Assembly (NCBI RefSeq): GCF_900115225.1
Contig: NZ_FOVR01000002.1
Span: forward strand, 1-64,000
Source: Cohaesibacter marisflavi
Lineage (GTDB): Bacteria > Pseudomonadota > Alphaproteobacteria > Rhizobiales > Cohaesibacteraceae
Reading direction: 5' to 3'
Length of the DNA stretch: 64,000 nt
The position numbers and the translations under genes were made by a program. How positions within the stretch are numbered: the first letter of the stretch is position 1; the number at the start of each line of letters is the position of its first letter. Shown here piece after piece: positions 1 through 64,000 of this stretch. Under the pieces are notes generated by a model. It had not been told where the DNA came from. It saw only the letters and a list, made by a program, of their open reading frames with translations, and did no database searches.

Positions 1-881
1 TCCACGGAGCTGGATGACAGATCCACCGCGGTTGGCGCATCATTGGTGCCGGTGACTTCAATGGTGACGGTGCCCTGATCGGTGGAGCCATTGCCATCAT
101 CTGCGGTATAGGTAAAGGAGACCTCACGGCTCTCACCCACAGCCAGATCATCAAAGGCCGTGCCCGGATCAAAGCTGTAGGAGCCGTCGTCATTCAGCGT
201 AACGATGCCCTCGGAGGGCTGGCCATCAAGGCTATAGCTGATCGTATCCCCATCCAGATCGGTCGCGGTGACAGAACTGGAAAGAACACTATTCTCGCCT
301 GTGGTCTCTGCGATGTCGTCTGCTTCAACAGGTGTGTTTTCCTCTGGTGTGCCGCCTCCATTTGCAGGAGGCAGCGTGCCACCCGAGGGTGACGCCGTGT
401 TGATCGGGCTGCTCTGTGCCGTCGGAAGAACAGAGGCCTCATCGTCGCTAAGCGGAGCTTCGCTGCGCGTCAAGTCTGCCGAGCCATTGTTGATGGAGAG
501 GATAGGGCTTTCCTGACCTGCGTTGGCAATATCTTCCGGGGCTGACAATCCGGAAGAGGAAACAGGAGAGACAAAATCATCACCAGCCGGGGCAGATGCA
601 AGCGAAGAGGGCTGTGTCGACAGAGAACCAGAGCCAACATCGGCAGCGCTGCCATCTGCTTCACCGGGTGACTGCGTCGGAAGCAGCGTTTCGTCCTCAT
701 TGGCGAGGCCATAATGAAGGTTCGGGTTCAGGATATCCTGACGCAGTGCAATATGGTCGCCGGTGTCGTAGTCACTGGCTTTTTCCATTTCTGCTTTTTG
801 CAGGGTCTGCTGGGCGCGGTTGGATTCAAATTTGGATGCAGCCGCTTCGGATTTTACATCTGGGGTATTGGTGTCAGCCAT
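1..881 (-). CDS. Large VCBS-repeat surface protein, N-terminal part (runs off the left edge)
   Basis: An open frame runs leftward from an ATG at 881 and reaches base 1 without a stop, so at least 293 residues are present and the C-terminus is missing. A good ribosome site (TTAAGGAA) precedes the ATG. The protein begins MADTNTPDVKSEAAASK, without a cleavable signal peptide. Residues about 60-190 are a low-complexity Ser/Pro/Ala/Glu linker. After that comes a repeat of the VCBS/cadherin-like type, with DLDGDTISYSLDG, then FTYTADDGNGS, then VTGTNDAPTAVDL; the last is the classic VCBS boundary motif. Such proteins are usually giant adhesins or biofilm matrix proteins exported by type I secretion through a C-terminal signal, which would lie outside the window. 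The divergent gene cluster at 1159-8737 encodes a complete type I exporter, presumably for this protein. Repeat number and the secretion signal cannot be judged here. Confidence 0.85.
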   Translation of the reverse strand, partial: MADTNTPDVKSEAAASKFESNRAQQTLQKAEMEKASDYDTGDHIALRQDILNPNLHYGLANEDETLLPTQSPGEADGSAADVGSGSLSTQPSSLASAPAGDDFVSPVSSSGLSAPEDIANAGQESPILSINNGSADLTRSEAPLSDDEASVLPTAQSSPINTASPSGGTLPPANGGGTPEENTPVEADDIAETTGENSVLSSSVTATDLDGDTISYSLDGQPSEGIVTLNDDGSYSFDPGTAFDDLAVGESREVSFTYTADDGNGSTDQGTVTIEVTGTNDAPTAVDLSSSSV

Positions 882-1010
882 TGCCAGGTTCCTTAACTCG
901 ATTACGCCTTCTGCGATCAGGCATTTGGCCCTGACGCTATAATATGCGTGCTTAATCGGGCCTTTCGGAAACTGGTTATGAATGGGTTAAGAGCGGCTTT
1001 TTCGGTTTAA

Positions 1011-1039
1011 TTGAATTGGAATTGTCTAAAAATTACAAA
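1011..1039 (+). promoter_or_regulatory. Candidate promoter of the type I secretion operon
   Basis: TTGAAT (1011-1016) and TACAAA (1034-1039) are separated by 17 bases and lie about 110 bases upstream of the first ABC gene. The rest of the 882-1158 intergenic region is AT-rich and must also hold the leftward promoter of the VCBS gene. An isolated TATAAT at 938-943 has no convincing -35 partner on either strand. Confidence 0.4.
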
Positions 1040-1158
1040 GGTGGTTAAGAAAAGATCAAGAGAGTTGGCGCCATATTGGGGAAGTCTGGAAATTTCCGTT
1101 AACTCAATTGTCCTCCCGGTCACCACTGCGGCAGGGTAATGACACATGAGCGCAATGA

Positions 1159-2970
1159 ATGATGACAGGTCGCAAGCCTGAAAAACCAAACGGCATGATC
1201 GCTGCCTTTCGAGCTGGCGTAGCGCGGTTCCACGCGGTTTTTCAACCTCCTAGCTCCATGCAGACAACATGGTTCGCAGAACAGGTACGTGTTCCCAAGC
1301 GGATCATGGCGGCGTCTTTTGTCATCAATATGCTCGGACTGGGTATGCCCTTGGTCATCTTGCAGATTTATGACCGCATCATACCCAACCAGTCTTATGC
1401 GACGCTGTTCTATTTGATTGCTGGTCTCGTCACCGTGCTGATCCTTGATACCCTTCTGAAAGTGGTTCGCTCGCATATCTCCGGCTGGTCTTCATCCTAT
1501 ATTGATTATGTGTCAGGCGTGGAGGCGATCCAACGGATCTTGCGAGCGCCGCCCGAGGCTTTGGAAAAGAGCGCGGCCAGTACGCATATTGATCGCATGA
1601 ATGCGCTCTCGACCACTGCGCGTATGTTTGCCGGTCCAGCCCGGATGGGGCTGGTTGATTTGCCCTTTATCTTCATTTTTCTGGGCGTGATGGCCATCGT
1701 CAGCCCGACCATCGCCGGATTGCTGGTTGCTGTCTTTTCCATTTTCGCCTGGCGGCTGCTCAAGCGCGCCAAGGATATCCAGAGCCTGCAGGATGAACGC
1801 CAACAGTTGGATCGGCGCAAATATGACTTCGTGATTGAAGCTTTGTCGGGCATTGAATCGATCAAGACCATGTCTTGTGAGCCCCAGATGATGCGCCGTT
1901 ATGAGCGGCTGCAGGAAGCCATTGCCGTTGCCTTTCATCGTTCGGTCAAACTGGACGGGGCAACGCAGTCCCTGAGTGCTTCCTTTGCTTCCATCACCAT
2001 GATCACGATTGTTTCCAGCGGGGCCTTGCTTGTCATTGAGGGCACCCAGTCCATTGGGTCGCTGGCTTGTTGTCTGCTGCTGGGGGGCCGGGCGGTCGAG
2101 GTTCTGGTGCGTTCTGTTCGCTCGTGGAGTGAATTGAGTAATTTCGATCTGGTCAAGCAGAATGTTGACGAACTCCTGTCGGTCAATCCAGAGCCGGACA
2201 AGGTGATGGCTCCTGCCGAACTGGCGTCCGGAGAGGTCATCCTGGATGAAGCTGTTATGGCGTCCCGAATGGGCGATGGCCATGGCGCTTACCGGATCTC
2301 TATGATCATTCCCCATGGGGCCACCATCGGGATCAAGGGCAATCTGACGAGCGATGATCATGATTTCCTCAGAATTCTGCGCACCAAGATCGCTCCGGAC
2401 GGGGGCAATATCCTCTTGGGTGGGCGTTCGATCCACGATCTGGTGAACTCTGATGTTTCTGCTTCCATTGCCTATGTTTCCAACAGTCCGGCTATTTTCA
2501 GCGGATCGATTCTGGACAATCTCACGCTGTTCAACCCTCGTGAGGGGTTGCAGAATGCGCGTGAAGCCGCCCAATTGATCGGGCTGGAAAGTGACATCCA
2601 ACAACTGCCTCATGGCTATGACATGATGCTTGGTTCGGGTGGCAACGAAACGCTGCCGCCGAGCTTTCGCCAGCGTATCTGCATTGCAAGAGCCATTGCC
2701 AGTAAGCCCAAAATTCTCATTCTGGAAGAAGCCAACGCCATGCTGGATCAGCGCTCTGACACCCTTTTACGCAAAGGGATAGAGGCCTTGCGTGGCTCCA
2801 TGACCATTATCTTCTTGTCAAACCGTCCCTCCTTTCTCTCCCTTGCCGATCAGCAGGTCATTCTCAAAGATGGTGCGCTCATGCCGTTTGAGGGCGCCCA
2901 AGCGCGTCAACAGGCTGCATCGCGACCAGACGCCAAAGACGCCAAATCAGCCGTTGGAGGCGTGGAATGA
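1159..2970 (+). CDS. Type I secretion ABC transporter subunit with degenerate nucleotide-binding domain
   Basis: This 603-residue protein has the layout of a type I secretion permease/ATPase. Membrane segments fall in about residues 45-330, and an ABC domain from about 360 ends near 580. The ABC domain has lost most catalytic motifs. The Walker A position reads GIKGNLTSDDHDFL, with no GKS/T lysine. The Q-loop Gln is Asn (YVSNSP). The LSGGQ signature reads LPPSF. Walker B ends ILILEEANAMLD, and the switch His is Asn (FLSNRP). It is therefore probably an ATP-binding-impaired partner in a heteromeric exporter with the next gene, which overlaps it by 4 bases. ATG at 1159 or 1162 gives the frame; an out-of-frame ATG at 1146 with a better ribosome site opens only an 11-codon peptide. 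The substrate is inferred to be the divergent VCBS protein. Confidence 0.85.
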   Translation: MMTGRKPEKPNGMIAAFRAGVARFHAVFQPPSSMQTTWFAEQVRVPKRIMAASFVINMLGLGMPLVILQIYDRIIPNQSYATLFYLIAGLVTVLILDTLLKVVRSHISGWSSSYIDYVSGVEAIQRILRAPPEALEKSAASTHIDRMNALSTTARMFAGPARMGLVDLPFIFIFLGVMAIVSPTIAGLLVAVFSIFAWRLLKRAKDIQSLQDERQQLDRRKYDFVIEALSGIESIKTMSCEPQMMRRYERLQEAIAVAFHRSVKLDGATQSLSASFASITMITIVSSGALLVIEGTQSIGSLACCLLLGGRAVEVLVRSVRSWSELSNFDLVKQNVDELLSVNPEPDKVMAPAELASGEVILDEAVMASRMGDGHGAYRISMIIPHGATIGIKGNLTSDDHDFLRILRTKIAPDGGNILLGGRSIHDLVNSDVSASIAYVSNSPAIFSGSILDNLTLFNPREGLQNAREAAQLIGLESDIQQLPHGYDMMLGSGGNETLPPSFRQRICIARAIASKPKILILEEANAMLDQRSDTLLRKGIEALRGSMTIIFLSNRPSFLSLADQQVILKDGALMPFEGAQARQQAASRPDAKDAKSAVGGVE

Positions 2971-5501
2971 TAGACGATACAAGAAGGAGAAACGGCCAGT
3001 CTTCCAATAAGGAACAGCCCGGGCCAGAAGAGCAAAGAGCGCAAGGGGTTGGCAAGCTTCAGATCAAGCCGATTGCACCAGCCAAGCGTAGCGGCAGGGG
3101 CAAGGCGCGGGGCAAACCGATGTTGCTCAAGCGGGCCGACGACAATCCGCTTGAAGGCGCAACCCTATCCGAAGCGGCCCGTCATGCCAGCGAAGAGGAT
3201 GTGAGTCTTGCGGAGCTGGCAGATTATTCGGCTGATCAACATTTTGCGGCAGATGTAGGCAAGTCAAAGCCTGAAGAGCGGAAGGATCGCAACGCTGAGG
3301 AAGCGTATCGGCCAGCTTGTAGTAGCGAAAGCTTGTCTGGGCAGGAGATGCCCTTCTCTGATTTTGAACAGCGTCTTGGTATCAAAGAACGCTGGTCGGG
3401 GATTGATTATACCAGTTCGGCAGGCCGGTGCGTTCAGGTTTTGCTGGCGCTTATCGGCTGGGCGGGGAGCGGACGTCATCTGGCGCAGGTGCTGCCCCAT
3501 TTCAATACCGTTCATGACATGACGGGGCTGAGAGCCGTTCTGACACGGCTCAATTATGTAGCCATTTCGGATGAAGCCAAGCTTGCCACCCTGTCGGAAG
3601 AAAAGCTGCCCTGCCTGTATCAGGATGAAGCGGACGACACTGTCCGTATCGTTCTTTCCGTCGACTTTGGTGCCGATCGGATAACCTGCTTTAATGGTCG
3701 GACCGGCGAGGAGGAGATCATTGCCTGCCCCGGGCAGCCGGTGATCATCCACCATATCAAGCCGTTGGACGTGGTCAGCCGCACCCGTTTTGTCCAATCC
3801 TTCGGCTGGGTGACCCACGCTGCGGCATCCTTTCGCAAGCTGTTCTTCTCGCTGTTTGTCATCAATTTCGGCATCAATCTGGCCGCCATGGCCGTGCCCA
3901 TCTTCATCATGACTGTCTATGGTTACGCGATCCCGTCCAAAGCGCCGGGTAGTCTGATGATGTTTGTCCTCGGCGTGGGCATGATCGTTGCGGCGGACTA
4001 TGCGCTGCGGTCCCTGCGTACGCGCATTCTGGCCTATGTCGGCGCTCGCTTCGATACCGCTCTGTCGGTTGAGGTCTTCCAGCGCCTTCTCTATCTGCCC
4101 TATAGCATGGTGCAGAATGCCTCCATCGGTGCGCAGCTGGCGCGATTGCGGCAATTTGAAAAATTGCGTGAAATCTTTCTGGGTTCCTTCGGCACCGCCG
4201 TTCTGGACCTGCCCTTCGTGCTCGTCTTTATCACGGCCATTGCGCTGATCGGCGGCTGGATCGCGGCCATTCCTGCTACGCTGGTGGGGCTCTATGCGAT
4301 ATTGGCCATGGTCACCATTCCGATCGCCAAGCGCCAGACCATGCAATCGGGCGATGCCAAATCCAAGAAACAGAACATCATGATGGAGCTGTTTCTGATG
4401 CATCGCGAAATCAAAAATGTCGGTGGGGAAGCCATCTGGCAGAAACGCTATGAGGACGCAGCCGCCAGCTTTGCTGCTCTTGATTTCCGTGCGCAGCATT
4501 TCTCCCGCCAAGTGCAGACCATCTCGCAAGCCCTGTCCATGGGGGCTGGCATCACCACCTTGGGAGCAGGTACGATCATGGTGATGGAAGGGGATCTGGG
4601 CGTTGGCGGATTGATTGCGATCATGGCCCTCATCTGGCGGGTTCTGGCGCCCCTGCAGAATGCCTTTCTCAGCCTTTCCCGTGTGGGCAAGCTGATTGAA
4701 GCCATCCGCATGGTGAATAATCTGATGCGCACCCAGCCAGAGCGCATGCCCGGTATCGTGCCGAGCATTTCGCGTAAATTTCAGGGGCACATATCAACCA
4801 AGAATCTATCCTTCCGTTATCCGCAGGCTGCAGACGCCGCGATCAAGAATGCCAATGTGACCATCAATCCAGGCGAAATCGTCGCCATTACCGGACCAAG
4901 CGGCGGCGGTAAATCCACTTTCCTTAAATTGCTGGCCGGTCTTTATCGTCCTGTCGCTGGTGCGGTGGGTTTTGACCATCTGGATATCCGGCAGATCGAT
5001 TTGGGCGAATTGCGCTTCGAGATCAGCTACCAGCCAGACAATGCCACTTTTTTCTACGGAACGGTTGCGCAGAATTTTCATCTCAATGACCCTGAGGCCG
5101 ATTGTGCCAAGATGGCGGGGCTCATGCAGACCTTCGATATTGAGGCAGACCATCCGGATTTGCCTGAGGGGATGGAAACACGCCTGAAGGCGGAAACCGT
5201 GCATCAGATGTCGGATGCGCTCAAACAGAAGCTTTTGCTATGCCGCAGCTTCAGCAAATCCGCGACCTACTATTTTCTTGACGAGCCCGCCAACTATCTG
5301 GACTTCGAAACCGATCACAAATTCATGGATCACCTGCAAGCCATGCGGGGCGAGGCTACCATTCTTTTTACCACGCAGCGGCCTAGCCACATGAAAATGG
5401 CAGACCGCATACTGGTGCTGCATGAAGGGCAGGTCATCATGAATGGGCCGCCTGAAAAGATCTTGCCGCAATTGGACAGCTTCAACAAATCGGTTGCCTA
5501 A
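2967..5501 (+). CDS. Type I secretion ABC transporter subunit with long N-terminal extension
   Basis: This 844-residue protein partners the preceding subunit and overlaps it by 4 bases (ATGA). Residues 1-130 are charged and low in complexity. About 140-270 resembles the C39-peptidase-like domain of HlyB-type exporters, with no evident catalytic Cys-His pair. About 285-560 carries the membrane domain and 600-840 the ABC domain. Walker A is intact (GPSGGGKST, about 642-650) and Walker B is YYFLDEPANYLD, but the signature reads MSDAL instead of LSGGQ and the switch region reads FTTQRP without His. Taken with the upstream subunit, one composite site keeps only a Walker A/B and the other keeps almost nothing. 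Energy use in this exporter must differ from canonical homodimeric HlyB/LapB. Family assignment is firm; the mechanism is inference. Confidence 0.85.
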   Translation: MIDDTRRRNGQSSNKEQPGPEEQRAQGVGKLQIKPIAPAKRSGRGKARGKPMLLKRADDNPLEGATLSEAARHASEEDVSLAELADYSADQHFAADVGKSKPEERKDRNAEEAYRPACSSESLSGQEMPFSDFEQRLGIKERWSGIDYTSSAGRCVQVLLALIGWAGSGRHLAQVLPHFNTVHDMTGLRAVLTRLNYVAISDEAKLATLSEEKLPCLYQDEADDTVRIVLSVDFGADRITCFNGRTGEEEIIACPGQPVIIHHIKPLDVVSRTRFVQSFGWVTHAAASFRKLFFSLFVINFGINLAAMAVPIFIMTVYGYAIPSKAPGSLMMFVLGVGMIVAADYALRSLRTRILAYVGARFDTALSVEVFQRLLYLPYSMVQNASIGAQLARLRQFEKLREIFLGSFGTAVLDLPFVLVFITAIALIGGWIAAIPATLVGLYAILAMVTIPIAKRQTMQSGDAKSKKQNIMMELFLMHREIKNVGGEAIWQKRYEDAAASFAALDFRAQHFSRQVQTISQALSMGAGITTLGAGTIMVMEGDLGVGGLIAIMALIWRVLAPLQNAFLSLSRVGKLIEAIRMVNNLMRTQPERMPGIVPSISRKFQGHISTKNLSFRYPQAADAAIKNANVTINPGEIVAITGPSGGGKSTFLKLLAGLYRPVAGAVGFDHLDIRQIDLGELRFEISYQPDNATFFYGTVAQNFHLNDPEADCAKMAGLMQTFDIEADHPDLPEGMETRLKAETVHQMSDALKQKLLLCRSFSKSATYYFLDEPANYLDFETDHKFMDHLQAMRGEATILFTTQRPSHMKMADRILVLHEGQVIMNGPPEKILPQLDSFNKSVA

Positions 5502-5690
5502 GACAGATCTCTCAAACAGACGTCTTTTGGGCAAGGATGTATTAACCCTAAGCGCGCTATTGTTGACTTGGTGTTGTGGCATAGGCTGCTCGCGAACATG
5601 TGGGATCATATTCCAGAAGGGAAAGCTGGTCGGTTTTCCGGTCTCGAGTATGAGCATAACGGGTACGGGTCTTGCGCTTTTCCTAGGAAA

Positions 5691-7052
5691 ATGCGAGGGC
5701 ATTCCGGGGTGAATTCAGTGAAGTTGTTTGCTTCAAAAAGCACAGGTCTTGACTCCAAGACCCTGACATTGCCGCTGGCGCTGGAGGCTGAACAGCCGCC
5801 CCAGCTCTTTGCCTATGTGGTGACGGGGTGCTTTATTTTTCTGGGAGCCTTCATCATCTGGGCCTTTGTCACCTCTGTGCTGGAGGTTACCCATGCTGGC
5901 GGTCAGATACAGCCGGCTGGCTCTGTCCAGACCATCCAGCATCTTGAGGGTGGCTATATCGACCAGATTCTGGTGTCCGAGGGCGACAGGGTCAAGGCTG
6001 GCCAGCCGCTGGTGCGTTTGCGCCCGACGGCAACCGAAAGCGAGCGCGACCAACTGGCCATCAGGGCTGCGTCCCTTCGTATGGCGATCTCCACCACTGA
6101 TGCTCTCATGCAGCAGCAGGAAAGCGTTTCCTTTGGCGAGGAAGGTCGCCTTTATAGCAACATTGCGCAGTCGCAAATGAGTGTCTTTTCCTCCGAGAAA
6201 GACCGTATCAATCGCGAGCTGGCCAAATATGCATCCCAGTTGGCCCGTCGCGAGGCGGAATATCGGGCGACGATTGCAGAGCAGAAAAGCGCCGTAAAGC
6301 GCATGGAGATTGCCAAGGAGCAGTTTACGATGCTCGATGGCCTGCTCAAGCAGCAATATGCATCCCGCCGCTCGGTGCTGGAAGCTGAAGCCGCGCTGGA
6401 AGAAGCGCGCTCCCGCCTTTATTCTCTTGATGGCCGGCTCTCGACAACGCGCGAGCAGGTCAAGGAAGCCCAGATACAGTTGGAAGAAGCTCGAGCCAAG
6501 ATCTTTAGCGATCTGGCCAAGGAAAAGTCCAAGAATGCCAGCGAACTGGCCGAGGTGGATCGCCTTTTGACCAAGCAGCAGGATCGTGTCACCAGCCTTG
6601 ATCTGACTGCGCCGACGGATGGCATTGTGCAGGAACTGCCGGTCAATTCGGTGGGGGCGGTGGTTCGCTCCGGCGAAGTGGTGGCGCGGATCGTGCCCGA
6701 TGACCGCAAGATCATCGCCGAGGTGCGCGTCAAACCGAAAGATATCGGCCATATCCATCTCAATGCCGACGCCAAGGTAACCGTTTCAACATTCGACCCC
6801 TATGTTTTCGGCTCGCTGGAAGGCAACGTGAAGACCATTTCGGCAACCTCCTTTGAGGATGAAAATGGCCAGCCTTATTTCAGGGTTCAGATCGCGCTTG
6901 ATCACAACGAGTTCAATCGCAAGGGCATGGCCTATCCGGTATTACCGGGCATGGTCGTGACCGCTGATATCGTGACTGGCTCCAAGTCGCTTGCGCGCTA
7001 TCTGCTTAAGCCGGTCTATCGATCCATGGATGTGGCTTTCTCCGAGCGCTGA
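5691..7052 (+). CDS. HlyD-family type I secretion membrane fusion protein
   Basis: This is the periplasmic adaptor linking the ABC exporter to an outer-membrane channel. From ATG 5691 it is 453 residues, the usual HlyD/LapC size. A cytoplasmic N-tail is followed by one membrane segment (FIFLGAFIIWAFVTSV, about 43-60). Next are a biotinyl/lipoyl-like half with the family hallmark IQHLEGGYIDQILVSEGDRV, long alpha-helical coiled-coil hairpins (about 120-300), the second lipoyl half (LTAPTDGIVQELPV) and a C-terminal beta-barrel. The start is uncertain: the frame is open from TTG 5568 and ATG 5598, and GTG codons at 5709 and 5718 are alternatives. ATG 5691 is preferred because AGGAA lies just upstream and the length fits. 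It is third in the secretion operon, after a 189-base gap that contains no other gene. Confidence 0.88.
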   Translation: MRGHSGVNSVKLFASKSTGLDSKTLTLPLALEAEQPPQLFAYVVTGCFIFLGAFIIWAFVTSVLEVTHAGGQIQPAGSVQTIQHLEGGYIDQILVSEGDRVKAGQPLVRLRPTATESERDQLAIRAASLRMAISTTDALMQQQESVSFGEEGRLYSNIAQSQMSVFSSEKDRINRELAKYASQLARREAEYRATIAEQKSAVKRMEIAKEQFTMLDGLLKQQYASRRSVLEAEAALEEARSRLYSLDGRLSTTREQVKEAQIQLEEARAKIFSDLAKEKSKNASELAEVDRLLTKQQDRVTSLDLTAPTDGIVQELPVNSVGAVVRSGEVVARIVPDDRKIIAEVRVKPKDIGHIHLNADAKVTVSTFDPYVFGSLEGNVKTISATSFEDENGQPYFRVQIALDHNEFNRKGMAYPVLPGMVVTADIVTGSKSLARYLLKPVYRSMDVAFSER

Positions 7053-7231
7053 CACTCCATGAAAGTCCTTGAGATGAATGGGTCGGATCCCGGGCCGCTT
7101 TTCTCAACATATCCTTGATTTAATTGCTCATATGGGCCGACAACTGGTTTGCATGTCTGCATATTTCCGCTTTATTAACCATAATTCCATAAGACTGGAG
7201 GGAGGTGACGCGTAAGCGGCGAGCTCCAACC

Positions 7232-8737
7232 ATGTCCTCGCAGTGGAAGATCAGCATGAATGGCAAAGAGAGAACAGGTATGGCAATTGCCACGACGGGC
7301 AAGGCCGAAGGGGGCTCCCGTCGGGTCGGGCTTGGCGCCCGCTTTGCCTCTTTGCTGCTGAGCGCTTCCCTGTGTCTTTTGGTGCGCCCCGCGCTGGCGG
7401 ACAATCTGGCACAGATGCTCTATGACGTTTACGACAACAATCCCGAGATCCACGCATCGGAAGCCGGCCTTGCCATCAGGCAGGCCGAAACAAAAAAGGC
7501 CAATGCGGCCTTCATGCCGCAGGTCAGCGCTTATGCCTCCCAGTCGATGGTGGAGGAACGGCTCAAGTCGGGCCGCACCGAGCGTACGCGCACCAGCCAG
7601 TATGGCATCAAGGCCAGCCAGCGCCTGTTTAATGGTTTTCAGGGCAGGAACAATCTGATCAAGGCCAAATATGAAGAAAAGTCTGGCTTTTATCTGCTGA
7701 AAAACCGGGAGCGAGAAGTCCTGCTCGAAGCGGTCAAGGCTTATATGGATGTTTATGCCGCGCGCAGGATGATTGCCTTGCGGCGCGACCATGTGGCCAA
7801 TCTGGAAAAGCAGCATAGAGCAACAAGAGCCCGCATTCGTGCCGGAGAGTTGACCAGAACCGATCTGGCCAAGACCGAAGCGTTGCTCTATCGGGCCCGA
7901 GCTGCACTGGAGGGGGCGCACGCCGATCTGGGCGGAGCGTCCGGTCGCTATGAAGCGCTGGTGGGCTATCGTCCCGGCGAGTTGATTTATCCGCAGATGC
8001 CTGTGCGCTATTTGCCTGCCGATGAAACCGAGGCGGTGAAAAAGGCCCTGCGCATGCACCCCGACCTGAGGGCTTCACGCGCCAATGACAAGGCGGCAGA
8101 CTATGCGGTCAAATCTGCACAAGGGGCTTTTCTACCCACGATCGATCTGAATGGGGATATCTCGGAGAATTTGGCTTCAAGCGCGGCGCAAACCAACAAG
8201 TCCGAGCGCAGCCTTTCCTTGCGCCTCAGTCTGCCTCTGTTTGATGGCGGTGCACGCTCCGCCGAAGTACAGAAGGCACGGGCTGCGCACAGCCAGCAGG
8301 TTCATCAGACCAATGCTTTGCGGGCGCGGATCAAGGCCAACGCGCGTGAGCAATTTCTCAGATATCAGGCCGCAGTCGCATCCATGCGACAGGCGAGCGC
8401 AGAAGTAAAGGCAGCCAGCAACCTGCTGCGCGGCATCAAGATGGAAGAGAAGGCCGGGCAACGCTCCTACCTTGATATTCTGGATGCAGAAGTTTCACTG
8501 CTTGATGCCCGTGAGCTGGAAATCTATTCACAGGCAGACAGCGTCATCGCGATCTACAGCTATCTCGCAGCCACCGGTCAGTTGACTGTTTCTGGTGCTC
8601 GCAAGGAATATGTAAGCAATGATCCACAAGCCGCCGCTGCTGTTGCCAGAGCCCGGCAAATGGCAGAGCTGAAAGCAAGGCCTGCCAAGAAGGCTGGACC
8701 TCGTCTGTCCGATGACCCCTGGAATGGTCTGCGCTGA
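7232..8737 (+). CDS. TolC-family outer-membrane channel of the type I system
   Basis: This TolC/OEP-family protein is the outer-membrane and periplasmic exit duct for type I secretion. From ATG 7232 it is 501 residues. An N-region rich in Arg is followed by the hydrophobic core FASLLLSASLCLLV and an ALA-D cleavage site, a normal signal peptide. Two OEP repeats follow, each starting in the TolC manner (the first with NPEIHASEAGLAIRQAE, the second around MHPDLRASRANDKAA), plus long helical stretches. Possible starts are GTG 7205, ATG 7232, 7256 and 7280; all keep the signal peptide. It closes the four-gene exporter. The order ABC-ABC-HlyD-TolC, with the substrate gene divergent, is typical of large adhesin loci. 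No obvious terminator follows it. Confidence 0.88.
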   Translation: MSSQWKISMNGKERTGMAIATTGKAEGGSRRVGLGARFASLLLSASLCLLVRPALADNLAQMLYDVYDNNPEIHASEAGLAIRQAETKKANAAFMPQVSAYASQSMVEERLKSGRTERTRTSQYGIKASQRLFNGFQGRNNLIKAKYEEKSGFYLLKNREREVLLEAVKAYMDVYAARRMIALRRDHVANLEKQHRATRARIRAGELTRTDLAKTEALLYRARAALEGAHADLGGASGRYEALVGYRPGELIYPQMPVRYLPADETEAVKKALRMHPDLRASRANDKAADYAVKSAQGAFLPTIDLNGDISENLASSAAQTNKSERSLSLRLSLPLFDGGARSAEVQKARAAHSQQVHQTNALRARIKANAREQFLRYQAAVASMRQASAEVKAASNLLRGIKMEEKAGQRSYLDILDAEVSLLDARELEIYSQADSVIAIYSYLAATGQLTVSGARKEYVSNDPQAAAAVARARQMAELKARPAKKAGPRLSDDPWNGLR

Positions 8738-8779
8738 TTAAAACTCTCCCTGCATTCTGCTTTCGATCCAAAGTCCATT

Positions 8780-8807
8780 TTGGGTTACATGTGTTCATAA
8801 ATACAAT
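8780..8807 (+). promoter_or_regulatory. Weak candidate promoter for the REC-PAS-GGDEF-EAL gene
   Basis: TTGGGT (8780-8785) and TACAAT (8802-8807), 16 bases apart, lie in the AT-rich 227-base gap before the start at 8965. The -10 is good and the -35 poor. Confidence 0.3.
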
Positions 8808-8964
8808 ATTTACGATAGTCATACCTTTTGGACATCGGAAGCCAACTTTGCTCATTTTTGACCTGTGTCATTAACGTCTTTGTCCTACAGTGTCTCGAAA
8901 TTCGTCGAAGCCGTTCGCTCTTGGGGAAGAGCGGAAAACGCACAGGGGACACGCGGGGCTCAAA

Positions 8965-11115
8965 ATGGCACTTATCTTGATCGTTGATGATCAAAACACA
9001 AACAGACAAATTTATGCTCAGATCGCACGGCGTATTGAAGCCGAAATCGAAGTTGTTACCTGCTCGGGGCCAATCGAAGCCCTTTCATGGTTGGCACAAA
9101 ACAGCCCCGATCTGATCCTGACTGACTTCAGTATGCCGGGCATGCAGGGGGATGACTTTGTCGGTCAAATCCGCTCTGACAGACGTCTGGCAGACGTACC
9201 AGTCATTGTCATCACCGTATTCGAGGATCGGCGCCTGCGGCTTCGGGCTCTGGATGCAGGTGCGACGGATCTACTCATCAGTCCGGTCGACCACCGGGAG
9301 TTCATCGCCCGGGCGCGTAACCTTCTCAAAATGCATCGCCAGAGTAAGGTCCTCTCTAACCGGGCCAACTCGCTGCTTGAGTCCCTGAAAAAAAGCGAAA
9401 GCATCCTTGCCTGGACACAGCGCGAAAGTGAATCGCGCCTTGTGAATGTGATCAACACGCTCCCAGTCATGGTCAGCGCAACCGATCTGGATGGTTGCTA
9501 TCTGTTCATGAATGTCAATCAGGCCAACTATCTTGGCCTCAAGGTCGAGCAGGTTGTCGGGCGCCACAGAGCCGAAATCTTCGGCTCGCAGGTTGCAGAG
9601 CGCTATGATTCCATCGACCAACTGGTCATTGCATCCAATCACGGCATCCGTTCCTTTGAAGAAGAAATCGTTGGTGCGGACGGCAACAAACGCATCTTCC
9701 TGACCAACAAATCGCCCCTCGTGGAAGGGGAAAATGTCATCGGTGTTGTAACCTCGTCGCAGGATATTACCGACCGCAAGGCGGCAGAAACCCATTTGCA
9801 TCATCTGGCCCATCACGACACGCTCACCGGTCTGGCCAACAGGGCGTTGCTGAGAGATCGGGTCGAACGCGAAATCGGGCGCTGTCGCCGCGGTGATGGA
9901 CGCTTTGCCCTGCATTTGATCGACCTAGATGGCTTCAAGCAGGTTAATGACGTGCATGGCCATGCGACGGGCGATGAATTGTTGGCCCGCGTGGCCGAAG
10001 GTCTGCGTATTGTCGCGGGCAAGGAAGACCTTGTGGCACGCCTTGGGGGCGACGAGTTCGCCATTCTGCAATCCAACATCACCTCCGAATCGCAGGTGGA
10101 GGATATGTGCAAGGCGGCGATGGAAATCATGCCCGGCGCGATTGCCGGTGTGCAGCTATCGACGCCTGTTACAGCCTCGGTCGGTATTTCGGTGCACCCG
10201 GAAGACGGCAACAGCTACGAGCATCTCATGCGCAATGCCGACCTTGCCATGTATCGCACCAAGGCCGCGAGCGGCAATGGCTTCAGCTTCTTTGTCTCGA
10301 ACATGGATGCGCGCGCCCGTGAAGAGCGGCGATTGGATGCCACCTTGCGCGAAGCACTGGAGAGCAACCGGTTCGAACTGCTCTATCAGCGTCAGGTCGA
10401 CATCAAGACAGGCGCAATCGTTGGCTGCGAGGCATTGCTCAGAATGCGCGAAGCCGATGGCACCCTCGTCGCACCAAGTGAATTTCTGGCCCGGGCTGAA
10501 CGCAATGGCATGATCATGCCAATCAACGAATGGGTCATTCGGGAAGCCTGCAGGCAAGGGGCCCGATGGCGCGAAATGGGGCTGCCGGAATTTTCCGTCG
10601 GGGTCAATCTGTCGCCGGTGCAGTTCCAGCGACAATCGGTGCCGTTGCTGGTCGCGCGCATTCTTTCCGAAACGGGGCTGCCTGCGCACTTGCTGGATCT
10701 GGAACTGACCGAAAGCATCGTTCTGCATGATCGCAAACAGGTTGCTCTACAGCTTCAGCAACTACGCGATCTGGGGGTTAAAATCTCTATTGATGATTTC
10801 GGAACCGGCTGTTCTTCCCTCTCATATGTGAAGCATTTCCCGGTGGATCGTCTAAAAATCGACCAGTCCTTTGTGCATGATCTTCTTGAAAATCCATCGG
10901 ACGCCGCCATCGTTCGGGCGACTATCAATCTGGGGCATTCTCTCGGTTTCGAGGTGATCGCCGAGGGGGTCGAGACGGAAGAGGTTCTCCGCCATCTGGA
11001 GCTGGAGCATTGTGACAAGGCGCAGGGCTACTATTTCGGAAAGCCGCAATCGGCAGAAAAACTGCAACTGGCCATTCAGGCTCAGATGCCTACCAAACTG
11101 GTATCTCTGGGGTGA
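8965..11115 (+). CDS. Response regulator with PAS, GGDEF and EAL domains (c-di-GMP turnover)
   Basis: This 716-residue protein carries, in order: a receiver domain (about 1-125; acidic pair D8-D9, phospho-acceptor D54 in ILTDFSMPG), a short helix, a PAS domain (about 165-285), GGDEF (about 290-455; RLGGDEF at 361-365 intact) and EAL (about 470-710; CEALLRM and DDFGTGCSSL intact). Both cyclase and phosphodiesterase motifs are kept. The inhibitory RxxD site before GGDEF reads GKED, so product inhibition is probably absent. The receiver strongly resembles that of RpfG-type regulators (VDDQNTNRQIY, ALDAGATDLLISPVDHREF), although the output differs. ATG 8965 is chosen because the receiver begins there and GCGGGG precedes it; GTG 8890 is an upstream alternative. 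The hybrid kinase 21 bases downstream is the likely phosphodonor. Confidence 0.88.
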   Translation: MALILIVDDQNTNRQIYAQIARRIEAEIEVVTCSGPIEALSWLAQNSPDLILTDFSMPGMQGDDFVGQIRSDRRLADVPVIVITVFEDRRLRLRALDAGATDLLISPVDHREFIARARNLLKMHRQSKVLSNRANSLLESLKKSESILAWTQRESESRLVNVINTLPVMVSATDLDGCYLFMNVNQANYLGLKVEQVVGRHRAEIFGSQVAERYDSIDQLVIASNHGIRSFEEEIVGADGNKRIFLTNKSPLVEGENVIGVVTSSQDITDRKAAETHLHHLAHHDTLTGLANRALLRDRVEREIGRCRRGDGRFALHLIDLDGFKQVNDVHGHATGDELLARVAEGLRIVAGKEDLVARLGGDEFAILQSNITSESQVEDMCKAAMEIMPGAIAGVQLSTPVTASVGISVHPEDGNSYEHLMRNADLAMYRTKAASGNGFSFFVSNMDARAREERRLDATLREALESNRFELLYQRQVDIKTGAIVGCEALLRMREADGTLVAPSEFLARAERNGMIMPINEWVIREACRQGARWREMGLPEFSVGVNLSPVQFQRQSVPLLVARILSETGLPAHLLDLELTESIVLHDRKQVALQLQQLRDLGVKISIDDFGTGCSSLSYVKHFPVDRLKIDQSFVHDLLENPSDAAIVRATINLGHSLGFEVIAEGVETEEVLRHLELEHCDKAQGYYFGKPQSAEKLQLAIQAQMPTKLVSLG

Positions 11116-11136
11116 ACAGCGAAAGATTGACTTTTC

Positions 11137-13740
11137 ATGGCCTTGCGGACTTCTTTTCTTGAAACTGTTATCGATCCGGTTATGCGGCTTGTTGGCATTC
11201 TGTCTCATAGGCCAGACACGGAGCATGTGGCAATTATCCTGCGTTTTGGCATGATAGTGGCGCTTTGGGCCTTCGTCGCCTTTGACTATCTCTTCCTGCA
11301 GAAAATACCTGCAGGTGGGTATGAGCAAATTTTCATGGCAACAAGCCTATATGGGCTTGCTCTGGCTCTGGAATCGACGCATCTGGCTTTTTCTCCCAAT
11401 GCCTCCAGTGGTCGACGCTTGATGGCGATTTGGGCCGATCAGGTGCTTTTGACCTATTTTGCATTCATTCTCGGGCCAACAGGTACGGTGCTATATCCCT
11501 TCTATTTGTGGAATATGCTGGCTGCAGGCTTTCGCTATGGCACGGTTTATCTTTTGATTTCCGCCATTTCTATCGTCGCCGTTCTGTCCGTTCACTATCA
11601 TATATTCGAACTTTGGCAGACGAGCTATCTTGTCTGTCTGCTGCAAATCAGCTTTGTCATCATTCTGGCCTTTTCGATGACATCTTTCCTCAATACGATC
11701 CGGCAGGCCATTGCGACAGCAGAGGCTGCCAGCAGTGCAAAGTCGGCGTTTCTTGCCGGCATCAGCCACGAAGTGCGGACACCGCTGCAAGCCATCAAGG
11801 GGCTGAGTGATCTGCTCGACGATACCAGACTGGATACGGATCAGCGGCGCATGGTTGGCACCATCTCTCAGGCTGGTGATACGCTTCTGGGTCTTATCAA
11901 TTATTTGCTCGATTATGCCAGAGCCGAAAATGGCACCATGCCGGTCAATGATGACGATTTTGACCTGTCCAGGCTCCTGGGCCGCCTTCATCGGCTTTTC
12001 TCTGAACAGATGCGGCAGAAACATCTGGATCTTAATATCAATTTTGATTCCTCGCTGCGCCGTCTTTATCGTGGCAATGAGCGCTTTCTGGAAGACATTC
12101 TGACCAACCTCATGGGCAATGCGGTCAAATTCACCCATCAGGGACAAATCACCTTGCGCGCACGGCTGGTGGAAGAAAATAGCCAGATGCACCGCATCTG
12201 CTTTGAGGTGATCGACACCGGCATCGGCATTGCACCGGAAGCCCAGCAGCGGATTTTCGATCGATTTACCCAGTCCGATGATGATGTGATGGCGCAATTT
12301 GGTGGCTCTGGTCTGGGGCTTGCCCTGTGCCGCCAATATGCAGAACTCATGGGGGGACATATTCAGGTCGCCTCTAAACAGGGAGAGGGCAGCACTTTTG
12401 CCTTCACCGCTCCCTTCGGCCTCGCATTAAAACACAGTCAGACAGCAACAGCAGAAGATGAAAGCGAAGAGACACCCAAACGGTCGATCATGATGATCAC
12501 CAGAAACCAGCAGCTGGTTACCATGTTGCCGCCTGCCGTGCCCTATTGTGATGTCCATCACGATCTGCGCACGGCCCTGACGGCGCTTACCAGCTTTTGC
12601 GAAGACCAGATGCCGTCCGTGGTGGTGATTGATCGTCAGGGGCTGGAGTGTGATATTGCGCTCACCCAGATGCAGATCGCATCCTGTAGCCGAAGCGGAT
12701 TGCCTTTTGTGCTCTGGATCTGTCGCGCTGATGAACAGGCGTCCAATCTGGCTCTTGTTCACCCTCAGCATGGGCTGGCTTTTCTCAATCGCACCGACTG
12801 GCACTATCGCATGAGCAAATTGCTGCGCCTTGCCGAGCAATTGCATGGACATGGCAGCGTCCGAAGCGCCAGTCGTGACACAGAGATAAGCAAGCCGGCG
12901 GAAAGTTTGCAGATTCTCGTTGCCGAGGATAATCGAACCAACCAGATGGTTCTTGAAAGAATGCTGGCCAGCCTGGGGCATCAGGTGACTCTGGCCGAAA
13001 ATGGCAAACAGGCCATCGCCGCAATTCGCAATCGCAAATTTGATCTGGCCTTTCTTGATATCCGGATGCCGGTTCTGGATGGGCTGGAAACAGCGCGTCG
13101 CATAGAGGCTCTGGCGGGTGCCGGGGACTTACAGCACCCACCGCACCTCTATGCCCTTACCGCCGATCCCGGTATGGAGATCAAGGACAGGTGTCTGCAG
13201 GCGGGCATGAAAGCTTGCTTGCTCAAACCGGTGGATCGTTACCGGCTCAAGGAATTGCTCGATATATTTATCGAGCAGAAACAGCAAATTGCTGACAATA
13301 GAAAAACAATCACTATTTCTGACAATTGGGGGTTAGAAGAAATGTACACCACTCAGATTATTGAAGATTTGAGAGATCTTGGGGGCGACCAGTTTGTCGT
13401 CGATCTCGCTCATCAATTCAGTGAAGACGGCATTGCCGCCTTGCATCGCCTGCATGATGCTGTGAATCATCGCGATGATGCCGAGTTCCGTGACGGGGCT
13501 CACGCCTTGCGCTCGGCGGCGGCCAATATCGGTGCGCGCTCGGTATTCGATCTCTGCCTCTCATGGCGAGACATGACTGCGGCCGAACTCGATCAGGAAG
13601 GCTCGGGTCACATGGTGCAACTGGCCGCCAATCTGTCCGAGGCCATTACGGATCTTGAGCATATCCTGTCGGTTTCGCTGCCAAAGCCGGAGGCTGCGCG
13701 GCAATCATCCTATCAGAAAGAGTTGATCGTCAATCACTGA
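11137..13740 (+). CDS. RpfC-like hybrid sensor histidine kinase (5-TM, HisKA, HATPase, REC, HPt)
   Basis: This 867-residue membrane kinase starts with a cytoplasmic segment SHRPDTEHVAIILRF that matches the RpfC N-terminal pattern. About five membrane helices follow up to residue 190. HisKA comes next with ISHEVRTPL (His211), then HATPase_c (N box about 330, DTGIGI, GGSGLGLAL), a degenerate receiver-like linker (about 445-570), a true receiver (LDIRMPVLDG, Asp641) and a C-terminal HPt domain (HALRSAAANIGA, His789). All phosphorelay residues are present. It sits 21 bases after the REC-PAS-GGDEF-EAL gene and is probably co-transcribed with it, so signal is expected to flow H211-D641-H789 to D54 of that regulator. 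Known RpfC senses diffusible fatty-acid signals. No rpfF-like synthase is visible here, so the ligand is unknown. Confidence 0.87.
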   Translation: MALRTSFLETVIDPVMRLVGILSHRPDTEHVAIILRFGMIVALWAFVAFDYLFLQKIPAGGYEQIFMATSLYGLALALESTHLAFSPNASSGRRLMAIWADQVLLTYFAFILGPTGTVLYPFYLWNMLAAGFRYGTVYLLISAISIVAVLSVHYHIFELWQTSYLVCLLQISFVIILAFSMTSFLNTIRQAIATAEAASSAKSAFLAGISHEVRTPLQAIKGLSDLLDDTRLDTDQRRMVGTISQAGDTLLGLINYLLDYARAENGTMPVNDDDFDLSRLLGRLHRLFSEQMRQKHLDLNINFDSSLRRLYRGNERFLEDILTNLMGNAVKFTHQGQITLRARLVEENSQMHRICFEVIDTGIGIAPEAQQRIFDRFTQSDDDVMAQFGGSGLGLALCRQYAELMGGHIQVASKQGEGSTFAFTAPFGLALKHSQTATAEDESEETPKRSIMMITRNQQLVTMLPPAVPYCDVHHDLRTALTALTSFCEDQMPSVVVIDRQGLECDIALTQMQIASCSRSGLPFVLWICRADEQASNLALVHPQHGLAFLNRTDWHYRMSKLLRLAEQLHGHGSVRSASRDTEISKPAESLQILVAEDNRTNQMVLERMLASLGHQVTLAENGKQAIAAIRNRKFDLAFLDIRMPVLDGLETARRIEALAGAGDLQHPPHLYALTADPGMEIKDRCLQAGMKACLLKPVDRYRLKELLDIFIEQKQQIADNRKTITISDNWGLEEMYTTQIIEDLRDLGGDQFVVDLAHQFSEDGIAALHRLHDAVNHRDDAEFRDGAHALRSAAANIGARSVFDLCLSWRDMTAAELDQEGSGHMVQLAANLSEAITDLEHILSVSLPKPEAARQSSYQKELIVNH

Positions 13741-13785
13741 CAGGATCGCGCCCTTGCGCTTATTCCTTGACCTTGCGAGACGTCT

Positions 13786-13837
13786 CCCCTATTGCCTGAG
13801 AGCCAAAATGGCCTTCGCGAGCAATAGGGGCGCTTTT
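13786..13837 (+). terminator. Candidate intrinsic terminator after the hybrid kinase
   Basis: CCCCTATTGC (13786-13795) pairs perfectly with GCAATAGGGG (13821-13830). A small internal GCC/GGC hairpin sits in the loop and CGCTTTT follows. It ends only a few bases before the next start codon at 13842. Confidence 0.5.
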
Positions 13838-13841
13838 CGTC

Positions 13842-15092
13842 ATGCCTGAAGACAAGACCAATACTCTCAGCTTTGAGACCAATCCGTCTCATAATCCGAC
13901 GGGCAAACCATCTGGCAAGCTCTGGGATGCCATCATTCTGGGGGCCGGTGCTGCGGGGCTCATGGCCGGGATTACGGCAGCAGGCCGTGGCAAACGCGTG
14001 CTTGTGCTTGATCATGCGCGCAAGGCTGGCGAAAAGATCCGCATTTCCGGCGGAGGGCGGTGCAATTTCACCAATCTTGACGCCAGCGCCAAAAATTACA
14101 TCTCGAACAATCCGCGTTTCTGCATTTCAGCCTTGAAGGCCTATACGCCAAAGGATTTCGTCAAGCTCATTGATCAGCACGCCATTGCCTGGCACGAAAA
14201 GGCCGCCGGGCAGCTTTTCTGCGATGAAAGCGCAAAAGACGTCGTGGCCATGCTGCTTGATGAACTGGAGGCCGCCGGAGGGCGTTTGCTCCTTGGCACG
14301 GAGATCAAGGTTGTCGAACAGCGCGACGGGCTGTTCCATGTCGCCACAAGCCGGGGCAGCGAGCAGGCACGCGCCTTGGTCGTGGCAACTGGTGGTAAGT
14401 CGATCCCGAAGATGGGCGCCACAGGTCTTGGCTATGACATTGCGAAACAATTCGGCCTTGATGTTTTGCCCACGAGAGCTGCCCTTGTGCCGCTCACCTT
14501 CTCGGATAGCCAGAAGACATTTGCTGCCGGGCTCGCCGGCCTGTCTGTGGATGCGGAAGTGCGGTTTGGCAAGGTCCGGTTCCGCGAGGGACTGCTTTTC
14601 ACTCATCGCGGCTTATCCGGCCCGTCCATCCTGCAAATATCGGCCTATTGGCAGGAAGGCAGACCGGTTACTATCGATCTGGCTCCGGATGGCAATTGCC
14701 TTGAGACCCTGATCGCTGCGCGCAAGAGCAACCCCAAGCAGGATATTGCCACCAGTCTGTCTACGTTGCTTCCTAAACGGCTGGCCAAGGCCATTGCCGA
14801 ACGGGAAGGCATGAAGGGCCATATTGCCGAGCAAGGCGACAAGCTGCTGCGCAAACTCGATGAAGTCGTGCATCGCTGGCAGGTGGTGCCGGTTGGCACC
14901 GAAGGCTACCGTACCGCAGAAGTGACGCTCGGGGGCGTTGATACCAAAGGGCTTTCTTCCAAGACCATGCAGGCCAATGCGATGCCTGGCCTTTATTTCA
15001 TTGGCGAGGTGGTGGACGTGACCGGTCAGCTTGGCGGTTACAATTTCCAATGGGCCTGGGCGTCCGGCGTGGCGGCAGGTCGTGCGCTCTAG
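13842..15092 (+). CDS. YhiN/HI0933-family FAD-dependent flavoprotein
   Basis: This 416-residue soluble flavoprotein of the HI0933/YhiN (BaiN-like) family has a dinucleotide-binding motif near the N-terminus (AIILGAGAAGLMAGITAA). The family signature GEKIRISGGGRCNFTN follows, and the C-terminal FAD-contacting segment is present (GLYFIGEVVDVTGQLGGYNF). Length is normal for the family. The physiological substrate of most members is unknown; a few reduce steroid or other unsaturated substrates. Its start lies directly behind the terminator of the preceding gene, so it probably has its own promoter inside or near that hairpin region. I infer an oxidoreductase role only. Confidence 0.85.
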   Translation: MPEDKTNTLSFETNPSHNPTGKPSGKLWDAIILGAGAAGLMAGITAAGRGKRVLVLDHARKAGEKIRISGGGRCNFTNLDASAKNYISNNPRFCISALKAYTPKDFVKLIDQHAIAWHEKAAGQLFCDESAKDVVAMLLDELEAAGGRLLLGTEIKVVEQRDGLFHVATSRGSEQARALVVATGGKSIPKMGATGLGYDIAKQFGLDVLPTRAALVPLTFSDSQKTFAAGLAGLSVDAEVRFGKVRFREGLLFTHRGLSGPSILQISAYWQEGRPVTIDLAPDGNCLETLIAARKSNPKQDIATSLSTLLPKRLAKAIAEREGMKGHIAEQGDKLLRKLDEVVHRWQVVPVGTEGYRTAEVTLGGVDTKGLSSKTMQANAMPGLYFIGEVVDVTGQLGGYNFQWAWASGVAAGRAL

Positions 15093-15110
15093 CCTTCACA
15101 GTCCTGTAGA

Positions 15111-15164
15111 GCTACGCCATCCATCATATAACCGCCTTGGCAGAAAAGGCTTGCAGGGCGTAGC
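15111..15164. other. Nested inverted repeat between yhiN-like and mmcB genes
   Basis: GCTACGCC (15111-15118) pairs with GGCGTAGC (15157-15164), and inside it GCCTT (15134-15138) pairs with AAGGC (15146-15150). There is no T-run, so this is not a standard terminator. It may be an RNA structure or a protein site. Confidence 0.35.
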
Positions 15165-15281
15165 GAATTGATCTCAAATCGGCCTGTCTGCGTACCAACG
15201 CCAGACGGGCTGCACTGCTCGATAGGCAGTCTTTCTGGCATTCAGGCAAAAAGACAACCTCGAACCGATCCAAGACCGACC

Positions 15282-15779
15282 ATGAGCAAGATGATCAAAC
15301 CGGACCTTTCCGCTCCCGTGGATGGGCGACAGTCTGAGCGTGCGCTAGAAATTCAGCGCGGCACAGGGCGTCTTTTACGCCGCCACGGCTTTGTCTCCCT
15401 GCCAGAGGTAACACTCAAGTCAGGCCGTCGGGCCGATCTGTTGGCCATCAACACCAAGGGCGAAATATGGATCGTCGAGATCAAGTCCTCGCTGGCCGAT
15501 TTCCGTGCCGACAAAAAGTGGCCCGATTATTGGGACTTTTGCGACCGCTTGTTCTTCGCAACAAATCAGGAAACACCCGAAGAGATCTTCCCCGAGGAGG
15601 CCGGCCTGATCATTGCTGATGCCCACGGCGCGGAGATCATCAGGGATGTGGAACAGCGCAAGCTGGCCGCAGCCCGTCGCAAGGCCCTGACGCTGCGATT
15701 CGCTCAAATCGCTGCCTCGCGTCTGCATGCGATCCATGATCCGGGCGTGCCGACGCATATCGAGCCAGCCAAATTGTAG
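15282..15779 (+). CDS. mmcB: MmcB-family DNA repair protein
   Basis: This 165-residue protein of the MmcB family (formerly DUF1052) is found mainly in Alphaproteobacteria, where Caulobacter MmcB contributes to resistance to mitomycin C and translesion repair. A restriction-endonuclease-like fold is indicated by ADLLAINTKGEIWIVEIKSS, with acidic residues followed by E-x-K, and the family block KKWPDYWDFCDRLFFA is present. ATG 15282 is preferred because the conserved part starts soon after it; the frame is open back to 15168 but the extra residues look non-coding. It stands alone, and the next gene is convergent. Confidence 0.82.
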   Translation: MSKMIKPDLSAPVDGRQSERALEIQRGTGRLLRRHGFVSLPEVTLKSGRRADLLAINTKGEIWIVEIKSSLADFRADKKWPDYWDFCDRLFFATNQETPEEIFPEEAGLIIADAHGAEIIRDVEQRKLAAARRKALTLRFAQIAASRLHAIHDPGVPTHIEPAKL

Positions 15780-15885
15780 TAAAGCAACCTTCCAAGCCGC
15801 ATCGAAAGATGCGACCAGACCATGGTTGGGAAATGCTTTTGCTGAAAGCGGCAGAAGTACCAGAAGCAGCCAGATGGGCCTGGCT

Positions 15886-16440
15886 TTAGCGCGGAGCGCG
15901 CTTGGCCAGAATGCGTTGCAAGGTGCGTCGATGCATGTTGAGCCGGCGGGCGGTTTCAGAGACGTTCCGATCACACAGCTCATAGACCCGCTGTATATGC
16001 TCCCAGCGCACGCGGTCCGCCGACATCGGATTTTCCGGCGGCTCGATCTTGACTTCACCATCATTCAGCAGAGCGGCAAAAATATCGTCCGCATCGGCTG
16101 GCTTGGCCAAATAGTCGACAGCGCCGAGTTTGACGGCCGTTACCGCTGTGGTGATATTGCCATAGCCGGTGAGCATGATTGTGCGCGCATCAGGATTGGA
16201 ATCGCGAATGGCCTCGATGACGTCCAGACCATTGCCGTCGCCCAATCGCATGTCGACAACAGCATAACGGGGCGGCTCTTCTTTCACCGTGGATAGGGCT
16301 TCGGCAACATTATCTGCAGATTTTACCGTGAATCCCCGGCTTTCCATTGCGCGCGACAGGCGAATGAGAAAAGGCCGATCATCATCTACCAACAAGAGAT
16401 AGCCCGGCTGGGTGCTTATTCCTTGTTCAGTTACTGTCAT
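15886..16440 (-). CDS. actR: ActR/RegA (PrrA) family redox response regulator
   Basis: This 184-residue response regulator has a receiver domain (VDDDRPF near the N-terminus; phospho-acceptor in AVVDMRLGDG; conserved Lys in YLAKPADAD). A Pro-rich linker follows, then a Fis-type helix-turn-helix (NVSETARRLNMHRRTLQRIL). This is the very conserved RegA/PrrA/ActR architecture that controls respiratory, nitrogen and photosynthesis or acid-tolerance genes in response to redox. ATG 16440 is chosen for an upstream AGGA and the family's usual length; ATG 16458 is also possible. It lies 108 bases downstream of its kinase on the same strand, so co-transcription is likely. Confidence 0.9.
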   Translation of the reverse strand: MTVTEQGISTQPGYLLLVDDDRPFLIRLSRAMESRGFTVKSADNVAEALSTVKEEPPRYAVVDMRLGDGNGLDVIEAIRDSNPDARTIMLTGYGNITTAVTAVKLGAVDYLAKPADADDIFAALLNDGEVKIEPPENPMSADRVRWEHIQRVYELCDRNVSETARRLNMHRRTLQRILAKRAPR

Positions 16441-16548
16441 TTCTGCTAGTCCTGTCATGATTGCGCGTCTTCCATGTCTTTAAAATACGATATCCAAAGG
16501 GGTGTGGCAATCGGTCTCGCTTTTAATCTAGCATCGAATTTGCCGCTT

Positions 16549-17937
16549 TTATTGATCTGCCTCAAGCAAAAGGCGGGGCCAAGTGATTTCGATTACTGCT
16601 CCACTGATTTCGTTTATCTTTTTTGACACTATTTCCTTTTGAACTGTTCCACTCCTGCGAATGGTTACTTTGGCGCCGCTGCGCTCAAGCAAGGTCTTGG
16701 CAATGAAATAGCCCAAACCCAACCCGCCACCATTGAGCCCCGACTTCTGCCTTCGTGCCAAATCTGGCCCGGAGGTTGCATCGCGATCCACTTGGCCTTT
16801 ATCCATGCGGCTTGTCACAAAGGGATCGCCAAGGCGCGTCATGATTGCCTCGGAAAAGCCCGGACCATCATCGCCGATCACCAGCGTTATGGTGCTATCG
16901 GTCCATTGCGATTCAAGAACAACCCGACTGCGTGCAAAGTCGACGGCATTCTCCACCAGATTGCCCAGCCCGAAGAGCAGACCGGGATTGCGCATGAGAA
17001 TGGGTTGATCGCTTTTATCCTCTGGGAATATACGTTCGATCGTGACATCCGGATTTTCAAAAGGTTCAACAATTTCCGAAATGAGCGCCTCGAACTGCAT
17101 CTTGGTGAAATTGCTGTGGTCATCGCCAGAAAGAGAGCGCAATTTGCCGAGAATGTCGCGACAGCGCTCGGCTTGAGAGCGGATAAGCGACACATCTTCA
17201 AAGATCGGATCATCTTCCAAGAGCTCATGTTCAAGCTCTTTGGCCACCAGCTGGATCGTGGCCAGCGGCGTTCCCAGTTCGTGGGCGGCAGCCGTTGCCA
17301 AACCGTCAATGCTCGTCAAATGCTGTTCGTTGGCAAGAATAAGCTCGGTGGCTGAGAGGGCGTTGGCCAATTGATGGCCCTCGCGGGCAATGCGTGAAGT
17401 ATAGACACTCAGGAACAGCATGGTCACGATGAGCGCAATCCAGATGCCATAGACATAAAGCTTGGGCAGATCGGGCGGCGTGGCCTCGGCCCATGGCAGG
17501 GGATGATGGAAAAAGATAAGCGCGGTGGCGATCAGCGTGATGAGGGTCGAAAGAAAGGCGGTGAAACGTGCCGGTTGCATGGTGGCAGAAACTACTGCGG
17601 GCACCAGAAGAAGCAACGCAAACGGATTTTGCAGGCCCCCCGTCAGATAAAGAAGCCCGCCCAGCTGGGCTGCGTCATAGCTCAAAAGTCCAGTCGCCGG
17701 CAGGGGCGACAGACGCACGCTCTTGCGAAAGCGCATCTGCAAGAACAGATTGAGCAGAGCCGAAAGCCCGATCAGATAGAGGCAATAATGGGCAGGATAT
17801 CGATAGCCAAATCCTTCCGAAACAGCGAGAACAGCGACCCCCTGGCCACCAATGGCCAACCAGCGCAGCCGCACAAGCGTGTCGAGCTTTATTTGTCTGT
17901 CTGCAAATATCGGATCGGATGAAGAAGCAAAAAGCAT
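16549..17937 (-). CDS. actS: ActS/RegB (PrrB) family redox sensor histidine kinase
   Basis: This 462-residue membrane sensor kinase has six predicted N-terminal helices (about 25-200), including the quinone-site motif GGLQNPF between them. The phospho-His box is AAAHELGTPLATIQL. A Cys in QAERCRDIL sits at the position of the redox-active Cys of RegB. The ATPase domain has an N box (LGNLVENAVDFA) and G boxes (GDDGPGFS, GGLGLGYF). With the downstream ActR it forms the global redox two-component system. The 440-base gap to its right is AT-rich and separates it from the divergent DUF2852 gene; I see no clear promoter in that gap. Confidence 0.9.
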   Translation of the reverse strand: MLFASSSDPIFADRQIKLDTLVRLRWLAIGGQGVAVLAVSEGFGYRYPAHYCLYLIGLSALLNLFLQMRFRKSVRLSPLPATGLLSYDAAQLGGLLYLTGGLQNPFALLLLVPAVVSATMQPARFTAFLSTLITLIATALIFFHHPLPWAEATPPDLPKLYVYGIWIALIVTMLFLSVYTSRIAREGHQLANALSATELILANEQHLTSIDGLATAAAHELGTPLATIQLVAKELEHELLEDDPIFEDVSLIRSQAERCRDILGKLRSLSGDDHSNFTKMQFEALISEIVEPFENPDVTIERIFPEDKSDQPILMRNPGLLFGLGNLVENAVDFARSRVVLESQWTDSTITLVIGDDGPGFSEAIMTRLGDPFVTSRMDKGQVDRDATSGPDLARRQKSGLNGGGLGLGYFIAKTLLERSGAKVTIRRSGTVQKEIVSKKINEISGAVIEITWPRLLLEADQ

Positions 17938-18377
17938 CGTTTCCCGTAGGCTCTTCTGGTCTCAGAAATCATCATGGCAGTCGAAATCTGGCTGAAAACA
18001 GCAGGCGTGATGACCCTTGACCCCTTCTGACAAGGTTTTGTTTCTGTAAAAGCTGCAAATACTTGATTGTTTCTATCGCAAATTCCGCTCCACAGGAATG
18101 CCTTTGAGATGACACTTTGGTGAAAAAGAACCTGTCGGTGTAAAACGACGGAATTCAGCGGCCAACCAAGGTCGTATCTTGACGTGCGAATGGTAGGTTT
18201 TGCACCGTTTCAAGACCTGAAGGCAAAAATATATTTAACAAAAAATATCTTGAACTTCGGTTTTTACTTACCCACCTCTTGTTGTGTGAGAGAGCGTTGA
18301 ACAGTTTAGAGATATTCATGAGGGAATACTTCAAGTTCAATGCATAAATGAGACGTAAACCATTCGAAAGGAAGACA
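17938..18377. other. Intergenic region between actS and the DUF2852 gene
   Basis: This 440-base, AT-rich gap lies between divergent genes. A leftward frame at 18155-18400 overlaps the ribosome site of the DUF2852 gene and resembles nothing known. No convincing -35/-10 pair, hairpin or repeat was found. Confidence 0.5.
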
Positions 18378-18830
18378 ATGTCACACAGTGCAACAGCCAA
18401 ATCATCTTGGAAGGGTTCTCATGTAGCTCTGATGATACTTGGCTTTATTCTCTTCTGGCCGCTTGGTCTTGCAATGTTGGCCTATATTATCTGGGGTGAT
18501 GAAATGCGTGAAATGTTCAAGGACTTCAAGACGAGAATAGACCGCGAATTCAAAGGCTCAGGCTGTGGCCATCGTCATCGTCACCGTTCCCATGGGTTTG
18601 AAAGAACCGGCAACGTGGCTTTTGATGAATACCGCAAGGCAGAGCTGGAGCGACTGGAAGAACAGCGCCGCAAACTGGAAGCGCAGAAAGAAGAATTCGA
18701 AGAGTTTCTGGCCGAACTGCATCGTGCCAAAGACAAGGAAGAATTCGATCGCTTCATGGCAGCGCGCCACAATGCCAACCAATATGGCCCGGCAGGCGGG
18801 TCCGGTTCGGACAATCCGTATCAAGGCTAA
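18378..18830 (+). CDS. DUF2852 small membrane protein
   Basis: This 150-residue protein of the DUF2852 family is common in Hyphomicrobiales and of unknown function. A single hydrophobic segment near the N-terminus (VALMILGFILFWPLGLAMLA) is followed by a His-rich patch (CGHRHRHRSHG) and a strongly charged helix likely to form a coiled coil (AELERLEEQRRKLEAQKEEF). ATG 18378 is supported by AAGGAAG just upstream; the frame extends ten codons further back. It is monocistronic, with a strong terminator immediately behind it. I do not assign a function. Confidence 0.82.
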   Translation: MSHSATAKSSWKGSHVALMILGFILFWPLGLAMLAYIIWGDEMREMFKDFKTRIDREFKGSGCGHRHRHRSHGFERTGNVAFDEYRKAELERLEEQRRKLEAQKEEFEEFLAELHRAKDKEEFDRFMAARHNANQYGPAGGSGSDNPYQG

Positions 18831-18854
18831 TAGCTTCAAGACCGGAAGCAACGA

Positions 18855-18880
18855 AGCGGGACAATGGTCCCGCTTTTTTG
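18855..18880 (+). terminator. Intrinsic terminator of the DUF2852 gene
   Basis: A perfect 8-bp stem, AGCGGGAC / GTCCCGCT, with a 4-base loop is followed by a run of T. Confidence 0.88.
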
Positions 18881-18991
18881 TTGATGCATCGATTTTGTTC
18901 ATCAGACCTATCTATAAATCCCTACTTGCAATTTTCGCGGATTTCCCCCATTTTAGCGCAGCTCAGCCCAGGTGTCCTGAGGTGAGCCTTG

Positions 18992-19168
18992 TTCTCGGGG
19001 CGGGGTGAAAGTCCCCACCGGCGGTGAAAGAGGGGTGTTAACGCAGTGCGACAACCCGCTCTTGCAGCCCGCGAGCGCGTTTGGAAGGTGGCTCATGGTC
19101 TCTTTCGAACGGTCAGCAGATCTGGTGCCATTCCAGAGCCGACGGTAACAGTCCGGATGAAAGAGAAC
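18992..19168 (+). ncRNA. FMN riboswitch (RFN element)
   Basis: The RFN core blocks occur in order. CGGGGCGGGGTGAAAGTCCC begins the element and ACCGGCGGT follows. A variable arm precedes AGCCCGCGAGC. Then come GGTCAGCAGATCTGGTG, CATTCCAGAGCCGACGGT and CAGTCCGGATGAAAGAGAAC. This is the conserved six-helix FMN aptamer. It lies upstream of a riboflavin transporter gene rather than rib biosynthesis genes, and is expected to shut that gene off when FMN is plentiful. Confidence 0.95.
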
Positions 19169-19186
19169 GTGACAAAAGCATGTTTC

Positions 19187-19244
19187 ATCAGGAGGCTCTC
19201 CCGGTGAGATAAGGCTTAGCTGTCCGTGCGTCCTGATTCTTTTG
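19187..19244 (+). promoter_or_regulatory. Candidate expression platform of the FMN riboswitch
   Basis: ATCAGGA (19187-19193) can pair with TCCTGAT (19231-19237), which is followed by TCTTTT. This is a plausible long-loop terminator between the aptamer and the ribN start at 19297. A translational mechanism is not excluded. Confidence 0.45.
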
Positions 19245-19296
19245 GCTTTGGTTCACTCATCCGCAATGGATGAGGGATCTGTTTTAGGTATGCGAA

Positions 19297-20205
19297 ATGA
19301 ATCAGATTTCCCAATCTACCAACGCGGCGACCGTGCCACTGATGCGCTCAGGCGCGGTGTGGGGCGCCATCTATATGGTTCTGGCTGGTCTTGCCTTTGC
19401 CCTCGTCAATCTCTCAACGCAATATCTGACGATGAAGCTGGGCGTCAGCTCGCTGATCGTCGCTTTCGGGCAATATTTCATTGCCTTTTTCTTCAGTTTG
19501 CCATGGTTGCTCAAAGTTGGTCTCAAAGCGGCTCGTACCAATCAGGTGGGCAAGCATGTAGTGCGCGTGGTGTTCGCCGTGCTGGGCACCCAAGCCTGGA
19601 CAGCGGGGTTGGCTTATGTGCCCATCTGGCAGGCCATCGCCCTGATCATGACATCGCCGTTCTTTGTTACTCTCGGGGCCTATATCTTCCTGCATGAAAA
19701 GGTCGGACCTCATCGATTGGCCGCGACCATCGTGGGCTTTGTTGGTGGCATGATCATTCTGGCACCGTGGTCCGATGCCTTCTCCCTGCACGCGCTTTGG
19801 CCGGTTGTGGCGGCTGCCTTCTGGGCTGCGACCTCTGTCATGACCAAGACGCTCACCGATGACGAGGCGCCCGAAACTGTGACCATCTATCTGCTCTTGC
19901 TTATGAGCCCGGTCAATGCCTTCATGTTGCTGGGTAGTGATCTGGTGATGCCTTCCATGCTGGCTTTGGGCGTCATCGTGCTTTCCGGCCTGCTGGTTTA
20001 TCTGGCTCAGCTCTTGTGCGCTCGGGCCTATGCGATCGCGGATGCGGCTTATGTGCAGCCATTTGACCATGTCAAACTGGCCTTCAACGTGCTGTTTGGC
20101 TGGGTGGTCTTCGGCTTTGCGCCGGTTGGCCAGTTCTGGCTGGGGGCTTTACTCATTCTGGCGGCCTCCTTCTATATCCTCAGGCGCGAAGCGCGAGACT
20201 ATTAA
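19297..20205 (+). CDS. ribN: RibN-type riboflavin transporter (DMT/EamA family)
   Basis: This 302-residue inner-membrane transporter of the drug/metabolite (EamA) superfamily has ten predicted helices in two EamA repeats (roughly 20-155 and 165-298). The DMT label follows from the sequence. The riboflavin role rests on the FMN riboswitch directly upstream, an arrangement known for RibN importers of Rhizobium and other proteobacteria. The leader of about 130 bases between aptamer and ATG carries no other gene; a frame beginning at 19242 is a shadow. A strong terminator follows, so the unit is monocistronic. The direction is import of riboflavin by homology and regulation. Confidence 0.83.
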   Translation: MNQISQSTNAATVPLMRSGAVWGAIYMVLAGLAFALVNLSTQYLTMKLGVSSLIVAFGQYFIAFFFSLPWLLKVGLKAARTNQVGKHVVRVVFAVLGTQAWTAGLAYVPIWQAIALIMTSPFFVTLGAYIFLHEKVGPHRLAATIVGFVGGMIILAPWSDAFSLHALWPVVAAAFWAATSVMTKTLTDDEAPETVTIYLLLLMSPVNAFMLLGSDLVMPSMLALGVIVLSGLLVYLAQLLCARAYAIADAAYVQPFDHVKLAFNVLFGWVVFGFAPVGQFWLGALLILAASFYILRREARDY

Positions 20206-20277
20206 GCCGACAGAGCCCCAAACAGGCCCAGACAGGTTTTGGCTTGCAAGCAAAGACGAGTGATACAAGATGCAACG

Positions 20278-20302
20278 AAGGGGCCTGTGTGGCCCCTTTT
20301 TT
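20278..20302 (+). terminator. Intrinsic terminator of ribN
   Basis: AAGGGGCC (20278-20285) and GGCCCCTT (20291-20298) form a perfect stem with a 5-base loop followed by TTTT. Confidence 0.88.
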
Positions 20303-20366
20303 CTTTTCATGGACATGATTCTTCAATAAAAACAGGAGCAGTAGATAGCATCAAAGGAGGTGCGAC

Positions 20367-22364
20367 ATGGCCCGTAGCGACCAGAAAAATACAGACCTGC
20401 TTCTGCGTAGCAAATGGATTGATGACAACAGCAAAACCGGACAGATGGTGCTGAGCCTGCTCGCCCCGCCGGATGCGGCCTTTCCGGCCACTGTGCGTCT
20501 GGCCTATACGGCAATCACTCGCATCCCGCCTGAAACCGAGCTGATCGGCGCTCACTATATTGCACGCACGGCCAACTATCATGAGCTGCAGCCTCTTGCG
20601 CCCCTCAAGGCAGGCCCAGATGGGTTGTTGTGGCAGATCACGATCCCTGTGCTTTCTCACAAGCCGAACCACTGCACCGACGGGCCGTCCTCGGCCTTCC
20701 TGATTCTGCCGGATAACAGCACCATCGATATCGATTGCGACCCCTTGCGCCCCGAGAATGAGACTGCTGAGGGCAGTGATGAACAAGCGGATGTCGCGAC
20801 AAAGGCAGAACCCTCCTCACAGACCGCTCCAACCGCACCCATGTTGGCCATGCTGCCAATGCCCAATCAAAGCTCGGTAGCTGCATGGCGCGAGGCTGCA
20901 CCCTCAGCTTTTGCGCTGGATGAGTCTCTGAAAGATGTCGGCGACAGAGTGAACGCGCTTTACATCAGGCTCTTTGGCGAAAAGCCCCCCTTTGGTGAAG
21001 CGTCCTCCAGCATCACGCTGCGCCTTGCCACTGATGGCGGGCAGAGGGCAAAAGATGACGCGCGGGCAGGGGCCTACAGGCTGACTTTCTCGGACAAGGA
21101 GATTGTCATCAACGCCGATGACAAGGGGATCTTCTATGCTCTCATAGCCCTCGCCCAAATCTGGCGCGGGGCGCAAAAGGAGCCAGCGCTGTTCGCGTTC
21201 CCCGCCAGTGGTACGATTGAAGATTGGCCGAGCCATGATTGGCGGGGCATGCATCTGGATGTCTCACGCCAATTCTATAGCGCAGAAACCGTAACGGCCT
21301 TTCTGGATTGTCTTGCGTGGCATCGGCTGAACCGTTTCCATTGGCATTTGACCGATGACGAGGGCTGGCGGTTGGAAAGCAAAATCTATCCGCACCTGAC
21401 CGAGATTGGCGCGTGGCGCGGCCATGGGCTGGCGCTTTTGCCCCAGCATGGGTCAGGGGCTGCGCGCTATGGCGGCTTTTACACGCAAGAGCAGGTGCGA
21501 GATATTCTGGCCCATGCAGCAAGCCTACAGATCGACGTCATGCCTGAGGTGGATGTGCCGGGCCATTGCCACGCGGCCATGATGGCTCTGCCAGAGCTGA
21601 TTGACCCCAGCGCCATGCAGGGCAACGCCTCGGTGCAGGGCTATGTCAACAATGCCCTCAATCCCGGCCTTGGAGCGACATGGCTGTTTCTGGAATCCAT
21701 CTTCGGCGAGTTGGCGGATCTCTTCCCTGGTGCCTGCGTCCATATCGGCGGCGATGAAGTTCCCCATGGTGCGTGGGTTGGCTCGCGTGGCGCCAACAGT
21801 TGGGCAAAGGCCAAGGGGCTGCTGGATACCGATGGCAAGCCGGACAGCATGAAGATGCAGGCCGCTATTTTGCGTTTTGTGGTCAACCGTCTGGAGGACG
21901 CAGGCAAGGTGCCGTTCGCGTGGCAGGAAGCGGCCAAGGGCGGAGGCGTCGACCCAGAAAAGGTCACCCTGATGGCTTGGATGAATGCTCAGAGCGCTCG
22001 CGATCTGACCGATCAGGGCTATCGGGTCGTCATGTGCCCGGGCGAGGTTTACTATCTCGATATGGCCCAATCGACCAATTGGCAGGAGCCGGGCTTGAGC
22101 TGGGCTGGCACGTCGAGTCCGGCCGATACCTATCAGTTTGATGCGCAGGCATCTTTGGGCAAGAACAAAGATTTGCTTGTCGGCATTCAGGGCGGGATCT
22201 GGAGCGAAAATCTGATCAGCCGAGCCCGCTTCAATCATATGGTCTTCCCGCGTCTCTCAGCCATTGCTGAAAGCGCATGGACACTGCCAAAGCATAAGCA
22301 ATGGTCAAGCTTTGAAGCGCGTCAGCGCCTCATGCCAACCCTGCCTGAAACAATCAAGGCATAG
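20367..22364 (+). CDS. Family 20 glycoside hydrolase (beta-N-acetylhexosaminidase)
   Basis: This 665-residue GH20 enzyme releases terminal GlcNAc/GalNAc from chitin-type or peptidoglycan-derived oligosaccharides. A beta-rich N-terminal half, including a GH20b-like domain at about 170-285, precedes the TIM barrel. The barrel starts DWRGMHLDVSRQFY, with WHLTDDEGWRLE and MPEVDVPGHCHAA. The substrate-assisted catalytic pair is Asp463-Glu464 in HIGGDEVPHG. A very strong ribosome site (AAAGGAGG) precedes ATG 20367. There is no signal peptide or lipobox, so it appears to act in the cytoplasm on imported sugars, unlike most GH20 enzymes. No transporter lies beside it. Confidence 0.88.
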   Translation: MARSDQKNTDLLLRSKWIDDNSKTGQMVLSLLAPPDAAFPATVRLAYTAITRIPPETELIGAHYIARTANYHELQPLAPLKAGPDGLLWQITIPVLSHKPNHCTDGPSSAFLILPDNSTIDIDCDPLRPENETAEGSDEQADVATKAEPSSQTAPTAPMLAMLPMPNQSSVAAWREAAPSAFALDESLKDVGDRVNALYIRLFGEKPPFGEASSSITLRLATDGGQRAKDDARAGAYRLTFSDKEIVINADDKGIFYALIALAQIWRGAQKEPALFAFPASGTIEDWPSHDWRGMHLDVSRQFYSAETVTAFLDCLAWHRLNRFHWHLTDDEGWRLESKIYPHLTEIGAWRGHGLALLPQHGSGAARYGGFYTQEQVRDILAHAASLQIDVMPEVDVPGHCHAAMMALPELIDPSAMQGNASVQGYVNNALNPGLGATWLFLESIFGELADLFPGACVHIGGDEVPHGAWVGSRGANSWAKAKGLLDTDGKPDSMKMQAAILRFVVNRLEDAGKVPFAWQEAAKGGGVDPEKVTLMAWMNAQSARDLTDQGYRVVMCPGEVYYLDMAQSTNWQEPGLSWAGTSSPADTYQFDAQASLGKNKDLLVGIQGGIWSENLISRARFNHMVFPRLSAIAESAWTLPKHKQWSSFEARQRLMPTLPETIKA

Positions 22365-22403
22365 GGCATGTCATAGATCGGGCAGCCAATAGCCTTTGCA
22401 AGC

Positions 22404-23378
22404 TTACGCCCTGCGGTTGGCTTCATATTGCCCGCCGGGCCGATAGGACCAGAGATAAGAGGGGATAACGGCCTCAATGGCCAGTGGCGTGATGCCGATC
22501 CCCTCAAAGGTCCGGTGTTCCAGACTGGCCTGCTCGGAAACCACATTGTCGCTCTTGAGCAATGTCACCTGATCCCGCGTCAAAGCCGGCTTCATGGGCA
22601 ATTTCTCGAAAAACCATCCCATGGTCGAAGCCATCCAGAAAGGCAATGGCAGCAACAGCCGTTTACGGTGAATTTCATCCAGTGTCATGGCGAGAAGCTG
22701 TTTGAAGCTTTTGATTTCCGGCCCACCTAGCTCATAGGTCGCACCCGCGTCAAGATATCCCTTGACTCCCAGCGCAATCACCTGAGCCACATCGCCCACG
22801 AAGGCGGGCTGGAACTGGGTGTCTCCACCACCCACAAGAGGCAGGAAGGGCGACAGCTTCGCCATGGAAGCGAACTTGTTGAAGAAGTCATCTTCCGGGC
22901 CGAACAACAGCGATGGGCGAACGATAATGGCGTCTGGCAGGGCGCTGAGTACTGCTTGCTCGCCCTTTGCCTTGCTACTGGCATAGGCGGAGGGCGAATT
23001 GATATCAGCCCCGATCGCAGAAATCTGCACCATGCGATCGATGCCTGCCTTTGCGGTCTCCTCGGCAATCACCTTGGCACCAAGATGGTGCAGCCCGTCA
23101 AAGGTGGCCTTGCCCGTTTCATAAAGAATCCCGACCAGATTGACGACAGCATCACTGCCCTCAATCGCGTGCGCCACAGAAGCCGGGTCGCGCAAATTGG
23201 CCTGTATCGGCATGATTTGTCCCACGGTGCCCAGCGGCTGGAGAAAGCCTGCGAGGTCTGGGCGACGGACCGCGACCCGAATGCGATACCCCTCATTGGC
23301 CAGCGCCCGCACCACATGGCGCCCCAAAAACCCTGAGCCACCAAAAACTGTAACAATTTTTCCTGCCTGACCGGTCAT
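22404..23378 (-). CDS. Complex I NDUFA9-family NAD(P)-binding protein
   Basis: This 324-residue extended short-chain dehydrogenase fold is of the NDUFA9 subfamily. The N-terminal Rossmann motif is GGSGFLGRHVVRAL. The active-site region is atypical (ISAIGADINSPSAYASSKAKGE, with Tyr and Lys four apart), followed by VRPSLLFGPEDDFFN and a C-terminal helical part. ATG 23378 follows an AGGAGA ribosome site; the longer frame to 23510 lacks one. In alphaproteobacteria such proteins are accessory to respiratory complex I or related to ubiquinone and lipid metabolism. No nuo genes are nearby, so its role here is open. Confidence 0.82.
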   Translation of the reverse strand: MTGQAGKIVTVFGGSGFLGRHVVRALANEGYRIRVAVRRPDLAGFLQPLGTVGQIMPIQANLRDPASVAHAIEGSDAVVNLVGILYETGKATFDGLHHLGAKVIAEETAKAGIDRMVQISAIGADINSPSAYASSKAKGEQAVLSALPDAIIVRPSLLFGPEDDFFNKFASMAKLSPFLPLVGGGDTQFQPAFVGDVAQVIALGVKGYLDAGATYELGGPEIKSFKQLLAMTLDEIHRKRLLLPLPFWMASTMGWFFEKLPMKPALTRDQVTLLKSDNVVSEQASLEHRTFEGIGITPLAIEAVIPSYLWSYRPGGQYEANRRA

Positions 23379-23628
23379 GGTGCTTTCTCCTGATTTGGGC
23401 TTTATACGCAAGCGATTGTGGCCGTATCCACCCATCGCAAGGAACTTGCTGCAACCTACTGTGTTTCTATACGAAAATCCACGCACATACATCTGGGCAT
23501 AAGTCGACATCTGTGATTTTTCCCCGCGCGAGTAGGGGCAAGATCATCATCTGATCGGACTTTTTCACCGTTCCAAACGAAAATAAACAGGAATGATGTG
23601 AATTGTGCATTTTTTCAAAATCTATGCG

Positions 23629-23657
23629 TTGACAATAGCATGCAGGAGCCGTAAATA
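23629..23657 (+). promoter_or_regulatory. Promoter of tRNA-Leu
   Basis: Consensus TTGACA (23629-23634), a 17-base spacer and TAAATA (23652-23657) place the transcript start about ten bases before the tRNA. Confidence 0.7.
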
Positions 23658-23675
23658 CCCCCTCACACCTTAAGT

Positions 23676-23762
23676 GCCCAGGTGGCGGAACTGGTAGACG
23701 CGCTAGCTTCAGGTGCTAGTTTCTGTATGGAAGTGGAGGTTCGAGTCCTCTCCTGGGCACCA
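23676..23762 (+). tRNA. tRNA-Leu (anticodon CAG)
   Basis: This 87-base class II tRNA has acceptor arm GCCCAGG / CCTGGGC with encoded ACCA. The D-arm contains the usual GG, the anticodon loop is TTCAGGT (anticodon CAG), the variable arm is long, and the T-loop is TTCGAGT. Its 3' end is the likely attachment site of the integrase remnant that follows. Confidence 0.95.
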
Positions 23763-23824
23763 TTCATCCTTAAAATTGAATGGTAGAAAAGAGCAAAGCT
23801 CTTTCAATGGCTTGGTTGTCACCC

Positions 23825-23847
23825 GGTGGTACAAACGGGTGGTACAA
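23825..23847 (+). repeat. Tandem 13-base-spaced direct repeat next to the integrase remnant
   Basis: GGTGGTACAA occurs at 23825-23834 and again at 23838-23847, just downstream of tRNA-Leu. It may be a former recombinase arm site, or a small tandem duplication at the 5' end of the integrase gene. Confidence 0.45.
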
Positions 23848-23857
23848 TGGTCCTCTC

Positions 23858-24036
23858 AATACCCACCCTTTCAAGCATCCAAAGACCGGCATTTACGACT
23901 ATCGCAAGGTCGTTCCAGAGCCTCTCGGTGCGTTGTCAGGAAACGAAAAGAGAAACGATCCCTCAAGACAAAAGATCCCCAGATAGTCAAGCAGAGGCAT
24001 ATTGAAGTGTCTCTGGAGATCGAGCACCATTGGGCG
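23858..24036 (+). pseudogene. Tyrosine-recombinase (phage-type integrase) remnant, frameshifted and truncated
   Basis: Read across two frames this stretch gives the N-terminus of a tRNA-targeting integrase. One frame has THPFKHPKTGIYDYRKVVPE and then PLGALSG. From about 23942 a second frame continues KRKEKRSLKTKDPQIVKQRH and IEVSLEIEHHWAA. A one-base loss in GGAAAC (23939-23945) joins the two. Homologues run a further 300 or more residues with the catalytic Arg-His-Tyr region, which is wholly absent: similarity stops by about 24036 and a leftward terminator follows. Position 100 bases behind tRNA-Leu is typical for island integrases. It is non-functional. The family call rests on the recognisable motif pattern and was not confirmed by a search. 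Confidence 0.7.
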
Positions 24037-24063
24037 GCGGGGGCTTCAAATCCGCAGATGACA

Positions 24064-24099
24064 AGAAAAGCCCGCAAGAGGGTATCTCACGGGCTTTGA
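24064..24099 (-). terminator. Intrinsic terminator of the peptide-importer/DUF1684 operon
   Basis: Read leftward, AAAGCCCG (24097-24090) pairs with CGGGCTTT (24074-24067), followed by TCTT. It lies just past the DUF1684 stop codon. Confidence 0.65.
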
Positions 24100-24130
24100 T
24101 CGAAACACTATCCGAAACACCGTTAGCTAA

Positions 24131-24913
24131 TCAGATGCGACGTTCGCCTGCTTCAATGCGCACGGGGAAAAGATTCTCGCGCGGCGGCAGCGGGCAGACG
24201 GCATGGTGGGTGAAGGCACAAGGCGGATTGATCGCCCGGTTAAAGTCAATCACGACGCTATCTTCAGTCACCTCTTCGCCGAAGATGAAACGGGACTTTT
24301 CATAGGTGTCATCCATGGACGTCAGGTCGCGGATTACAAATTGCGGTCGATCAGCGGTGCCATAGGTGGAGAGCAGCGCCATCTGATGACCGGCGAATTC
24401 AAACTTCGCCACATGCGTGACCGGCACCTTGACCGGCAACCCGATGATGGTGTCCAGCGTCAGGTCCATCGGCTCGGGCAGCTTTTCCCAGCGCGCGGTG
24501 ATTCTGAGGGCAGGATCCAGCGGGAAAAACTCAATACCAACGGGCTGCTGGCGTTTTTCTGACTCCTTGTCACGAATACGAAGGGCACGCAGCTCGTTGC
24601 TGACAGTGATCTCGAGAAGGAAGCGATCACACTCCCACGAGAAGGTTCCTGCGGCCCGATCAAGCGCGATGGCTTCGCCAGCTGTTGGCTCGAACAGCCC
24701 GGTATCATCGCCATTGAAGGTCAGCGTACCAAGGCTTTCTGGGCCAACGGGCAGCTGAATATCATTGGTCAGGCCTTTGCCTATGGTCAGCTTGCCCGGC
24801 GTCAGCCACCAACGGCCAACCAGATTGAGCCAGCCATTTTCGGCTGTGAGCTTGTCCATGCGGGTTTTGAACCATGCCTCATGGGCGGCTTTGAAGTCTG
24901 ATGAAACTGTCAT
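24131..24913 (-). CDS. DUF1684 protein
   Basis: This 260-residue soluble protein of the DUF1684 family is of unknown biochemical function. The N-terminal helix with GWLNLVGRWWLTPG and the C-terminal signature DFNRAINPPCAFT, then CPLPPRENLFPVRIEAGE, are characteristic. ATG 24913 is supported by AAGGAACG upstream. It is the last gene of the peptide-importer operon, 28 bases after the second ATPase. Conserved Cys and Asn in the PPCAFT motif suggest a bound ligand or enzymatic site, but no reaction can be assigned. The context hints at a role with an imported peptide or related compound. Confidence 0.85.
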   Translation of the reverse strand: MTVSSDFKAAHEAWFKTRMDKLTAENGWLNLVGRWWLTPGKLTIGKGLTNDIQLPVGPESLGTLTFNGDDTGLFEPTAGEAIALDRAAGTFSWECDRFLLEITVSNELRALRIRDKESEKRQQPVGIEFFPLDPALRITARWEKLPEPMDLTLDTIIGLPVKVPVTHVAKFEFAGHQMALLSTYGTADRPQFVIRDLTSMDDTYEKSRFIFGEEVTEDSVVIDFNRAINPPCAFTHHAVCPLPPRENLFPVRIEAGERRI

Positions 24914-24941
24914 CGTCGTTCCTTTCTTATCATTCTTGTTA

Positions 24942-25694
24942 TCAGGAGCCAGCTGGCATGCGGGGGATGCTGGCAAGCAGACTTTGCGTGTAGGGATGCT
25001 TTGGAGCGCGCAGGATATCGTTGGTCAACCCCGCTTCGACGATGCGGCCCTTATCAAGCACGACGATCTGATCGCAAAGCGCTGCGACAACGCCCATGTC
25101 ATGGGAAACGAAGACCATCGTCATTGCTTCGGAGATTTCCTCGAACAGATCTACCACGCGGATGCGGGTGGAGAGATCGAGCGCGCTCACGGCCTCGTCA
25201 GCCAAAACCAGATCTGGGCGCGCAACGATGGCCCGTGCAATGGCGATACGCTGGCGCTGGCCCCCGGAAAACTGGTGCGGATAGCGTTCAAGGCTGTCTG
25301 GTGCCAGGCCGACGGCCGTGATGGCTTTTGTTGCCATCTGTCGATGATCGCCGGGAATCTTGAGCGCGCGAAGAGGCTCCGTGATGATGCGCAGAATGCG
25401 ATGGGAAGGATCAAGCGAAGAGTAGGGGTCTTGAAACACCGCCTGCACCCGTTTGCGATAGCTACGCATGTAGCCTGAACTGCGAGCCTCCAACGGCGCA
25501 CCATCAAATAGAATGCGGCCCTTCTGCGGGCTATCAAGGCCAAGCAGAAGGCGCAACAGGGTTGATTTGCCCGATCCGCTTTCTCCCACCAGTCCAACAT
25601 TGGCCCCGCGCGGGACTGTGAAGGATATGTCCTCCAGCACTGGTTTTCCGGAGCGGTAGGAAAAGCCTACATTTTCAACACTGAGCAACGTCAT
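24942..25694 (-). CDS. Peptide ABC importer ATPase, DppF/OppF type
   Basis: This 250-residue cytoplasmic ATPase has Walker [16 protein letters not shown]-loop VFQDPYSSLDP, signature FSGGQRQRIAIARA, Walker B VLADEAVSALD and switch FVSHDMG. The QDPYSSL motif and C-terminal KHPYTQSLLA are typical of dipeptide/oligopeptide (nickel/peptide) importers. It overlaps the partner ATPase by 4 bases. A single operon runs leftward: binding protein, two permeases, two ATPases, DUF1684. Confidence 0.9.
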   Translation of the reverse strand: MTLLSVENVGFSYRSGKPVLEDISFTVPRGANVGLVGESGSGKSTLLRLLLGLDSPQKGRILFDGAPLEARSSGYMRSYRKRVQAVFQDPYSSLDPSHRILRIITEPLRALKIPGDHRQMATKAITAVGLAPDSLERYPHQFSGGQRQRIAIARAIVARPDLVLADEAVSALDLSTRIRVVDLFEEISEAMTMVFVSHDMGVVAALCDQIVVLDKGRIVEAGLTNDILRAPKHPYTQSLLASIPRMPAGS

Positions 25695-26503
25695 GAACGA
25701 CCCTCCAGAGCGGCATCGAAGCGGTGGGCCGCATCGACCAGAGTTTGGGTGTAGGAATCCTTGGGTGCCGTCAGAACATCAGCCGCCAGGCCGCTTTCTA
25801 CGCATGCGCCATTGCGCATGACCATGACACGCTCTACCATCTGCCCAACGACGGCAAGATCGTGGCTGATGAACATCAGGGCAATGCCCAACTCGTCGAC
25901 CAGAGAGGTCAACAGCTTGATGATCTGGTCCTGCGTGGTCACATCGAGGGCTGTGGTCGGCTCATCGGCGATCAGCAGCTTGGGGCGGCAGGCAAGAGCC
26001 ATGGCAATCGCCACACGCTGGCGCTGGCCACCGGAGACTTCATGCGGATAGGCTCGCACAAGCCGCTCCGGATCGGGAAGGCGCACCTGATCGATCAGAT
26101 CTCGCATATGCCTGTTGACCTCGGCGCGTCCGCTGGGTTTGCCTTCACGACGCAAACGACGGCGCAAGGGCAGGGCAATCTGCTTGCCTAATGGCATCAG
26201 CGGATCAAGGGCTGTCAGTGGCTCCTGAAAAACGGTTGCGACGGCATCGCCGCGCAGGCTGTCGAGCTGTTTGCCTGGCGCGCCGACAATCTCTTGCCCG
26301 TCCAGAATAATCCGCCCGCTGGGTTTGATGGATGGTGGCAAAAGTCCGGATACTGCCAGCGACGTCAGCGATTTGCCCGACCCGCTTTCGCCAATCAGGC
26401 CAAACCGTTCGCCGGGGGCGATGGTAAAGGACAAGTTCTTGACCAGCCCCTTGTCGGCGGTTGAAAGGGAAAGATTTTGTACTGAGAGAAGATCTTGCGT
26501 CAT
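25691..26503 (-). CDS. Peptide ABC importer ATPase, DppD/OppD type
   Basis: This 270-residue ATPase has Walker A GESGSGKSLTSLAV, Q-loop VFQEPLTALDPL, signature [14 protein letters not shown], Walker B LLIADEPTTALD and switch FISHDLAVV. It is the usual first ATPase of peptide importers and overlaps both neighbours by 4 bases. The Cys-rich C-terminal iron-sulphur-like extension seen in OppD/DppD of enterics is not evident; the protein ends after a short tail. Confidence 0.9.
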   Translation of the reverse strand: MTQDLLSVQNLSLSTADKGLVKNLSFTIAPGERFGLIGESGSGKSLTSLAVSGLLPPSIKPSGRIILDGQEIVGAPGKQLDSLRGDAVATVFQEPLTALDPLMPLGKQIALPLRRRLRREGKPSGRAEVNRHMRDLIDQVRLPDPERLVRAYPHEVSGGQRQRVAIAMALACRPKLLIADEPTTALDVTTQDQIIKLLTSLVDELGIALMFISHDLAVVGQMVERVMVMRNGACVESGLAADVLTAPKDSYTQTLVDAAHRFDAALEGRS

Positions 26504-27345
26504 ACCTGCCTCCGGGATGCATCGAGACGATCACGCAGACCGTCGGTCAGTAGATTGACACCAATCACAAGCGCAAAGATGGCAAGGCCGGGCAGGATTG
26601 CTCCCCAAGGCGCAGTATAGACCGTGCCTTGCGCTTCTTGCAGCATGCGACCCCAGGAGGCGTTGGGCGGTGGTGCCCCGAGCCCCAGATAGGAGAGCGA
26701 CGCTTCCGCCATGACGGCAAGGCCGAATTGCAGCGCAAGATTGACCCCAAGGAAGGGCAGAATATTGGGCAAAATGTGCCAGAAGACGATCGACGGCCAA
26801 GATGAGCCGGAAACACGGGCTGCCGTGATATAATCCTGAGACAGCACCTGCTTGGTTAGAAGGCGCGTAATCCGTCCGACAATAGGCGACAGGCCGATAC
26901 CAAGCGCCAGAATGGCTGTTCCAAGCGAGGCTTCATCGCTTGCCGCCACCACCAGCATGGCGGTCAGAAGTGTCGGGAAAGCGATCAGGATATCGAAAAA
27001 GGCAGCAAGGGCGTCGTCGAGAAACCGCGTAGCAAAAGCGGCAAGAATGCCCGTGGTAACACCAATCGCAGCGCCAATGGCAACGGCGCTACAGCCGACA
27101 ATCAAGGCGATCTGTGCACCGATCATCAATTGGGTGAACAGATCGCGGCCAAGACGATCAGAGCCAGCCCAATGCTGCCAGCTCGGCGCCTCCAGCCGAC
27201 CCGCTACCATGTCGGATAGGTCATAAGGGGTCCAGACAAGGGAAAGAAGGCCGGTGAGGGTGATGGTGCCCACGAGAAGAAGCCCCAGCCAGAAGGTGGC
27301 GTTGGTGCCCGAGAAGCGGGTGAGAATTGACTTGGAAGCAGACAT
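26500..27345 (-). CDS. Peptide ABC importer permease, DppC type
   Basis: This 281-residue inner-membrane permease has an N-terminal helix and then the BPD_transp_1 domain with about five further helices. The coupling-helix (EAA) region is ISAARVSG-like (ITAARVSGSSWPSIVFWHIL). The N-terminal part (WAGSDRLGRDLFTQLMIGAQ) is the DppC/OppC hallmark. Its start overlaps the stop of the other permease gene. Confidence 0.9.
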   Translation of the reverse strand: MSASKSILTRFSGTNATFWLGLLLVGTITLTGLLSLVWTPYDLSDMVAGRLEAPSWQHWAGSDRLGRDLFTQLMIGAQIALIVGCSAVAIGAAIGVTTGILAAFATRFLDDALAAFFDILIAFPTLLTAMLVVAASDEASLGTAILALGIGLSPIVGRITRLLTKQVLSQDYITAARVSGSSWPSIVFWHILPNILPFLGVNLALQFGLAVMAEASLSYLGLGAPPPNASWGRMLQEAQGTVYTAPWGAILPGLAIFALVIGVNLLTDGLRDRLDASRRQV

Positions 27346-28298
27346 CAGCGGGCCTCCTGACGCAAACGCGGGTCAAGCAGGCGCTGCAGGATGTCAGCCA
27401 AAAATCCGGTGAGCAGAACCAGCAAGGTCGAGACAATCAGCACACCCTGAATATTGGGGTAATCGCGTTGCTGGATACCCAGCAGCAACATGGATCCCAT
27501 GCCCGGAAGGGAGAAAACCTGCTCGACCACCACGGCACCAAGGAAGGTGGTAGAAAGCTCGATACCGAGGACCGAAACAACCGGCACGGCCGCATTGCGT
27601 AGCCCATGGCGAATAAAGGCCTCAGGGAAGCTTTCGCCGAGCGCTCGCGCCGTGCGCAGGAAGTCCGACCCAAGCACCTTCAGTGTCGTGGCGCGGACAT
27701 AGCGCATCAGGGACGCGGACATAATGAGCGCAATGGTCAATACCGGTAGCACCATGGATTCGATGGCGCGACCCGGGTCAGCGTAGCCGCGCAAGGGAAA
27801 ACCGCCCGAAGGCAACCAGCGCAGATTGAGGGCGAAGGCATAGACCATCAGAATACCGAGCCAGAAAACCGGCACAGCTATGCCGATCTGCGAAATGATT
27901 GAGAGAACGAGCCCATACCAGCGGTTGGCCTTGACCGCCGCAAAGACACCCAATGGAACGGCGATCAGCAGCGCAAGAAAGAAGGCAGACAGCGCCAGCG
28001 GCAGGGTGACGCTGAGGCGGCGCGTAATTTCATCCAAGACGGAAGAGCGCGACACGAAGGAGGTTCCGAGATCAAAATGGATGAGATCCCCCAGATAGGT
28101 GAGGAACTGCATGCCCAGCGGCTGGTCCGACCCGATTTGCGCTTGTGCGGCAGCAATCTGCTCAGGCGTCGCCCCGACTCCGAGCAGGGCGTTGGCGGGA
28201 TCCCCCGGCAACAGCCTTAACAGAATAAACAGAACGACCGAGGCGACGAACAGGGACAGAAGCAGGATCACCAGCCGCCGAATGAGATATTTTAGCAT
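27345..28298 (-). CDS. Peptide ABC importer permease, DppB type
   Basis: This 317-residue permease begins MLKYLIRRLVILLLSLF with the DppB signature LLPGDPANALLG, and further in FLTYLGDLIHFDLGTSF. The EAA-type loop is RTARALGESFPEAFIRHGLR. ATG 28298 matches the family start; the frame extends to 28610 but the added residues overlap a stem-loop and are not conserved. It follows the binding-protein gene after 200 bases containing an inverted repeat. Confidence 0.9.
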   Translation of the reverse strand: MLKYLIRRLVILLLSLFVASVVLFILLRLLPGDPANALLGVGATPEQIAAAQAQIGSDQPLGMQFLTYLGDLIHFDLGTSFVSRSSVLDEITRRLSVTLPLALSAFFLALLIAVPLGVFAAVKANRWYGLVLSIISQIGIAVPVFWLGILMVYAFALNLRWLPSGGFPLRGYADPGRAIESMVLPVLTIALIMSASLMRYVRATTLKVLGSDFLRTARALGESFPEAFIRHGLRNAAVPVVSVLGIELSTTFLGAVVVEQVFSLPGMGSMLLLGIQQRDYPNIQGVLIVSTLLVLLTGFLADILQRLLDPRLRQEAR

Positions 28299-28346
28299 GA
28301 TCGGATGCGTATCCTCGCAAGGAAGAGAGAGTTTACAGAATGAGTC

Positions 28347-28397
28347 GGGCACGCCCCGAGACCCGGAGATGATATCCCGTGGTCGCAGGGCGTGCCC
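28347..28397 (-). other. Intercistronic stem-loop after the peptide-binding protein gene
   Basis: GGGCACGCCC (28347-28356) and GGGCGTGCCC (28388-28397) form a 10-bp stem with a 31-base loop. There is no T-run in the leftward direction. Such hairpins often stabilise the upstream binding-protein message or partly terminate it. Confidence 0.6.
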
Positions 28398-28498
28398 TTT
28401 GTGTATAGCCAGTCCTTGACAGAGAGGCGAACCCGTTTTGGAACACACGCCCCTCGCCAAGTTTTTATTGCAATGGCCTTCGCCAGGGTTTGTCGCGA

Positions 28499-30025
28499 TT
28501 AGTCGACTTTCTTGATGTCGGCCGCAAAGAACTGGGAGTTCAACCCGTTGAGCGGATAGCCGCTGACATTGGACGTGGAAACCACGATCTGCGGATAAAG
28601 ATAGAGCCACATGCTGGCTGCGTCTTCTGCGATGATCCGGTTGGCTTCAGTCAGCATCTTTGTCTGTTCGTCGATGCTTTTGGCGCTCTCGGAGCCAGAG
28701 ATCAGTTTGGTCACTTCCGGATTGTTATAGCCCCAATAAAAATCAGGGTTGCCATAGAAGACGATGTCGCGATGGTTGACATGCTCCTGCAGAGTCGCCT
28801 CAAAATCGTGGGACTTGTAGATCTTGGTGTACCATTCGTTGGCGGTGATGATGTTGATCTTCACATCCACATTGATCTTGGCCAGTTCATTCTGAAGGAA
28901 TTGGGCGACCACGGGATGCGGGTCATAGTCTGGTGTATCCAGCGTGAAGGAGAAGCCATCGGCATAGCCTGCTTCAGCCAGCAGCGCTTTGGCGCTTTCC
29001 GGATCATAGGCATTCACGTCGTTGAGATCGACATACCATGGATCGGTTGGCGGCACGAAAGAGCCAATCAAAGTGCCATAATCGCCCCAGATTGCTTGAA
29101 GCAATTTTTCCTTGTTGACGGCACGCGACAGCGCCGAACGCACTTTCGCATCGTTGAACGGTTCGATGCGATCATTGTAGGCCAGAAGTTCCTTCGTGGT
29201 GGAAGCGCCTTCCGACACGGTGAAATCAGGATTGTCGACAAACAACGACAGGGCATCAGGGCTCTGGATGGAGGTGATGATATCAACCGCACCGGTCAGC
29301 AGGGCGTTATTCTGTGCCGTTGCATCGGTGAAATACTGGAACATTACGCCGCCATTGGTTGGCTTGTCGCCCCAATAGCCATCAAACGGAACCAGAGCCA
29401 GAGCGGAGCCGCGACGCCATTCCTGAAGCTGGTAAGGACCAGTGCCGTCTTCGGAATTGCTGATGTCGGTCGCCGCATCATTGACGATCCAGACATAGGA
29501 CAGATTGTAGGGCAGCGAGATGGAAGGCTTCTCAAGCGTGATCACGACCGTCTTGTCATCTGGCGTTTCGATGCTGGCGATGTTGCTCAGGCTCTTCTTG
29601 CGCGAGCTGGAGGAGGTCTCCGCCGTGACGCGCTCGATCGAGTTTTTGACGTCGGTTGCCGTCAAAGGATCGCCCGAATGGAAGGTGACGCCATCCTTCA
29701 GGGTGAAGCTATAGGAAAGACCGTCATCACTGATCTCATAGCTCTCTACCAGCTTGGGCTTAACGTCCCCGCCATCGGTAAGCACGAAAAGGCCTTCATA
29801 GACATTGCCGTTGAAGGCTTCGTTGATGCCCTGTCCGGCGCCTCCGGTATTGTCCAGATTTTGCGGCTCATACAGGGAGCCGATATTGACGACTGCATCG
29901 GGAGTATAATCCTGAGCCAGACCGGCGGCAGGTGTCAGTGTCAGCGCAGAGGCCGTCAGCAGGGCTGCAAATGCAGCACGCCCGGATAGGTGCAATGCGC
30001 TGGAAAGTTTCGGCAAAGAGAACAT
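28499..30025 (-). CDS. Peptide ABC importer periplasmic binding protein (SBP_bac_5)
   Basis: This 508-residue family 5 extracellular solute-binding protein captures peptides or similar solutes for the importer encoded downstream. A signal peptide (FAALLTASALTLTPAAGLA, then Q-D) has no lipobox Cys. Domain features include the SBP_bac_5 entry SYSFTLKDGVTFHSGDPLTA and the following DVKNSIERV, and repeated NDR/PFND segments (AYNDRIEPFNDAKVRSALSR). Length is standard. As first gene of the operon it is separated from the permeases by a strong stem-loop, which fits higher expression of the binding protein. The exact ligand cannot be read from sequence. Confidence 0.9.
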   Translation of the reverse strand: MFSLPKLSSALHLSGRAAFAALLTASALTLTPAAGLAQDYTPDAVVNIGSLYEPQNLDNTGGAGQGINEAFNGNVYEGLFVLTDGGDVKPKLVESYEISDDGLSYSFTLKDGVTFHSGDPLTATDVKNSIERVTAETSSSSRKKSLSNIASIETPDDKTVVITLEKPSISLPYNLSYVWIVNDAATDISNSEDGTGPYQLQEWRRGSALALVPFDGYWGDKPTNGGVMFQYFTDATAQNNALLTGAVDIITSIQSPDALSLFVDNPDFTVSEGASTTKELLAYNDRIEPFNDAKVRSALSRAVNKEKLLQAIWGDYGTLIGSFVPPTDPWYVDLNDVNAYDPESAKALLAEAGYADGFSFTLDTPDYDPHPVVAQFLQNELAKINVDVKINIITANEWYTKIYKSHDFEATLQEHVNHRDIVFYGNPDFYWGYNNPEVTKLISGSESAKSIDEQTKMLTEANRIIAEDAASMWLYLYPQIVVSTSNVSGYPLNGLNSQFFAADIKKVD

Positions 30026-30104
30026 GAAAGAACTCCCCCTTGTTTTGATTAATTCGCACTCTTATCGCAACCGGTGCTGGTGCGTGTGTTTAAGTTGGAG
30101 GCGC

Positions 30105-30133
30105 ATTGAAGCAAAATGTCGTCAGGATTTCAA
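30105..30133 (-). promoter_or_regulatory. Candidate promoter of the peptide-importer operon
   Basis: Read leftward, TTGAAA (30133-30128), a 17-base spacer and TTCAAT (30110-30105) lie about 75 bases before the start at 30025. The rest of the 380-base gap to the GGDEF-EAL gene shows no other clear element; a rightward frame at 30116-30490 looks non-coding. Confidence 0.42.
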
Positions 30134-30405
30134 TGCCAGTGCAGTCTAAGGGGCACGCGCTCATTCGGGCGATGGAAACCTGATTTTGACGAGGAGAGAA
30201 TGGCTCAGATGTCGATGCTAACGAATCGGGATCTGGGGCAACAAATTTTTACAATCAGCCCCGAAATTGGATTTGAAATTTCGGTAGATGAAATGCCAAT
30301 CAGGATCGTCGTCCCCTTTTCATTTTGTCATGGTCAGCAAAGAACGGTGCTTACCTGTACCGAAGCTCTGAAAAGAAGCGCGCTTCCGCTTTCATCTTGC
30401 AAGGT

Positions 30406-31968
30406 CTATGCGTTGGCCGTAAATCCACGAGAGTGCGGCGTTTCGAGCAGTTTGAGGGTTTCTTCGCTGCTGGCTGGTGTACCCAGATAATATCCCTGAC
30501 CGCGACTACAGCCAAGCTCTATCAGGGCTGCGAGCTGATTGCTGGTCTCGACACCCTCGGCGGTGGTCTCCATGCCAAGGGAAGAGCCGAGCGCCAGCAT
30601 GCTCTTGACGATTGTCATGCGCTTTTCATCGGTCTGGAAACTGTCGATGAAGCTGCGGTCGATCTTGATTTTGTTGAAATCGAGATGGGAGAGCTGAGAC
30701 AGGTTGGAATAACCGGTTCCGAAATCATCCAGAGAGATGCGGATGCCCAATTGGTGCATCTGATAAATGATCTCGGTGGCCGTATCCAGCTCGTTGATCA
30801 GGGCCGTTTCGGTGATCTCCAGCTCAAGGCGATGGGGTGGAAAGTCCACCTCATTGAGTAGCTTGAGGATGCGCAGCCCAAGATGCGGATCGGAGAGCTG
30901 CAGCGGAGAAATATTGAAAGACAGCGAAACGGTATCGGGCCACTTTTGGGCATCAAGGCATGCCACCCGCAGCAAATGATCCGAGAGTTCGGTGATAACG
31001 CCGATTTCTTCGGCAATCCGGATGAATTCTGTCGGAGGGACAAAGCCATGCCCCTTGCGATTCCAGCGGGCCAGCGCTTCAAAGCCGGAGATTTCGCCTG
31101 TCTCAAGGTCAACCAGAGGCTGGTAGAAGGGCTTGATTTCATTGTTGGCGATCGCGTTGAGTAGATCTTTTTCCAGCTGCGCCCGTTCCATATTGGTAAT
31201 AAGCATCTCCGGCTCGAAGCGGGCAACGCGCTTGGTCCGGGACCGTTTGGCTGAATACATGGCCAGATCGGCAAAATGGATGGCATCGGAAAGTGTGTCT
31301 GCATCTTCTCCAAGAATGCTCAACCCAACGCTGACGCCGACAATCTGGGTCGTCCCGTCGACTTCGATAGGGCGCACCAGTTGCCGTGCAATCTCGTCGG
31401 CAAAGACTACAGGGTCAGTGTTTGATGGAATATTTGTGAAGGCCAGAAACTCGTCACCACCAAGGCGGAACGCCAGTTCAACGCCTTTGGCGTTCATGAT
31501 GCGTTCGGAGATTTCCTTAAGAACAGTATCTCCAGCCTTATGCCCCAAAAGATCGTTTGCTTTCTTGAAATCATTCAAATCCAGCGACAAAAGACCGAAG
31601 CGTTTGAACTTGGCCGTATAAGCCTCGCAGCAATTGTCATCCATCAACTTCTGCAAATAGCGCCTGTTGGGCAACCGAGTGAGACTGTCATGCTTGGAGA
31701 GCCACTCCAGGTCATCTTCTGCACGGATCCTGCGTTTGATTTCCTTGTTTTTCTGCAATTGGTATCGCAGCATGTAGAACAGGCCTGCATTGCCGAAACA
31801 GAGAATGGCCCAGACAAGCTCATCTACCTCATAGGATTCATGGGATCTTGAATAGGAATTAAACACTTCAAACACATCATATGAGGCCCCGACCAGCCAG
31901 AACATCGCGGCAATTGACATAACGATGCCTAGCTCTAGATATTTTTTCCCGAAGGCCACGACTGACAT
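30406..31968 (-). CDS. Membrane-anchored GGDEF-EAL c-di-GMP enzyme
   Basis: This 520-residue protein has two N-terminal membrane helices (about 10-30 and 50-67) with a short intervening loop, then GGDEF (about 90-245; RLGGDEFLAF intact) and EAL (about 265-505; GFEALARWN, EITETALI and DDFGTGYSNLSQL intact). The usual inhibitory RxxD before GGDEF reads KGVE. It lacks PAS or other cytoplasmic sensor domains. Signalling domains are complete, so it could make and degrade c-di-GMP. It is monocistronic. No operon partner reveals its input. Confidence 0.87.
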   Translation of the reverse strand: MSVVAFGKKYLELGIVMSIAAMFWLVGASYDVFEVFNSYSRSHESYEVDELVWAILCFGNAGLFYMLRYQLQKNKEIKRRIRAEDDLEWLSKHDSLTRLPNRRYLQKLMDDNCCEAYTAKFKRFGLLSLDLNDFKKANDLLGHKAGDTVLKEISERIMNAKGVELAFRLGGDEFLAFTNIPSNTDPVVFADEIARQLVRPIEVDGTTQIVGVSVGLSILGEDADTLSDAIHFADLAMYSAKRSRTKRVARFEPEMLITNMERAQLEKDLLNAIANNEIKPFYQPLVDLETGEISGFEALARWNRKGHGFVPPTEFIRIAEEIGVITELSDHLLRVACLDAQKWPDTVSLSFNISPLQLSDPHLGLRILKLLNEVDFPPHRLELEITETALINELDTATEIIYQMHQLGIRISLDDFGTGYSNLSQLSHLDFNKIKIDRSFIDSFQTDEKRMTIVKSMLALGSSLGMETTAEGVETSNQLAALIELGCSRGQGYYLGTPASSEETLKLLETPHSRGFTANA

Positions 31969-32197
31969 GTGGGCTCATGCTCCTGAGGCAGAATTGCTTT
32001 TTATTTCTTCTAAAATCGCACAAGATCGTAGAGAATTTCTTAATCGCACTTGTTATTTTTTACGATTGATGCCGTCAGGTGTTCCGGGTTTTCTAAAGTT
32101 TAGCGATGCAAAACAGATAGTTGTGGGATCCCCTAGGTCTTAAGAAGGGGGCGAGAGCTGGGAGCAATAGAGGACGAAGCGCGAGCTTGAGAGTCAT

Positions 32198-32249
32198 TAT
32201 GCAATATCACGGGAAGCCTCAGGTTGCATATTATGCTATTCGTATGCAA
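32198..32249. promoter_or_regulatory. Triple TATGCAA motif upstream of the MFS gene
   Basis: TATGCAA at 32198-32204, its complement TTGCATA at 32224-32230 and TATGCAA at 32243-32249 lie 124-175 bases upstream of the MFS start. This looks like an operator array for an unlinked regulator. The remainder of the 404-base gap is unremarkable. Confidence 0.4.
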
Positions 32250-32372
32250 AATGCGGGGCTGTCATGACATGACAAACGCGCAAGTGGTTCCTTCCCGAAA
32301 GATCCCTCACATATGCGACGCGATAGCCATTGGGCCATGATTTAGGACACTGACAGGTGCCTCAGGAGAGAC

Positions 32373-33584
32373 ATGCTCACATTTATCAGACAAAATAGTC
32401 GGTGGCTCAGCGCAGGCCTCTTGCTCACTTTCGCTTCCTCTTTCGGCCAGACCTGGTTTATTTCGCTTTTCGCTACGGAAATAAAACTGGAATTTGGCTT
32501 GAGCGATGGCGCGTGGGGCTCTCTTTATACCGCTGCGACCCTCAGTTCTGCTTTGCTGATGTTCTGGCTGGGCTCTCTGGCCGACAAGATCGCTCTGTCT
32601 CGTCTAGCGCCTGCCATCACGCTCATTTTTGCCATTGCTGCTCTGGGCTTCAGCTTTTCCAGCTCGGTGGTCATGCTCGGAATCTTTCTCTTTTTATTGC
32701 GCTTTTGCGGGCAGGGGATGTTTGGCCACCTTGCCATGACAGCCATGGGGCGCTGGTTTGATGCTTCGCGCGGACGAGCCGTTTCGATCGCCATGCTGGG
32801 GCACCCCTTGGGAGAAGTGATTGTTCCGCTGGTAGCCGTGTTTGCCATCGCAACCATTGGCTGGAACCTGACTTGGGTTACCGTATCAATGATCCTCATT
32901 TTGATTGTGGCTCCTGCCGTATGGTTCCTTTCTCTTGATGATCGCTCTCCGGTTGGCCAAAAGGCAGAGCAGACCCTGACCAAGGGCCTTGGCGGACGCC
33001 ATTGGACGAGAAGCGATGCGGCGCGGCACTGGCTTTTGCCCGCTCTGATTCCGATGTTGCTGACACCTGGTTTCATCGCAACCGTGATGTTCTTCCACCA
33101 GACCCATATTGCCAACGTCAAGGGATGGTCGCTGATGGAGATGGCGCCGGGTTATTCCTTCTTTGCCTCGGCAACCGTTGCCTCCACCTTTCTCATGGGC
33201 TGGGCGTCTGATCGCTTCGGTGCGGAGCGCCTGCTCCCGGTCATTCTGATTCCCATGGGGTTTGGAGTGCTGCTGATAACCGTCGGCGAGCCGGTATGGA
33301 GTTGGTACGCCGTTTTGGCACTGTGCGGTGTTACTCAGGGGCTGTCGGGTGCCTTCTGGGGCGTGTTCCTGCCGGTGGCTTATGGGACGCGCTATCTTGG
33401 TGCCATTCGCGCCTTGACGACCACTGTCATGGTCTTCTCGACCGCAATCGGGCCGGGCATTACCGGTCTCTTCATCGATGCTGGTGTGTTCTTTCCCACG
33501 CAGAGCATTTTTATGAGCATCTGGTGCTTTATCTTCTCGCTGATCAGTTTCATCATCGCGCGGCGTTTGAAGCGGGAAAACTGA
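32373..33584 (+). CDS. MFS transporter of unknown substrate
   Basis: This 403-residue major-facilitator protein has twelve predicted helices. Between helices 2 and 3 is GSLADKIALSRL, a form of the MFS motif A, and the second half has the matching GWASDRFGAERLL. Its relatives in the oxalate/formate or monocarboxylate-like MFS groups share TPGFIATVMFFHQTHIA-like segments, but I cannot name a substrate. It is flanked by convergent frcR and preceded by an operator-like motif array, so it is probably regulated separately. Confidence 0.82.
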   Translation: MLTFIRQNSRWLSAGLLLTFASSFGQTWFISLFATEIKLEFGLSDGAWGSLYTAATLSSALLMFWLGSLADKIALSRLAPAITLIFAIAALGFSFSSSVVMLGIFLFLLRFCGQGMFGHLAMTAMGRWFDASRGRAVSIAMLGHPLGEVIVPLVAVFAIATIGWNLTWVTVSMILILIVAPAVWFLSLDDRSPVGQKAEQTLTKGLGGRHWTRSDAARHWLLPALIPMLLTPGFIATVMFFHQTHIANVKGWSLMEMAPGYSFFASATVASTFLMGWASDRFGAERLLPVILIPMGFGVLLITVGEPVWSWYAVLALCGVTQGLSGAFWGVFLPVAYGTRYLGAIRALTTTVMVFSTAIGPGITGLFIDAGVFFPTQSIFMSIWCFIFSLISFIIARRLKREN

Positions 33585-33647
33585 TGTCTGGCTAATGCCT
33601 GACTGGTGTCTGGCGCTGTAAAGAGCGAGAGACGCGCCCGGATTGCG

Positions 33648-34850
33648 TCACTGTGACCGCAAGAGCGTGTTCTGGTCGATCATGTGGTTCTGATTGATCA
33701 AGGTCGCCGCGCCGCCCAGAATGCGGGCCTTGCGCCCCACATGCCCGGCATCTATCTCCGGCATCGTGACGCCCTGCAAATCGATGATGTCCATCTGGTG
33801 CCGAAATTCATCGACCAGACGCTGGCGGATTTCTGCCGGAAAGGCGCCGTCAATCACCACGCCCTCAAAGTCGATCACGGCAAGGGCCGAGACGGTTGCA
33901 TGCGCCAGATTGCGAGCGGCACGGTGTATCCAGTTCGAGACATAGGGCTCCAGTGTGCTCCAGTCTGTGGCTTCGTCATAGATATCCAGCGGTTCGCGAT
34001 TGTCTGCCTTCAGCCAATGTTCTAGCACCACCAGAGAGGCGTGGTCGACCAACCGGTCACCCTCCTTTCCCGGTACGCGCATGGGACCAAAGCCGCCTGC
34101 ATTGCCCTTGCGGCCGGCAAAGACGCTGCCATTGAGTACGACGCCGCCACCCACGAAGGTGCCGATGAAAAAATAGATCCAGTCCTGCAATGTGCTGCGT
34201 GAGCCGAAGACGAGTTCTGCGCGACAGGCCGCTGTTGCATCATTTTCAAATACGATGGTCCATGGCACGAGCTCTTGCAGTGCTTCGACAAGAGAGAAAT
34301 CACGCCAGGCACTCATCACCTCGGAAGGGGCGTCAAACTCACTCGTCCAGCTCCAGAGCTCGAATGGCATGGCGAGGCCCATCCCTGCAATAGAGCCGCG
34401 GGTCTGCTTGGCCGCCCGGAGCAGAGGGGTCAGGTTGTCTTTGAAAAATGTCAGCGCTCCTTCCGGCGTTGGATAAGGGATGATAAGGCGCTTGGACGCT
34501 TTGACCTGACCGAGGAAATCGATGACGGCAAGTTCCATACTCCGGCGCCCGACGGCAAAGGCCACATAGTGGCGGACCTCCGGATCAAGACGCATCGGCG
34601 TTGATGGCTGACCGATCCGACCCCGGATTGGTTCATCGCGTAATAGGAACCCGTCCTCTTCCAGCGTACGGAAAATCGTAGAAATGGCATTGGGGGAAAG
34701 GCCGGTCGCACGGGTGGCATCGGCCTTGGTGACAGCACCCTGTTCCCGGATCAATTGCAGCACCAGACGCTCATTATAGCTTCTGATCGCGACCTGATTG
34801 GAGCCTTTCTGAAAGCTGCGCTGGAGCGTGTCGGGATTGTTCTTGTTCAT
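33648..34850 (-). CDS. frcR: ROK-family repressor of the frc operon
   Basis: This 400-residue ROK regulator has an N-terminal winged helix-turn-helix (NERLVLQLIREQGAVTKADA, ATGLSPNAIST) and a sugar-kinase-like ROK domain. The domain includes DATAACRAELVFG and the glycine-rich GTFVGGGVVLNGSVFAGRKG. The zinc-binding Cys cluster of classical ROK kinases is absent, as usual for repressors of this branch. It is divergent from frcBCAK, which matches the Sinorhizobium meliloti frcR-frcBCAK arrangement. ATG 34850 is preferred since the HTH begins soon after; ATG 34895 is in frame. The fructose or related-sugar effector is inferred from context. Confidence 0.8.
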   Translation of the reverse strand: MNKNNPDTLQRSFQKGSNQVAIRSYNERLVLQLIREQGAVTKADATRATGLSPNAISTIFRTLEEDGFLLRDEPIRGRIGQPSTPMRLDPEVRHYVAFAVGRRSMELAVIDFLGQVKASKRLIIPYPTPEGALTFFKDNLTPLLRAAKQTRGSIAGMGLAMPFELWSWTSEFDAPSEVMSAWRDFSLVEALQELVPWTIVFENDATAACRAELVFGSRSTLQDWIYFFIGTFVGGGVVLNGSVFAGRKGNAGGFGPMRVPGKEGDRLVDHASLVVLEHWLKADNREPLDIYDEATDWSTLEPYVSNWIHRAARNLAHATVSALAVIDFEGVVIDGAFPAEIRQRLVDEFRHQMDIIDLQGVTMPEIDAGHVGRKARILGGAATLINQNHMIDQNTLLRSQ

Positions 34851-34994
34851 ATTATCGACTTTCAAACGAGCGCTTCTGATCAGGCCGGATGCCATGATTG
34901 CTGTTCCGCCATACTAGAAATCCCCCCTATTGTCTGCAAGCGCAAATGCGCGTCAATGCGCCCATTGTCTTATTAATTCATTAGGAAGTATTTA

Positions 34995-35024
34995 TTGACA
35001 AGCCTTTCGGAACAGGGGTACGAA
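34995..35024 (+). promoter_or_regulatory. Candidate promoter of frcBCAK
   Basis: Consensus TTGACA (34995-35000), an 18-base spacer and TACGAA (35019-35024) lie in the 348-base gap between divergent frcR and frcB, about 170 bases before the frcB start. The AT-rich stretch just upstream (34970-34995) could carry the ROK operator. Confidence 0.45.
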
Positions 35025-35198
35025 AGAGCATGACGGCGGTTTGGCCGTCGGGAGGAAGCTTCGAGACGACATTTCAAAATATGAGCCGATTGTGCCCATT
35101 CGAGGCTTTTTGCCCATGGAGGAGACTTCTGCTGGCCGGGTTGGGGGACCTTGCCCGAGAGAGCAGAAGATTGAGGCAATAGAACCTGGAGTTCACTT

Positions 35199-36215
35199 AT
35201 GAAATATCTCACTACACTGGCAACTGCCGCGCTCATGACAGCTGGCATGTCCGTCGCTGCGTCTGCTGCAGACACCTCTGTCTGTCTGATCACCAAGGAC
35301 GCAACCAATCCATTCTTTGTGAAAATGAAAGAAGGCGCCCAGGCCAAAGCTGACGAACTTGGTGTCGAGCTGCGCAGCTTTGCGGGCAAGTATGACGGGG
35401 ACCACGAAACGCAGGTATCTGCCATTGAAACATGCATTGCAGCAGGCGCTGGGGGCATCTTGCTGGTGGCAACCGATTCCAAGGCCATCACCGGTCAGGT
35501 GAAAAAGGCCCGCGATGCTGGTCTGGTGGTGATTGCTCTGGACACACCGCTTGATCCGATGGACGCTGCCGACATGACCTTCGCCACGGATAACTTCCTG
35601 GCTGGTGAACTGATCGGTAAATGGGCCGCAAAAACCGTGGACGATCCTGCCAACGCTAAAATCGGCCTCATCAACATCAACGTAACGCAGCCATCCGTTG
35701 GCGTATTGCGCAATCAGGGCTTCCTCACCGGCTTCGGTATCGATATCGGCGACAAGAGCAAATGGGGTGACGAAACCGACAGCCGCATCGTCGGTCAGGA
35801 AATCGGCAACGGCAACGCAGAAGGTGGCCGCAAGGGCATGGAAAACCTGCTCGCTATCAACCCTGATATCAATGTGGTCTACACCATCAACGAACCAACC
35901 GCAGCCGGTGCCTATGAAGCTCTGAAAGCCTTTGGTAAACAGGATGACGCCGTGATCGTATCCGTCGATGGCGGCTGCCCGGGTGTGGCCAATGTGGAAG
36001 CAGGTGTGATTGGAGCAACCGCTCAGCAATATCCGCTTGATATGGCAGGCAAAGGGGTTGAAGCCATCGTTAAAGCCGTGGAAACCGGCGAAATGCCAGC
36101 CGCAACCGAAGGCAAGGACTTCTTTGATACGGGCGTTGGCCTTGTAACCGATAAACCGGTTGAAGGGCTCGAACAGCTGACCGTTGAAGAAGGCAAGAAT
36201 CTTTGCTGGGGCTAA
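35199..36215 (+). CDS. frcB: FrcB: periplasmic sugar-binding protein
   Basis: This 338-residue periplasmic-binding protein of the ribose/fructose (Peripla_BP_4) class has a signal peptide with AASA-AD cleavage. The mature start [22 protein letters not shown] has the ligand-site Asn-Pro-Phe-Phe. Later come [33 protein letters not shown] and SVDGGCPGV. The gene set frcR/frcBCAK points to fructose, with ribose and mannose as likely competitors, as in S. meliloti. GGAG precedes ATG 35199. A 75-base gap with a small GC hairpin separates it from frcC. Confidence 0.85.
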
Positions 36216-36290
36216 TGCCTCTTTGAAAGATCTAATCGCGGGGCGCCCGGTTGCGTCCCGCTCCCGTGCACTCATTAGGAATGCGATCTC

Positions 36291-37352
36291 ATGACTGATG
36301 CACCTGGATCTGCTGAAGAACGCTTGCCAGAGCAAGAGACCGTCGCAGAATTCAACAGCTCCCACAAATCAAACTTCCATCGCTTGCTGGGCTTTCTTCA
36401 GACGACGCCCTCTGCCATTCCGCTTTTCGTGCTTGTCACGGCAGTGATTATATTTGGCATCCTCAACGGCAATCGCTTTTTCTCGCCCTTCGCGCTGACA
36501 TTGATCCTGCAGCAAGTGGCGATCGTGGGCATCGTGGCCGTGGCGCAATCCCTTGTTATTCTCACCGCAGGCATTGACCTTTCCGTTGGCGCGATAGCAG
36601 TCATATCCTCGGTTATCATGGGCAAATTCACCTTTGATCTCGGTATCCCGGGCGAGCTTGCCGTTTTGTGTGGGCTGGCAACCGGCCTGTTTTTTGGCAC
36701 GGCCAACGGCCTTCTGGTCGCCTTCGTCAAGCTGCCCCCCTTCATCGTGACGCTGGGCATGTGGCAGATCGTTCTGGCTGCCAACTTCCTCTATTCGGGC
36801 AGTGTGGTCATCCGCAGCGAAGAGATCGCGCAGGTTGCTCCGATCCTGCAATTTTTCGGACGGACCATAACGGTGGGTGGCGCGGTCTTTACCTATGGCG
36901 TTATCCTGCTGCTCTTTTTGGTGCTGCTCATGTCCTACATTCTCAGCCAGACAGCCTGGGGACGCCATGTCTATGCGGTGGGCGATGACCCGGACGCTGC
37001 CGAGCTTTCCGGCGTCAAGGTGAAAGCCACTCTGGTGTCTGTCTATGCCATTGGTGGCCTGATCTGCGGTTTCGCCGGCTGGGCATTGATCGGTCGTTTG
37101 GGCTCGGTGTCGCCACAAGCCGGACAGTTGGCCAATATCGAGAGTATCACCGCTGTGGTGATCGGTGGCATCTCGCTGTTTGGCGGGCGCGGTTCGGTGG
37201 CTGGCACCCTGTTTGGTGCTCTGATTGTTGGCGTCTTCACCCTCGGTCTGCGCCTGCTTGGAGCTGATGTGCAGTGGACCTATCTGCTGATTGGTGCCCT
37301 GATTATTTTCGCAGTAACCGTCGACCAAACCATTCGGAAAGTGAGCCTGTGA
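36291..37352 (+). CDS. frcC: FrcC: sugar ABC permease
   Basis: This 353-residue permease of the RbsC/FrcC (BPD_transp_2) family has 8-10 membrane helices and the hallmark VILTAGIDLSVGAIA. The C-terminal IGGISLFGGRGSVAGTLFGA is also typical. A hydrophilic N-tail of about 40 residues precedes the first helix. Its stop TGA overlaps the frcA ATG by one base, indicating tight co-translation. Confidence 0.88.
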   Translation: MTDAPGSAEERLPEQETVAEFNSSHKSNFHRLLGFLQTTPSAIPLFVLVTAVIIFGILNGNRFFSPFALTLILQQVAIVGIVAVAQSLVILTAGIDLSVGAIAVISSVIMGKFTFDLGIPGELAVLCGLATGLFFGTANGLLVAFVKLPPFIVTLGMWQIVLAANFLYSGSVVIRSEEIAQVAPILQFFGRTITVGGAVFTYGVILLLFLVLLMSYILSQTAWGRHVYAVGDDPDAAELSGVKVKATLVSVYAIGGLICGFAGWALIGRLGSVSPQAGQLANIESITAVVIGGISLFGGRGSVAGTLFGALIVGVFTLGLRLLGADVQWTYLLIGALIIFAVTVDQTIRKVSL

Positions 37353-38131
37353 TGACCAGCCCTATTCTGACCGCACGCAAACTGAACAAGCGATATGGGC
37401 GCGTTATCGCCATGGAAGACTGTGATTTCGATCTGATGCCCGGAGAAATCCTCGCTGTCATTGGCGACAATGGCGCAGGCAAATCAACTCTCATCAAGGC
37501 CTTGTCTGGCGCTCTGAGGCCGGACAGTGGCGAAATCCGCCTTGAGGGCAAGCCGGTGCATTTCTCTTCGCCAATACAGGCCCGTGAACATGGCATTGAA
37601 ACCGTCTATCAGACGCTGGCCCTCTCGCCCGCGCTGACGATCGCTGACAATATGTTCATGGGACGCGAGATCCTCAAGCCGGGCATTATGGGCAGCGTGT
37701 TCCGGCAACTGGATAAGAAGAAGATGCAGAATTTTGCCCGTGACAAGCTCACTGAGCTCGGGCTGATGACAATCCAGAATATTGCCCAGACCGTGGAGAC
37801 TCTTTCTGGTGGCCAAAGGCAGGGGGTGGCCGTGGCGCGCGCTGCAGCGTTCGGTACCAATGTTGTTATTCTCGATGAGCCGACTGCGGCCCTTGGCGTG
37901 AAGGAAAGTCGCAAGGTTCTCGATCTTATCAAAACGGTGAAGAGCAAGGGTATTCCGATCATTCTGATCTCGCATAACATGCCCCATGTCTTTGAAGTTG
38001 CAGATCGAATTCATGTGCATAGGTTGGGTAAACGGCTCTGCGTTGTTGATCCCAAGCAATATTCCATGTCAGATGCGGTTGCTTTGATGACAGGGGCAAT
38101 GGCCCCTCCGGATCAAGAGGCGGTTGCATGA
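37352..38131 (+). CDS. frcA: FrcA: sugar ABC ATPase
   Basis: This 259-residue single-domain sugar ATPase has Walker A GDNGAGKSTLIKAL, signature LSGGQRQGVAVARA, Walker B VVILDEPTAALG and switch LISHNM. Unlike RbsA it has only one nucleotide-binding domain, as FrcA does, and would act as a homodimer. ATG 37352 overlaps the frcC stop; the frame extends upstream to 37274 but the overlap form is preferred. It overlaps frcK by 4 bases. Confidence 0.88.
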   Translation: MTSPILTARKLNKRYGRVIAMEDCDFDLMPGEILAVIGDNGAGKSTLIKALSGALRPDSGEIRLEGKPVHFSSPIQAREHGIETVYQTLALSPALTIADNMFMGREILKPGIMGSVFRQLDKKKMQNFARDKLTELGLMTIQNIAQTVETLSGGQRQGVAVARAAAFGTNVVILDEPTAALGVKESRKVLDLIKTVKSKGIPIILISHNMPHVFEVADRIHVHRLGKRLCVVDPKQYSMSDAVALMTGAMAPPDQEAVA

Positions 38132-38775
38132 AAAAAGAAAGCCTGAAACAGAAGACGGCAGAGGTCTGCGCGCTTGTCGAGCAGCATAAACGACCGGATG
38201 GACGCACGATTCTCGCCATCGCCGGAGCGCCTGCGTCAGGCAAGTCCACGCTCGCCGAGAGCGTGGTCAAGGCGCTCAATGCGGGTCATGAAGGTGAAGT
38301 GCCCAAGGCGGCACTTCTGCCGATGGATGGCTACCATCTGGATAACCGGATTCTAAAGGCGCACGGTCTGTTTCCTCGCAAAGGGGCGCCGGAAACATTT
38401 GATGCGATCGGATTTTGCGAGGCCGTCAAAAGTCTCTCAAGATCTGGTGGGCTCACCTACTTTCCCACCTTTGATCGCAGCCGGGATATTGCCATTGCCG
38501 GGGCCATAGAGATCGCCCCAAAAACGCCGATCATCGTGGTGGAGGGCAACTATCTGTTGCTTCGCACCGCACCATGGAATGCGCTGGCCGATGCTTTTGC
38601 TGCCAGTGTGTTCGTCAATCCGGGGCTTGAAGAACTAACCCGGCGCCTCAACAAGCGCTGGCTGCGCTATGGCCTTGATCCGGAAGCCGCCGCCAAGCGC
38701 ACGGAAATGAATGATCTGGTCAATGCTCGCCTTGTTCTCAAGCAGAGCATCAAGGCTGATATGGTGCTGGATTAA
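38128..38775 (+). CDS. frcK: FrcK: P-loop kinase-like protein of the frc operon
   Basis: This 215-residue P-loop kinase of the phosphoribulokinase/uridine-kinase-like family has Walker A GAPASGKSTLAESV. MDGYHLDNRIL and FPRKGAPETFD are typical of these small sugar or nucleoside kinases, and VVEGNYLLL follows. It is the last gene of the operon with an ATGA overlap, exactly as frcK in S. meliloti, where a kinase role was suggested. Phosphorylation of the imported sugar is plausible but not proven by sequence. Confidence 0.82.
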   Translation: MKKESLKQKTAEVCALVEQHKRPDGRTILAIAGAPASGKSTLAESVVKALNAGHEGEVPKAALLPMDGYHLDNRILKAHGLFPRKGAPETFDAIGFCEAVKSLSRSGGLTYFPTFDRSRDIAIAGAIEIAPKTPIIVVEGNYLLLRTAPWNALADAFAASVFVNPGLEELTRRLNKRWLRYGLDPEAAAKRTEMNDLVNARLVLKQSIKADMVLD

Positions 38776-38803
38776 ATCGCGCAGACAAGTGCAGGAAGGC
38801 AAC

Positions 38804-38836
38804 CCACCCCAAAGCGTGTATGACGCTCCGGGGTGG
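38804..38836. terminator. Stem-loop between convergent frcK and sugar ATPase genes
   Basis: CCACCCC (38804-38810) pairs with GGGGTGG (38830-38836), with an inner AGCGT/ACGCT stem. A moderately T-rich tail (CTTGTTTTC) follows on the + side. It probably terminates frcBCAK. Confidence 0.55.
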
Positions 38837-38867
38837 CTGGAATCTTGTTTTCAAAAAAGCGGGTCTT

Positions 38868-39971
38868 CTAGCGAATGCGCCGCTCATTCTGGTCGAACAG
38901 GCAGATGTGATCTGCATCAGCCATCAGATTGAGCACGGAGCCACGCTCGGAGATCGCCTCGCGCTCTACATTCACCGTGCAGCTCTTCTCCCCGATTGTG
39001 CCATAGAGATAGCTGGCGCCTCCCAGAAATTCTGAAAAGCCCACCTTGAAGGGGACCGCCGTCTTTCCCTCTTCTGCCAGTCGCCAATGCTCAGGCCGAA
39101 TGCCCACATGCACTGGCGTTCCATCCGCAGGGCGGTTGGTGATCGGCCGGGTTTGCAGAATAACTCCGGCGACCTCAACGCCGTTCTGGCGCATGACCCC
39201 GTCCATGAAATTCATTTTCGGACTACCGATGAAGCCGCCGACAAACATGTTGTCCGGATCATCATAAAGGGTTGAAGGCGAACCAACCTGCTCGATGCGT
39301 CCAGCGCGCAGAACCACGATCTTGTCCGCCAGTGTCATGGCCTCGGTCTGGTCGTGGGTCACATAGATCATCGTATTACCGAGCTTCTGGTGCAGGCGGG
39401 CAATTTCGATCCGCATATCCACGCGCAGTTCGGCATCAAGATTTGAGAGCGGTTCATCGAACAGGAAGACATCGGGATCACGCACAATCGCCCGTCCGAT
39501 GGCCACCCGCTGCCTCTGCCCACCCGAGAGCTGCCCTGGGCGTCGATCGAGATAGTCGTTAAGCTGCAGAACATCGGCTGCCTGTCCCACCTTCTCTTCG
39601 ACCTCGGTTTTGGACCGTCCGGCCACCTTGAGTCCAAAGCCCATATTCTGTGCCACTGTCATATGCGGATAAAGGGCATAGGTCTGGAACACCATGGCGA
39701 TGCCCCGGTCGGAAGGGTCTTCCTCGGTGACATCCTTGCCTGCAATCAGCACATCGCCGCTGGTAACCTCTTCCAGTCCGGCAATGAGCCGCAACAGCGT
39801 TGACTTGCCGCAGCCGGATGGCCCGACAAAGACGACGAATTCGCCACCCTCGATATCAAGATCAACATCGCGGATGACCTCGACCGAGCCGAAAGACTTG
39901 CTAACACGCCGTAAACACAGGCCCGCCTGTCGTTGAATGCGTTGTAGATTGACTTGCTCGTTCATCGTCAT
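38868..39971 (-). CDS. Sugar ABC importer ATPase, UgpC/MalK type
   Basis: This 367-residue MalK/UgpC-class ATPase has Walker [18 protein letters not shown]-loop [11 protein letters not shown], signature [14 protein letters not shown], Walker [12 protein letters not shown] and switch [11 protein letters not shown]-terminal TOBE-type regulatory domain (about 240-365, [11 protein letters not shown]) is present. It is the last gene of a leftward operon: binding protein, two permeases, GH127 enzyme, ATPase. It overlaps the GH127 gene by 4 bases. Substrate specificity is set by the other components. Confidence 0.88.
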
Positions 39972-41902
39972 ACCTCCCTGCGTAACCAGACGAGCATTTC
40001 GCCCGGCTCGCGATTATCCCAAAGATAGTAAGGAATAGCCTTGAGTGTTGCAGGCTTGCGCAAGGGGGGCTCTGTATTGTAGAGGGCGTCGTCCTTGCGA
40101 TATTCCACCAGAGCCTCGACTTCCAGCGCCACCGTATCAGGCCAGGCCTCAATGGTTGATGGTGTAATAGGAACCGCATCCTTGACCAGATAGGTATTCA
40201 GAGGTGCATCGTGATCCACCCCTTCGATGCAATAGACAATGGGACCACGCAGAATGGCGGTGCGGCCCTGATCATGAGCGACCTGCGTGTTGGCGTAGAG
40301 CTTGTGCGGCTGCATATCGAGATCAAGGGTCAACTGGTCGCCAGCTTGCCATGTGCGGGCAAGGCGAATATAGCCCTTCTCCGGCTTGGCATCGACCGTT
40401 TCTCCATTCAGCTTCAGGCTGTAACCATCGGCCCAATCGGGAATGCGCAGCGAAAGCGTGAAGGGACATGCTTCCTCAGGATCGATCTGGAATGCGATCC
40501 TACCGTCAGCCGGATAGTTGGTGGTCTGGCCAAGGCTCAGCTTGCGCCCGGCAACTCTCAGATCCGCCTTGTTGGAGCAGTAAAGATGCACAGCAACCTC
40601 GTCCTCGGACACACCATAGAAATAGGTTCCGATGGATGCGAGCAACCGCGAAACGTTCGGCGGGCAACAAGGGCAACGATGCCAGCGCCAGCGATGATGA
40701 TAGCCGTGGCTTTCTAGCGGATTGTCATAGAAGAAGTGGCTGCCATCATCAGACAGGCCCGAAAGCACATTGTTATAGATGGCCCGTTCCATGACATCCC
40801 CATAGCGTGCGTCAGGCTCACGCCCGAGCATCCGGCTCGCCCAGAAGACCAGAGCCACCGCAGCGCAGGTTTCCGCATAGGCGGAATCGTTGGGCAGATC
40901 ATAATCGAAGGTCAGACCTTCATTGTCCTTGGACGGCCCGAAACCACCCGTAACATAAAGGTTGCGTTCGGTCAGGTGAGACCAAAGCGCGTTGAGAGCC
41001 GGGTCGAGGCTGGTATCGGAGAACTCGGTCGCCACATCCGCCATCCCCGCGTAGAGATAGGCGGCACGCACGGCATGCCCCACCACTTCTCTCTGCTCTC
41101 GTACGGGTTTGTGCGCCTGACAATATTCCAGCGTTGAGAAATGGAAGTCCTCCGGTTTCTCCCCGCGTGCATTGGCTTCCTCATCGAAATAGCTGGGCGC
41201 CTCGCCGCGCACATCGACAAAGAATTTCGCCAGATCGAGATAGCGCTGCTCACCGGTAACACGGCCAAGCTTGATAAGCGCCAGTTCCAGCTCCGGATGG
41301 CCCGGATAGCCGCGTTTCTTGCCTGCTTCCGGCCCGAATGTGGCGTCAATGCAATCGGCATAGCGACTGAGAATGTCGAGGAATTTGCGTTTGCCGGTTG
41401 CATGATAGTAGGCAATGGCTCCTTCTATCAGGTGCCCTGCATTGTAGAGCTCATGCCGGTCTCTCAAGTTGGTCCAGCGTTTGCCGGGCTCGATGCGCAG
41501 ATACCAGCTGTTGAGATATCCATCCTCGGTCTGCAGGCGGCCATAGGCGTCGATCACCGCGTCAACGCGGGCTTCAAGTTCGGCGTCGCGCTGCCGGTTA
41601 AGGGCGTAGGCTGCCGTCTCGATGCTCTTGCCGAAATCGGAATCCCAGAACATTTGTGTGGTGACGGTATTGTTATGCTGAAAAGGGATCACAATCCCCG
41701 GGTTGGGCAGGTCAGGGTCGACCTGTTCCAGCATCCGTGCCTCTATGCAGCGATCAAACAGGATTTTCGCCGTAGTGGTGGCAATAACATCCAGCTTGGG
41801 TCCGAAGAAGCCGCTCACCTCTATCTGGTTGACGGCAAGCGGCCGGAATTTTGCTTTTGGCTGCAGGGCCTCGCCGGCTTTGGTAGAAGAAAGTGTGTTC
41901 AT
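39968..41902 (-). CDS. GH127 beta-L-arabinofuranosidase-like enzyme
   Basis: This 644-residue protein of glycoside hydrolase family 127 (formerly DUF1680) is a group of (alpha/alpha)6-barrel enzymes acting on beta-L-arabinofuranosides with a zinc-bound cysteine nucleophile. The expected metal and catalytic set is present: Glu344 and Cys346 in YAETCAAV, and the Cys pair 412-413 in [20 protein letters not shown]-like segments ([19 protein letters not shown]) and [13 protein letters not shown] also match. There is no signal peptide, so it works in the cytoplasm on material brought in by the importer of the same operon. An arabinofuranoside or related plant or algal oligosaccharide is the likely substrate. 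Confidence 0.88.
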
Positions 41903-41929
41903 TGTTATATCCTTTCGCGGGAGGGCTGC

Positions 41930-42829
41930 CTATTTCACAGCACCGGCCGTGAGGCCTCGGATGTAGGAGCGTTGAAGAATGAGGAAGAGGATCATGCAAG
42001 GGATCATCATCAGCGTGACGCCAGCCTGCACGGCCCCCCAGTCCACCGAGCCATACCGGCCGTGCTGGACGGCAGTCATCAGAACCGGAAGCGTGAACTT
42101 GCTTTGATCCGTGAGCAGCACGAGAGCTGCGAGAAATTCGTTCCAGGCGTTGAGGAAGGCAAACAGCCCGACTGTTACCACGCCGGGCAAAACCAGCGGT
42201 CCCATTACCTGAACCAACATGCGCCAGCCCTTGACGCCATCCATCCGGGCGGCTTCCTCGATTTCTTTTGGCACAGCGTCAAACGCGTTGCGCATCATGA
42301 AAACCGAGAAGGGCAATTGCAGTGTTGTATAGATGAAGACCAGCCCGATGAGCGTATTCTGTAACCCCATCTTGGCCAACAGCAGAAATAGTGGCGTCAG
42401 GATCGACTGGAACGGGATCATCATGGTGGACAGGATGAGCACGAAGGCGAGCCCCTTGAGCGGAAAGCGATAGCGCGAGAAGCCATAGCCTGCCAGAAGC
42501 GAAACCACGATGGTCAGCATCGAGGTACCCACAGCCACAAACAGGGAGTTGCCCGAGTAATGAAGCACCGACTGGCCGAAATTTTCCAGCCTGTCATAGC
42601 TTGAGATACTGAAGCCATCCATCGGCCAGGGCGGAATGGGAGGCTGGGTGGATTCAGCCGGTGAGCGGAAGCTTGAGAGCACCACCCATACCAGCGGCGC
42701 CAGAAACAGCAGGGCAACCAGAACCGACGTGGCATGAAAGATCAGCGTGTGATAGCGCAGCCGTCCCTTACGCTGGGTGGGGGCAGCCGAAGCTGCCATG
42801 GCTTGATCGGAGAAGGTCACGGCATTCAT
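41930..42829 (-). CDS. Sugar ABC importer permease, MalG type
   Basis: This 299-residue inner-membrane permease has six predicted helices. The MalG-type entry is PLVWVVLSSFRSPAE. The EAA loop EEAARMDGVKGWRMLVQVMG contacts the ATPase. AFLNAWNEFLAALVLL near the C-terminal half is typical of carbohydrate permeases. It overlaps the other permease gene by 4 bases. Confidence 0.9.
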   Translation of the reverse strand: MNAVTFSDQAMAASAAPTQRKGRLRYHTLIFHATSVLVALLFLAPLVWVVLSSFRSPAESTQPPIPPWPMDGFSISSYDRLENFGQSVLHYSGNSLFVAVGTSMLTIVVSLLAGYGFSRYRFPLKGLAFVLILSTMMIPFQSILTPLFLLLAKMGLQNTLIGLVFIYTTLQLPFSVFMMRNAFDAVPKEIEEAARMDGVKGWRMLVQVMGPLVLPGVVTVGLFAFLNAWNEFLAALVLLTDQSKFTLPVLMTAVQHGRYGSVDWGAVQAGVTLMMIPCMILFLILQRSYIRGLTAGAVK

Positions 42830-43755
42830 TTTTTCGGTCCCTTGTCGCTCAGGAATGTAAGCTGAATGACACTCAGCGCCAGAAGGATGACCAGCAGCAC
42901 CATGGAGAGCGCAGCGCCATAGCCCAGGCGGAACGAGATGAAGCTTTCATTGAAGATCTTGTAAACGGCAGTAACCGTCTGGTTGCGCGGGCCACCGCTG
43001 AGAATGATGTAGAACTGGTCAAAGGCCAGCATCGAACCCGAGATGCACAGGATGAGCGCCAGCGCGAAAGGCTTGCGGATGAGTGGCATGATGATGAAGC
43101 GGAACCGCTGGCTCCATTTGGCACCATCAATGCGCGCCGCTTCGATATAGTCGGTCGGAATGGATTGCAGGCCACTCATCAGGATGACCATGTAGAAACC
43201 GGCCATCTTCCAGATGACCATGAAGATGACTGACCAGAAGGCTGGCGTGAAGTTGGCCAGAATATTCACACGCCCTTCTGTAAGGCCGATATCCTGCGCC
43301 AGGGGTGAGAACAGGCCCGTATCCACATTTGACAACCACACCCACAACAGGGCGGCAGAGGCAAAGCCGGTGACAACTGGCAGGAAATAAATGGTTCTAT
43401 AGGCTGAAATCGCCTTGCCTTGTCCCTGAACGATCAGGGCCAACGCCATGGCGACGCCCAGAAGGCCGATCGTGATAACGACAGTATATTCGATCGTGAA
43501 CCAGAGAGAGGACCAGAAGCTCTTGTCGGTCAGAAGGCGTTCGTAGTTGTCGAACCCGACCCAGCGGGGCACGCCCATCAGCGGCCATTTATGCAGCGAC
43601 ATCCACGCCGCCATGCCCAACGGCACGATAAAGAAGATGGTAACCAGAAGAAGCGAAGGTAGAACGAACAGCAATCCGTTCCATTGGGAATGCCTGCGTC
43701 GCCTGCGGCGCGTAGGCATAGGAGTCTCCGGAACTGCCATGAGACCGTCAGTCAT
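42826..43755 (-). CDS. Sugar ABC importer permease, MalF type
   Basis: This 309-residue permease of the carbohydrate uptake 1 (CUT1) class has an N-terminal basic tail (PTRRRRRRHSQ) and six helices. Motifs are MSLHKWPLMGVPRWVGFDNY and the EAA loop IEAARIDGAKWSQRFRFIIM. It forms a heterodimer with the MalG-type subunit. A strong stem-loop (43790-43818) separates it from the binding-protein gene. Confidence 0.9.
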   Translation of the reverse strand: MTDGLMAVPETPMPTRRRRRRHSQWNGLLFVLPSLLLVTIFFIVPLGMAAWMSLHKWPLMGVPRWVGFDNYERLLTDKSFWSSLWFTIEYTVVITIGLLGVAMALALIVQGQGKAISAYRTIYFLPVVTGFASAALLWVWLSNVDTGLFSPLAQDIGLTEGRVNILANFTPAFWSVIFMVIWKMAGFYMVILMSGLQSIPTDYIEAARIDGAKWSQRFRFIIMPLIRKPFALALILCISGSMLAFDQFYIILSGGPRNQTVTAVYKIFNESFISFRLGYGAALSMVLLVILLALSVIQLTFLSDKGPKK

Positions 43756-43789
43756 GGTGTAATCCTTTGAAGCAGGAATGCGAGGGACA

Positions 43790-43818
43790 CCGCCGACTGA
43801 AAATGGGTCAGTCGGCGG
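43790..43818 (-). other. Intercistronic stem-loop after the sugar-binding protein gene
   Basis: A perfect 11-bp inverted repeat, CCGCCGACTGA / TCAGTCGGCGG, with a 7-base loop lies between the binding-protein stop and the permease start. It lacks a T-run and is a likely message-stabilising or attenuating hairpin. Confidence 0.75.
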
Positions 43819-43844
43819 CTCTTGCTAGGCAGATTTTGGAGGAT

Positions 43845-45098
43845 CTACCGGGAAGAATCGATGATGGACTGCATCTCTTCCTGTGCTTCATCCATCGCCT
43901 CATCAACCTCTTCGGCGCTATCGGCAAAGAAGGCCTTGTTTAGCATGTTGACCCATGGGCCATTCAGCGAATTGATGAGATCATTAAATACCGGAGTGTA
44001 AGGCGTCCGGCCCTTGTCCATCGCCTTGGCGGCAATCAGATAGCGGCTATCAAGTCCTTTGAGGGCTTCTTCGGCGACATCGGCGCGCACAGGCAGCGAG
44101 CCGTTCTTGGCCAGAATGGTCTGTCCTTCAGAGGAATAGGCGAACTTGATGAAAGCCTCGATCGCAGGCATCTTGTCTTCATCGGTCTTGGCCGAAACCA
44201 CGATATTGTCTCCCCCGGCAAAGGAAGACCAGTCGCCATCCTTACCCGGCAGGTAGGTAACCCCGTAGTCCAGATCCGGATACTGGTTGTTGAGCGCGCC
44301 AATGGCAAAGGAACCAGATGGCGTGAGGCCGATATTGCCGCCTGCAAAGGCTGCAAAGAAGTTGGAGCCAGAGTCCGTCTGTGAACCGGCAGGCACCAGG
44401 TCGTCCTTGGCCATGCCACGATAGAATTCCAGCGCATCTTTCATCTGTGGTGTCTTGACGGTGGCCTTGGCGCCTTTATCTTCAAACAGATTGCCGCCTG
44501 AAGCCCAAATCAAAGGCGTGAAGGTGAAGATATTGCAGCCACCGCAATTGCCCGAGAAATAGAAGCCGTAAGTATCATCACCCAGCGCGCCAATGGCTTC
44601 GGCGGCCTTGCGGATGTCGTTCCAGTTAGCGGGAGCCTTGTCAGGATCAAGGCCAGCCTTCTTATAAAGGTTCTTGTTCCAGACCAGCACGGATGCGTCA
44701 GCCGAGAATGGCATGCCGTAGATCTTGCCATCATAGGTGCCCACGCTCAGATGGGCCTGAGACAGGCTGTCATAATAGGGCAGAGACTTGGCAAAGTCCG
44801 TCATATCCTTGAGCTGCCCGGCCTGGGCGAAAGAGGGTGTAAAAATGAGATCCAGCGAAAGAGCATCGGGCTGAGATCCCCCGGCAGCGGCGATGGCATA
44901 TTTTTGTACCAGCTCATTGACCGGCACGATCTGCAACTCGGCCTTGTCTTCCCCCTTGGCGTTGAAGGCGTCCACCAGCTTGGGCATGAATTCCGATCCG
45001 TCCGAGCGAACCCAGAGCGAAAATGTTTCTGCCTGAGCCAGTCCGGGCAATGCAATTGCAGCCATGGCAACACCGCCAAGCAATGCTTTGATAGTCAC
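43845..45098 (-). CDS. Sugar ABC importer binding protein (CUT1, family 1)
   Basis: This 417-residue family 1 extracellular solute-binding protein has a signal peptide (VAMAAIALPGLAQAE). The mature part has FSLWVRSDGSEFMPKLVDAF and the segment IYGMPFSADASVLVWNKNLY. A CGGCN-type pair of cysteines (GNCGGCNIF) could form a disulphide. A GTG start at 45098 is chosen because GGAGG lies at the right distance and the signal peptide begins there; the frame is open to 45185. It is first in the operon, directly downstream of the LacI gene, with an operator-like site between them. Confidence 0.87.
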   Translation of the reverse strand: MTIKALLGGVAMAAIALPGLAQAETFSLWVRSDGSEFMPKLVDAFNAKGEDKAELQIVPVNELVQKYAIAAAGGSQPDALSLDLIFTPSFAQAGQLKDMTDFAKSLPYYDSLSQAHLSVGTYDGKIYGMPFSADASVLVWNKNLYKKAGLDPDKAPANWNDIRKAAEAIGALGDDTYGFYFSGNCGGCNIFTFTPLIWASGGNLFEDKGAKATVKTPQMKDALEFYRGMAKDDLVPAGSQTDSGSNFFAAFAGGNIGLTPSGSFAIGALNNQYPDLDYGVTYLPGKDGDWSSFAGGDNIVVSAKTDEDKMPAIEAFIKFAYSSEGQTILAKNGSLPVRADVAEEALKGLDSRYLIAAKAMDKGRTPYTPVFNDLINSLNGPWVNMLNKAFFADSAEEVDEAMDEAQEEMQSIIDSSR

Positions 45099-45145
45099 GA
45101 TAAATCCTCCTCTATGGTTGTCCCAGGCAGTCCTTGCACCACTGA

Positions 45146-45157
45146 GACAACGTTTGC
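45146..45157. promoter_or_regulatory. LacI-type operator candidate before the sugar importer operon
   Basis: GACAACGTTTGC, centred on AACGTT as usual for LacI-family sites, sits in the 122-base gap before the binding-protein gene. It nearly repeats GATAACGTTTGC found at the LacI gene's own promoter. Confidence 0.6.
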
Positions 45158-45220
45158 GCAAAATGTGCGTCTTAAGCCCTTCCAAAATGGTTCCGTCACA
45201 AAAAAGGGCTGCTCGTCCTC

Positions 45221-46270
45221 CTATTCGGACGCTTCTCCTCCACAGGATTGCCGTACAACGAGACGACAGGGCAACTGCCGCAAGCCTGCTTCAATCGGCT
45301 TGCCTTCGATCATGTCCAGCAGTGCCAATCCTGCACTTTTCCCAAGACAGGTAAGCCCCATATCCACTGTGGTCAGAGGAGGGCGGGTTGCCTTGGCAAA
45401 TACTTCCCAATTGTCGAAACCGACAATGGCAACATCGTCGGGAACCTTGATCCCTAACTGCGCAAAGGCGTCCACGACGCCTCTGGCGATCTGGTCGTTG
45501 CCGCAGAAAATGGCATCGGGCCTGTCTGCAGCAGCATCAAAAAGCTGGAAGGCGGCCGCATAGCCATGGGCCTCGGTCCAGTTGTCAAACAGCGCCTCGC
45601 CAAATGGCGCAAGACCATGCTCCTCAAGCGCGGCGTGCCAACCGGCTTTGCGCAAGTGGGCGGCCTTGAATGTGGACATGCCCGTGATATGCGCGATTTT
45701 GCGGCGCCCCAGCTTGATCAGATGCTCGGTTGCCATTTTGGCCGCGTTGAAATCATCGGGCACAAAGCCGATACCCCCATCGGGACATTCGGAATAAACA
45801 TAAACAACGGGCATACCCAGACTGGATACATCCACTGGCAGGCAACGATCGATGCGTTTGCCGGTAATCACCAGCCCGTCGACCCGTTTTTCCTCCATGG
45901 CGCGCAGATTGAGCTGCATGCGCTTGGGTTCCTTTTCGCCGGCACTGAGAAAAACCGACACGCCACGATCTGTCATGGCCGAGGAGAGACCTGCCGCGAC
46001 GGGCAGGGTAAAACGTCCATAAGTATCGTCTGTCAAAAGACCAAGCGTGAAAGAACGTTGCTGAACCAGCCCACGCGCCATGCTGTTTGGCCGATAGTCC
46101 AGATCCTTGGCCACCTGCTGCACACGCAATCGTGTCTCTTCAGACATTCTGCCCGTGCCGTTGAGGGCGCGAGATGCAGTCGTTACACTTACGCCAGCTC
46201 TGGCGGCAACATCGCGGATTGTCGCGCGCTGAATAGCGCCTGCAGGTCTGGTGCTTGTCTCTGTAACCAC
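45221..46270 (-). CDS. LacI-family repressor of the sugar importer/GH127 operon
   Basis: This 349-residue LacI/GalR regulator has an N-terminal HTH (ATIRDVAARAGVSVTTASRAL), a hinge region (LDYRPNSMARGL) and a periplasmic-binding-like effector domain (LGLLTDDTYGRF; ending with DVAIVGFDNWEVF). A GTG start at 46270 is backed by GAGGAGGAAG. It lies upstream of and in the same direction as the importer operon; similar operator sites precede both, so it likely represses itself and the operon until the sugar is present. Confidence 0.87.
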   Translation of the reverse strand: MVTETSTRPAGAIQRATIRDVAARAGVSVTTASRALNGTGRMSEETRLRVQQVAKDLDYRPNSMARGLVQQRSFTLGLLTDDTYGRFTLPVAAGLSSAMTDRGVSVFLSAGEKEPKRMQLNLRAMEEKRVDGLVITGKRIDRCLPVDVSSLGMPVVYVYSECPDGGIGFVPDDFNAAKMATEHLIKLGRRKIAHITGMSTFKAAHLRKAGWHAALEEHGLAPFGEALFDNWTEAHGYAAAFQLFDAAADRPDAIFCGNDQIARGVVDAFAQLGIKVPDDVAIVGFDNWEVFAKATRPPLTTVDMGLTCLGKSAGLALLDMIEGKPIEAGLRQLPCRLVVRQSCGGEASE

Positions 46271-46307
46271 GGCTTCCTCCTCTTCCGCAAAGGGAAAATT
46301 TCGGTGA

Positions 46308-46341
46308 GATAACGTTTGCTCACCGTTGGTTTACCGTTTGC
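46308..46341. promoter_or_regulatory. Two LacI-type operator candidates at the regulator's promoter
   Basis: GATAACGTTTGC (46308-46319) and TTTACCGTTTGC (46330-46341) lie at and just after the predicted transcript start of the LacI gene, an arrangement that fits autorepression. Confidence 0.6.
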
Positions 46342-46350
46342 GCAAGCTCA

Positions 46351-46379
46351 GAATTGCACTGGCACCCAAATATTGTCAA
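46351..46379 (-). promoter_or_regulatory. Promoter of the LacI-family gene
   Basis: Read leftward, TTGACA (46379-46374), a 17-base spacer and CAATTC (46356-46351). The transcript would start near 46344, inside the operator pair. Confidence 0.55.
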
Positions 46380-46404
46380 GGCGATATTTTTGCACTTCAA
46401 AGCA

Positions 46405-46420
46405 CTGCAACCGGTTGCAG
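46405..46420. promoter_or_regulatory. Perfect 16-bp palindrome, LacI-family-like operator
   Basis: CTGCAACCGGTTGCAG is a perfect palindrome with the central CG and the TGCAA half-sites of many GalR/LacI operators. It lies about 25 bases upstream of the -35 of the LacI gene. Confidence 0.6.
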
Positions 46421-46542
46421 TCTCTTCAAAACAGGCTGTGCAAACCACCTACGGGATAGCCCCGGCCATGCTGGCGGCTCTGCGCAAATTTCTGCGCAAC
46501 AGGGCAGCGCCTTGAATTCAGGAAAAGAATTGAAAATGAGAA

Positions 46543-46575
46543 AATCCTGTACCGGTTTTGGGCCGATACAGGATT
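46543..46575 (-). terminator. Second terminator behind acr3
   Basis: AATCCTGTA (46543-46551) pairs with TACAGGATT (46567-46575), with an inner CGG/CCG. Read leftward it ends in TTTTCTC. Confidence 0.7.
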
Positions 46576-46603
46576 CAGAAAGAGGTGATAGACAGGAATT
46601 TTT

Positions 46604-46632
46604 ATAAAAAGGCAGTTGAAAACCTGCCTTCG
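46604..46632 (-). terminator. First terminator behind acr3
   Basis: Read leftward, AAGGCAG (46630-46624) pairs with CTGCCTT (46615-46609), and TTTTT follows. It begins within ten bases of the acr3 stop codon. Confidence 0.75.
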
Positions 46633-46640
46633 GCAGCCCC

Positions 46641-47711
46641 TTAGGTTGGAAAATGCTGGCGGGTGCGATTGGCAAAGGCGACCAGAGACAACATCACGGG
46701 CACTTCCACCAGAACGCCGACAACCGTCGCCAGAGCCGCACCGGAATTCAGTCCGAACAAACCGATGGCAACAGCAACTGCCAGCTCGAAGAAATTCGAT
46801 GTACCGATCAGGGCACATGGAGCAGCAATCCGGAAGGGCACCTTCATGACCCACGCTGCCGCATAGGCTACTGCAAAAATGCCATAGGACTGAAGCAGCA
46901 AAGGCGCAGCGATGAGCGCGATCAGCAGAGGCTGAGACAGAATGACCCCGCCCTGAAAACCGAACAGCAATACCACCGTAGCCAGAAGGCCGATGACGGA
47001 AAGGGGCTTCAGCTTTGCTGTGAAATCAGCCACGGCTTCGTCTGTCTTGGTACTGGAAACCAGCGCCTTGCGGGTGAAATAGCCCGCGACCAAAGGCACG
47101 ACTACATAGAGCAGAACCGACAGCAGAAGCGTATCCCACGGTACAGGAATGTCGGTAACGCCCAGCAACAGCGCAACAATTGGCGCATAGGCGAAAACCA
47201 TGATGAGGTCGTTCACGCTAACCTGCACAAGCGTGTAGTTGGCGTCGCCGCGGGTAAGCTGAGACCAGACAAAGACCATCGCCGTGCAGGGGGCAGCGCC
47301 CAGCAGAATGAGGCCCGCAATATACGAATCGGCATCCGCTGTGCTGATCACGCCGGCAAAGAGATATTTGAAGAAGACCACGCCCAGAACGGCCATGGTA
47401 AAGGGCTTGATCAGCCAGTTGACCGCCAGCGTGATGATTAGGCCCTTGGGCTCGTCGGCCACATGGCTGATGCTGGAGAAGTCGACCGATACCATCATCG
47501 GATAGACCATCGCCCAGATGAGGATGGCGACCACCAGATTCACATGGGCATATTCAAATCCGGCCAATAGACCAAACAGAGCGGGATACAGCTCGCCCAG
47601 CACCAGACCGGTAACGATCGAAAGGGCGACCCATACGGAGAGCCATTTTTCGAAGAATCCGATGCCCCCGCTCTGGGAGGCGTCGGGCAGGGTATTTGCG
47701 TCGACGGACAT
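46641..47711 (-). CDS. acr3: ACR3-family arsenite efflux transporter
   Basis: This 356-residue arsenite exporter of the ACR3 (ArsB-analogous) family has ten helices. It carries the conserved Cys in the fourth-helix motif [15 protein letters not shown], needed for As(III) transport. [14 protein letters not shown] follows, and [16 protein letters not shown] is present in the second half. It is second in the leftward operon and shares its first base with the end of arsC. Two terminators follow. Confidence 0.92.
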
Positions 47712-48220
47712 TATTCTGCTTTCGCTTGGTTTTTGCCGATTGCATCAAGCCTGTTCTGGAGAGACAGTCGATCAATGCTGGCTATGGGAAGGGAGGAAAA
47801 GATGGAAATTCTGGAATTGAGCATGCGATAGGCGTCTGAGAAGGCAAGGGCGATCTCGCTTTCCGAGCCGGTTACGGCCGCAGGGTCGGGCACGCCCCAA
47901 TGCGCAGTCATCGGCTGGCCCGGCCATATGGGGCAGGTTTCACCGGCAGCATTGTCACAAACCGTAAAGACAAAATCGAGCTTGGGGGCACCTGGCTTCG
48001 CGAACATATCCCAGCTTTTGGATGCGGCAAAATCGGTGTCGTAATTCATGCGTTTGAGCAATGCGATGGCATGGGGATTAACGGTGCCCGTCGGATGTGA
48101 CCCCGCAGAAAAGGCCTTGAAACGGCCCCCTCCCGTCCGATTGAGGATCGCTTCGGCCAGAATGGATCTGGCGGAATTGCCCGTGCATAGAAACAAGACA
48201 TTGTAGGTGATTTGGGTCAT
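47711..48220 (-). CDS. arsC: Arsenate reductase ArsC (LMW-phosphatase type)
   Basis: This 169-residue arsenate reductase of the low-molecular-weight tyrosine phosphatase fold has the P-loop CTGNSARS with nucleophile Cys12. The redox relay pair lies in [17 protein letters not shown], and GVPDPAAV holds the catalytic Asp. It reduces As(V) to As(III) for export by the downstream Acr3. The C-terminal 20 residues extend beyond the typical family end. The gene is divergent from arsR. Confidence 0.92.
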
Positions 48221-48300
48221 GCTCGACCTCCTGCATTATCATGTTGTCCGGCCCGATTTGCTGGTTTGGGCTCAGATCATTTTATTATATCGAGAAATCT

Positions 48301-48329
48301 TGAATAATTGATTTATTCCTCTGTGTCAA
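48301..48329 (-). promoter_or_regulatory. Promoter of arsC-acr3
   Basis: Read leftward, TTGACA (48329-48324), a 17-base spacer and TATTCA (48306-48301), about 80 bases before the arsC start. Confidence 0.55.
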
Positions 48330-48350
48330 TGCGTCGCAAATGCATTTTAG

Positions 48351-48376
48351 CGAATATGCGTTGATTTGCATATTCG
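48351..48376. promoter_or_regulatory. ArsR operator candidate
   Basis: CGAATATGC (48351-48359) and GCATATTCG (48368-48376) form a perfect 9-bp inverted repeat spaced 8. It overlaps the putative arsR -35 and lies just upstream of the arsC -35, so one site could repress both operons. A smaller palindrome, AAATGCATTT, lies at 48338-48347. Confidence 0.65.
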
Positions 48377-48390
48377 AGTGGGTGTATATA
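48361..48390 (+). promoter_or_regulatory. Promoter of arsR operon
   Basis: TTGATT (48361-48366), an 18-base spacer and TATATA (48385-48390) end only seven bases before the arsR ATG, so the message would be leaderless or nearly so. Confidence 0.5.
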
Positions 48391-48397
48391 AAGAGCT

Positions 48398-48763
48398 ATG
48401 GAAAATCTCACAAATATCTTCAGCGCCCTGTCAGACCCAATCCGCTTGCGGATATTGGCGCTCATCGCCAAAGAGACCGAGCTTTGCGTGTGCGAGCTGG
48501 TCGGTGCGCTGCAATTGCCCCAGCCCAAAATTTCACGCCACTGCAAGGTGCTGAGCGAAGCCAACCTCCTGGTGAGCCGCCGTGAAGCGCAATGGGTGCT
48601 CTATTCTCAGGCTGATGACATGCCGGACTGGAGCAGGCAAGCTCTGGAAGCCGCAGTCGAAGGCATCAAGCAAGATGCCCAATATGCCGAGGATTGTGCG
48701 CGCCTCTCAAAGGTTGAGAGGCCACCCGTACGCTGTGACGGAATGGAGAAACAAGCATGTTAG
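48398..48763 (+). CDS. arsR: ArsR-family arsenic-responsive repressor
   Basis: This 121-residue SmtB/ArsR-family winged-helix repressor starts MENLTNIFSALSDPIRLRIL. The metalloid-binding motif ELCVCELVGAL carries the two cysteines of type 1 ArsR, and the recognition helix is QPKISRHCKVL. As(III) binding should release DNA. Extra cysteines in the C-terminal tail (RCDGMEKQAC) may add to binding. The stop overlaps the downstream permease start by 7 bases. Confidence 0.9.
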   Translation: MENLTNIFSALSDPIRLRILALIAKETELCVCELVGALQLPQPKISRHCKVLSEANLLVSRREAQWVLYSQADDMPDWSRQALEAAVEGIKQDAQYAEDCARLSKVERPPVRCDGMEKQAC

Positions 48764-49842
48764 ACAATGGCTCAACCATGGGAGAAAGCAAACCATGGAT
48801 GAAGGGCTCCGGCAAACCGGGGCCTGTGATGCTCATTATCGGCACGCTGATTGGCGTGGCACTCTGGTGGACGGTCTATAGCCAGCTCATTCCCTTTTCC
48901 GAAGCTGTGACGGCATTATTCCCCGTTGAGCGCCATAGTCACACCGGCGAGGCCATCGCCTTCTTCTTTTATGATGTGCCCAAAGTCCTGATGTTGCTGA
49001 CGCTTATCGTCTTTGCCATGGGTGTTGTGCGCTCATGGTTCAGCCCCGAGAAGACCCGCGCCTTGCTTTCGGGTAAGCGCGAAGGGGTGGGCAATGTCAT
49101 GTCGGCATGCCTCGGCATCCTGACGCCTTTCTGCTCCTGCTCTGCAGTACCGCTCTTTATTGGTTTTGTCTCTGCGGGGGTGCCGCTTGGCGTCACCTTC
49201 TCTTTCCTGATTGCCGCACCGATGGTCAATGAGGTGGCCCTCATTTTGCTAGTCGGCCTTGTCGGCTGGAATGTGGCGCTGACCTATCTGTTTTTCGGGC
49301 TTGGCGTGGCTATTCTGGCTGGCTGGGTGATTGGTAAGCTGAAGCTTGAAGGCTGGTTGCAGGACTGGGTGCAGGAGATCCATTCCGGTGCCAATGCACC
49401 AAGTGCCGTCGAAGCTGAAAAACTGACCCTTTATGATCGCTACAAGCTTGGCTTTGAGGCGGTGCGCGACATCCTCTCCAAGGTCTGGATCTGGATCATC
49501 ATTGGTATCGCTCTGGGAGCCCTCATTCATGGCTATGTGCCCGAGGATATGATGGTCGACATCATGGGCGCCGATGCCTGGTGGTCAGTTCCGGCAGCCG
49601 TTGTTATGGGCGTGCCGCTCTATACCAACGCAGCGGGCGTGATCCCTATCGTCGAAGCCCTGTTGGGCAAAGGTGCAGCGCTGGGCACCGTGTTGGCCTT
49701 CATGATGAGCGTCATCGCGCTCTCTTTGCCCGAAATGCTGATTTTGCGACAGGTGCTGACCTTGCGTCTGATCGCCGTATTCATCGCAGTGGTAAGCAGC
49801 GGCATTCTTGCCGTCGGCTTCCTGTTCAATGCTATTTTCTAA
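48757..49842 (+). CDS. ArsP-type permease (DUF318/UPF0718)
   Basis: This 361-residue membrane permease of the DUF318 group contains ArsP, an exporter of trivalent organoarsenicals. The conserved cysteine motif is LTPFCSCSAVPLFIGF, and the second half has PLYTNAAGVIPIVEALL. About eight helices are split by a central loop (about 195-235). It begins inside the end of arsR, so it is part of the arsenic response. Inorganic arsenite export is handled by Acr3, so an organoarsenical or accessory role is inferred. The exact substrate is not readable. Confidence 0.83.
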   Translation: MLDNGSTMGESKPWMKGSGKPGPVMLIIGTLIGVALWWTVYSQLIPFSEAVTALFPVERHSHTGEAIAFFFYDVPKVLMLLTLIVFAMGVVRSWFSPEKTRALLSGKREGVGNVMSACLGILTPFCSCSAVPLFIGFVSAGVPLGVTFSFLIAAPMVNEVALILLVGLVGWNVALTYLFFGLGVAILAGWVIGKLKLEGWLQDWVQEIHSGANAPSAVEAEKLTLYDRYKLGFEAVRDILSKVWIWIIIGIALGALIHGYVPEDMMVDIMGADAWWSVPAAVVMGVPLYTNAAGVIPIVEALLGKGAALGTVLAFMMSVIALSLPEMLILRQVLTLRLIAVFIAVVSSGILAVGFLFNAIF

Positions 49843-49866
49843 ATATCAAGGAAGGAAGAGACTGAT

Positions 49867-50103
49867 ATGAAACAGGTTAAGGTTTATGGCCCCGGCTGCA
49901 AACGCTGCGAGACGACCGCCCAGATGATGCGAGACGCCGCCAGCAAACTAGGCATCGAAGCCAACGTTGAGAAGGTGACCGACCCCAAGGAAATCGCCAT
50001 GGCGGGCGTCATGTCCACGCCGGGCATCGCCGTGGATGGCAAATTGGTGCATACCGGTGGTCTGCCTGATGAAGCCAAACTGGCGGGGTGGCTGAAAGAT
50101 TGA
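49867..50103 (+). CDS. Small thioredoxin-fold redox protein
   Basis: This 78-residue thioredoxin-like protein (redox-active disulphide protein 2 type) has the CxxC motif GPGCKRCETT near the N-terminus and the cis-proline region MSTPGIAVDGKLVHTG. It is 24 bases downstream of the ArsP-type permease and commonly found with that permease. It may reduce arsenical substrates or keep the permease cysteines reduced. A strong terminator follows. Confidence 0.87.
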   Translation: MKQVKVYGPGCKRCETTAQMMRDAASKLGIEANVEKVTDPKEIAMAGVMSTPGIAVDGKLVHTGGLPDEAKLAGWLKD

Positions 50104-50130
50104 ATCCAGAGTGGGTCTGGTGAGCAAGAG

Positions 50131-50165
50131 AGAAAGAGGCGGCTTTGTCTGCCTCTTTCTTTTTG
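50131..50165 (+). terminator. Terminator of the arsR operon
   Basis: A perfect 10-bp stem, AGAAAGAGGC / GCCTCTTTCT, with a 10-base loop and a T-run. Confidence 0.9.
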
Positions 50166-50195
50166 GGTTGAGGTCAAGGCTTTGACCTTTTGGGC

Positions 50196-51047
50196 CTAGT
50201 TGGGGTGGCGAGTCCAACTCTCGGCGCGTAACTTACGGGGCGAGAGGCCATAAACTTCCTTGATCTGGCGTGAAAAGTGATTGGGTGTCTTGAACCCCAC
50301 CTCATAGGCAATCTGGCTGATCTGCTTGCCGGTGTGGCTGAGCAGATAGGCACCGCGCCGCACACGCAACCGCCACAGACAGTCGAGCGGATTTTCGTCA
50401 AAGGCGGCCTGATACAGTCGGTTGAGATGTTGCGGCGAGAGCCCTGAAAGCTCTGCCAGTTGTTTCATTGTGATGGGCGAACCCAGATGGTCCTCGATAT
50501 AGCGGCGCACGAGTTGTACTTGCGGCGGGATCTTGTCGACAGATTCGAGGGCCAGTCGACGCACCATCAGATTTTCCATCACGGCGATGCCCAGCGCTGA
50601 GCATAAATCTTCCATTCCGGCGTGAAATTCGGTAGGCAGGTCTGCCCCGATCTTTAAAAGGGAGACGGAGGCAGGCGACACATCCATCGGCCCGGCCCCG
50701 CGGGCGAGATAGGAAAAGGTGCGGCTATCGAGCCTTTCAGAAAGATACTGGCACCAGACAACATTGCTGAGGTTCGCTGGCCCATAGCGATATTCCAGCC
50801 GCTTTTGCGATGCTATTAGAGCCACTTGTGGCGCCGTCATGGAAAAGACCTCATCATCGCAATGCACTTCCACCTGCCCAACCCGCAGATAGATCGCTTC
50901 AAGCTGGTAGCCTTTCAAGGGGCCGAAAATCTCACCTGCCTGATAGGCCGTTTCTCCAAAGGCGAAACGGGCGTCGCTACCAACTAGACTTGCAACAGAT
51001 GGCTTAGACACGGGTGTGTTCATTTTGGGCATGTTGCTATTTACCAT
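50196..51047 (-). CDS. AraC-family regulator next to the purine locus
   Basis: This 283-residue AraC/XylS-type activator has an N-terminal cupin-like sensing part (about 20-160) and a C-terminal double helix-turn-helix (TMKQLAELSGLSPQHLNRLY; ISQIAYEVGFKTPNHFSRQI, then KEVYGLSPRKLR). It is divergent from the adenine-deaminase-like gene with 185 bases between, so it is the likely regulator of the purine uptake and deamination operon. Several ATGs (51104, 51047, 51032, 51023) are possible and none has a clear ribosome site; 51047 is a compromise. Confidence 0.82.
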   Translation of the reverse strand: MVNSNMPKMNTPVSKPSVASLVGSDARFAFGETAYQAGEIFGPLKGYQLEAIYLRVGQVEVHCDDEVFSMTAPQVALIASQKRLEYRYGPANLSNVVWCQYLSERLDSRTFSYLARGAGPMDVSPASVSLLKIGADLPTEFHAGMEDLCSALGIAVMENLMVRRLALESVDKIPPQVQLVRRYIEDHLGSPITMKQLAELSGLSPQHLNRLYQAAFDENPLDCLWRLRVRRGAYLLSHTGKQISQIAYEVGFKTPNHFSRQIKEVYGLSPRKLRAESWTRHPN

Positions 51048-51232
51048 GTTACGCCGAAATGCTGAAAGTTTGATATTTTGCCCGAAAAATAAGCAACTAA
51101 TCAATCATACGGATGATGATACAAAATAACAATATTCATTTCAGATATTTTTTCAAAGCTTCAGACACGTAATTCCTATTGAGCTCCTCCTGCTGTTGCC
51201 AATATCTAAAAGGCAAACAGGAGTGCAGGTAA

Positions 51233-52999
51233 GTGAACCTTAGAGAATTGATCCGAGCCGGTAACGGCGATATCAAGGCCGATCTGGTGATCACCAACGG
51301 CAAACTGATCAACGTAGCCACCGCTGAAATTTACCCCGCAGAAGTCGCAATAAAAAAGGACCACATCGTCGCTATCGGCGATGTGGACCATTGCAAGGGG
51401 CCGCAGACGCGCATTCATGATGCACAAGGCCGCTATCTGGCGCCTGGCATGATCGACGGGCACCTTCATGTGGAATGCTCCAAGCTGTCGGTTTCCAGCT
51501 TTGCCGATCTGGTTGTACCCTTTGGCACCACGTCGGTTGTCTCGGGGCTGGATCAGATTCTCGTGGTCGCAGGGCTTGAAGGCGTACGGCATTTTCTCGA
51601 TGAGGCGAACGCCAGCCCGCTGACAATCCATTGGGGTGCGCCTTGCAAAACGCCTTACACCATGCCGCGCTCAACGGTGAACCACTATTTCGGCCCCGAT
51701 GATCATCGCGCTACCCACGAATGGCCCGAATGCATCGGCATCTGGGAAACCGTGCGTGAATTCATTCAGGAAGAAGATGACGATGTCATCGAAGCGCTGG
51801 AGATTGCACGCCAGCACAAGCTGCCGGTCTTTGGCTGCTCTCCCATGTGCAAAGGCTCCAAGCTCGCCAGCTATGCCAGCGCCGGCATTCGTCTAGACCA
51901 TGAAAGCTATGAGGTGACTGAAGCGCTCGAGAAGATGCGCAACGGCATGTTCATGCTGATCCGTGAAAGTTCCATCAGTCATTTTCTCGAAGAGAATATC
52001 CAGCTAGCCACCAAATATGTGCCGCAGGCCGACCACCGCATCAGCTTCTGCACCGACGATGTGGTGGCGACCGACGTGCTCAAGCGCGGCCATGTTGACA
52101 ATATGGTGCGCATGGCCATTGCCGCAGGTGTTCCACCGATGGCGGCGATCCAGATGGCGACCATCAACAGCGCAGTTGCCTGTCAGATCGATCATAAGGT
52201 TGGCCTGATCGCGCCAGGCCGTCAGGCTGATATTCTGCTCATCGACAGCCCGGAAAGCTTTACCGTCGAGCAGGTCATTGCCAAGGGCCGTTTCGTGGCT
52301 GAAGGCAACCACATGATCGAGCCGGTCAAACGGCCTGAGCGCCCGACACTGTTGACCGACACCATGCATGTTGCTCCCGTCAAGGCAGAGGATCTCAAGA
52401 AGCGGTCCGAGGCCCAAAAGGTCAAGGTCCTGTCCATGAACATGTCGCTGGATGTGCCCTTCGTGCGCAATCGCCGCGATGTGGTGCTGGACGTGGTTGA
52501 TGGCGAGATCAAGCCGGACACCGAGCAGGATGTGCTCTATGTCTGCGTTGTCGAACGTTATGGCAAGACCGAGAACAAGCCGGTTGCCTTCGTCTCCGGC
52601 TTCGGTCTCAAATATGGCGCCATGGCAACCTCCACGGCGCCGGACGACAACAACATTGTCTGCATCGGTACCAACGCCGAGGATATGGCTGCGGCCATCA
52701 ACTGGGTCATCGCCAAGGGCGGTGGTCAGGTCTTCATGCGTGATGGTGAGCCGGTGGTCGGTCTCGAGCTGCCGATTGGTGGCATCGTGTCGGATATCGC
52801 TCCTGAAGAAATGGCTGCCAAGGAAGAAGCCCTTGATGAGGCCGCCCGCGAGGCCGGATGCGCTCTGGCATGGCCCTTCATGAACATGTTCGTGCTCTCC
52901 ATCACCGCCATTCCCGATTATGCCATCACCGATCTTGGCGCCGTCGATTGCGTTGGGCTGAATATTTTCGACCCGGTTCTGGAAAGCATTGCCGATTGA
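51233..52999 (+). CDS. Divergent adenine-deaminase-like amidohydrolase
   Basis: This 588-residue protein has the two-domain adenine deaminase (Ade) architecture. The first metal motif is normal (DGHLHVE, His77 and His79), the bridging Glu is in GIWETV, His223 is in LDHES, and the Asp motif is FCTDDV. However, the usual GHAP metal-ligand His is Cys202 (FGCSPMCKG), and the family's C-terminal AHDSHN block reads APDDNN (469-474). These changes should alter metal binding and specificity. It therefore probably deaminates or hydrolyses another imidazole- or purine-like ring, or has lost activity. A GTG start with CAGGAG upstream. It leads the operon with the importer and a canonical Ade. Confidence 0.82.
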   Translation: MNLRELIRAGNGDIKADLVITNGKLINVATAEIYPAEVAIKKDHIVAIGDVDHCKGPQTRIHDAQGRYLAPGMIDGHLHVECSKLSVSSFADLVVPFGTTSVVSGLDQILVVAGLEGVRHFLDEANASPLTIHWGAPCKTPYTMPRSTVNHYFGPDDHRATHEWPECIGIWETVREFIQEEDDDVIEALEIARQHKLPVFGCSPMCKGSKLASYASAGIRLDHESYEVTEALEKMRNGMFMLIRESSISHFLEENIQLATKYVPQADHRISFCTDDVVATDVLKRGHVDNMVRMAIAAGVPPMAAIQMATINSAVACQIDHKVGLIAPGRQADILLIDSPESFTVEQVIAKGRFVAEGNHMIEPVKRPERPTLLTDTMHVAPVKAEDLKKRSEAQKVKVLSMNMSLDVPFVRNRRDVVLDVVDGEIKPDTEQDVLYVCVVERYGKTENKPVAFVSGFGLKYGAMATSTAPDDNNIVCIGTNAEDMAAAINWVIAKGGGQVFMRDGEPVVGLELPIGGIVSDIAPEEMAAKEEALDEAAREAGCALAWPFMNMFVLSITAIPDYAITDLGAVDCVGLNIFDPVLESIAD

Positions 53000-53122
53000 T
53001 CGGCCCCGCAAGTGAGCCTGCCGCATGACCATGGGGCAGGCGCGAAACTGTCAAATTCTGAAGGAAAGGGCGTGCAAAAGCCGCCAACCAACGATAAGAC
53101 CTTAGCCAACCTGGAGAACAGT

Positions 53123-54133
53123 ATGAACATCTTTAAGAAGCTGGGCAGCGCTGCCGCGATGATGTTGCTTGCCACGCAAGTCTTCGCCGCAGAGCCGACG
53201 AAACTGGGCATCGGCCTCATTCTGGCCACCGGCCCGGAAGCGGCATGGGACGCAACCCTGATGCGCGATGTCGAGAGTGTCGCTGAGGCTGCACCGCATG
53301 GCCTTGATATCTCCTACAAGAATGTAAACGGCGTCTGGGGCGAAGAAGCCGGTGATGCCATGGAGCTGATGGCCCGCTCTGGCAAGTACCAGATCATCTG
53401 GGCACATAGCAGCTACTCCGATCAGGTGAAGGCGCTGCAGGAGAAATATCCTGACGTGCTGTTCGTGGTTGTCGGTTCCGGCAACGAGGGCCTTGGGGGC
53501 AATGCCTATTGGGTTTACAAACGCGCCCATGAGCCATCCTACCTGCTGGGTGTTCTGGCTGGCCGCCTGACCGAAAGCGATGTTGTCGGTGTTGTCGGTC
53601 AGTTTCCTTCCGAGGATGTGAACGACCAGATCAACAGCTTCTTTGCCGGTGCCCGCTCCGTTAATTCGGACGTGAAACGCAAGGTCGCCTTCATCGAAAG
53701 CTGGTATGATCCGGCCAAGGCCGAACAATTCACCAAGGCACAGATCGCCGCTGGCGCTGATTTGACGTTCCAGCTGGTTGAAAGCTTTGAAACCTGCGAG
53801 AAAGAAAAGATCCTGTGCTTTGGCAACTATGTTGACCATGGGGCTTCCGCACCCAAATCTGTCGTTGCCAGCGCTCTCATCTCCTGGACGCCAGATCTCA
53901 ACTGGATCATCGACGAATGGTACGACCACGCAGCCAATGGCGCGCCTTACGAGGGCAACACCAAGGAACATTGGTTCTCCATGGCTGAAGGGGGCTCGTC
54001 CCTGTCTGGCTACCACGACTACGAGACCAAGCTGCCAGATCAGCTCAAGGAAGAGATTGCAGATCTCTCCAAGCAGATCGAAACCGGTGCGCTGGACATT
54101 CCGGTAAACCTGTCTCTGCCAACGTCTGACTGA
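53123..54133 (+). CDS. BMP-family nucleoside/purine-binding protein
   Basis: This 336-residue periplasmic-binding protein of the BMP/PnrA class is used for nucleosides, purine bases or riboflavin. The signal peptide ends VFA-AE and has no lipobox Cys, so it is soluble rather than a lipoprotein. Motifs include GIGLILATGPEAAWDATLMR, WAHSSYSDQVKALQEKYPD, GVVGQFPSEDVNDQINSFFA and SWYDPAKAEQF. ATG 53123 has GGAG upstream. It sits between two adenine-deaminase-like genes, which suggests adenine or a related purine as ligand. Confidence 0.87.
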   Translation: MNIFKKLGSAAAMMLLATQVFAAEPTKLGIGLILATGPEAAWDATLMRDVESVAEAAPHGLDISYKNVNGVWGEEAGDAMELMARSGKYQIIWAHSSYSDQVKALQEKYPDVLFVVVGSGNEGLGGNAYWVYKRAHEPSYLLGVLAGRLTESDVVGVVGQFPSEDVNDQINSFFAGARSVNSDVKRKVAFIESWYDPAKAEQFTKAQIAAGADLTFQLVESFETCEKEKILCFGNYVDHGASAPKSVVASALISWTPDLNWIIDEWYDHAANGAPYEGNTKEHWFSMAEGGSSLSGYHDYETKLPDQLKEEIADLSKQIETGALDIPVNLSLPTSD

Positions 54134-54185
54134 CAAGACCGTGCCTCTGCTTCTGGCAGGGGCACCCAACTGGTGAAATGCGTTT

Positions 54186-55694
54186 ATGACAAGTCCAACG
54201 CTTGAGGTTACTGCTCTGTGCAAGAGCTTTGGTTCCGTCAGGGCCAACCATGATGTGACCTTCTCGGTCGATGCCGGAGAACTGCTCTGTCTCTTTGGCG
54301 AAAACGGAGCGGGGAAATCCACACTCTCGGCCTGCCTGACCGGCCTCTATCGCCCCGATAGCGGCGAGATCGCGTTGGAGGGAACTCCTTTGCGCCTTTC
54401 CTCGGCTGCTGATGCCATCCGGCATGGCATCGGGCTTGTGCATCAGCATTTCGTTCTTGTGCCCGATTTCACGGTGCTGGAGAATATCGTTGTTGGCTCG
54501 GAGACGGGCCTCTTCGTTGATTTTGCCAGCGCCGAAGCCAGGCTGCGGCAGATCTGCGAAAGCTACGGCATTGACATCGACCCCAATGCGCGGGTGGAAG
54601 ATCTTTCGGTTGGTGAGCAGCAATGGGCGGAGCTTCTCAAGGCCCTATATTTCGATGCCAAGCTGCTCATTCTGGATGAGCCCACCGCGACGCTGGATGT
54701 GGAAGGCTCCAAAAAGCTGTTCCGCATCATCGACAAACTCAAGGCCGACGGCGTTGCGATCATCCTCATCACCCATTTCCTTGAAGAGGTGATGCAGGCT
54801 GACAGGGTTGCCGTGTTGCGGCAGGGCGCCGTGGTTGGCATCAAGAAAACCGCGGAGACCTCGCCAGAAGAACTGACACGCATGATGGTCGGGCGCGATC
54901 TAAAGCGCCAGACCCGCCAGTCGACGCCGATGGGGACAGCGCGCCTGGCCCTCGAATCCGTAACCGTTGAAGGGCTCGGAGAGCGCCCCGATCTGGACGA
55001 CATCTCATTTTGTGTGCATGAGGGTGAGATCTTCGGCATCGCCGGAGTGGCTGGCAATGGCCAGCGCCCCCTGATGGAGGTCATCGCCGGAGTGCGCAAG
55101 CCAAAGTCTGGAATCATCTCACTGGATGATACCGTGATCTCCAGCAAGGGCGTTCATGCCATCAAGTCTATGGGATTGGGCCATATCCCAGAGGACCGTT
55201 TCGCCGAGGGCCTTGTGCGTGATTTCTCGATTGAGGAGAATCTCATTCTGGGTGAGCATCGCGGCACTTTCGCCAAAGGTGGCCTGCTCGATTTTCGCAA
55301 GATGGCCCAGAATGCCAAAAGGTTGATCGCTGAATTCAGCATCGCGGCACCATCGGGTGAGACGCTCGTGGGCAATCTTTCCGGCGGCAACGCACAGAGG
55401 GTGATTCTGGCCCGTGAGATGCAGCTTGCCAGCAAGGTGCTTCTGGCCAACCAGCCCACCCGAGGGCTTGATGTGGGCGTTATCGACTATATCCATCAAT
55501 GCCTGTTCAACAAGAAAGCCGAAGGCGTGGCCGTGGTGATTGCTTCTTCCGAGCTTGAGGACCTCATTGCCCTGTGCGACCGCATCGGCGTGCTGTTTCA
55601 GGGCCGCCTGATGGGCATTGTCGACGCGCGCAAGACCAATCTGGAAGAAATCGGTCTGCTGATGGCCGGACACGCACTGGAGACCGCAGTATGA
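54186..55694 (+). CDS. Purine/nucleoside ABC importer ATPase (tandem domains)
   Basis: This 502-residue double ATPase is of the type paired with BMP-binding proteins. Domain 1 has Walker A GENGAGKSTLSACL, signature LSVGEQQWAELL and Walker B LLILDEPTATLD. Domain 2 has the customary incomplete Walker A GVAGNGQRPLMEV and a full signature LSGGNAQRVILARE, with LLANQPTRGLDVG. The degeneracy of domain 2 is normal for RbsA- and NupA-like proteins. The stop overlaps the permease start by 4 bases. Confidence 0.9.
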   Translation: MTSPTLEVTALCKSFGSVRANHDVTFSVDAGELLCLFGENGAGKSTLSACLTGLYRPDSGEIALEGTPLRLSSAADAIRHGIGLVHQHFVLVPDFTVLENIVVGSETGLFVDFASAEARLRQICESYGIDIDPNARVEDLSVGEQQWAELLKALYFDAKLLILDEPTATLDVEGSKKLFRIIDKLKADGVAIILITHFLEEVMQADRVAVLRQGAVVGIKKTAETSPEELTRMMVGRDLKRQTRQSTPMGTARLALESVTVEGLGERPDLDDISFCVHEGEIFGIAGVAGNGQRPLMEVIAGVRKPKSGIISLDDTVISSKGVHAIKSMGLGHIPEDRFAEGLVRDFSIEENLILGEHRGTFAKGGLLDFRKMAQNAKRLIAEFSIAAPSGETLVGNLSGGNAQRVILAREMQLASKVLLANQPTRGLDVGVIDYIHQCLFNKKAEGVAVVIASSELEDLIALCDRIGVLFQGRLMGIVDARKTNLEEIGLLMAGHALETAV

Positions 55695-56761
55695 TCGAGA
55701 TTACCCGACGCCAAACGGTCGGCTACAGGGCGCGGATTGTTGCCTATCTGCTTGCGCTCGTGATGGGCTTTGCCTGCACATCCCTGTTGATTTGGCTGAG
55801 CGGTGCCAGTGTCATGGAAGGCTTTTCAGCCCTGTTTGAAGGGGCCTTTGGCTCTGAGGAAGCCATGCTGCAAAGCCTTGTGGCGGCAACGCCGCTGATC
55901 TTTACCGGCCTTGCCACCGTCATCGCCTATCGTGCTGAAATCTGGAGCATCGGGCAGGAGGGGCAGATGTTTGCCGGAGCCATGAGCGGCTATTTTGCCT
56001 CACTCTATCTGGGCGGAGCGCCAATGGTGGTTGCCGTGCCGGTGATCATTCTGGCTGCCATGATTGGCGGCGCTCTGCTGGGCATGCTCTGCGGCTGGCT
56101 CAAAAGTCGCTTTGCCGTCAACGAGATCATCTCCACCGTGATGCTCAACTATGTGATTGTCTATTTCCTCTCCTATCTGCTGGCTGGAGGTCCATGGACC
56201 GCGGAGGGCTCAACCTCTTACCACCAGACAGCCTTACTGGCAGATAATTTCCGCCTGCCGCTGATCGTCTCAGATGTCAAACTGCATATCGGTTTCCTGC
56301 TGGCCATTCTGGCCACCGTCCTGTGTTGGGGCATCCTCAAATTCACGCCCTTTGGCTTTGAGATTCGCGCGCTCGGGGCCAACCCGACGGCGCTGCGTTT
56401 CAAGGGCGTCAATGTTGCTCGCACCATCCTGATTGTCATGGCGGTGAGCGGAGCCCTGTCGGCGCTTGCTGGCGTATCCGAGATTTTCGGCGTCAACTAT
56501 CGCCTCAAGGGGGATGTGCTGACGGGCCTTGGCTTTACCGGCATTATCGTGGGCATGATCGGCGGGCTGAACCCGTTTGGCGCCCTTATCGCGGCGCTGC
56601 TATTCGGGGCGCTGGAAAATGGTTCCCTCTATATGAGCGTCCTCTCCGACATCCCGCCCGCGCTTGTGCCTGCCATGCAGGGCATTTTGCTGCTTTTCTT
56701 TCTCAGTGCCTCGGTGATTGTCCGCTATCGTGTTCGCATCCGGAGGGCCTCCTATGTCTGA
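55691..56761 (+). CDS. Purine/nucleoside ABC importer permease 1
   Basis: This 356-residue BPD_transp_2 permease has 8-10 helices, with YRAEIWSIGQEGQMFAGAM and ALGANPTALRFKGVNVART as family signatures. ATG 55691 overlaps the ATPase stop; a longer frame from 55574 is shadow sequence. It overlaps the second permease by 8 bases, and the two form the heterodimeric channel. Confidence 0.9.
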   Translation: MIEITRRQTVGYRARIVAYLLALVMGFACTSLLIWLSGASVMEGFSALFEGAFGSEEAMLQSLVAATPLIFTGLATVIAYRAEIWSIGQEGQMFAGAMSGYFASLYLGGAPMVVAVPVIILAAMIGGALLGMLCGWLKSRFAVNEIISTVMLNYVIVYFLSYLLAGGPWTAEGSTSYHQTALLADNFRLPLIVSDVKLHIGFLLAILATVLCWGILKFTPFGFEIRALGANPTALRFKGVNVARTILIVMAVSGALSALAGVSEIFGVNYRLKGDVLTGLGFTGIIVGMIGGLNPFGALIAALLFGALENGSLYMSVLSDIPPALVPAMQGILLLFFLSASVIVRYRVRIRRASYV

Positions 56762-57686
56762 GTTGCTGTCTCCTGAAATTCTCATGTCCATCATGGTTGC
56801 CGCCATGGGCGGAGCGACGGTCATCCTGTTCGCAGCTTTGGGCGAACTGGTCACCGAGCGGGCAGGCATCTGGAATATGGGCGTGGAAGGCACCATGCTG
56901 GTCGGCTGTCTCGTCGCCTATTTGGTGATGGCTGGCACCGGCTCGCCTATCCTTGCTTCTATCGCGGCCATCGGGGCGGGCATGGTTGCAGGGCTCATCA
57001 TCGGCTTCATGACAGTGACCTTGCGGGTGGATCATTTCGTGACCGGCCTTGGCTTTAATCTTTTGGCCAGCGGCCTGACGCTCTTCTGGTTCCGCAGCTA
57101 TGTTGGCGGCGGCAAACCACCCAGCTATTCCACCATCGATACTGTGCCCATTCCGGGCCTTGCAGACATCCCCATACTCGGCCAGATCCTCTTTAATCAG
57201 CATCTGCTGACCTATATCGCGCTTCTCAGTGTGCCAGTAATCGCAGTCTTCCTGCGCCGGACCACCTTCGGGCTGGAAACGCGCGCTGCAGGTGAAAATC
57301 CACAATTTCTGGAGGCCAAGGGGCTTTCGGTCGCCACCCGTCAATATGCTGCTCTGTTGTTTGGTTCGGCGCTCACCGGCCTTGGCGGGGCCTTCCTGAT
57401 GCTCGCCTTCGCCGATCAGTTCCGCCCGGACATTTCTGGCGGGCGCGGTTGGCTCGCCATCGTTGCCGTCATTGCGGGTAACTGGAAGCCTCTGCGCACC
57501 ATGGCGGCGGTGCTGATTTTCGCCATTCTTGACAGCCTTGCAGTTCATGCCCAAGGTGTCGGGGTCGATGTGCCCTATCAATTCTTTCTCATGTTGCCCT
57601 ATGTGGCGTCCATCGGCCTGTTGATTTTGATCCGCAGTCGGTCCGGCCAGCCAGCTAAACTGGGCGTTCCTTATCTGCGACACTAA
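56754..57686 (+). CDS. Purine/nucleoside ABC importer permease 2
   Basis: This 310-residue second permease has the NupQ/YufQ-like signature TERAGIWNMGVEGTMLVG, the loop GENPQFLEAKGLSVATRQYA and GGRGWLAIVAVIAGNWKP. ATG 56754 has GGAGGG upstream. It is followed after 14 bases by the canonical adenine deaminase gene, so uptake and deamination are coupled. Confidence 0.9.
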   Translation: MSELLSPEILMSIMVAAMGGATVILFAALGELVTERAGIWNMGVEGTMLVGCLVAYLVMAGTGSPILASIAAIGAGMVAGLIIGFMTVTLRVDHFVTGLGFNLLASGLTLFWFRSYVGGGKPPSYSTIDTVPIPGLADIPILGQILFNQHLLTYIALLSVPVIAVFLRRTTFGLETRAAGENPQFLEAKGLSVATRQYAALLFGSALTGLGGAFLMLAFADQFRPDISGGRGWLAIVAVIAGNWKPLRTMAAVLIFAILDSLAVHAQGVGVDVPYQFFLMLPYVASIGLLILIRSRSGQPAKLGVPYLRH

Positions 57687-57700
57687 ATTCGGAGGTCTTT

Positions 57701-59491
57701 ATGCCTATCCCATCCTGGAGTGAACTAGCCCCACAATTGGTTGATGTGGCCATGGGTCGGCGCATGGCCGACAGCGTTATTCGCAAGGGCAAATGGGTCA
57801 ATGTCCATACTGGTGAAATCATTCCCGATATGGATGTGGCCATTTCTGGCGGCCGCATTGCCTATGTTGGCGCGGATGCCAGCCACGCCATTGGCGACGA
57901 CACCAAGGTCATAGAGGCCAACGGGCGCTATATGGTGCCTGGCCTTTGCGACGCGCATATGCATGTGGAAAGCGGCATGATCACCGTCAGCGAATTTGCC
58001 CGCGCCGTCATTCCCCACGGCACCACATCCATGTTCATCGATCCGCACGAGATTGCCAACGTGTTGGGCCTTAAGGGCGTCAAGGTGATGCATGACGATG
58101 CCGCCAACATGCCGATCAACATTCAGGTGCAGGTGCCATCCTGTGTGCCATCTGCTCCGGGCCTGGAAAATGCCGGAGCGGAAATCACCGTCGATGACGT
58201 CAAGGAAGCTCTCACATGGCCGCAGATCTGCGGCCTGGGCGAAATGATGAATTTCCCCGGTGTTGCCATGGGCGACGCCAAAATGCTGGGCGAAATCGCG
58301 GCCACGCAGGACGCCGGCAAGACCGTGGGCGGCCATTTCCCGACGCCAGAGCTTGACCTGATGTTCCATGGTTATGTGGCTGGTGGTCCGGCTGATGACC
58401 ATGAAGGCACCCGCAAGGAAGATGCCATTGCCCGCGCCCGTCAGGGCATGCGCCCGATGATGCGTCTTGGCTCGGCATGGTATGACGTGGCCGAACAGGT
58501 AAAAGCCATCACCGAAGATGGCCTTGATCCGCGCAGCTTCATCCTTTGCACCGATGACAGCCATTCGGGTACCATCGTCAATGATGGCCACATGAACCGC
58601 GTTGTACGGCACGCCATCGCACAAGGGCTCAAACCCATCACCGCCATTCAGATGGCCACGCTCAACACCGCCCAGCATTTCGGTATGGACCGAGACATCG
58701 GTTCCATCACGCCGGGGCGCCGCGCCGACATTATCCTGACCTCGGATCTGCCGAGCCTGCCGATCGAGCTGGTCATGGCGCAGGGAGAGGTCTTGGCGGA
58801 AGACCAGAAACTGCTCGTGGACATTCCCGAAGCCAGCTATCCCGATTTCTGCCGCAACACCGTCAATATGGGCAAGAAGCTGGCTGCCGATGATTTTGAC
58901 ATCTTTGCTCCGAGCGGTGCCAATCAGGTGCGTGCCCGTGTCATCGGGGTCATCGAAAATCAGGCCCCGACCAAGGCGCTGGAACGCACCTTGCCGGTCG
59001 AGCGTGGTCTGGTGCAGATGGATGGCGAGGGCGATGTTTGTCAGATCGCGCTTGTCGAGCGCCATCGCGGCACCGGCGGCGTGGTCAATGGCTTCGTATC
59101 CGGCTTTGGCTACAACAAGCCTTGCGCGGTGGCCTCCACCGTTGCCCATGACAGTCATCACATGATCGTGGTCGGCACCTCCAAGGAAGATATGGCAGCA
59201 GCAGCCAATCATCTGGGCAAGGTCGGGGGCGGCATAACCGTCTTCTCGGAAGGCAAGGAACTGGCGACCGTCGAATTGGCCATCGCCGGACTGATGTCTG
59301 AAGAGCGCGCCGAGATCGTGGCTGAAAAGGCGACAAAGATGGTCGAGGCCATGGCCGCCTGTGGTTGCACGCTCAACAACGCCAACATGCAGCATTCTCT
59401 GCTGGGGCTGGTGGTGATCCCTGAAATCCGCATCTCCGATGTCGGGTTGGTGGACGTAACCAAATTCGAGACGGTGGATCTATTCCTGTAA
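57701..59491 (+). CDS. ade: Adenine deaminase
   Basis: This 596-residue adenine deaminase converts adenine to hypoxanthine and ammonia in the cytoplasm. All family metal and active-site motifs are present: DAHMHVES (His86, His88), GLGEMMNFPG (bridging Glu), GGHFP (His ligand), DDHEGT, CTDDSHSG and the C-terminal TVAHDSHHMIVVG. Length fits. It is the last gene of the purine importer operon, before a strong bidirectional terminator, and pairs with the divergent paralogue at 51233 with which it shares the fold but not all catalytic residues. Confidence 0.9.
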   Translation: MPIPSWSELAPQLVDVAMGRRMADSVIRKGKWVNVHTGEIIPDMDVAISGGRIAYVGADASHAIGDDTKVIEANGRYMVPGLCDAHMHVESGMITVSEFARAVIPHGTTSMFIDPHEIANVLGLKGVKVMHDDAANMPINIQVQVPSCVPSAPGLENAGAEITVDDVKEALTWPQICGLGEMMNFPGVAMGDAKMLGEIAATQDAGKTVGGHFPTPELDLMFHGYVAGGPADDHEGTRKEDAIARARQGMRPMMRLGSAWYDVAEQVKAITEDGLDPRSFILCTDDSHSGTIVNDGHMNRVVRHAIAQGLKPITAIQMATLNTAQHFGMDRDIGSITPGRRADIILTSDLPSLPIELVMAQGEVLAEDQKLLVDIPEASYPDFCRNTVNMGKKLAADDFDIFAPSGANQVRARVIGVIENQAPTKALERTLPVERGLVQMDGEGDVCQIALVERHRGTGGVVNGFVSGFGYNKPCAVASTVAHDSHHMIVVGTSKEDMAAAANHLGKVGGGITVFSEGKELATVELAIAGLMSEERAEIVAEKATKMVEAMAACGCTLNNANMQHSLLGLVVIPEIRISDVGLVDVTKFETVDLFL

Positions 59492-59519
59492 ATTCCGTTG
59501 CGAATGAACGAGAAAAAGA

Positions 59520-59545
59520 AAAGGGCCGCGTCGACGGCCCTTTTT
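59520..59545. terminator. Bidirectional terminator between ade and the AceE-like gene
   Basis: AAAGGGCCG (59520-59528) pairs with CGGCCCTTT (59535-59543) around a 6-base loop. T-rich tails follow on both sides (TTTTT rightward, TTTTCTTTTT leftward). Confidence 0.88.
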
Positions 59546-59632
59546 GCGTTCTCGATTTTATACGCCTGAAATGGGAGCGCCCCAAAGAAGCCCTCTCCAG
59601 ATGAGGCCTCAAATGAGGGTGCCGGATATTCC

Positions 59633-61993
59633 TTATCTGACGCGGCGACCGGCGGACAAGCCTTCGACCTTCTCGATGATGGAGGCGGCATCGATGCCAT
59701 GATGGCGATAGAGATCGCCGATCGTGCCGGTCTGGCCGAAATGCTCGATGCCAAGCGAGATGGTGCGATGCCCTGCGACCCCGCCAAGCCAGGCCAATGT
59801 GGCCGGATGGCCGTCTATGACGGTCACGATCTTGCAATGCTCGGGCAGATCATCCAACAGATGCTCCACATGGGAAATAGCCTTTTCGTTGCCCCTTGAA
59901 CGCGCCCGCTGGGCCGCTGTCCAGCCCGCATTCAGGCGGTCTGCCGAGGTGACCGCCAACACGCCGATATCGCGACGGGCTTCTGCAATCGCACCCGCAG
60001 CCTTGATTGCTTCGGAGGCCACAGCCCCTTGATAGGCGATGACAATCTCGCAATTGGGTCCCGGTTTGCGCAGCCAATAGCCACCATCGATAGCGCCTTG
60101 CACAAAGGCGTCATCCGCCCGCTTGCCCGGTTGCTCAATCGGGTTCGTCGTCAGGCGCAGATAGACTGAACCGCCGGTTTCATCGCGCAGCCATGTGCGC
60201 TCGTCCGGATCGCCTTCGCCATCGCGCTGCATATAGTCGAAGGCCCATTCCATGATAACAGCCAATTCATCAGCAAAGGCTGGCTCGAAAGCGGCCAGAC
60301 CATCTTGGCTCATGCCGATGAGCGGCGTGCCGACAGACTGGTGCGCGCCCCCTTCAGGAGCCAGGGTGACGCCGGAGGGCGTGCCAACAATCATGAAGCG
60401 GGAATCCTGATAGCAGGCATAGTTGAGGGCATCGAGGCCACGGCAGACAAAGGGGTCATAAACCGTGCCGATGGGGATCAGCCGCTTGCCAAACAGCGAG
60501 TGGGACAGCCCCGCCGCGCCGAGCAGCAGAAACAGGTTCATTTCTGCAATGCCAAGCTCGATATGTTGCCCTTCCGGATCGAAAACCCATTTGGCCGTTG
60601 AGGGGATGCGGTGCTCGATGAAAGCATCCTTTTGAGCCGTGCGGGCAAACAGCTTGCGCCGGTTGACCCATGGGCCGAGATTGGTCGTGCCTGTCACATC
60701 CGGAGAGGTGGTCACGATCCGTGCTGCCAATTCGCTGTCGCCCTTGGAAAGCGTATCGAGGATTTTGCCAAATGCTGCCTGCGTGGAAAGGGTGCGGGCG
60801 CTGTCCATCTCGATGGCCGGAACGGACAGTTTGTGGTCATGATAGCGGCGCGTGCCCTTGGCAAAAAAGGGCACCTCCTTCAGAAACGCCTTGAGAGCGT
60901 TGGTGTCTTCCACGGTGGCGAAAGGCTCCCATTCCTCTCCCTTGGCAACGCCCATATGCGCCTGCCATGCATCCATCTGTGTCGGGTTCATCAGGCCGCC
61001 GTGGTTGTCCTTGTGTCCGGCAATTGGCGTGCCCCACCCCTTGACTGTATAGGCAAGGAAGCAGGTCGGGCGATCATGGTCGATGGAGGCAAAAACGTCG
61101 GCCATGGTGGTCACGCAGTTGCCGCCGAGATTTTCCATGAGCGCTGCCAGTTCATCGTCACTGCGTCGCTCGATGAGCGCCGTGACATCGCCCTGATCGC
61201 CGAGATCATCCATCAGGCGCTTGCGCCATACCGCGCCACCCATGAAGGTGAGGGCCGAATAGTCCTGATTGGGGCAGGCATCAATCCATGCTTTGAGCTT
61301 GTCGCCTCCGGCCTCCTCAAAGGCCTCCCGCTGCAATTTGCCATATTTGACCCGAACGACATCCCAGCCGAAGGCATCGAAGATTTTCTCGACCCGCTCG
61401 AAGAGCCCCTCGCGCACGATCCCGTCCAGAGACTGACGGTTATAGTCGATAATCCACCAGCAGTTCCGCAGGTCGTTCTTCCAACCTTCCTGCAGGCATT
61501 CATAGATATTGCCCTCATCCAGCTCGGCGTCACCAACCAGAGCCACCATGCGACCGAGGGCTTGTTCCTGTCCCCAGCTTTTGGCCTTGATATAATCCTG
61601 AATAAGCGAGGCAAAGGAGGTGATGGCAACGCCTAGCCCGACCGAGCCGGTGGAGAAATCCACATCATCAATATCCTTGGTGCGGGACGGGTAGGATTGC
61701 ACCCCGCCAAAGCCGCGGAAATTCTCCATCTTTTCCCGTGTCTGGTTGCCCATCAGATATTGCATCGCATGGAAAATGGGCGAGGCATGGGGCTTGACGG
61801 CGATGCGGTCTTCCGGACGCAGAGCGGAGAAATAGAGCGCGGTCATGATCGAGACCATGGACGCCGAGCTGGCTTGATGCCCACCCACCTTGATGCCATC
61901 CGCCTTGGGGCGGATATGGTTGGCATTGTGAATCATCCAGTGAGACAGCCACAAAAGGCGCTGCTCGATTGTCTTTAAATGGGTGCTCTGCAT
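59633..61993 (-). CDS. AceE-like transketolase / pyruvate dehydrogenase E1-type protein
   Basis: This 786-residue thiamine-diphosphate enzyme resembles homodimeric pyruvate dehydrogenase E1 (AceE). The ThDP motif is GDAELDEGN with a matching IIDYNRQSLDGIV (AceE has NCNLQRLDGPV). The N-terminal part has KVGGHQASSASM and HASPIFHAMQYLMG. VKGWGTPIAGHKDNHGGLMN and the C-terminal transketolase half (IELGIAEMNLFLLLGAAG) follow. It lacks accompanying E2 or E3 genes, so classical complex formation is uncertain; many databases call it transketolase. ATG 61993 has GAGG upstream; 62026 and 62044 are alternatives. It is divergent from an Lrp regulator with 124 bases between. Confidence 0.82.
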   Translation of the reverse strand: MQSTHLKTIEQRLLWLSHWMIHNANHIRPKADGIKVGGHQASSASMVSIMTALYFSALRPEDRIAVKPHASPIFHAMQYLMGNQTREKMENFRGFGGVQSYPSRTKDIDDVDFSTGSVGLGVAITSFASLIQDYIKAKSWGQEQALGRMVALVGDAELDEGNIYECLQEGWKNDLRNCWWIIDYNRQSLDGIVREGLFERVEKIFDAFGWDVVRVKYGKLQREAFEEAGGDKLKAWIDACPNQDYSALTFMGGAVWRKRLMDDLGDQGDVTALIERRSDDELAALMENLGGNCVTTMADVFASIDHDRPTCFLAYTVKGWGTPIAGHKDNHGGLMNPTQMDAWQAHMGVAKGEEWEPFATVEDTNALKAFLKEVPFFAKGTRRYHDHKLSVPAIEMDSARTLSTQAAFGKILDTLSKGDSELAARIVTTSPDVTGTTNLGPWVNRRKLFARTAQKDAFIEHRIPSTAKWVFDPEGQHIELGIAEMNLFLLLGAAGLSHSLFGKRLIPIGTVYDPFVCRGLDALNYACYQDSRFMIVGTPSGVTLAPEGGAHQSVGTPLIGMSQDGLAAFEPAFADELAVIMEWAFDYMQRDGEGDPDERTWLRDETGGSVYLRLTTNPIEQPGKRADDAFVQGAIDGGYWLRKPGPNCEIVIAYQGAVASEAIKAAGAIAEARRDIGVLAVTSADRLNAGWTAAQRARSRGNEKAISHVEHLLDDLPEHCKIVTVIDGHPATLAWLGGVAGHRTISLGIEHFGQTGTIGDLYRHHGIDAASIIEKVEGLSAGRRVR

Positions 61994-62076
61994 GTCTTGC
62001 CTCGCGTCAAGGGATAGATCTGGCATGCATCTTAATGGATCCAATCAAGATGATCCTCGCTTTTTCAGTCTGGCAC

Positions 62077-62101
62077 AGTTATAAATTTGGAGGATATAAC
62101 T
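62077..62101. promoter_or_regulatory. Inverted repeat in the AceE-like/lrp divergent promoter
   Basis: AGTTATA (62077-62083) and TATAACT (62095-62101) flank an 11-base spacer just before the lrp start and could bind the Lrp-type protein. This short region also holds the promoters of both genes. Confidence 0.4.
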
Positions 62102-62117
62102 ACGAATAGAAAAGAAA

Positions 62118-62588
62118 ATGAAGAAATCCACTTCACTTGATGCCTTCGATATCCAGATCCTGCGTGCCTTGGGGCAGGACGGCCGCATGCCTCTGCAGGC
62201 GCTGGCGGATACCATCAAATTGAGCGCAACGCCGACGGCAAGGCGCCTCAAGCGGCTCGAAGAAAGCGGCATTATCACAGGATACAGCGCCCTGATCGAT
62301 GAGGCTGCTCTTGGCTTTGATGTGACGGTTTTCGTCTCCGTGCAGCTGGATAGGCAGGTGGATGACGCTCTGGCCCAATTCGAGGCGGCGGTCGATACCT
62401 TCGACGAAGTGGTCGATTGTTGGCTGATGACCGGCAATCGCGACTATATGATGCGCGTGGTCACTCGCAACCTCAAGGAATTCGAGACCTTCCTTGTCGG
62501 GCGTCTGACCAAGGTGCCCGGCGTTGCCAATATCGAGAGCTCGATCCCACTGCGGCGGGTAAAGGAAGGGGTGGCGCGTACGCCCTGA
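62118..62588 (+). CDS. Lrp/AsnC-family regulator
   Basis: This 156-residue Lrp-type regulator has an N-terminal winged HTH (LDAFDIQILRALGQDGRMPL, LSATPTARRLKRLEESGII) and a C-terminal ligand-binding RAM domain (VTVFVSVQLDRQ, CWLMTGNRDYMMRVVTRN, TKVPGVANIESSIPLRRV). It is divergent from the AceE-like gene, which it most likely controls in response to an amino acid or keto-acid. The effector is not evident. Confidence 0.88.
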   Translation: MKKSTSLDAFDIQILRALGQDGRMPLQALADTIKLSATPTARRLKRLEESGIITGYSALIDEAALGFDVTVFVSVQLDRQVDDALAQFEAAVDTFDEVVDCWLMTGNRDYMMRVVTRNLKEFETFLVGRLTKVPGVANIESSIPLRRVKEGVARTP

Positions 62589-62647
62589 TCCGGTTTTTTG
62601 GGGCCGAAGTCTTTCCTGCTGCCAACAACAGGCACACGAATAGACAC

Positions 62648-62684
62648 AAAAAGCCGCCACGACTTTCCAATCGTGACGGCTTGT
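62648..62684 (-). terminator. Terminator of the proWX operon
   Basis: Read leftward, AAGCCG-x-CACGA pairs with TCGTG-x-CGGCTT (62682-62651, one mismatch, 8-base loop), followed by TTTTTG. Confidence 0.78.
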
Positions 62685-62733
62685 CTTATGAACATTCAAA
62701 ATCGGGCGCGAGGCGCCAAATCTGTCAGGTCAC

Positions 62734-63744
62734 TTATTTTGCAGCTGCGCGTGCATCGTCGAGCCATTTGTTGACTTCGTCCTGATGCTTTTCAATCCAT
62801 GCAGCAGCCTGTGCTTTCACGTCATCGTCGCCTTCGTTCATGGCAGCGTTCTGTGCGTAGATGTCCTGAACCGGAATGCGGACTTCATCAAGAAGAGTCT
62901 TGATTGCAGGGTTCTTTTCGATGAAGGCATCGTTGGCAACCGGCAGGATATCAGCTGCAGCAAAGCCCATGGAGCAAGGATCGGATACGCAGGTCTCAAG
63001 ACCTTTCACGGCCGGAGCGGTGTCAACACCATCGCGTTCCGGTACGGTGATCCACATGACATCTTCACCCGGCTTCAGCTGGTTCACAGTCCAGTTCGGG
63101 GTCCAGGTGTAGAACAGGATATGTTCGCCAGCTTCATAGGAAGCAACGGCGTCAGCCATGGAGGCAGAATAGCCAGCCTTGATCGTGTTGATATCGTCGC
63201 CCAGATCGTAGGCTTCCATATGTTCGGAGATCTTGACTTCGCAGCCCCAGCCCGGAGGGCAGGCAACCAGATCGGCTTTGCCATCGGCATTGCGATCAAA
63301 CGCTTCCTTGACTTCTGGGCGTTTGAAATCGTCCAGAGACTTGATGCCGAATTCATCAACGGCAGCCTTGTCGACGAGATAACCCTGAAGGGCGCCCTTC
63401 TCGGCGACAGCGCCAACGATGGAAGCGGTATCTTCAAAAGCAGGCTTGTAGGTGTCATGCAGCGGGAACCAGCCGTTGACCCAAAGATCCAGATCGCCAA
63501 AAGCGACGGACTGATAGAAAGCCGGTACGTCAAGCGTGGTCGGACCATCAACAGAGTAACCAAGCTTCTGGAACAGCTGGCTGTAGATTTCGGAGTGGAA
63601 CCAACCGGTATCCCAAGTGGCCTGACCCATTTTGATGGTAACGCCTTCACCTGGCATGTCAGCTGCGATGGAAGGTGCAGCATAAGCGAATACAGCGCCG
63701 GACAGAGCGGCGGCGGCAGCAAATTTACGGATAGCATTTGCCAT
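62734..63744 (-). CDS. proX: Glycine betaine/proline ABC importer binding protein
   Basis: This 336-residue periplasmic-binding protein of the ProX (OpuAC) family has a signal peptide ending SIAA-DMPG. Aromatic ligand-cage candidates lie in TWDTGWFHSE, VNGWFPLHDTY and FYTWTPNWTV. CPPGWGCE and CVSDPCSMGF carry four cysteines that may form disulphides. It follows a proW-like permease on the same strand, so it belongs to an osmoprotectant importer. Glycine betaine or proline betaine is the likely ligand. Confidence 0.88.
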   Translation of the reverse strand: MANAIRKFAAAAALSGAVFAYAAPSIAADMPGEGVTIKMGQATWDTGWFHSEIYSQLFQKLGYSVDGPTTLDVPAFYQSVAFGDLDLWVNGWFPLHDTYKPAFEDTASIVGAVAEKGALQGYLVDKAAVDEFGIKSLDDFKRPEVKEAFDRNADGKADLVACPPGWGCEVKISEHMEAYDLGDDINTIKAGYSASMADAVASYEAGEHILFYTWTPNWTVNQLKPGEDVMWITVPERDGVDTAPAVKGLETCVSDPCSMGFAAADILPVANDAFIEKNPAIKTLLDEVRIPVQDIYAQNAAMNEGDDDVKAQAAAWIEKHQDEVNKWLDDARAAAK

Positions 63745-63828
63745 AATAAACTCTCCTCTAGTAATTTAGTGGTTAAAAATAGCAAAAGCCAGACAGACAG
63801 AGTCCATCCGGCTTTCGCAGTTGTTTCA

Positions 63829-64000
63829 TCAAGCTTTTTGTTTGTCGGAAGCCGTTGCGGACTGCCCCTTGAAAATGGATGCAATGAAGCCCAGCAGAGA
63901 CGTGTTGCTTGTGCTTGGTTCAGCGAAGCCCTGCGTGATGCGGTCAAGAATGATCGCCAGAATGACGATACCGACACCGCCGGCAGTTGCTCCGCCAACG
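63829..64000 (-). CDS. proW: Osmoprotectant ABC permease, C-terminal end (runs off the right edge)
   Basis: The last 57 residues of a ProW-type permease, entering from the right edge in the frame ending TGA at 63829. The segment GGVGIVILAIILDRITQGF is the usual C-terminal helix of ProW/OpuAB permeases. A polar tail of about 30 residues follows. Adjacent proX is 84 bases downstream. The N-terminus lies outside the window. Confidence 0.82.
   Translation of the reverse strand, partial: VGGATAGGVGIVILAIILDRITQGFAEPSTSNTSLLGFIASIFKGQSATASDKQKA

Follow-up and report, generated by a model that had tools for sequence, protein, structure and literature searches.

As read from its sequence, a type I secretion exporter of Cohaesibacter is without any consensus ATP site. 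It is encoded by two adjacent genes for unlike ABC half-transporters, called ABC1 and ABC2 below, and this pump probably exports a large surface protein. Type I secretion, heterodimeric exporters with unequal sites and the two-ABC MARTX system are already known; a conserved exporter in which no ATP site is consensus is new as far as literature searches show.

The window (the whole stretch of DNA analysed, 64,000 nucleotides) contains the genes in the order ABC1-ABC2-HlyD-TolC, with a divergent VCBS/Ig-repeat gene opposite, and the frames of ABC1 and ABC2 overlap by 4 bases. The contig ends within the VCBS gene, the far side of which lies beyond the contig end. The genes were assigned as follows:

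3..881, minus strand, N-terminal part of a divergent Ig/cadherin/VCBS-repeat protein, truncated where the contig stops (matches of Ig, cadherin and VCBS type)
1159..2970, plus strand, ABC1, type I secretion ABC half-transporter without an N-terminal C39-like domain and with a degenerate nucleotide-binding domain (NBD) (603 aa; Pfam ABC_membrane 69.2 bits, ABC_tran 34.4 bits)
2967..5501, plus strand, ABC2, type I secretion ABC half-transporter with a C39-like N-terminal domain (844 aa)
5568..7052, plus strand, HlyD-type membrane fusion protein (TIGR01843, 351 bits against a cut-off of 208.65)
7205..8737, plus strand, TolC-type outer membrane protein (TIGR01844, 238.9 bits against a cut-off of 225.15)

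The combination that defines type I secretion in general, one operon in which an exporter-type ABC protein is joined by partners of HlyD and TolC type, was thus found, with TIGR01843, TIGR01844, Pfam ABC_membrane and ABC_tran all above their cut-offs. The first start of the HlyD-type gene is TTG, and the true start may lie later. ABC1 and ABC2, respectively, scored below the cut-offs of the LapB/LssB-type model TIGR03375 (299.4 and 417.1 bits; cut-off, 693.1), the HlyB-type model TIGR01846 (219.6 and 241.8 bits; cut-off, 725.55) and the PrtD-type model TIGR01842 (223.8 and 239.4 bits; cut-off, 510.15), and the window proteins also remained below the cut-offs of the NHLP models TIGR03796/TIGR03797 (153.0-189.0 bits; cut-offs, 853.3 and 709.4). 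A profile search of the window's own genome gave no TIGR03375 match at E 1e-150 or better. No further ABC frame matching ABC1 or ABC2 was detected near the locus in 17 Cohaesibacter stretches of 10-16 kb; an intact type I ABC gene beside the VCBS gene, which an earlier reading of this DNA from its letters and translations (the sequence-only reading) had raised as an objection to its own claims, was likewise missing from these stretches. In the genome of the window, the full-length ABC proteins next in similarity are found on other contigs (C18, C32 and C15), and they have LSGGQ. A PrtD-like exporter of this genome (L071, contig C18) carries Gln at the switch His position (VTQR) and is otherwise canonical, with LSGGQ. 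Promoter and terminator scans gave results at chance level.

The motifs of both NBDs were placed by alignment, and the C39-peptidase-like domain by a TIGR03375 match from residue 155, a fold model and matches to full-length HlyB and PCAT1 chains:

2338..2361, plus strand, former P-loop of ABC1, GNLTSDDH (residues 394-401), with Asp400 at the Lys position
2482..2484, plus strand, Asn442 of ABC1 at the Q-loop Gln position
2653..2667, plus strand, ABC1 signature LPPSF (residues 499-503), near-invariant, which would face the intact ABC2 P-loop
2713..2730, plus strand, ABC1 Walker B ILILEE (residues 519-524)
2821..2823, plus strand, Asn555 of ABC1 at the switch His position
3414..3776, plus strand, C39-peptidase-like domain of ABC2 (about residues 150-270)
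4893..4919, plus strand, ABC2 P-loop GPSGGGKST (residues 643-651, Lys649), intact and near-invariant
5037..5039, plus strand, Asp691 of ABC2 at the Q-loop Gln position
5208..5222, plus strand, ABC2 signature MSDAL (residues 748-752), variable, which would face the dead ABC1 P-loop
5268..5285, plus strand, ABC2 Walker B YYFLDE (residues 768-773), the same in all 18 Cohaesibacter sequences
5376..5378, plus strand, Gln804 of ABC2 at the switch His position

The sequence-only reading had described ABC1 as lacking the Walker A Lys, the Q-loop Gln and the switch His and as carrying the signature LPPSF, and each of these was found as claimed (Asp400, Asn442 and Asn555); the change of the Mg-binding Walker B Asp to Glu523, with the catalytic Glu524 retained, is an addition to that description. 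The former P-loop has no glycine after the first and bears two Asp at the phosphate position. Since this Asp pair is confined to ABC1 of Cohaesibacter and Maritalea (20/20 sequences, and 0/116 other ABC1), a new role for the dead P-loop is suggested. By eye, the A-loop aromatic residue seems to be missing in ABC1, and ABC2 retains its own (LSFRYP). The intact Walker A and B, the signature MSDAL and the lost switch His reported earlier for ABC2 were confirmed (GPSGGGKST, FLDE and Gln804), and the replacement of the Q-loop Gln by Asp691 is a change that had been missed: the segment, which aligns without relative gaps, reads SYQPD against GYVPQ in relatives, with one Gln two residues earlier. Single-chain fold models gave an ABC half-transporter for both ABC1 (mean pLDDT, 80.5) and ABC2 (mean pLDDT, 76.8), with HlyB/D entries as the best solved matches, and in the ABC1 model the helix after the former P-loop is retained (397-407).

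ABC1 was found in all 17 other genomes of the genus that were searched (66-96% identity). Of 23 genomes from the same family and order but outside the genus, 7 gave a match at E 1e-60. The four-gene order ABC1-ABC2-HlyD-TolC was intact in 17/17 other Cohaesibacter. The residue states given above for ABC1 and ABC2, signatures aside, were the same in 18/18 Cohaesibacter sequences; 17 of them have LPPSF as the ABC1 signature and one has LPPGF, and that of ABC2 was clearly variable. Because the states are shared by all 18, the motif losses are not an error of one strain, and the suspicion that homologues carry full motifs and this strain alone is mutated did not hold within the genus. The dN/dS ratios, calculated for nine pairs with a Nei-Gojobori script (one value uncomputable in each NBD and one in the ABC2 N-terminus; several dS > 1), were 0.025-0.049 in the membrane domain and 0.049-0.099 in the NBD of ABC1, and 0-0.051 in the membrane domain, 0.023-0.080 in the NBD, 0.050-0.161 in the C39-like domain and 0.176-0.367 in the disordered N-terminus of ABC2. 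The ABC1 NBD is the less constrained of the two NBDs, yet it is strongly constrained. The earlier argument against decay is supported by these low ratios and by motif states and an operon kept across the genus.

Each site of an ABC dimer is composite: one half contributes Walker A, Walker B and the A-, Q- and H-loops, and its partner contributes the signature (PMC7756269, available text). We define site 1 as the ABC2 P-loop with the ABC1 signature, and site 2 as the ABC1 P-loop with the ABC2 signature. In the 18 Cohaesibacter sequences, the mean frequency of the majority residue at site 1 was 0.993 in the P-loop of ABC2 (96th percentile against same-length windows of its NBD) and 0.989 in the signature of ABC1 (95th percentile), and at site 2 it was 0.743 in the P-loop of ABC1 (40th percentile) and 0.744 in the signature of ABC2 (19th percentile), each ranked within the NBD of its own subunit. 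A constrained signature in the subunit with the dead P-loop is the pattern expected of a heterodimer, not of two homodimers. Six residues were scored per site (Lys, Q-loop Gln, Walker B Asp and Glu, His and signature Gly-4); in the window pair, site 1 keeps 3/6 (Lys, Walker B Asp and catalytic Glu) and site 2 keeps 1/6. One degenerate site, as in heterodimeric exporters, was therefore found (site 2), whereas the other site, which is consensus in such exporters, is not so here (site 1). The heterodimer with one weak and one dead site, as the earlier reading had proposed, is supported by gene fusions in other genomes, the 4-base overlap in 17/17 other Cohaesibacter, the dN/dS ratios and the constraint on composite sites, and from these we infer that ABC1 and ABC2 would form a heterodimer in Cohaesibacter. 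Site logic does not explain everything, as there is fixation within the dead half-site of ABC1 too: the H-loop stretches are invariant in both subunits (SNRPS and TQRPS), the ABC1 Walker B stands at the 78th percentile, and N442, E523 and N555 of ABC1 are invariant in 18/18, unlike what is predicted for a simply dead site, which counts against the explanation preferred below.

Judged by profile matches, the ABC1-ABC2 pair is a proteobacterial family. An ABC1 profile matched at E 1e-120 or better in 51 of 398 genomes sampled from the phylum, the window's included, and in a scan of named genomes the loci of ABC1 relatives (the best 80 of 149 were taken) ranged from Cohaesibacter and Maritalea to Kiloniellales, Rhodospirillales, Amphritea, Sedimenticola and Thiodiazotropha. 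ABC1 and ABC2 were adjacent on one strand in 90/90 loci measured, and outside Cohaesibacter their 4-base overlap recurred in 37 of 73 loci. Nine duplicate loci, nine short loci duplicating larger stretches, L070 (a single-gene exporter) and the ABC1 of L133 (split in two frames) were left out, and 102 of 109 pairs were scored, 7 being dropped for gaps, X or a wrong frame; all family counts are of sequences, many of them close relatives, and not of independent events. The Gln at signature position 5 was absent in 136/136 ABC1 and in 106/106 readable ABC2 (110 aligned, 4 gapped), whereas it was present in 29 of 30 LapB-type single exporters of the same class, drawn from the loci found with TIGR03375. 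These single exporters have signature Gly-4 in 29, P-loop Lys, Q-loop Gln and catalytic Glu in 30, and switch His in 28 cases, and LSGGQ in 23, against LPPSF and MSDAL in the window subunits. Typical signatures of the family are L[PS]xG[VIML] in ABC1 and [LM][PS]xG[FL] in ABC2, and in distant relatives the P-loop, Q-loop and switch His are frequently intact.

Among the 102 scored pairs, the P-loop Lys is present in both subunits in 71, in ABC2 only in 29, in ABC1 only in 2 and in neither in 0; both catalytic Glu are missing in 3. All six scored residues are kept at both sites in 4 pairs, and even these are without the signature Gln. Site 1 is better retained than site 2 in 77 pairs, equally in 19 and worse in 6. 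On the tree, the P-loop Lys requires a minimum of four changes in ABC1 and of one in ABC2. ABC1 and ABC2 form one clade each, with trees that branch largely alike by eye, and a sister-group origin of the two could be neither backed nor dismissed (p-AU 0.467). A linked loss of the ABC1 Lys and the ABC2 signature Gly, which belong to the same site, was not shown across the family, the independent contrasts being too few; the link within a subunit (ABC1 Lys with ABC1 signature Gly) is if anything stronger, again over few independent contrasts. Two loci from Alphaproteobacteria MAGs (L119 and L128) are the mirror image of the window pair, with the ABC2 P-loop Lys lost (GHNGCGAST) and the ABC1 Lys kept. 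Outside Cohaesibacter, L127, L146 and L235 have lost both switch His, and their ABC2 catalytic Glu is replaced by Thr or Ser.

Fusion in one reading frame, seen in other genomes, speaks most strongly for the pair acting as a single transporter. Thirteen of 20 matches with frames over 1000 aa were sampled, and 11 of these 13 loci, picked for a long frame, have ABC1 followed by ABC2 in a single frame of 1298-1386 aa. These natural single-chain fusions (L216, L218-L224 and L226-L228) have the architecture of a full-length type I secretion ATPase.

The divergent VCBS-repeat protein is the probable substrate of the exporter. Its gene is present in 15 of 17 Cohaesibacter stretches, and in 11 Cohaesibacter genomes it was uninterrupted in 7 (1903-3179 aa), split in 3 and unscorable in 1 for masked bases. 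The sequence-only reading spoke of a giant exported protein; going by the length in the 7 of 11 relatives with an unbroken frame, the likely substrate is large but not giant. The genes split into several frames (L047, L050 and L058, in G003, G001 and G012) may reflect phase variation or an assembly error in repeats. RTX nonapeptides and C-termini that look alike by eye were seen in the repeat proteins of 4/4 relatives examined, and the window copy is cut before that part; the shared C-terminus may be a secretion signal. In the 80 loci (best of 149), an RTX or VCBS-like frame was found in 29, many contigs ending too early to show one.

Just 3' of the TolC-type gene lies a gene for a response regulator with PAS, GGDEF and EAL domains (8890-11115, plus strand), and 15 of the 17 other Cohaesibacter stretches have a match in the corresponding position, which hints at control of the exported protein by c-di-GMP. 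The next gene (11137-13740, plus strand) encodes a hybrid histidine kinase that has receiver and Hpt-like domains. The genome has two LapG-type genes (PF06035), and as both are on other contigs no LapD/LapG link is claimed.

We consider it likely that ABC1 and ABC2 pair as an obligate heterodimer that powers type I export of the divergent VCBS/RTX adhesin-like protein through a HlyD/TolC channel, with site 1 as the sole and slowly hydrolysing MgATP site and site 2 as a hinge. Site 1, made of the P-loop, A-loop and Walker B of ABC2 and LPPSF of ABC1, would be the only site to bind MgATP and would close the NBDs; MgATP binding there is plausible from Lys649, Asp772, Glu773 and the A-loop Tyr, and ATP binding would be restricted to this site. 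Hydrolysis at site 1 would be slow because the Q-loop Gln, the switch His and LSGGQ are all replaced, and it would have to rely on substitutes for them. Site 2, made of the ABC1 P-loop and the ABC2 signature, would be unable to bind ATP and would act as a permanent structural hinge. With one binding site and a hinge, ATP at site 1 would gate or reset the exporter, and part of the directionality may come from Ca-dependent folding of the substrate once it is outside; both the slow hydrolysis and the contribution of such a ratchet are guesses. By analogy with the HlyB-HlyD structure, which has three HlyB dimers and six HlyD (PMC11026475, available text), the channel would hold three heterodimers. 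The suggestion made earlier, that export uses unusual energetics, is reasonable for such an arrangement.

The same sole nucleotide site, without Q-loop Gln, switch His and LSGGQ in 18/18 sequences, might also bind ATP with negligible hydrolysis, so that nucleotide exchange and folding of the substrate outside drive export. For this account speak the ATP-gated channel model discussed for HlyB and the Ca-driven ratchet reported for CyaA (PMC5018854, available text), but 18/18 Cohaesibacter retain the catalytic Glu of ABC2 (FLDE), which suggests that hydrolysis is still selected, and HlyB needs hydrolysis. In the same source, as far as its text was available, the HlyB His662-to-Ala variant binds ATP and dimerises and neither hydrolyses ATP nor secretes, and the rate of HlyA secretion is independent of Ca, which is against a general Ca ratchet. 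We regard export by ATP gating without appreciable hydrolysis as unlikely. The His662 variant bears on the slowly hydrolysing heterodimer as well, since an exporter with Asn and Gln at its two switch positions might be inactive unless compensated. An equally unlikely version, limited to Cohaesibacter and Maritalea, is a one-ATP exporter in which the invariant Asp-Asp of the rebuilt ABC1 P-loop would replace the ATP phosphates and, by locking onto the signature helix of ABC2, make a hinge free of ATP, and the sole site would be an ATP-gated latch with substituted gamma-phosphate sensors, the pull coming mainly from folding outside.

ABC2 alone has an intact P-loop and Walker B together with the C39-like domain, and could be imagined as a homodimer with two weak sites, ABC1 being a separate regulator or substrate receptor. 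Such a homodimer predicts a constrained ABC2 signature, whereas it is that of ABC2 which varies (19th percentile) and that of ABC1 which is near-invariant (95th); ABC1 also has the full half-transporter fold in its model, and fusions of ABC1 with ABC2 exist in other genomes, all of which make this arrangement improbable. The loss of many catalytic motifs and the split of the neighbouring repeat gene in 3 of 11 Cohaesibacter genomes would suit a decaying or dead system whose export has been taken over by PrtD-like exporters elsewhere in the genome, and the split genes count against the obligate heterodimer as the explanation. However, the transport domains of ABC1 and ABC2 alike have dN/dS values well under 1, the four-gene order is intact in 17/17 other Cohaesibacter, and the repeat gene is uninterrupted in 7 of 11 (1 unscorable), so that decay is very improbable.

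The drive of type I secretion is an open question between continuous spending of ATP and ATP that only gates the channel (PMC5018854, available text). An exporter with a single non-consensus ATP site under purifying selection would be a direct, natural test of the need for ATP in secretion, and in the lineage of type I secretion to which it belongs, neither half has LSGGQ. The family offers a graded series, from the few pairs with all six residues at both sites (4/102) to the extreme of Cohaesibacter, and the natural single-chain fusions may ease purification as defined heterodimers. In literature searches, of partial coverage and therefore no proof of absence, no report was recognised of the ABC1-ABC2 family, of a type I secretion ATPase degenerate in both halves or of type I secretion in Cohaesibacter.

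Compared with known type I systems, the fold and the HlyD/TolC operon partners are common to HlyB and LapB/LssB-type exporters; HlyB is the best solved match of both subunits and ABC2 has the C39-like domain, but HlyB and LapB/LssB-type exporters are encoded by one gene, whereas two unlike subunits are found here. In the Vibrio MARTX system the two ABC proteins RtxB and RtxE both appear necessary for secretion, and a heterodimer has been suggested (PMC3034196 and PMC4316617, available text). According to the description in these sources, the MARTX order is rtxB-rtxD-rtxE, with the fusion protein gene between the ABC genes, whereas the ABC genes are adjacent and overlapping here; the lack of a C39-like domain in ABC1 is counted as a further difference from RtxB/RtxE. 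NHLP bacteriocin exporters (TIGR03796/TIGR03797) of Legionella also have two ABC genes per locus, one with a C39 peptidase motif (PMC6959600, available text), and differ in that the window proteins fall far under the cut-offs of these models. In the bapP cluster of Pseudoalteromonas tunicata, an adhesin gene is next to ABC genes in tandem, whose products were modelled as a heterodimer by the authors who described them; by its description in the available text (PMC12153261), the cluster includes a separate LolD-like ATPase, for which the window operon has no counterpart.

Unequal sites, the degenerate one pairing the P-loop of one half with its partner's signature, are likewise found in TmrAB, TM287/288, TAP, MsRv1273c/72c and Pdr5, and in Pdr5 the Walker A, Walker B, His and signature are all changed in one site (PMC7756269, available text). 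These transporters keep one consensus site, whereas the retained site here is without the Q-loop Gln, His and LSGGQ. The degenerate site of MsRv1273c/72c still binds ATP (PMC12038006, available text), whereas the P-loop of the corresponding site has been lost here. The order of the two halves in the natural fusions agrees with that of human full-length ABC proteins, the weaker site being at NBS1 in both (PMC7756269, available text).
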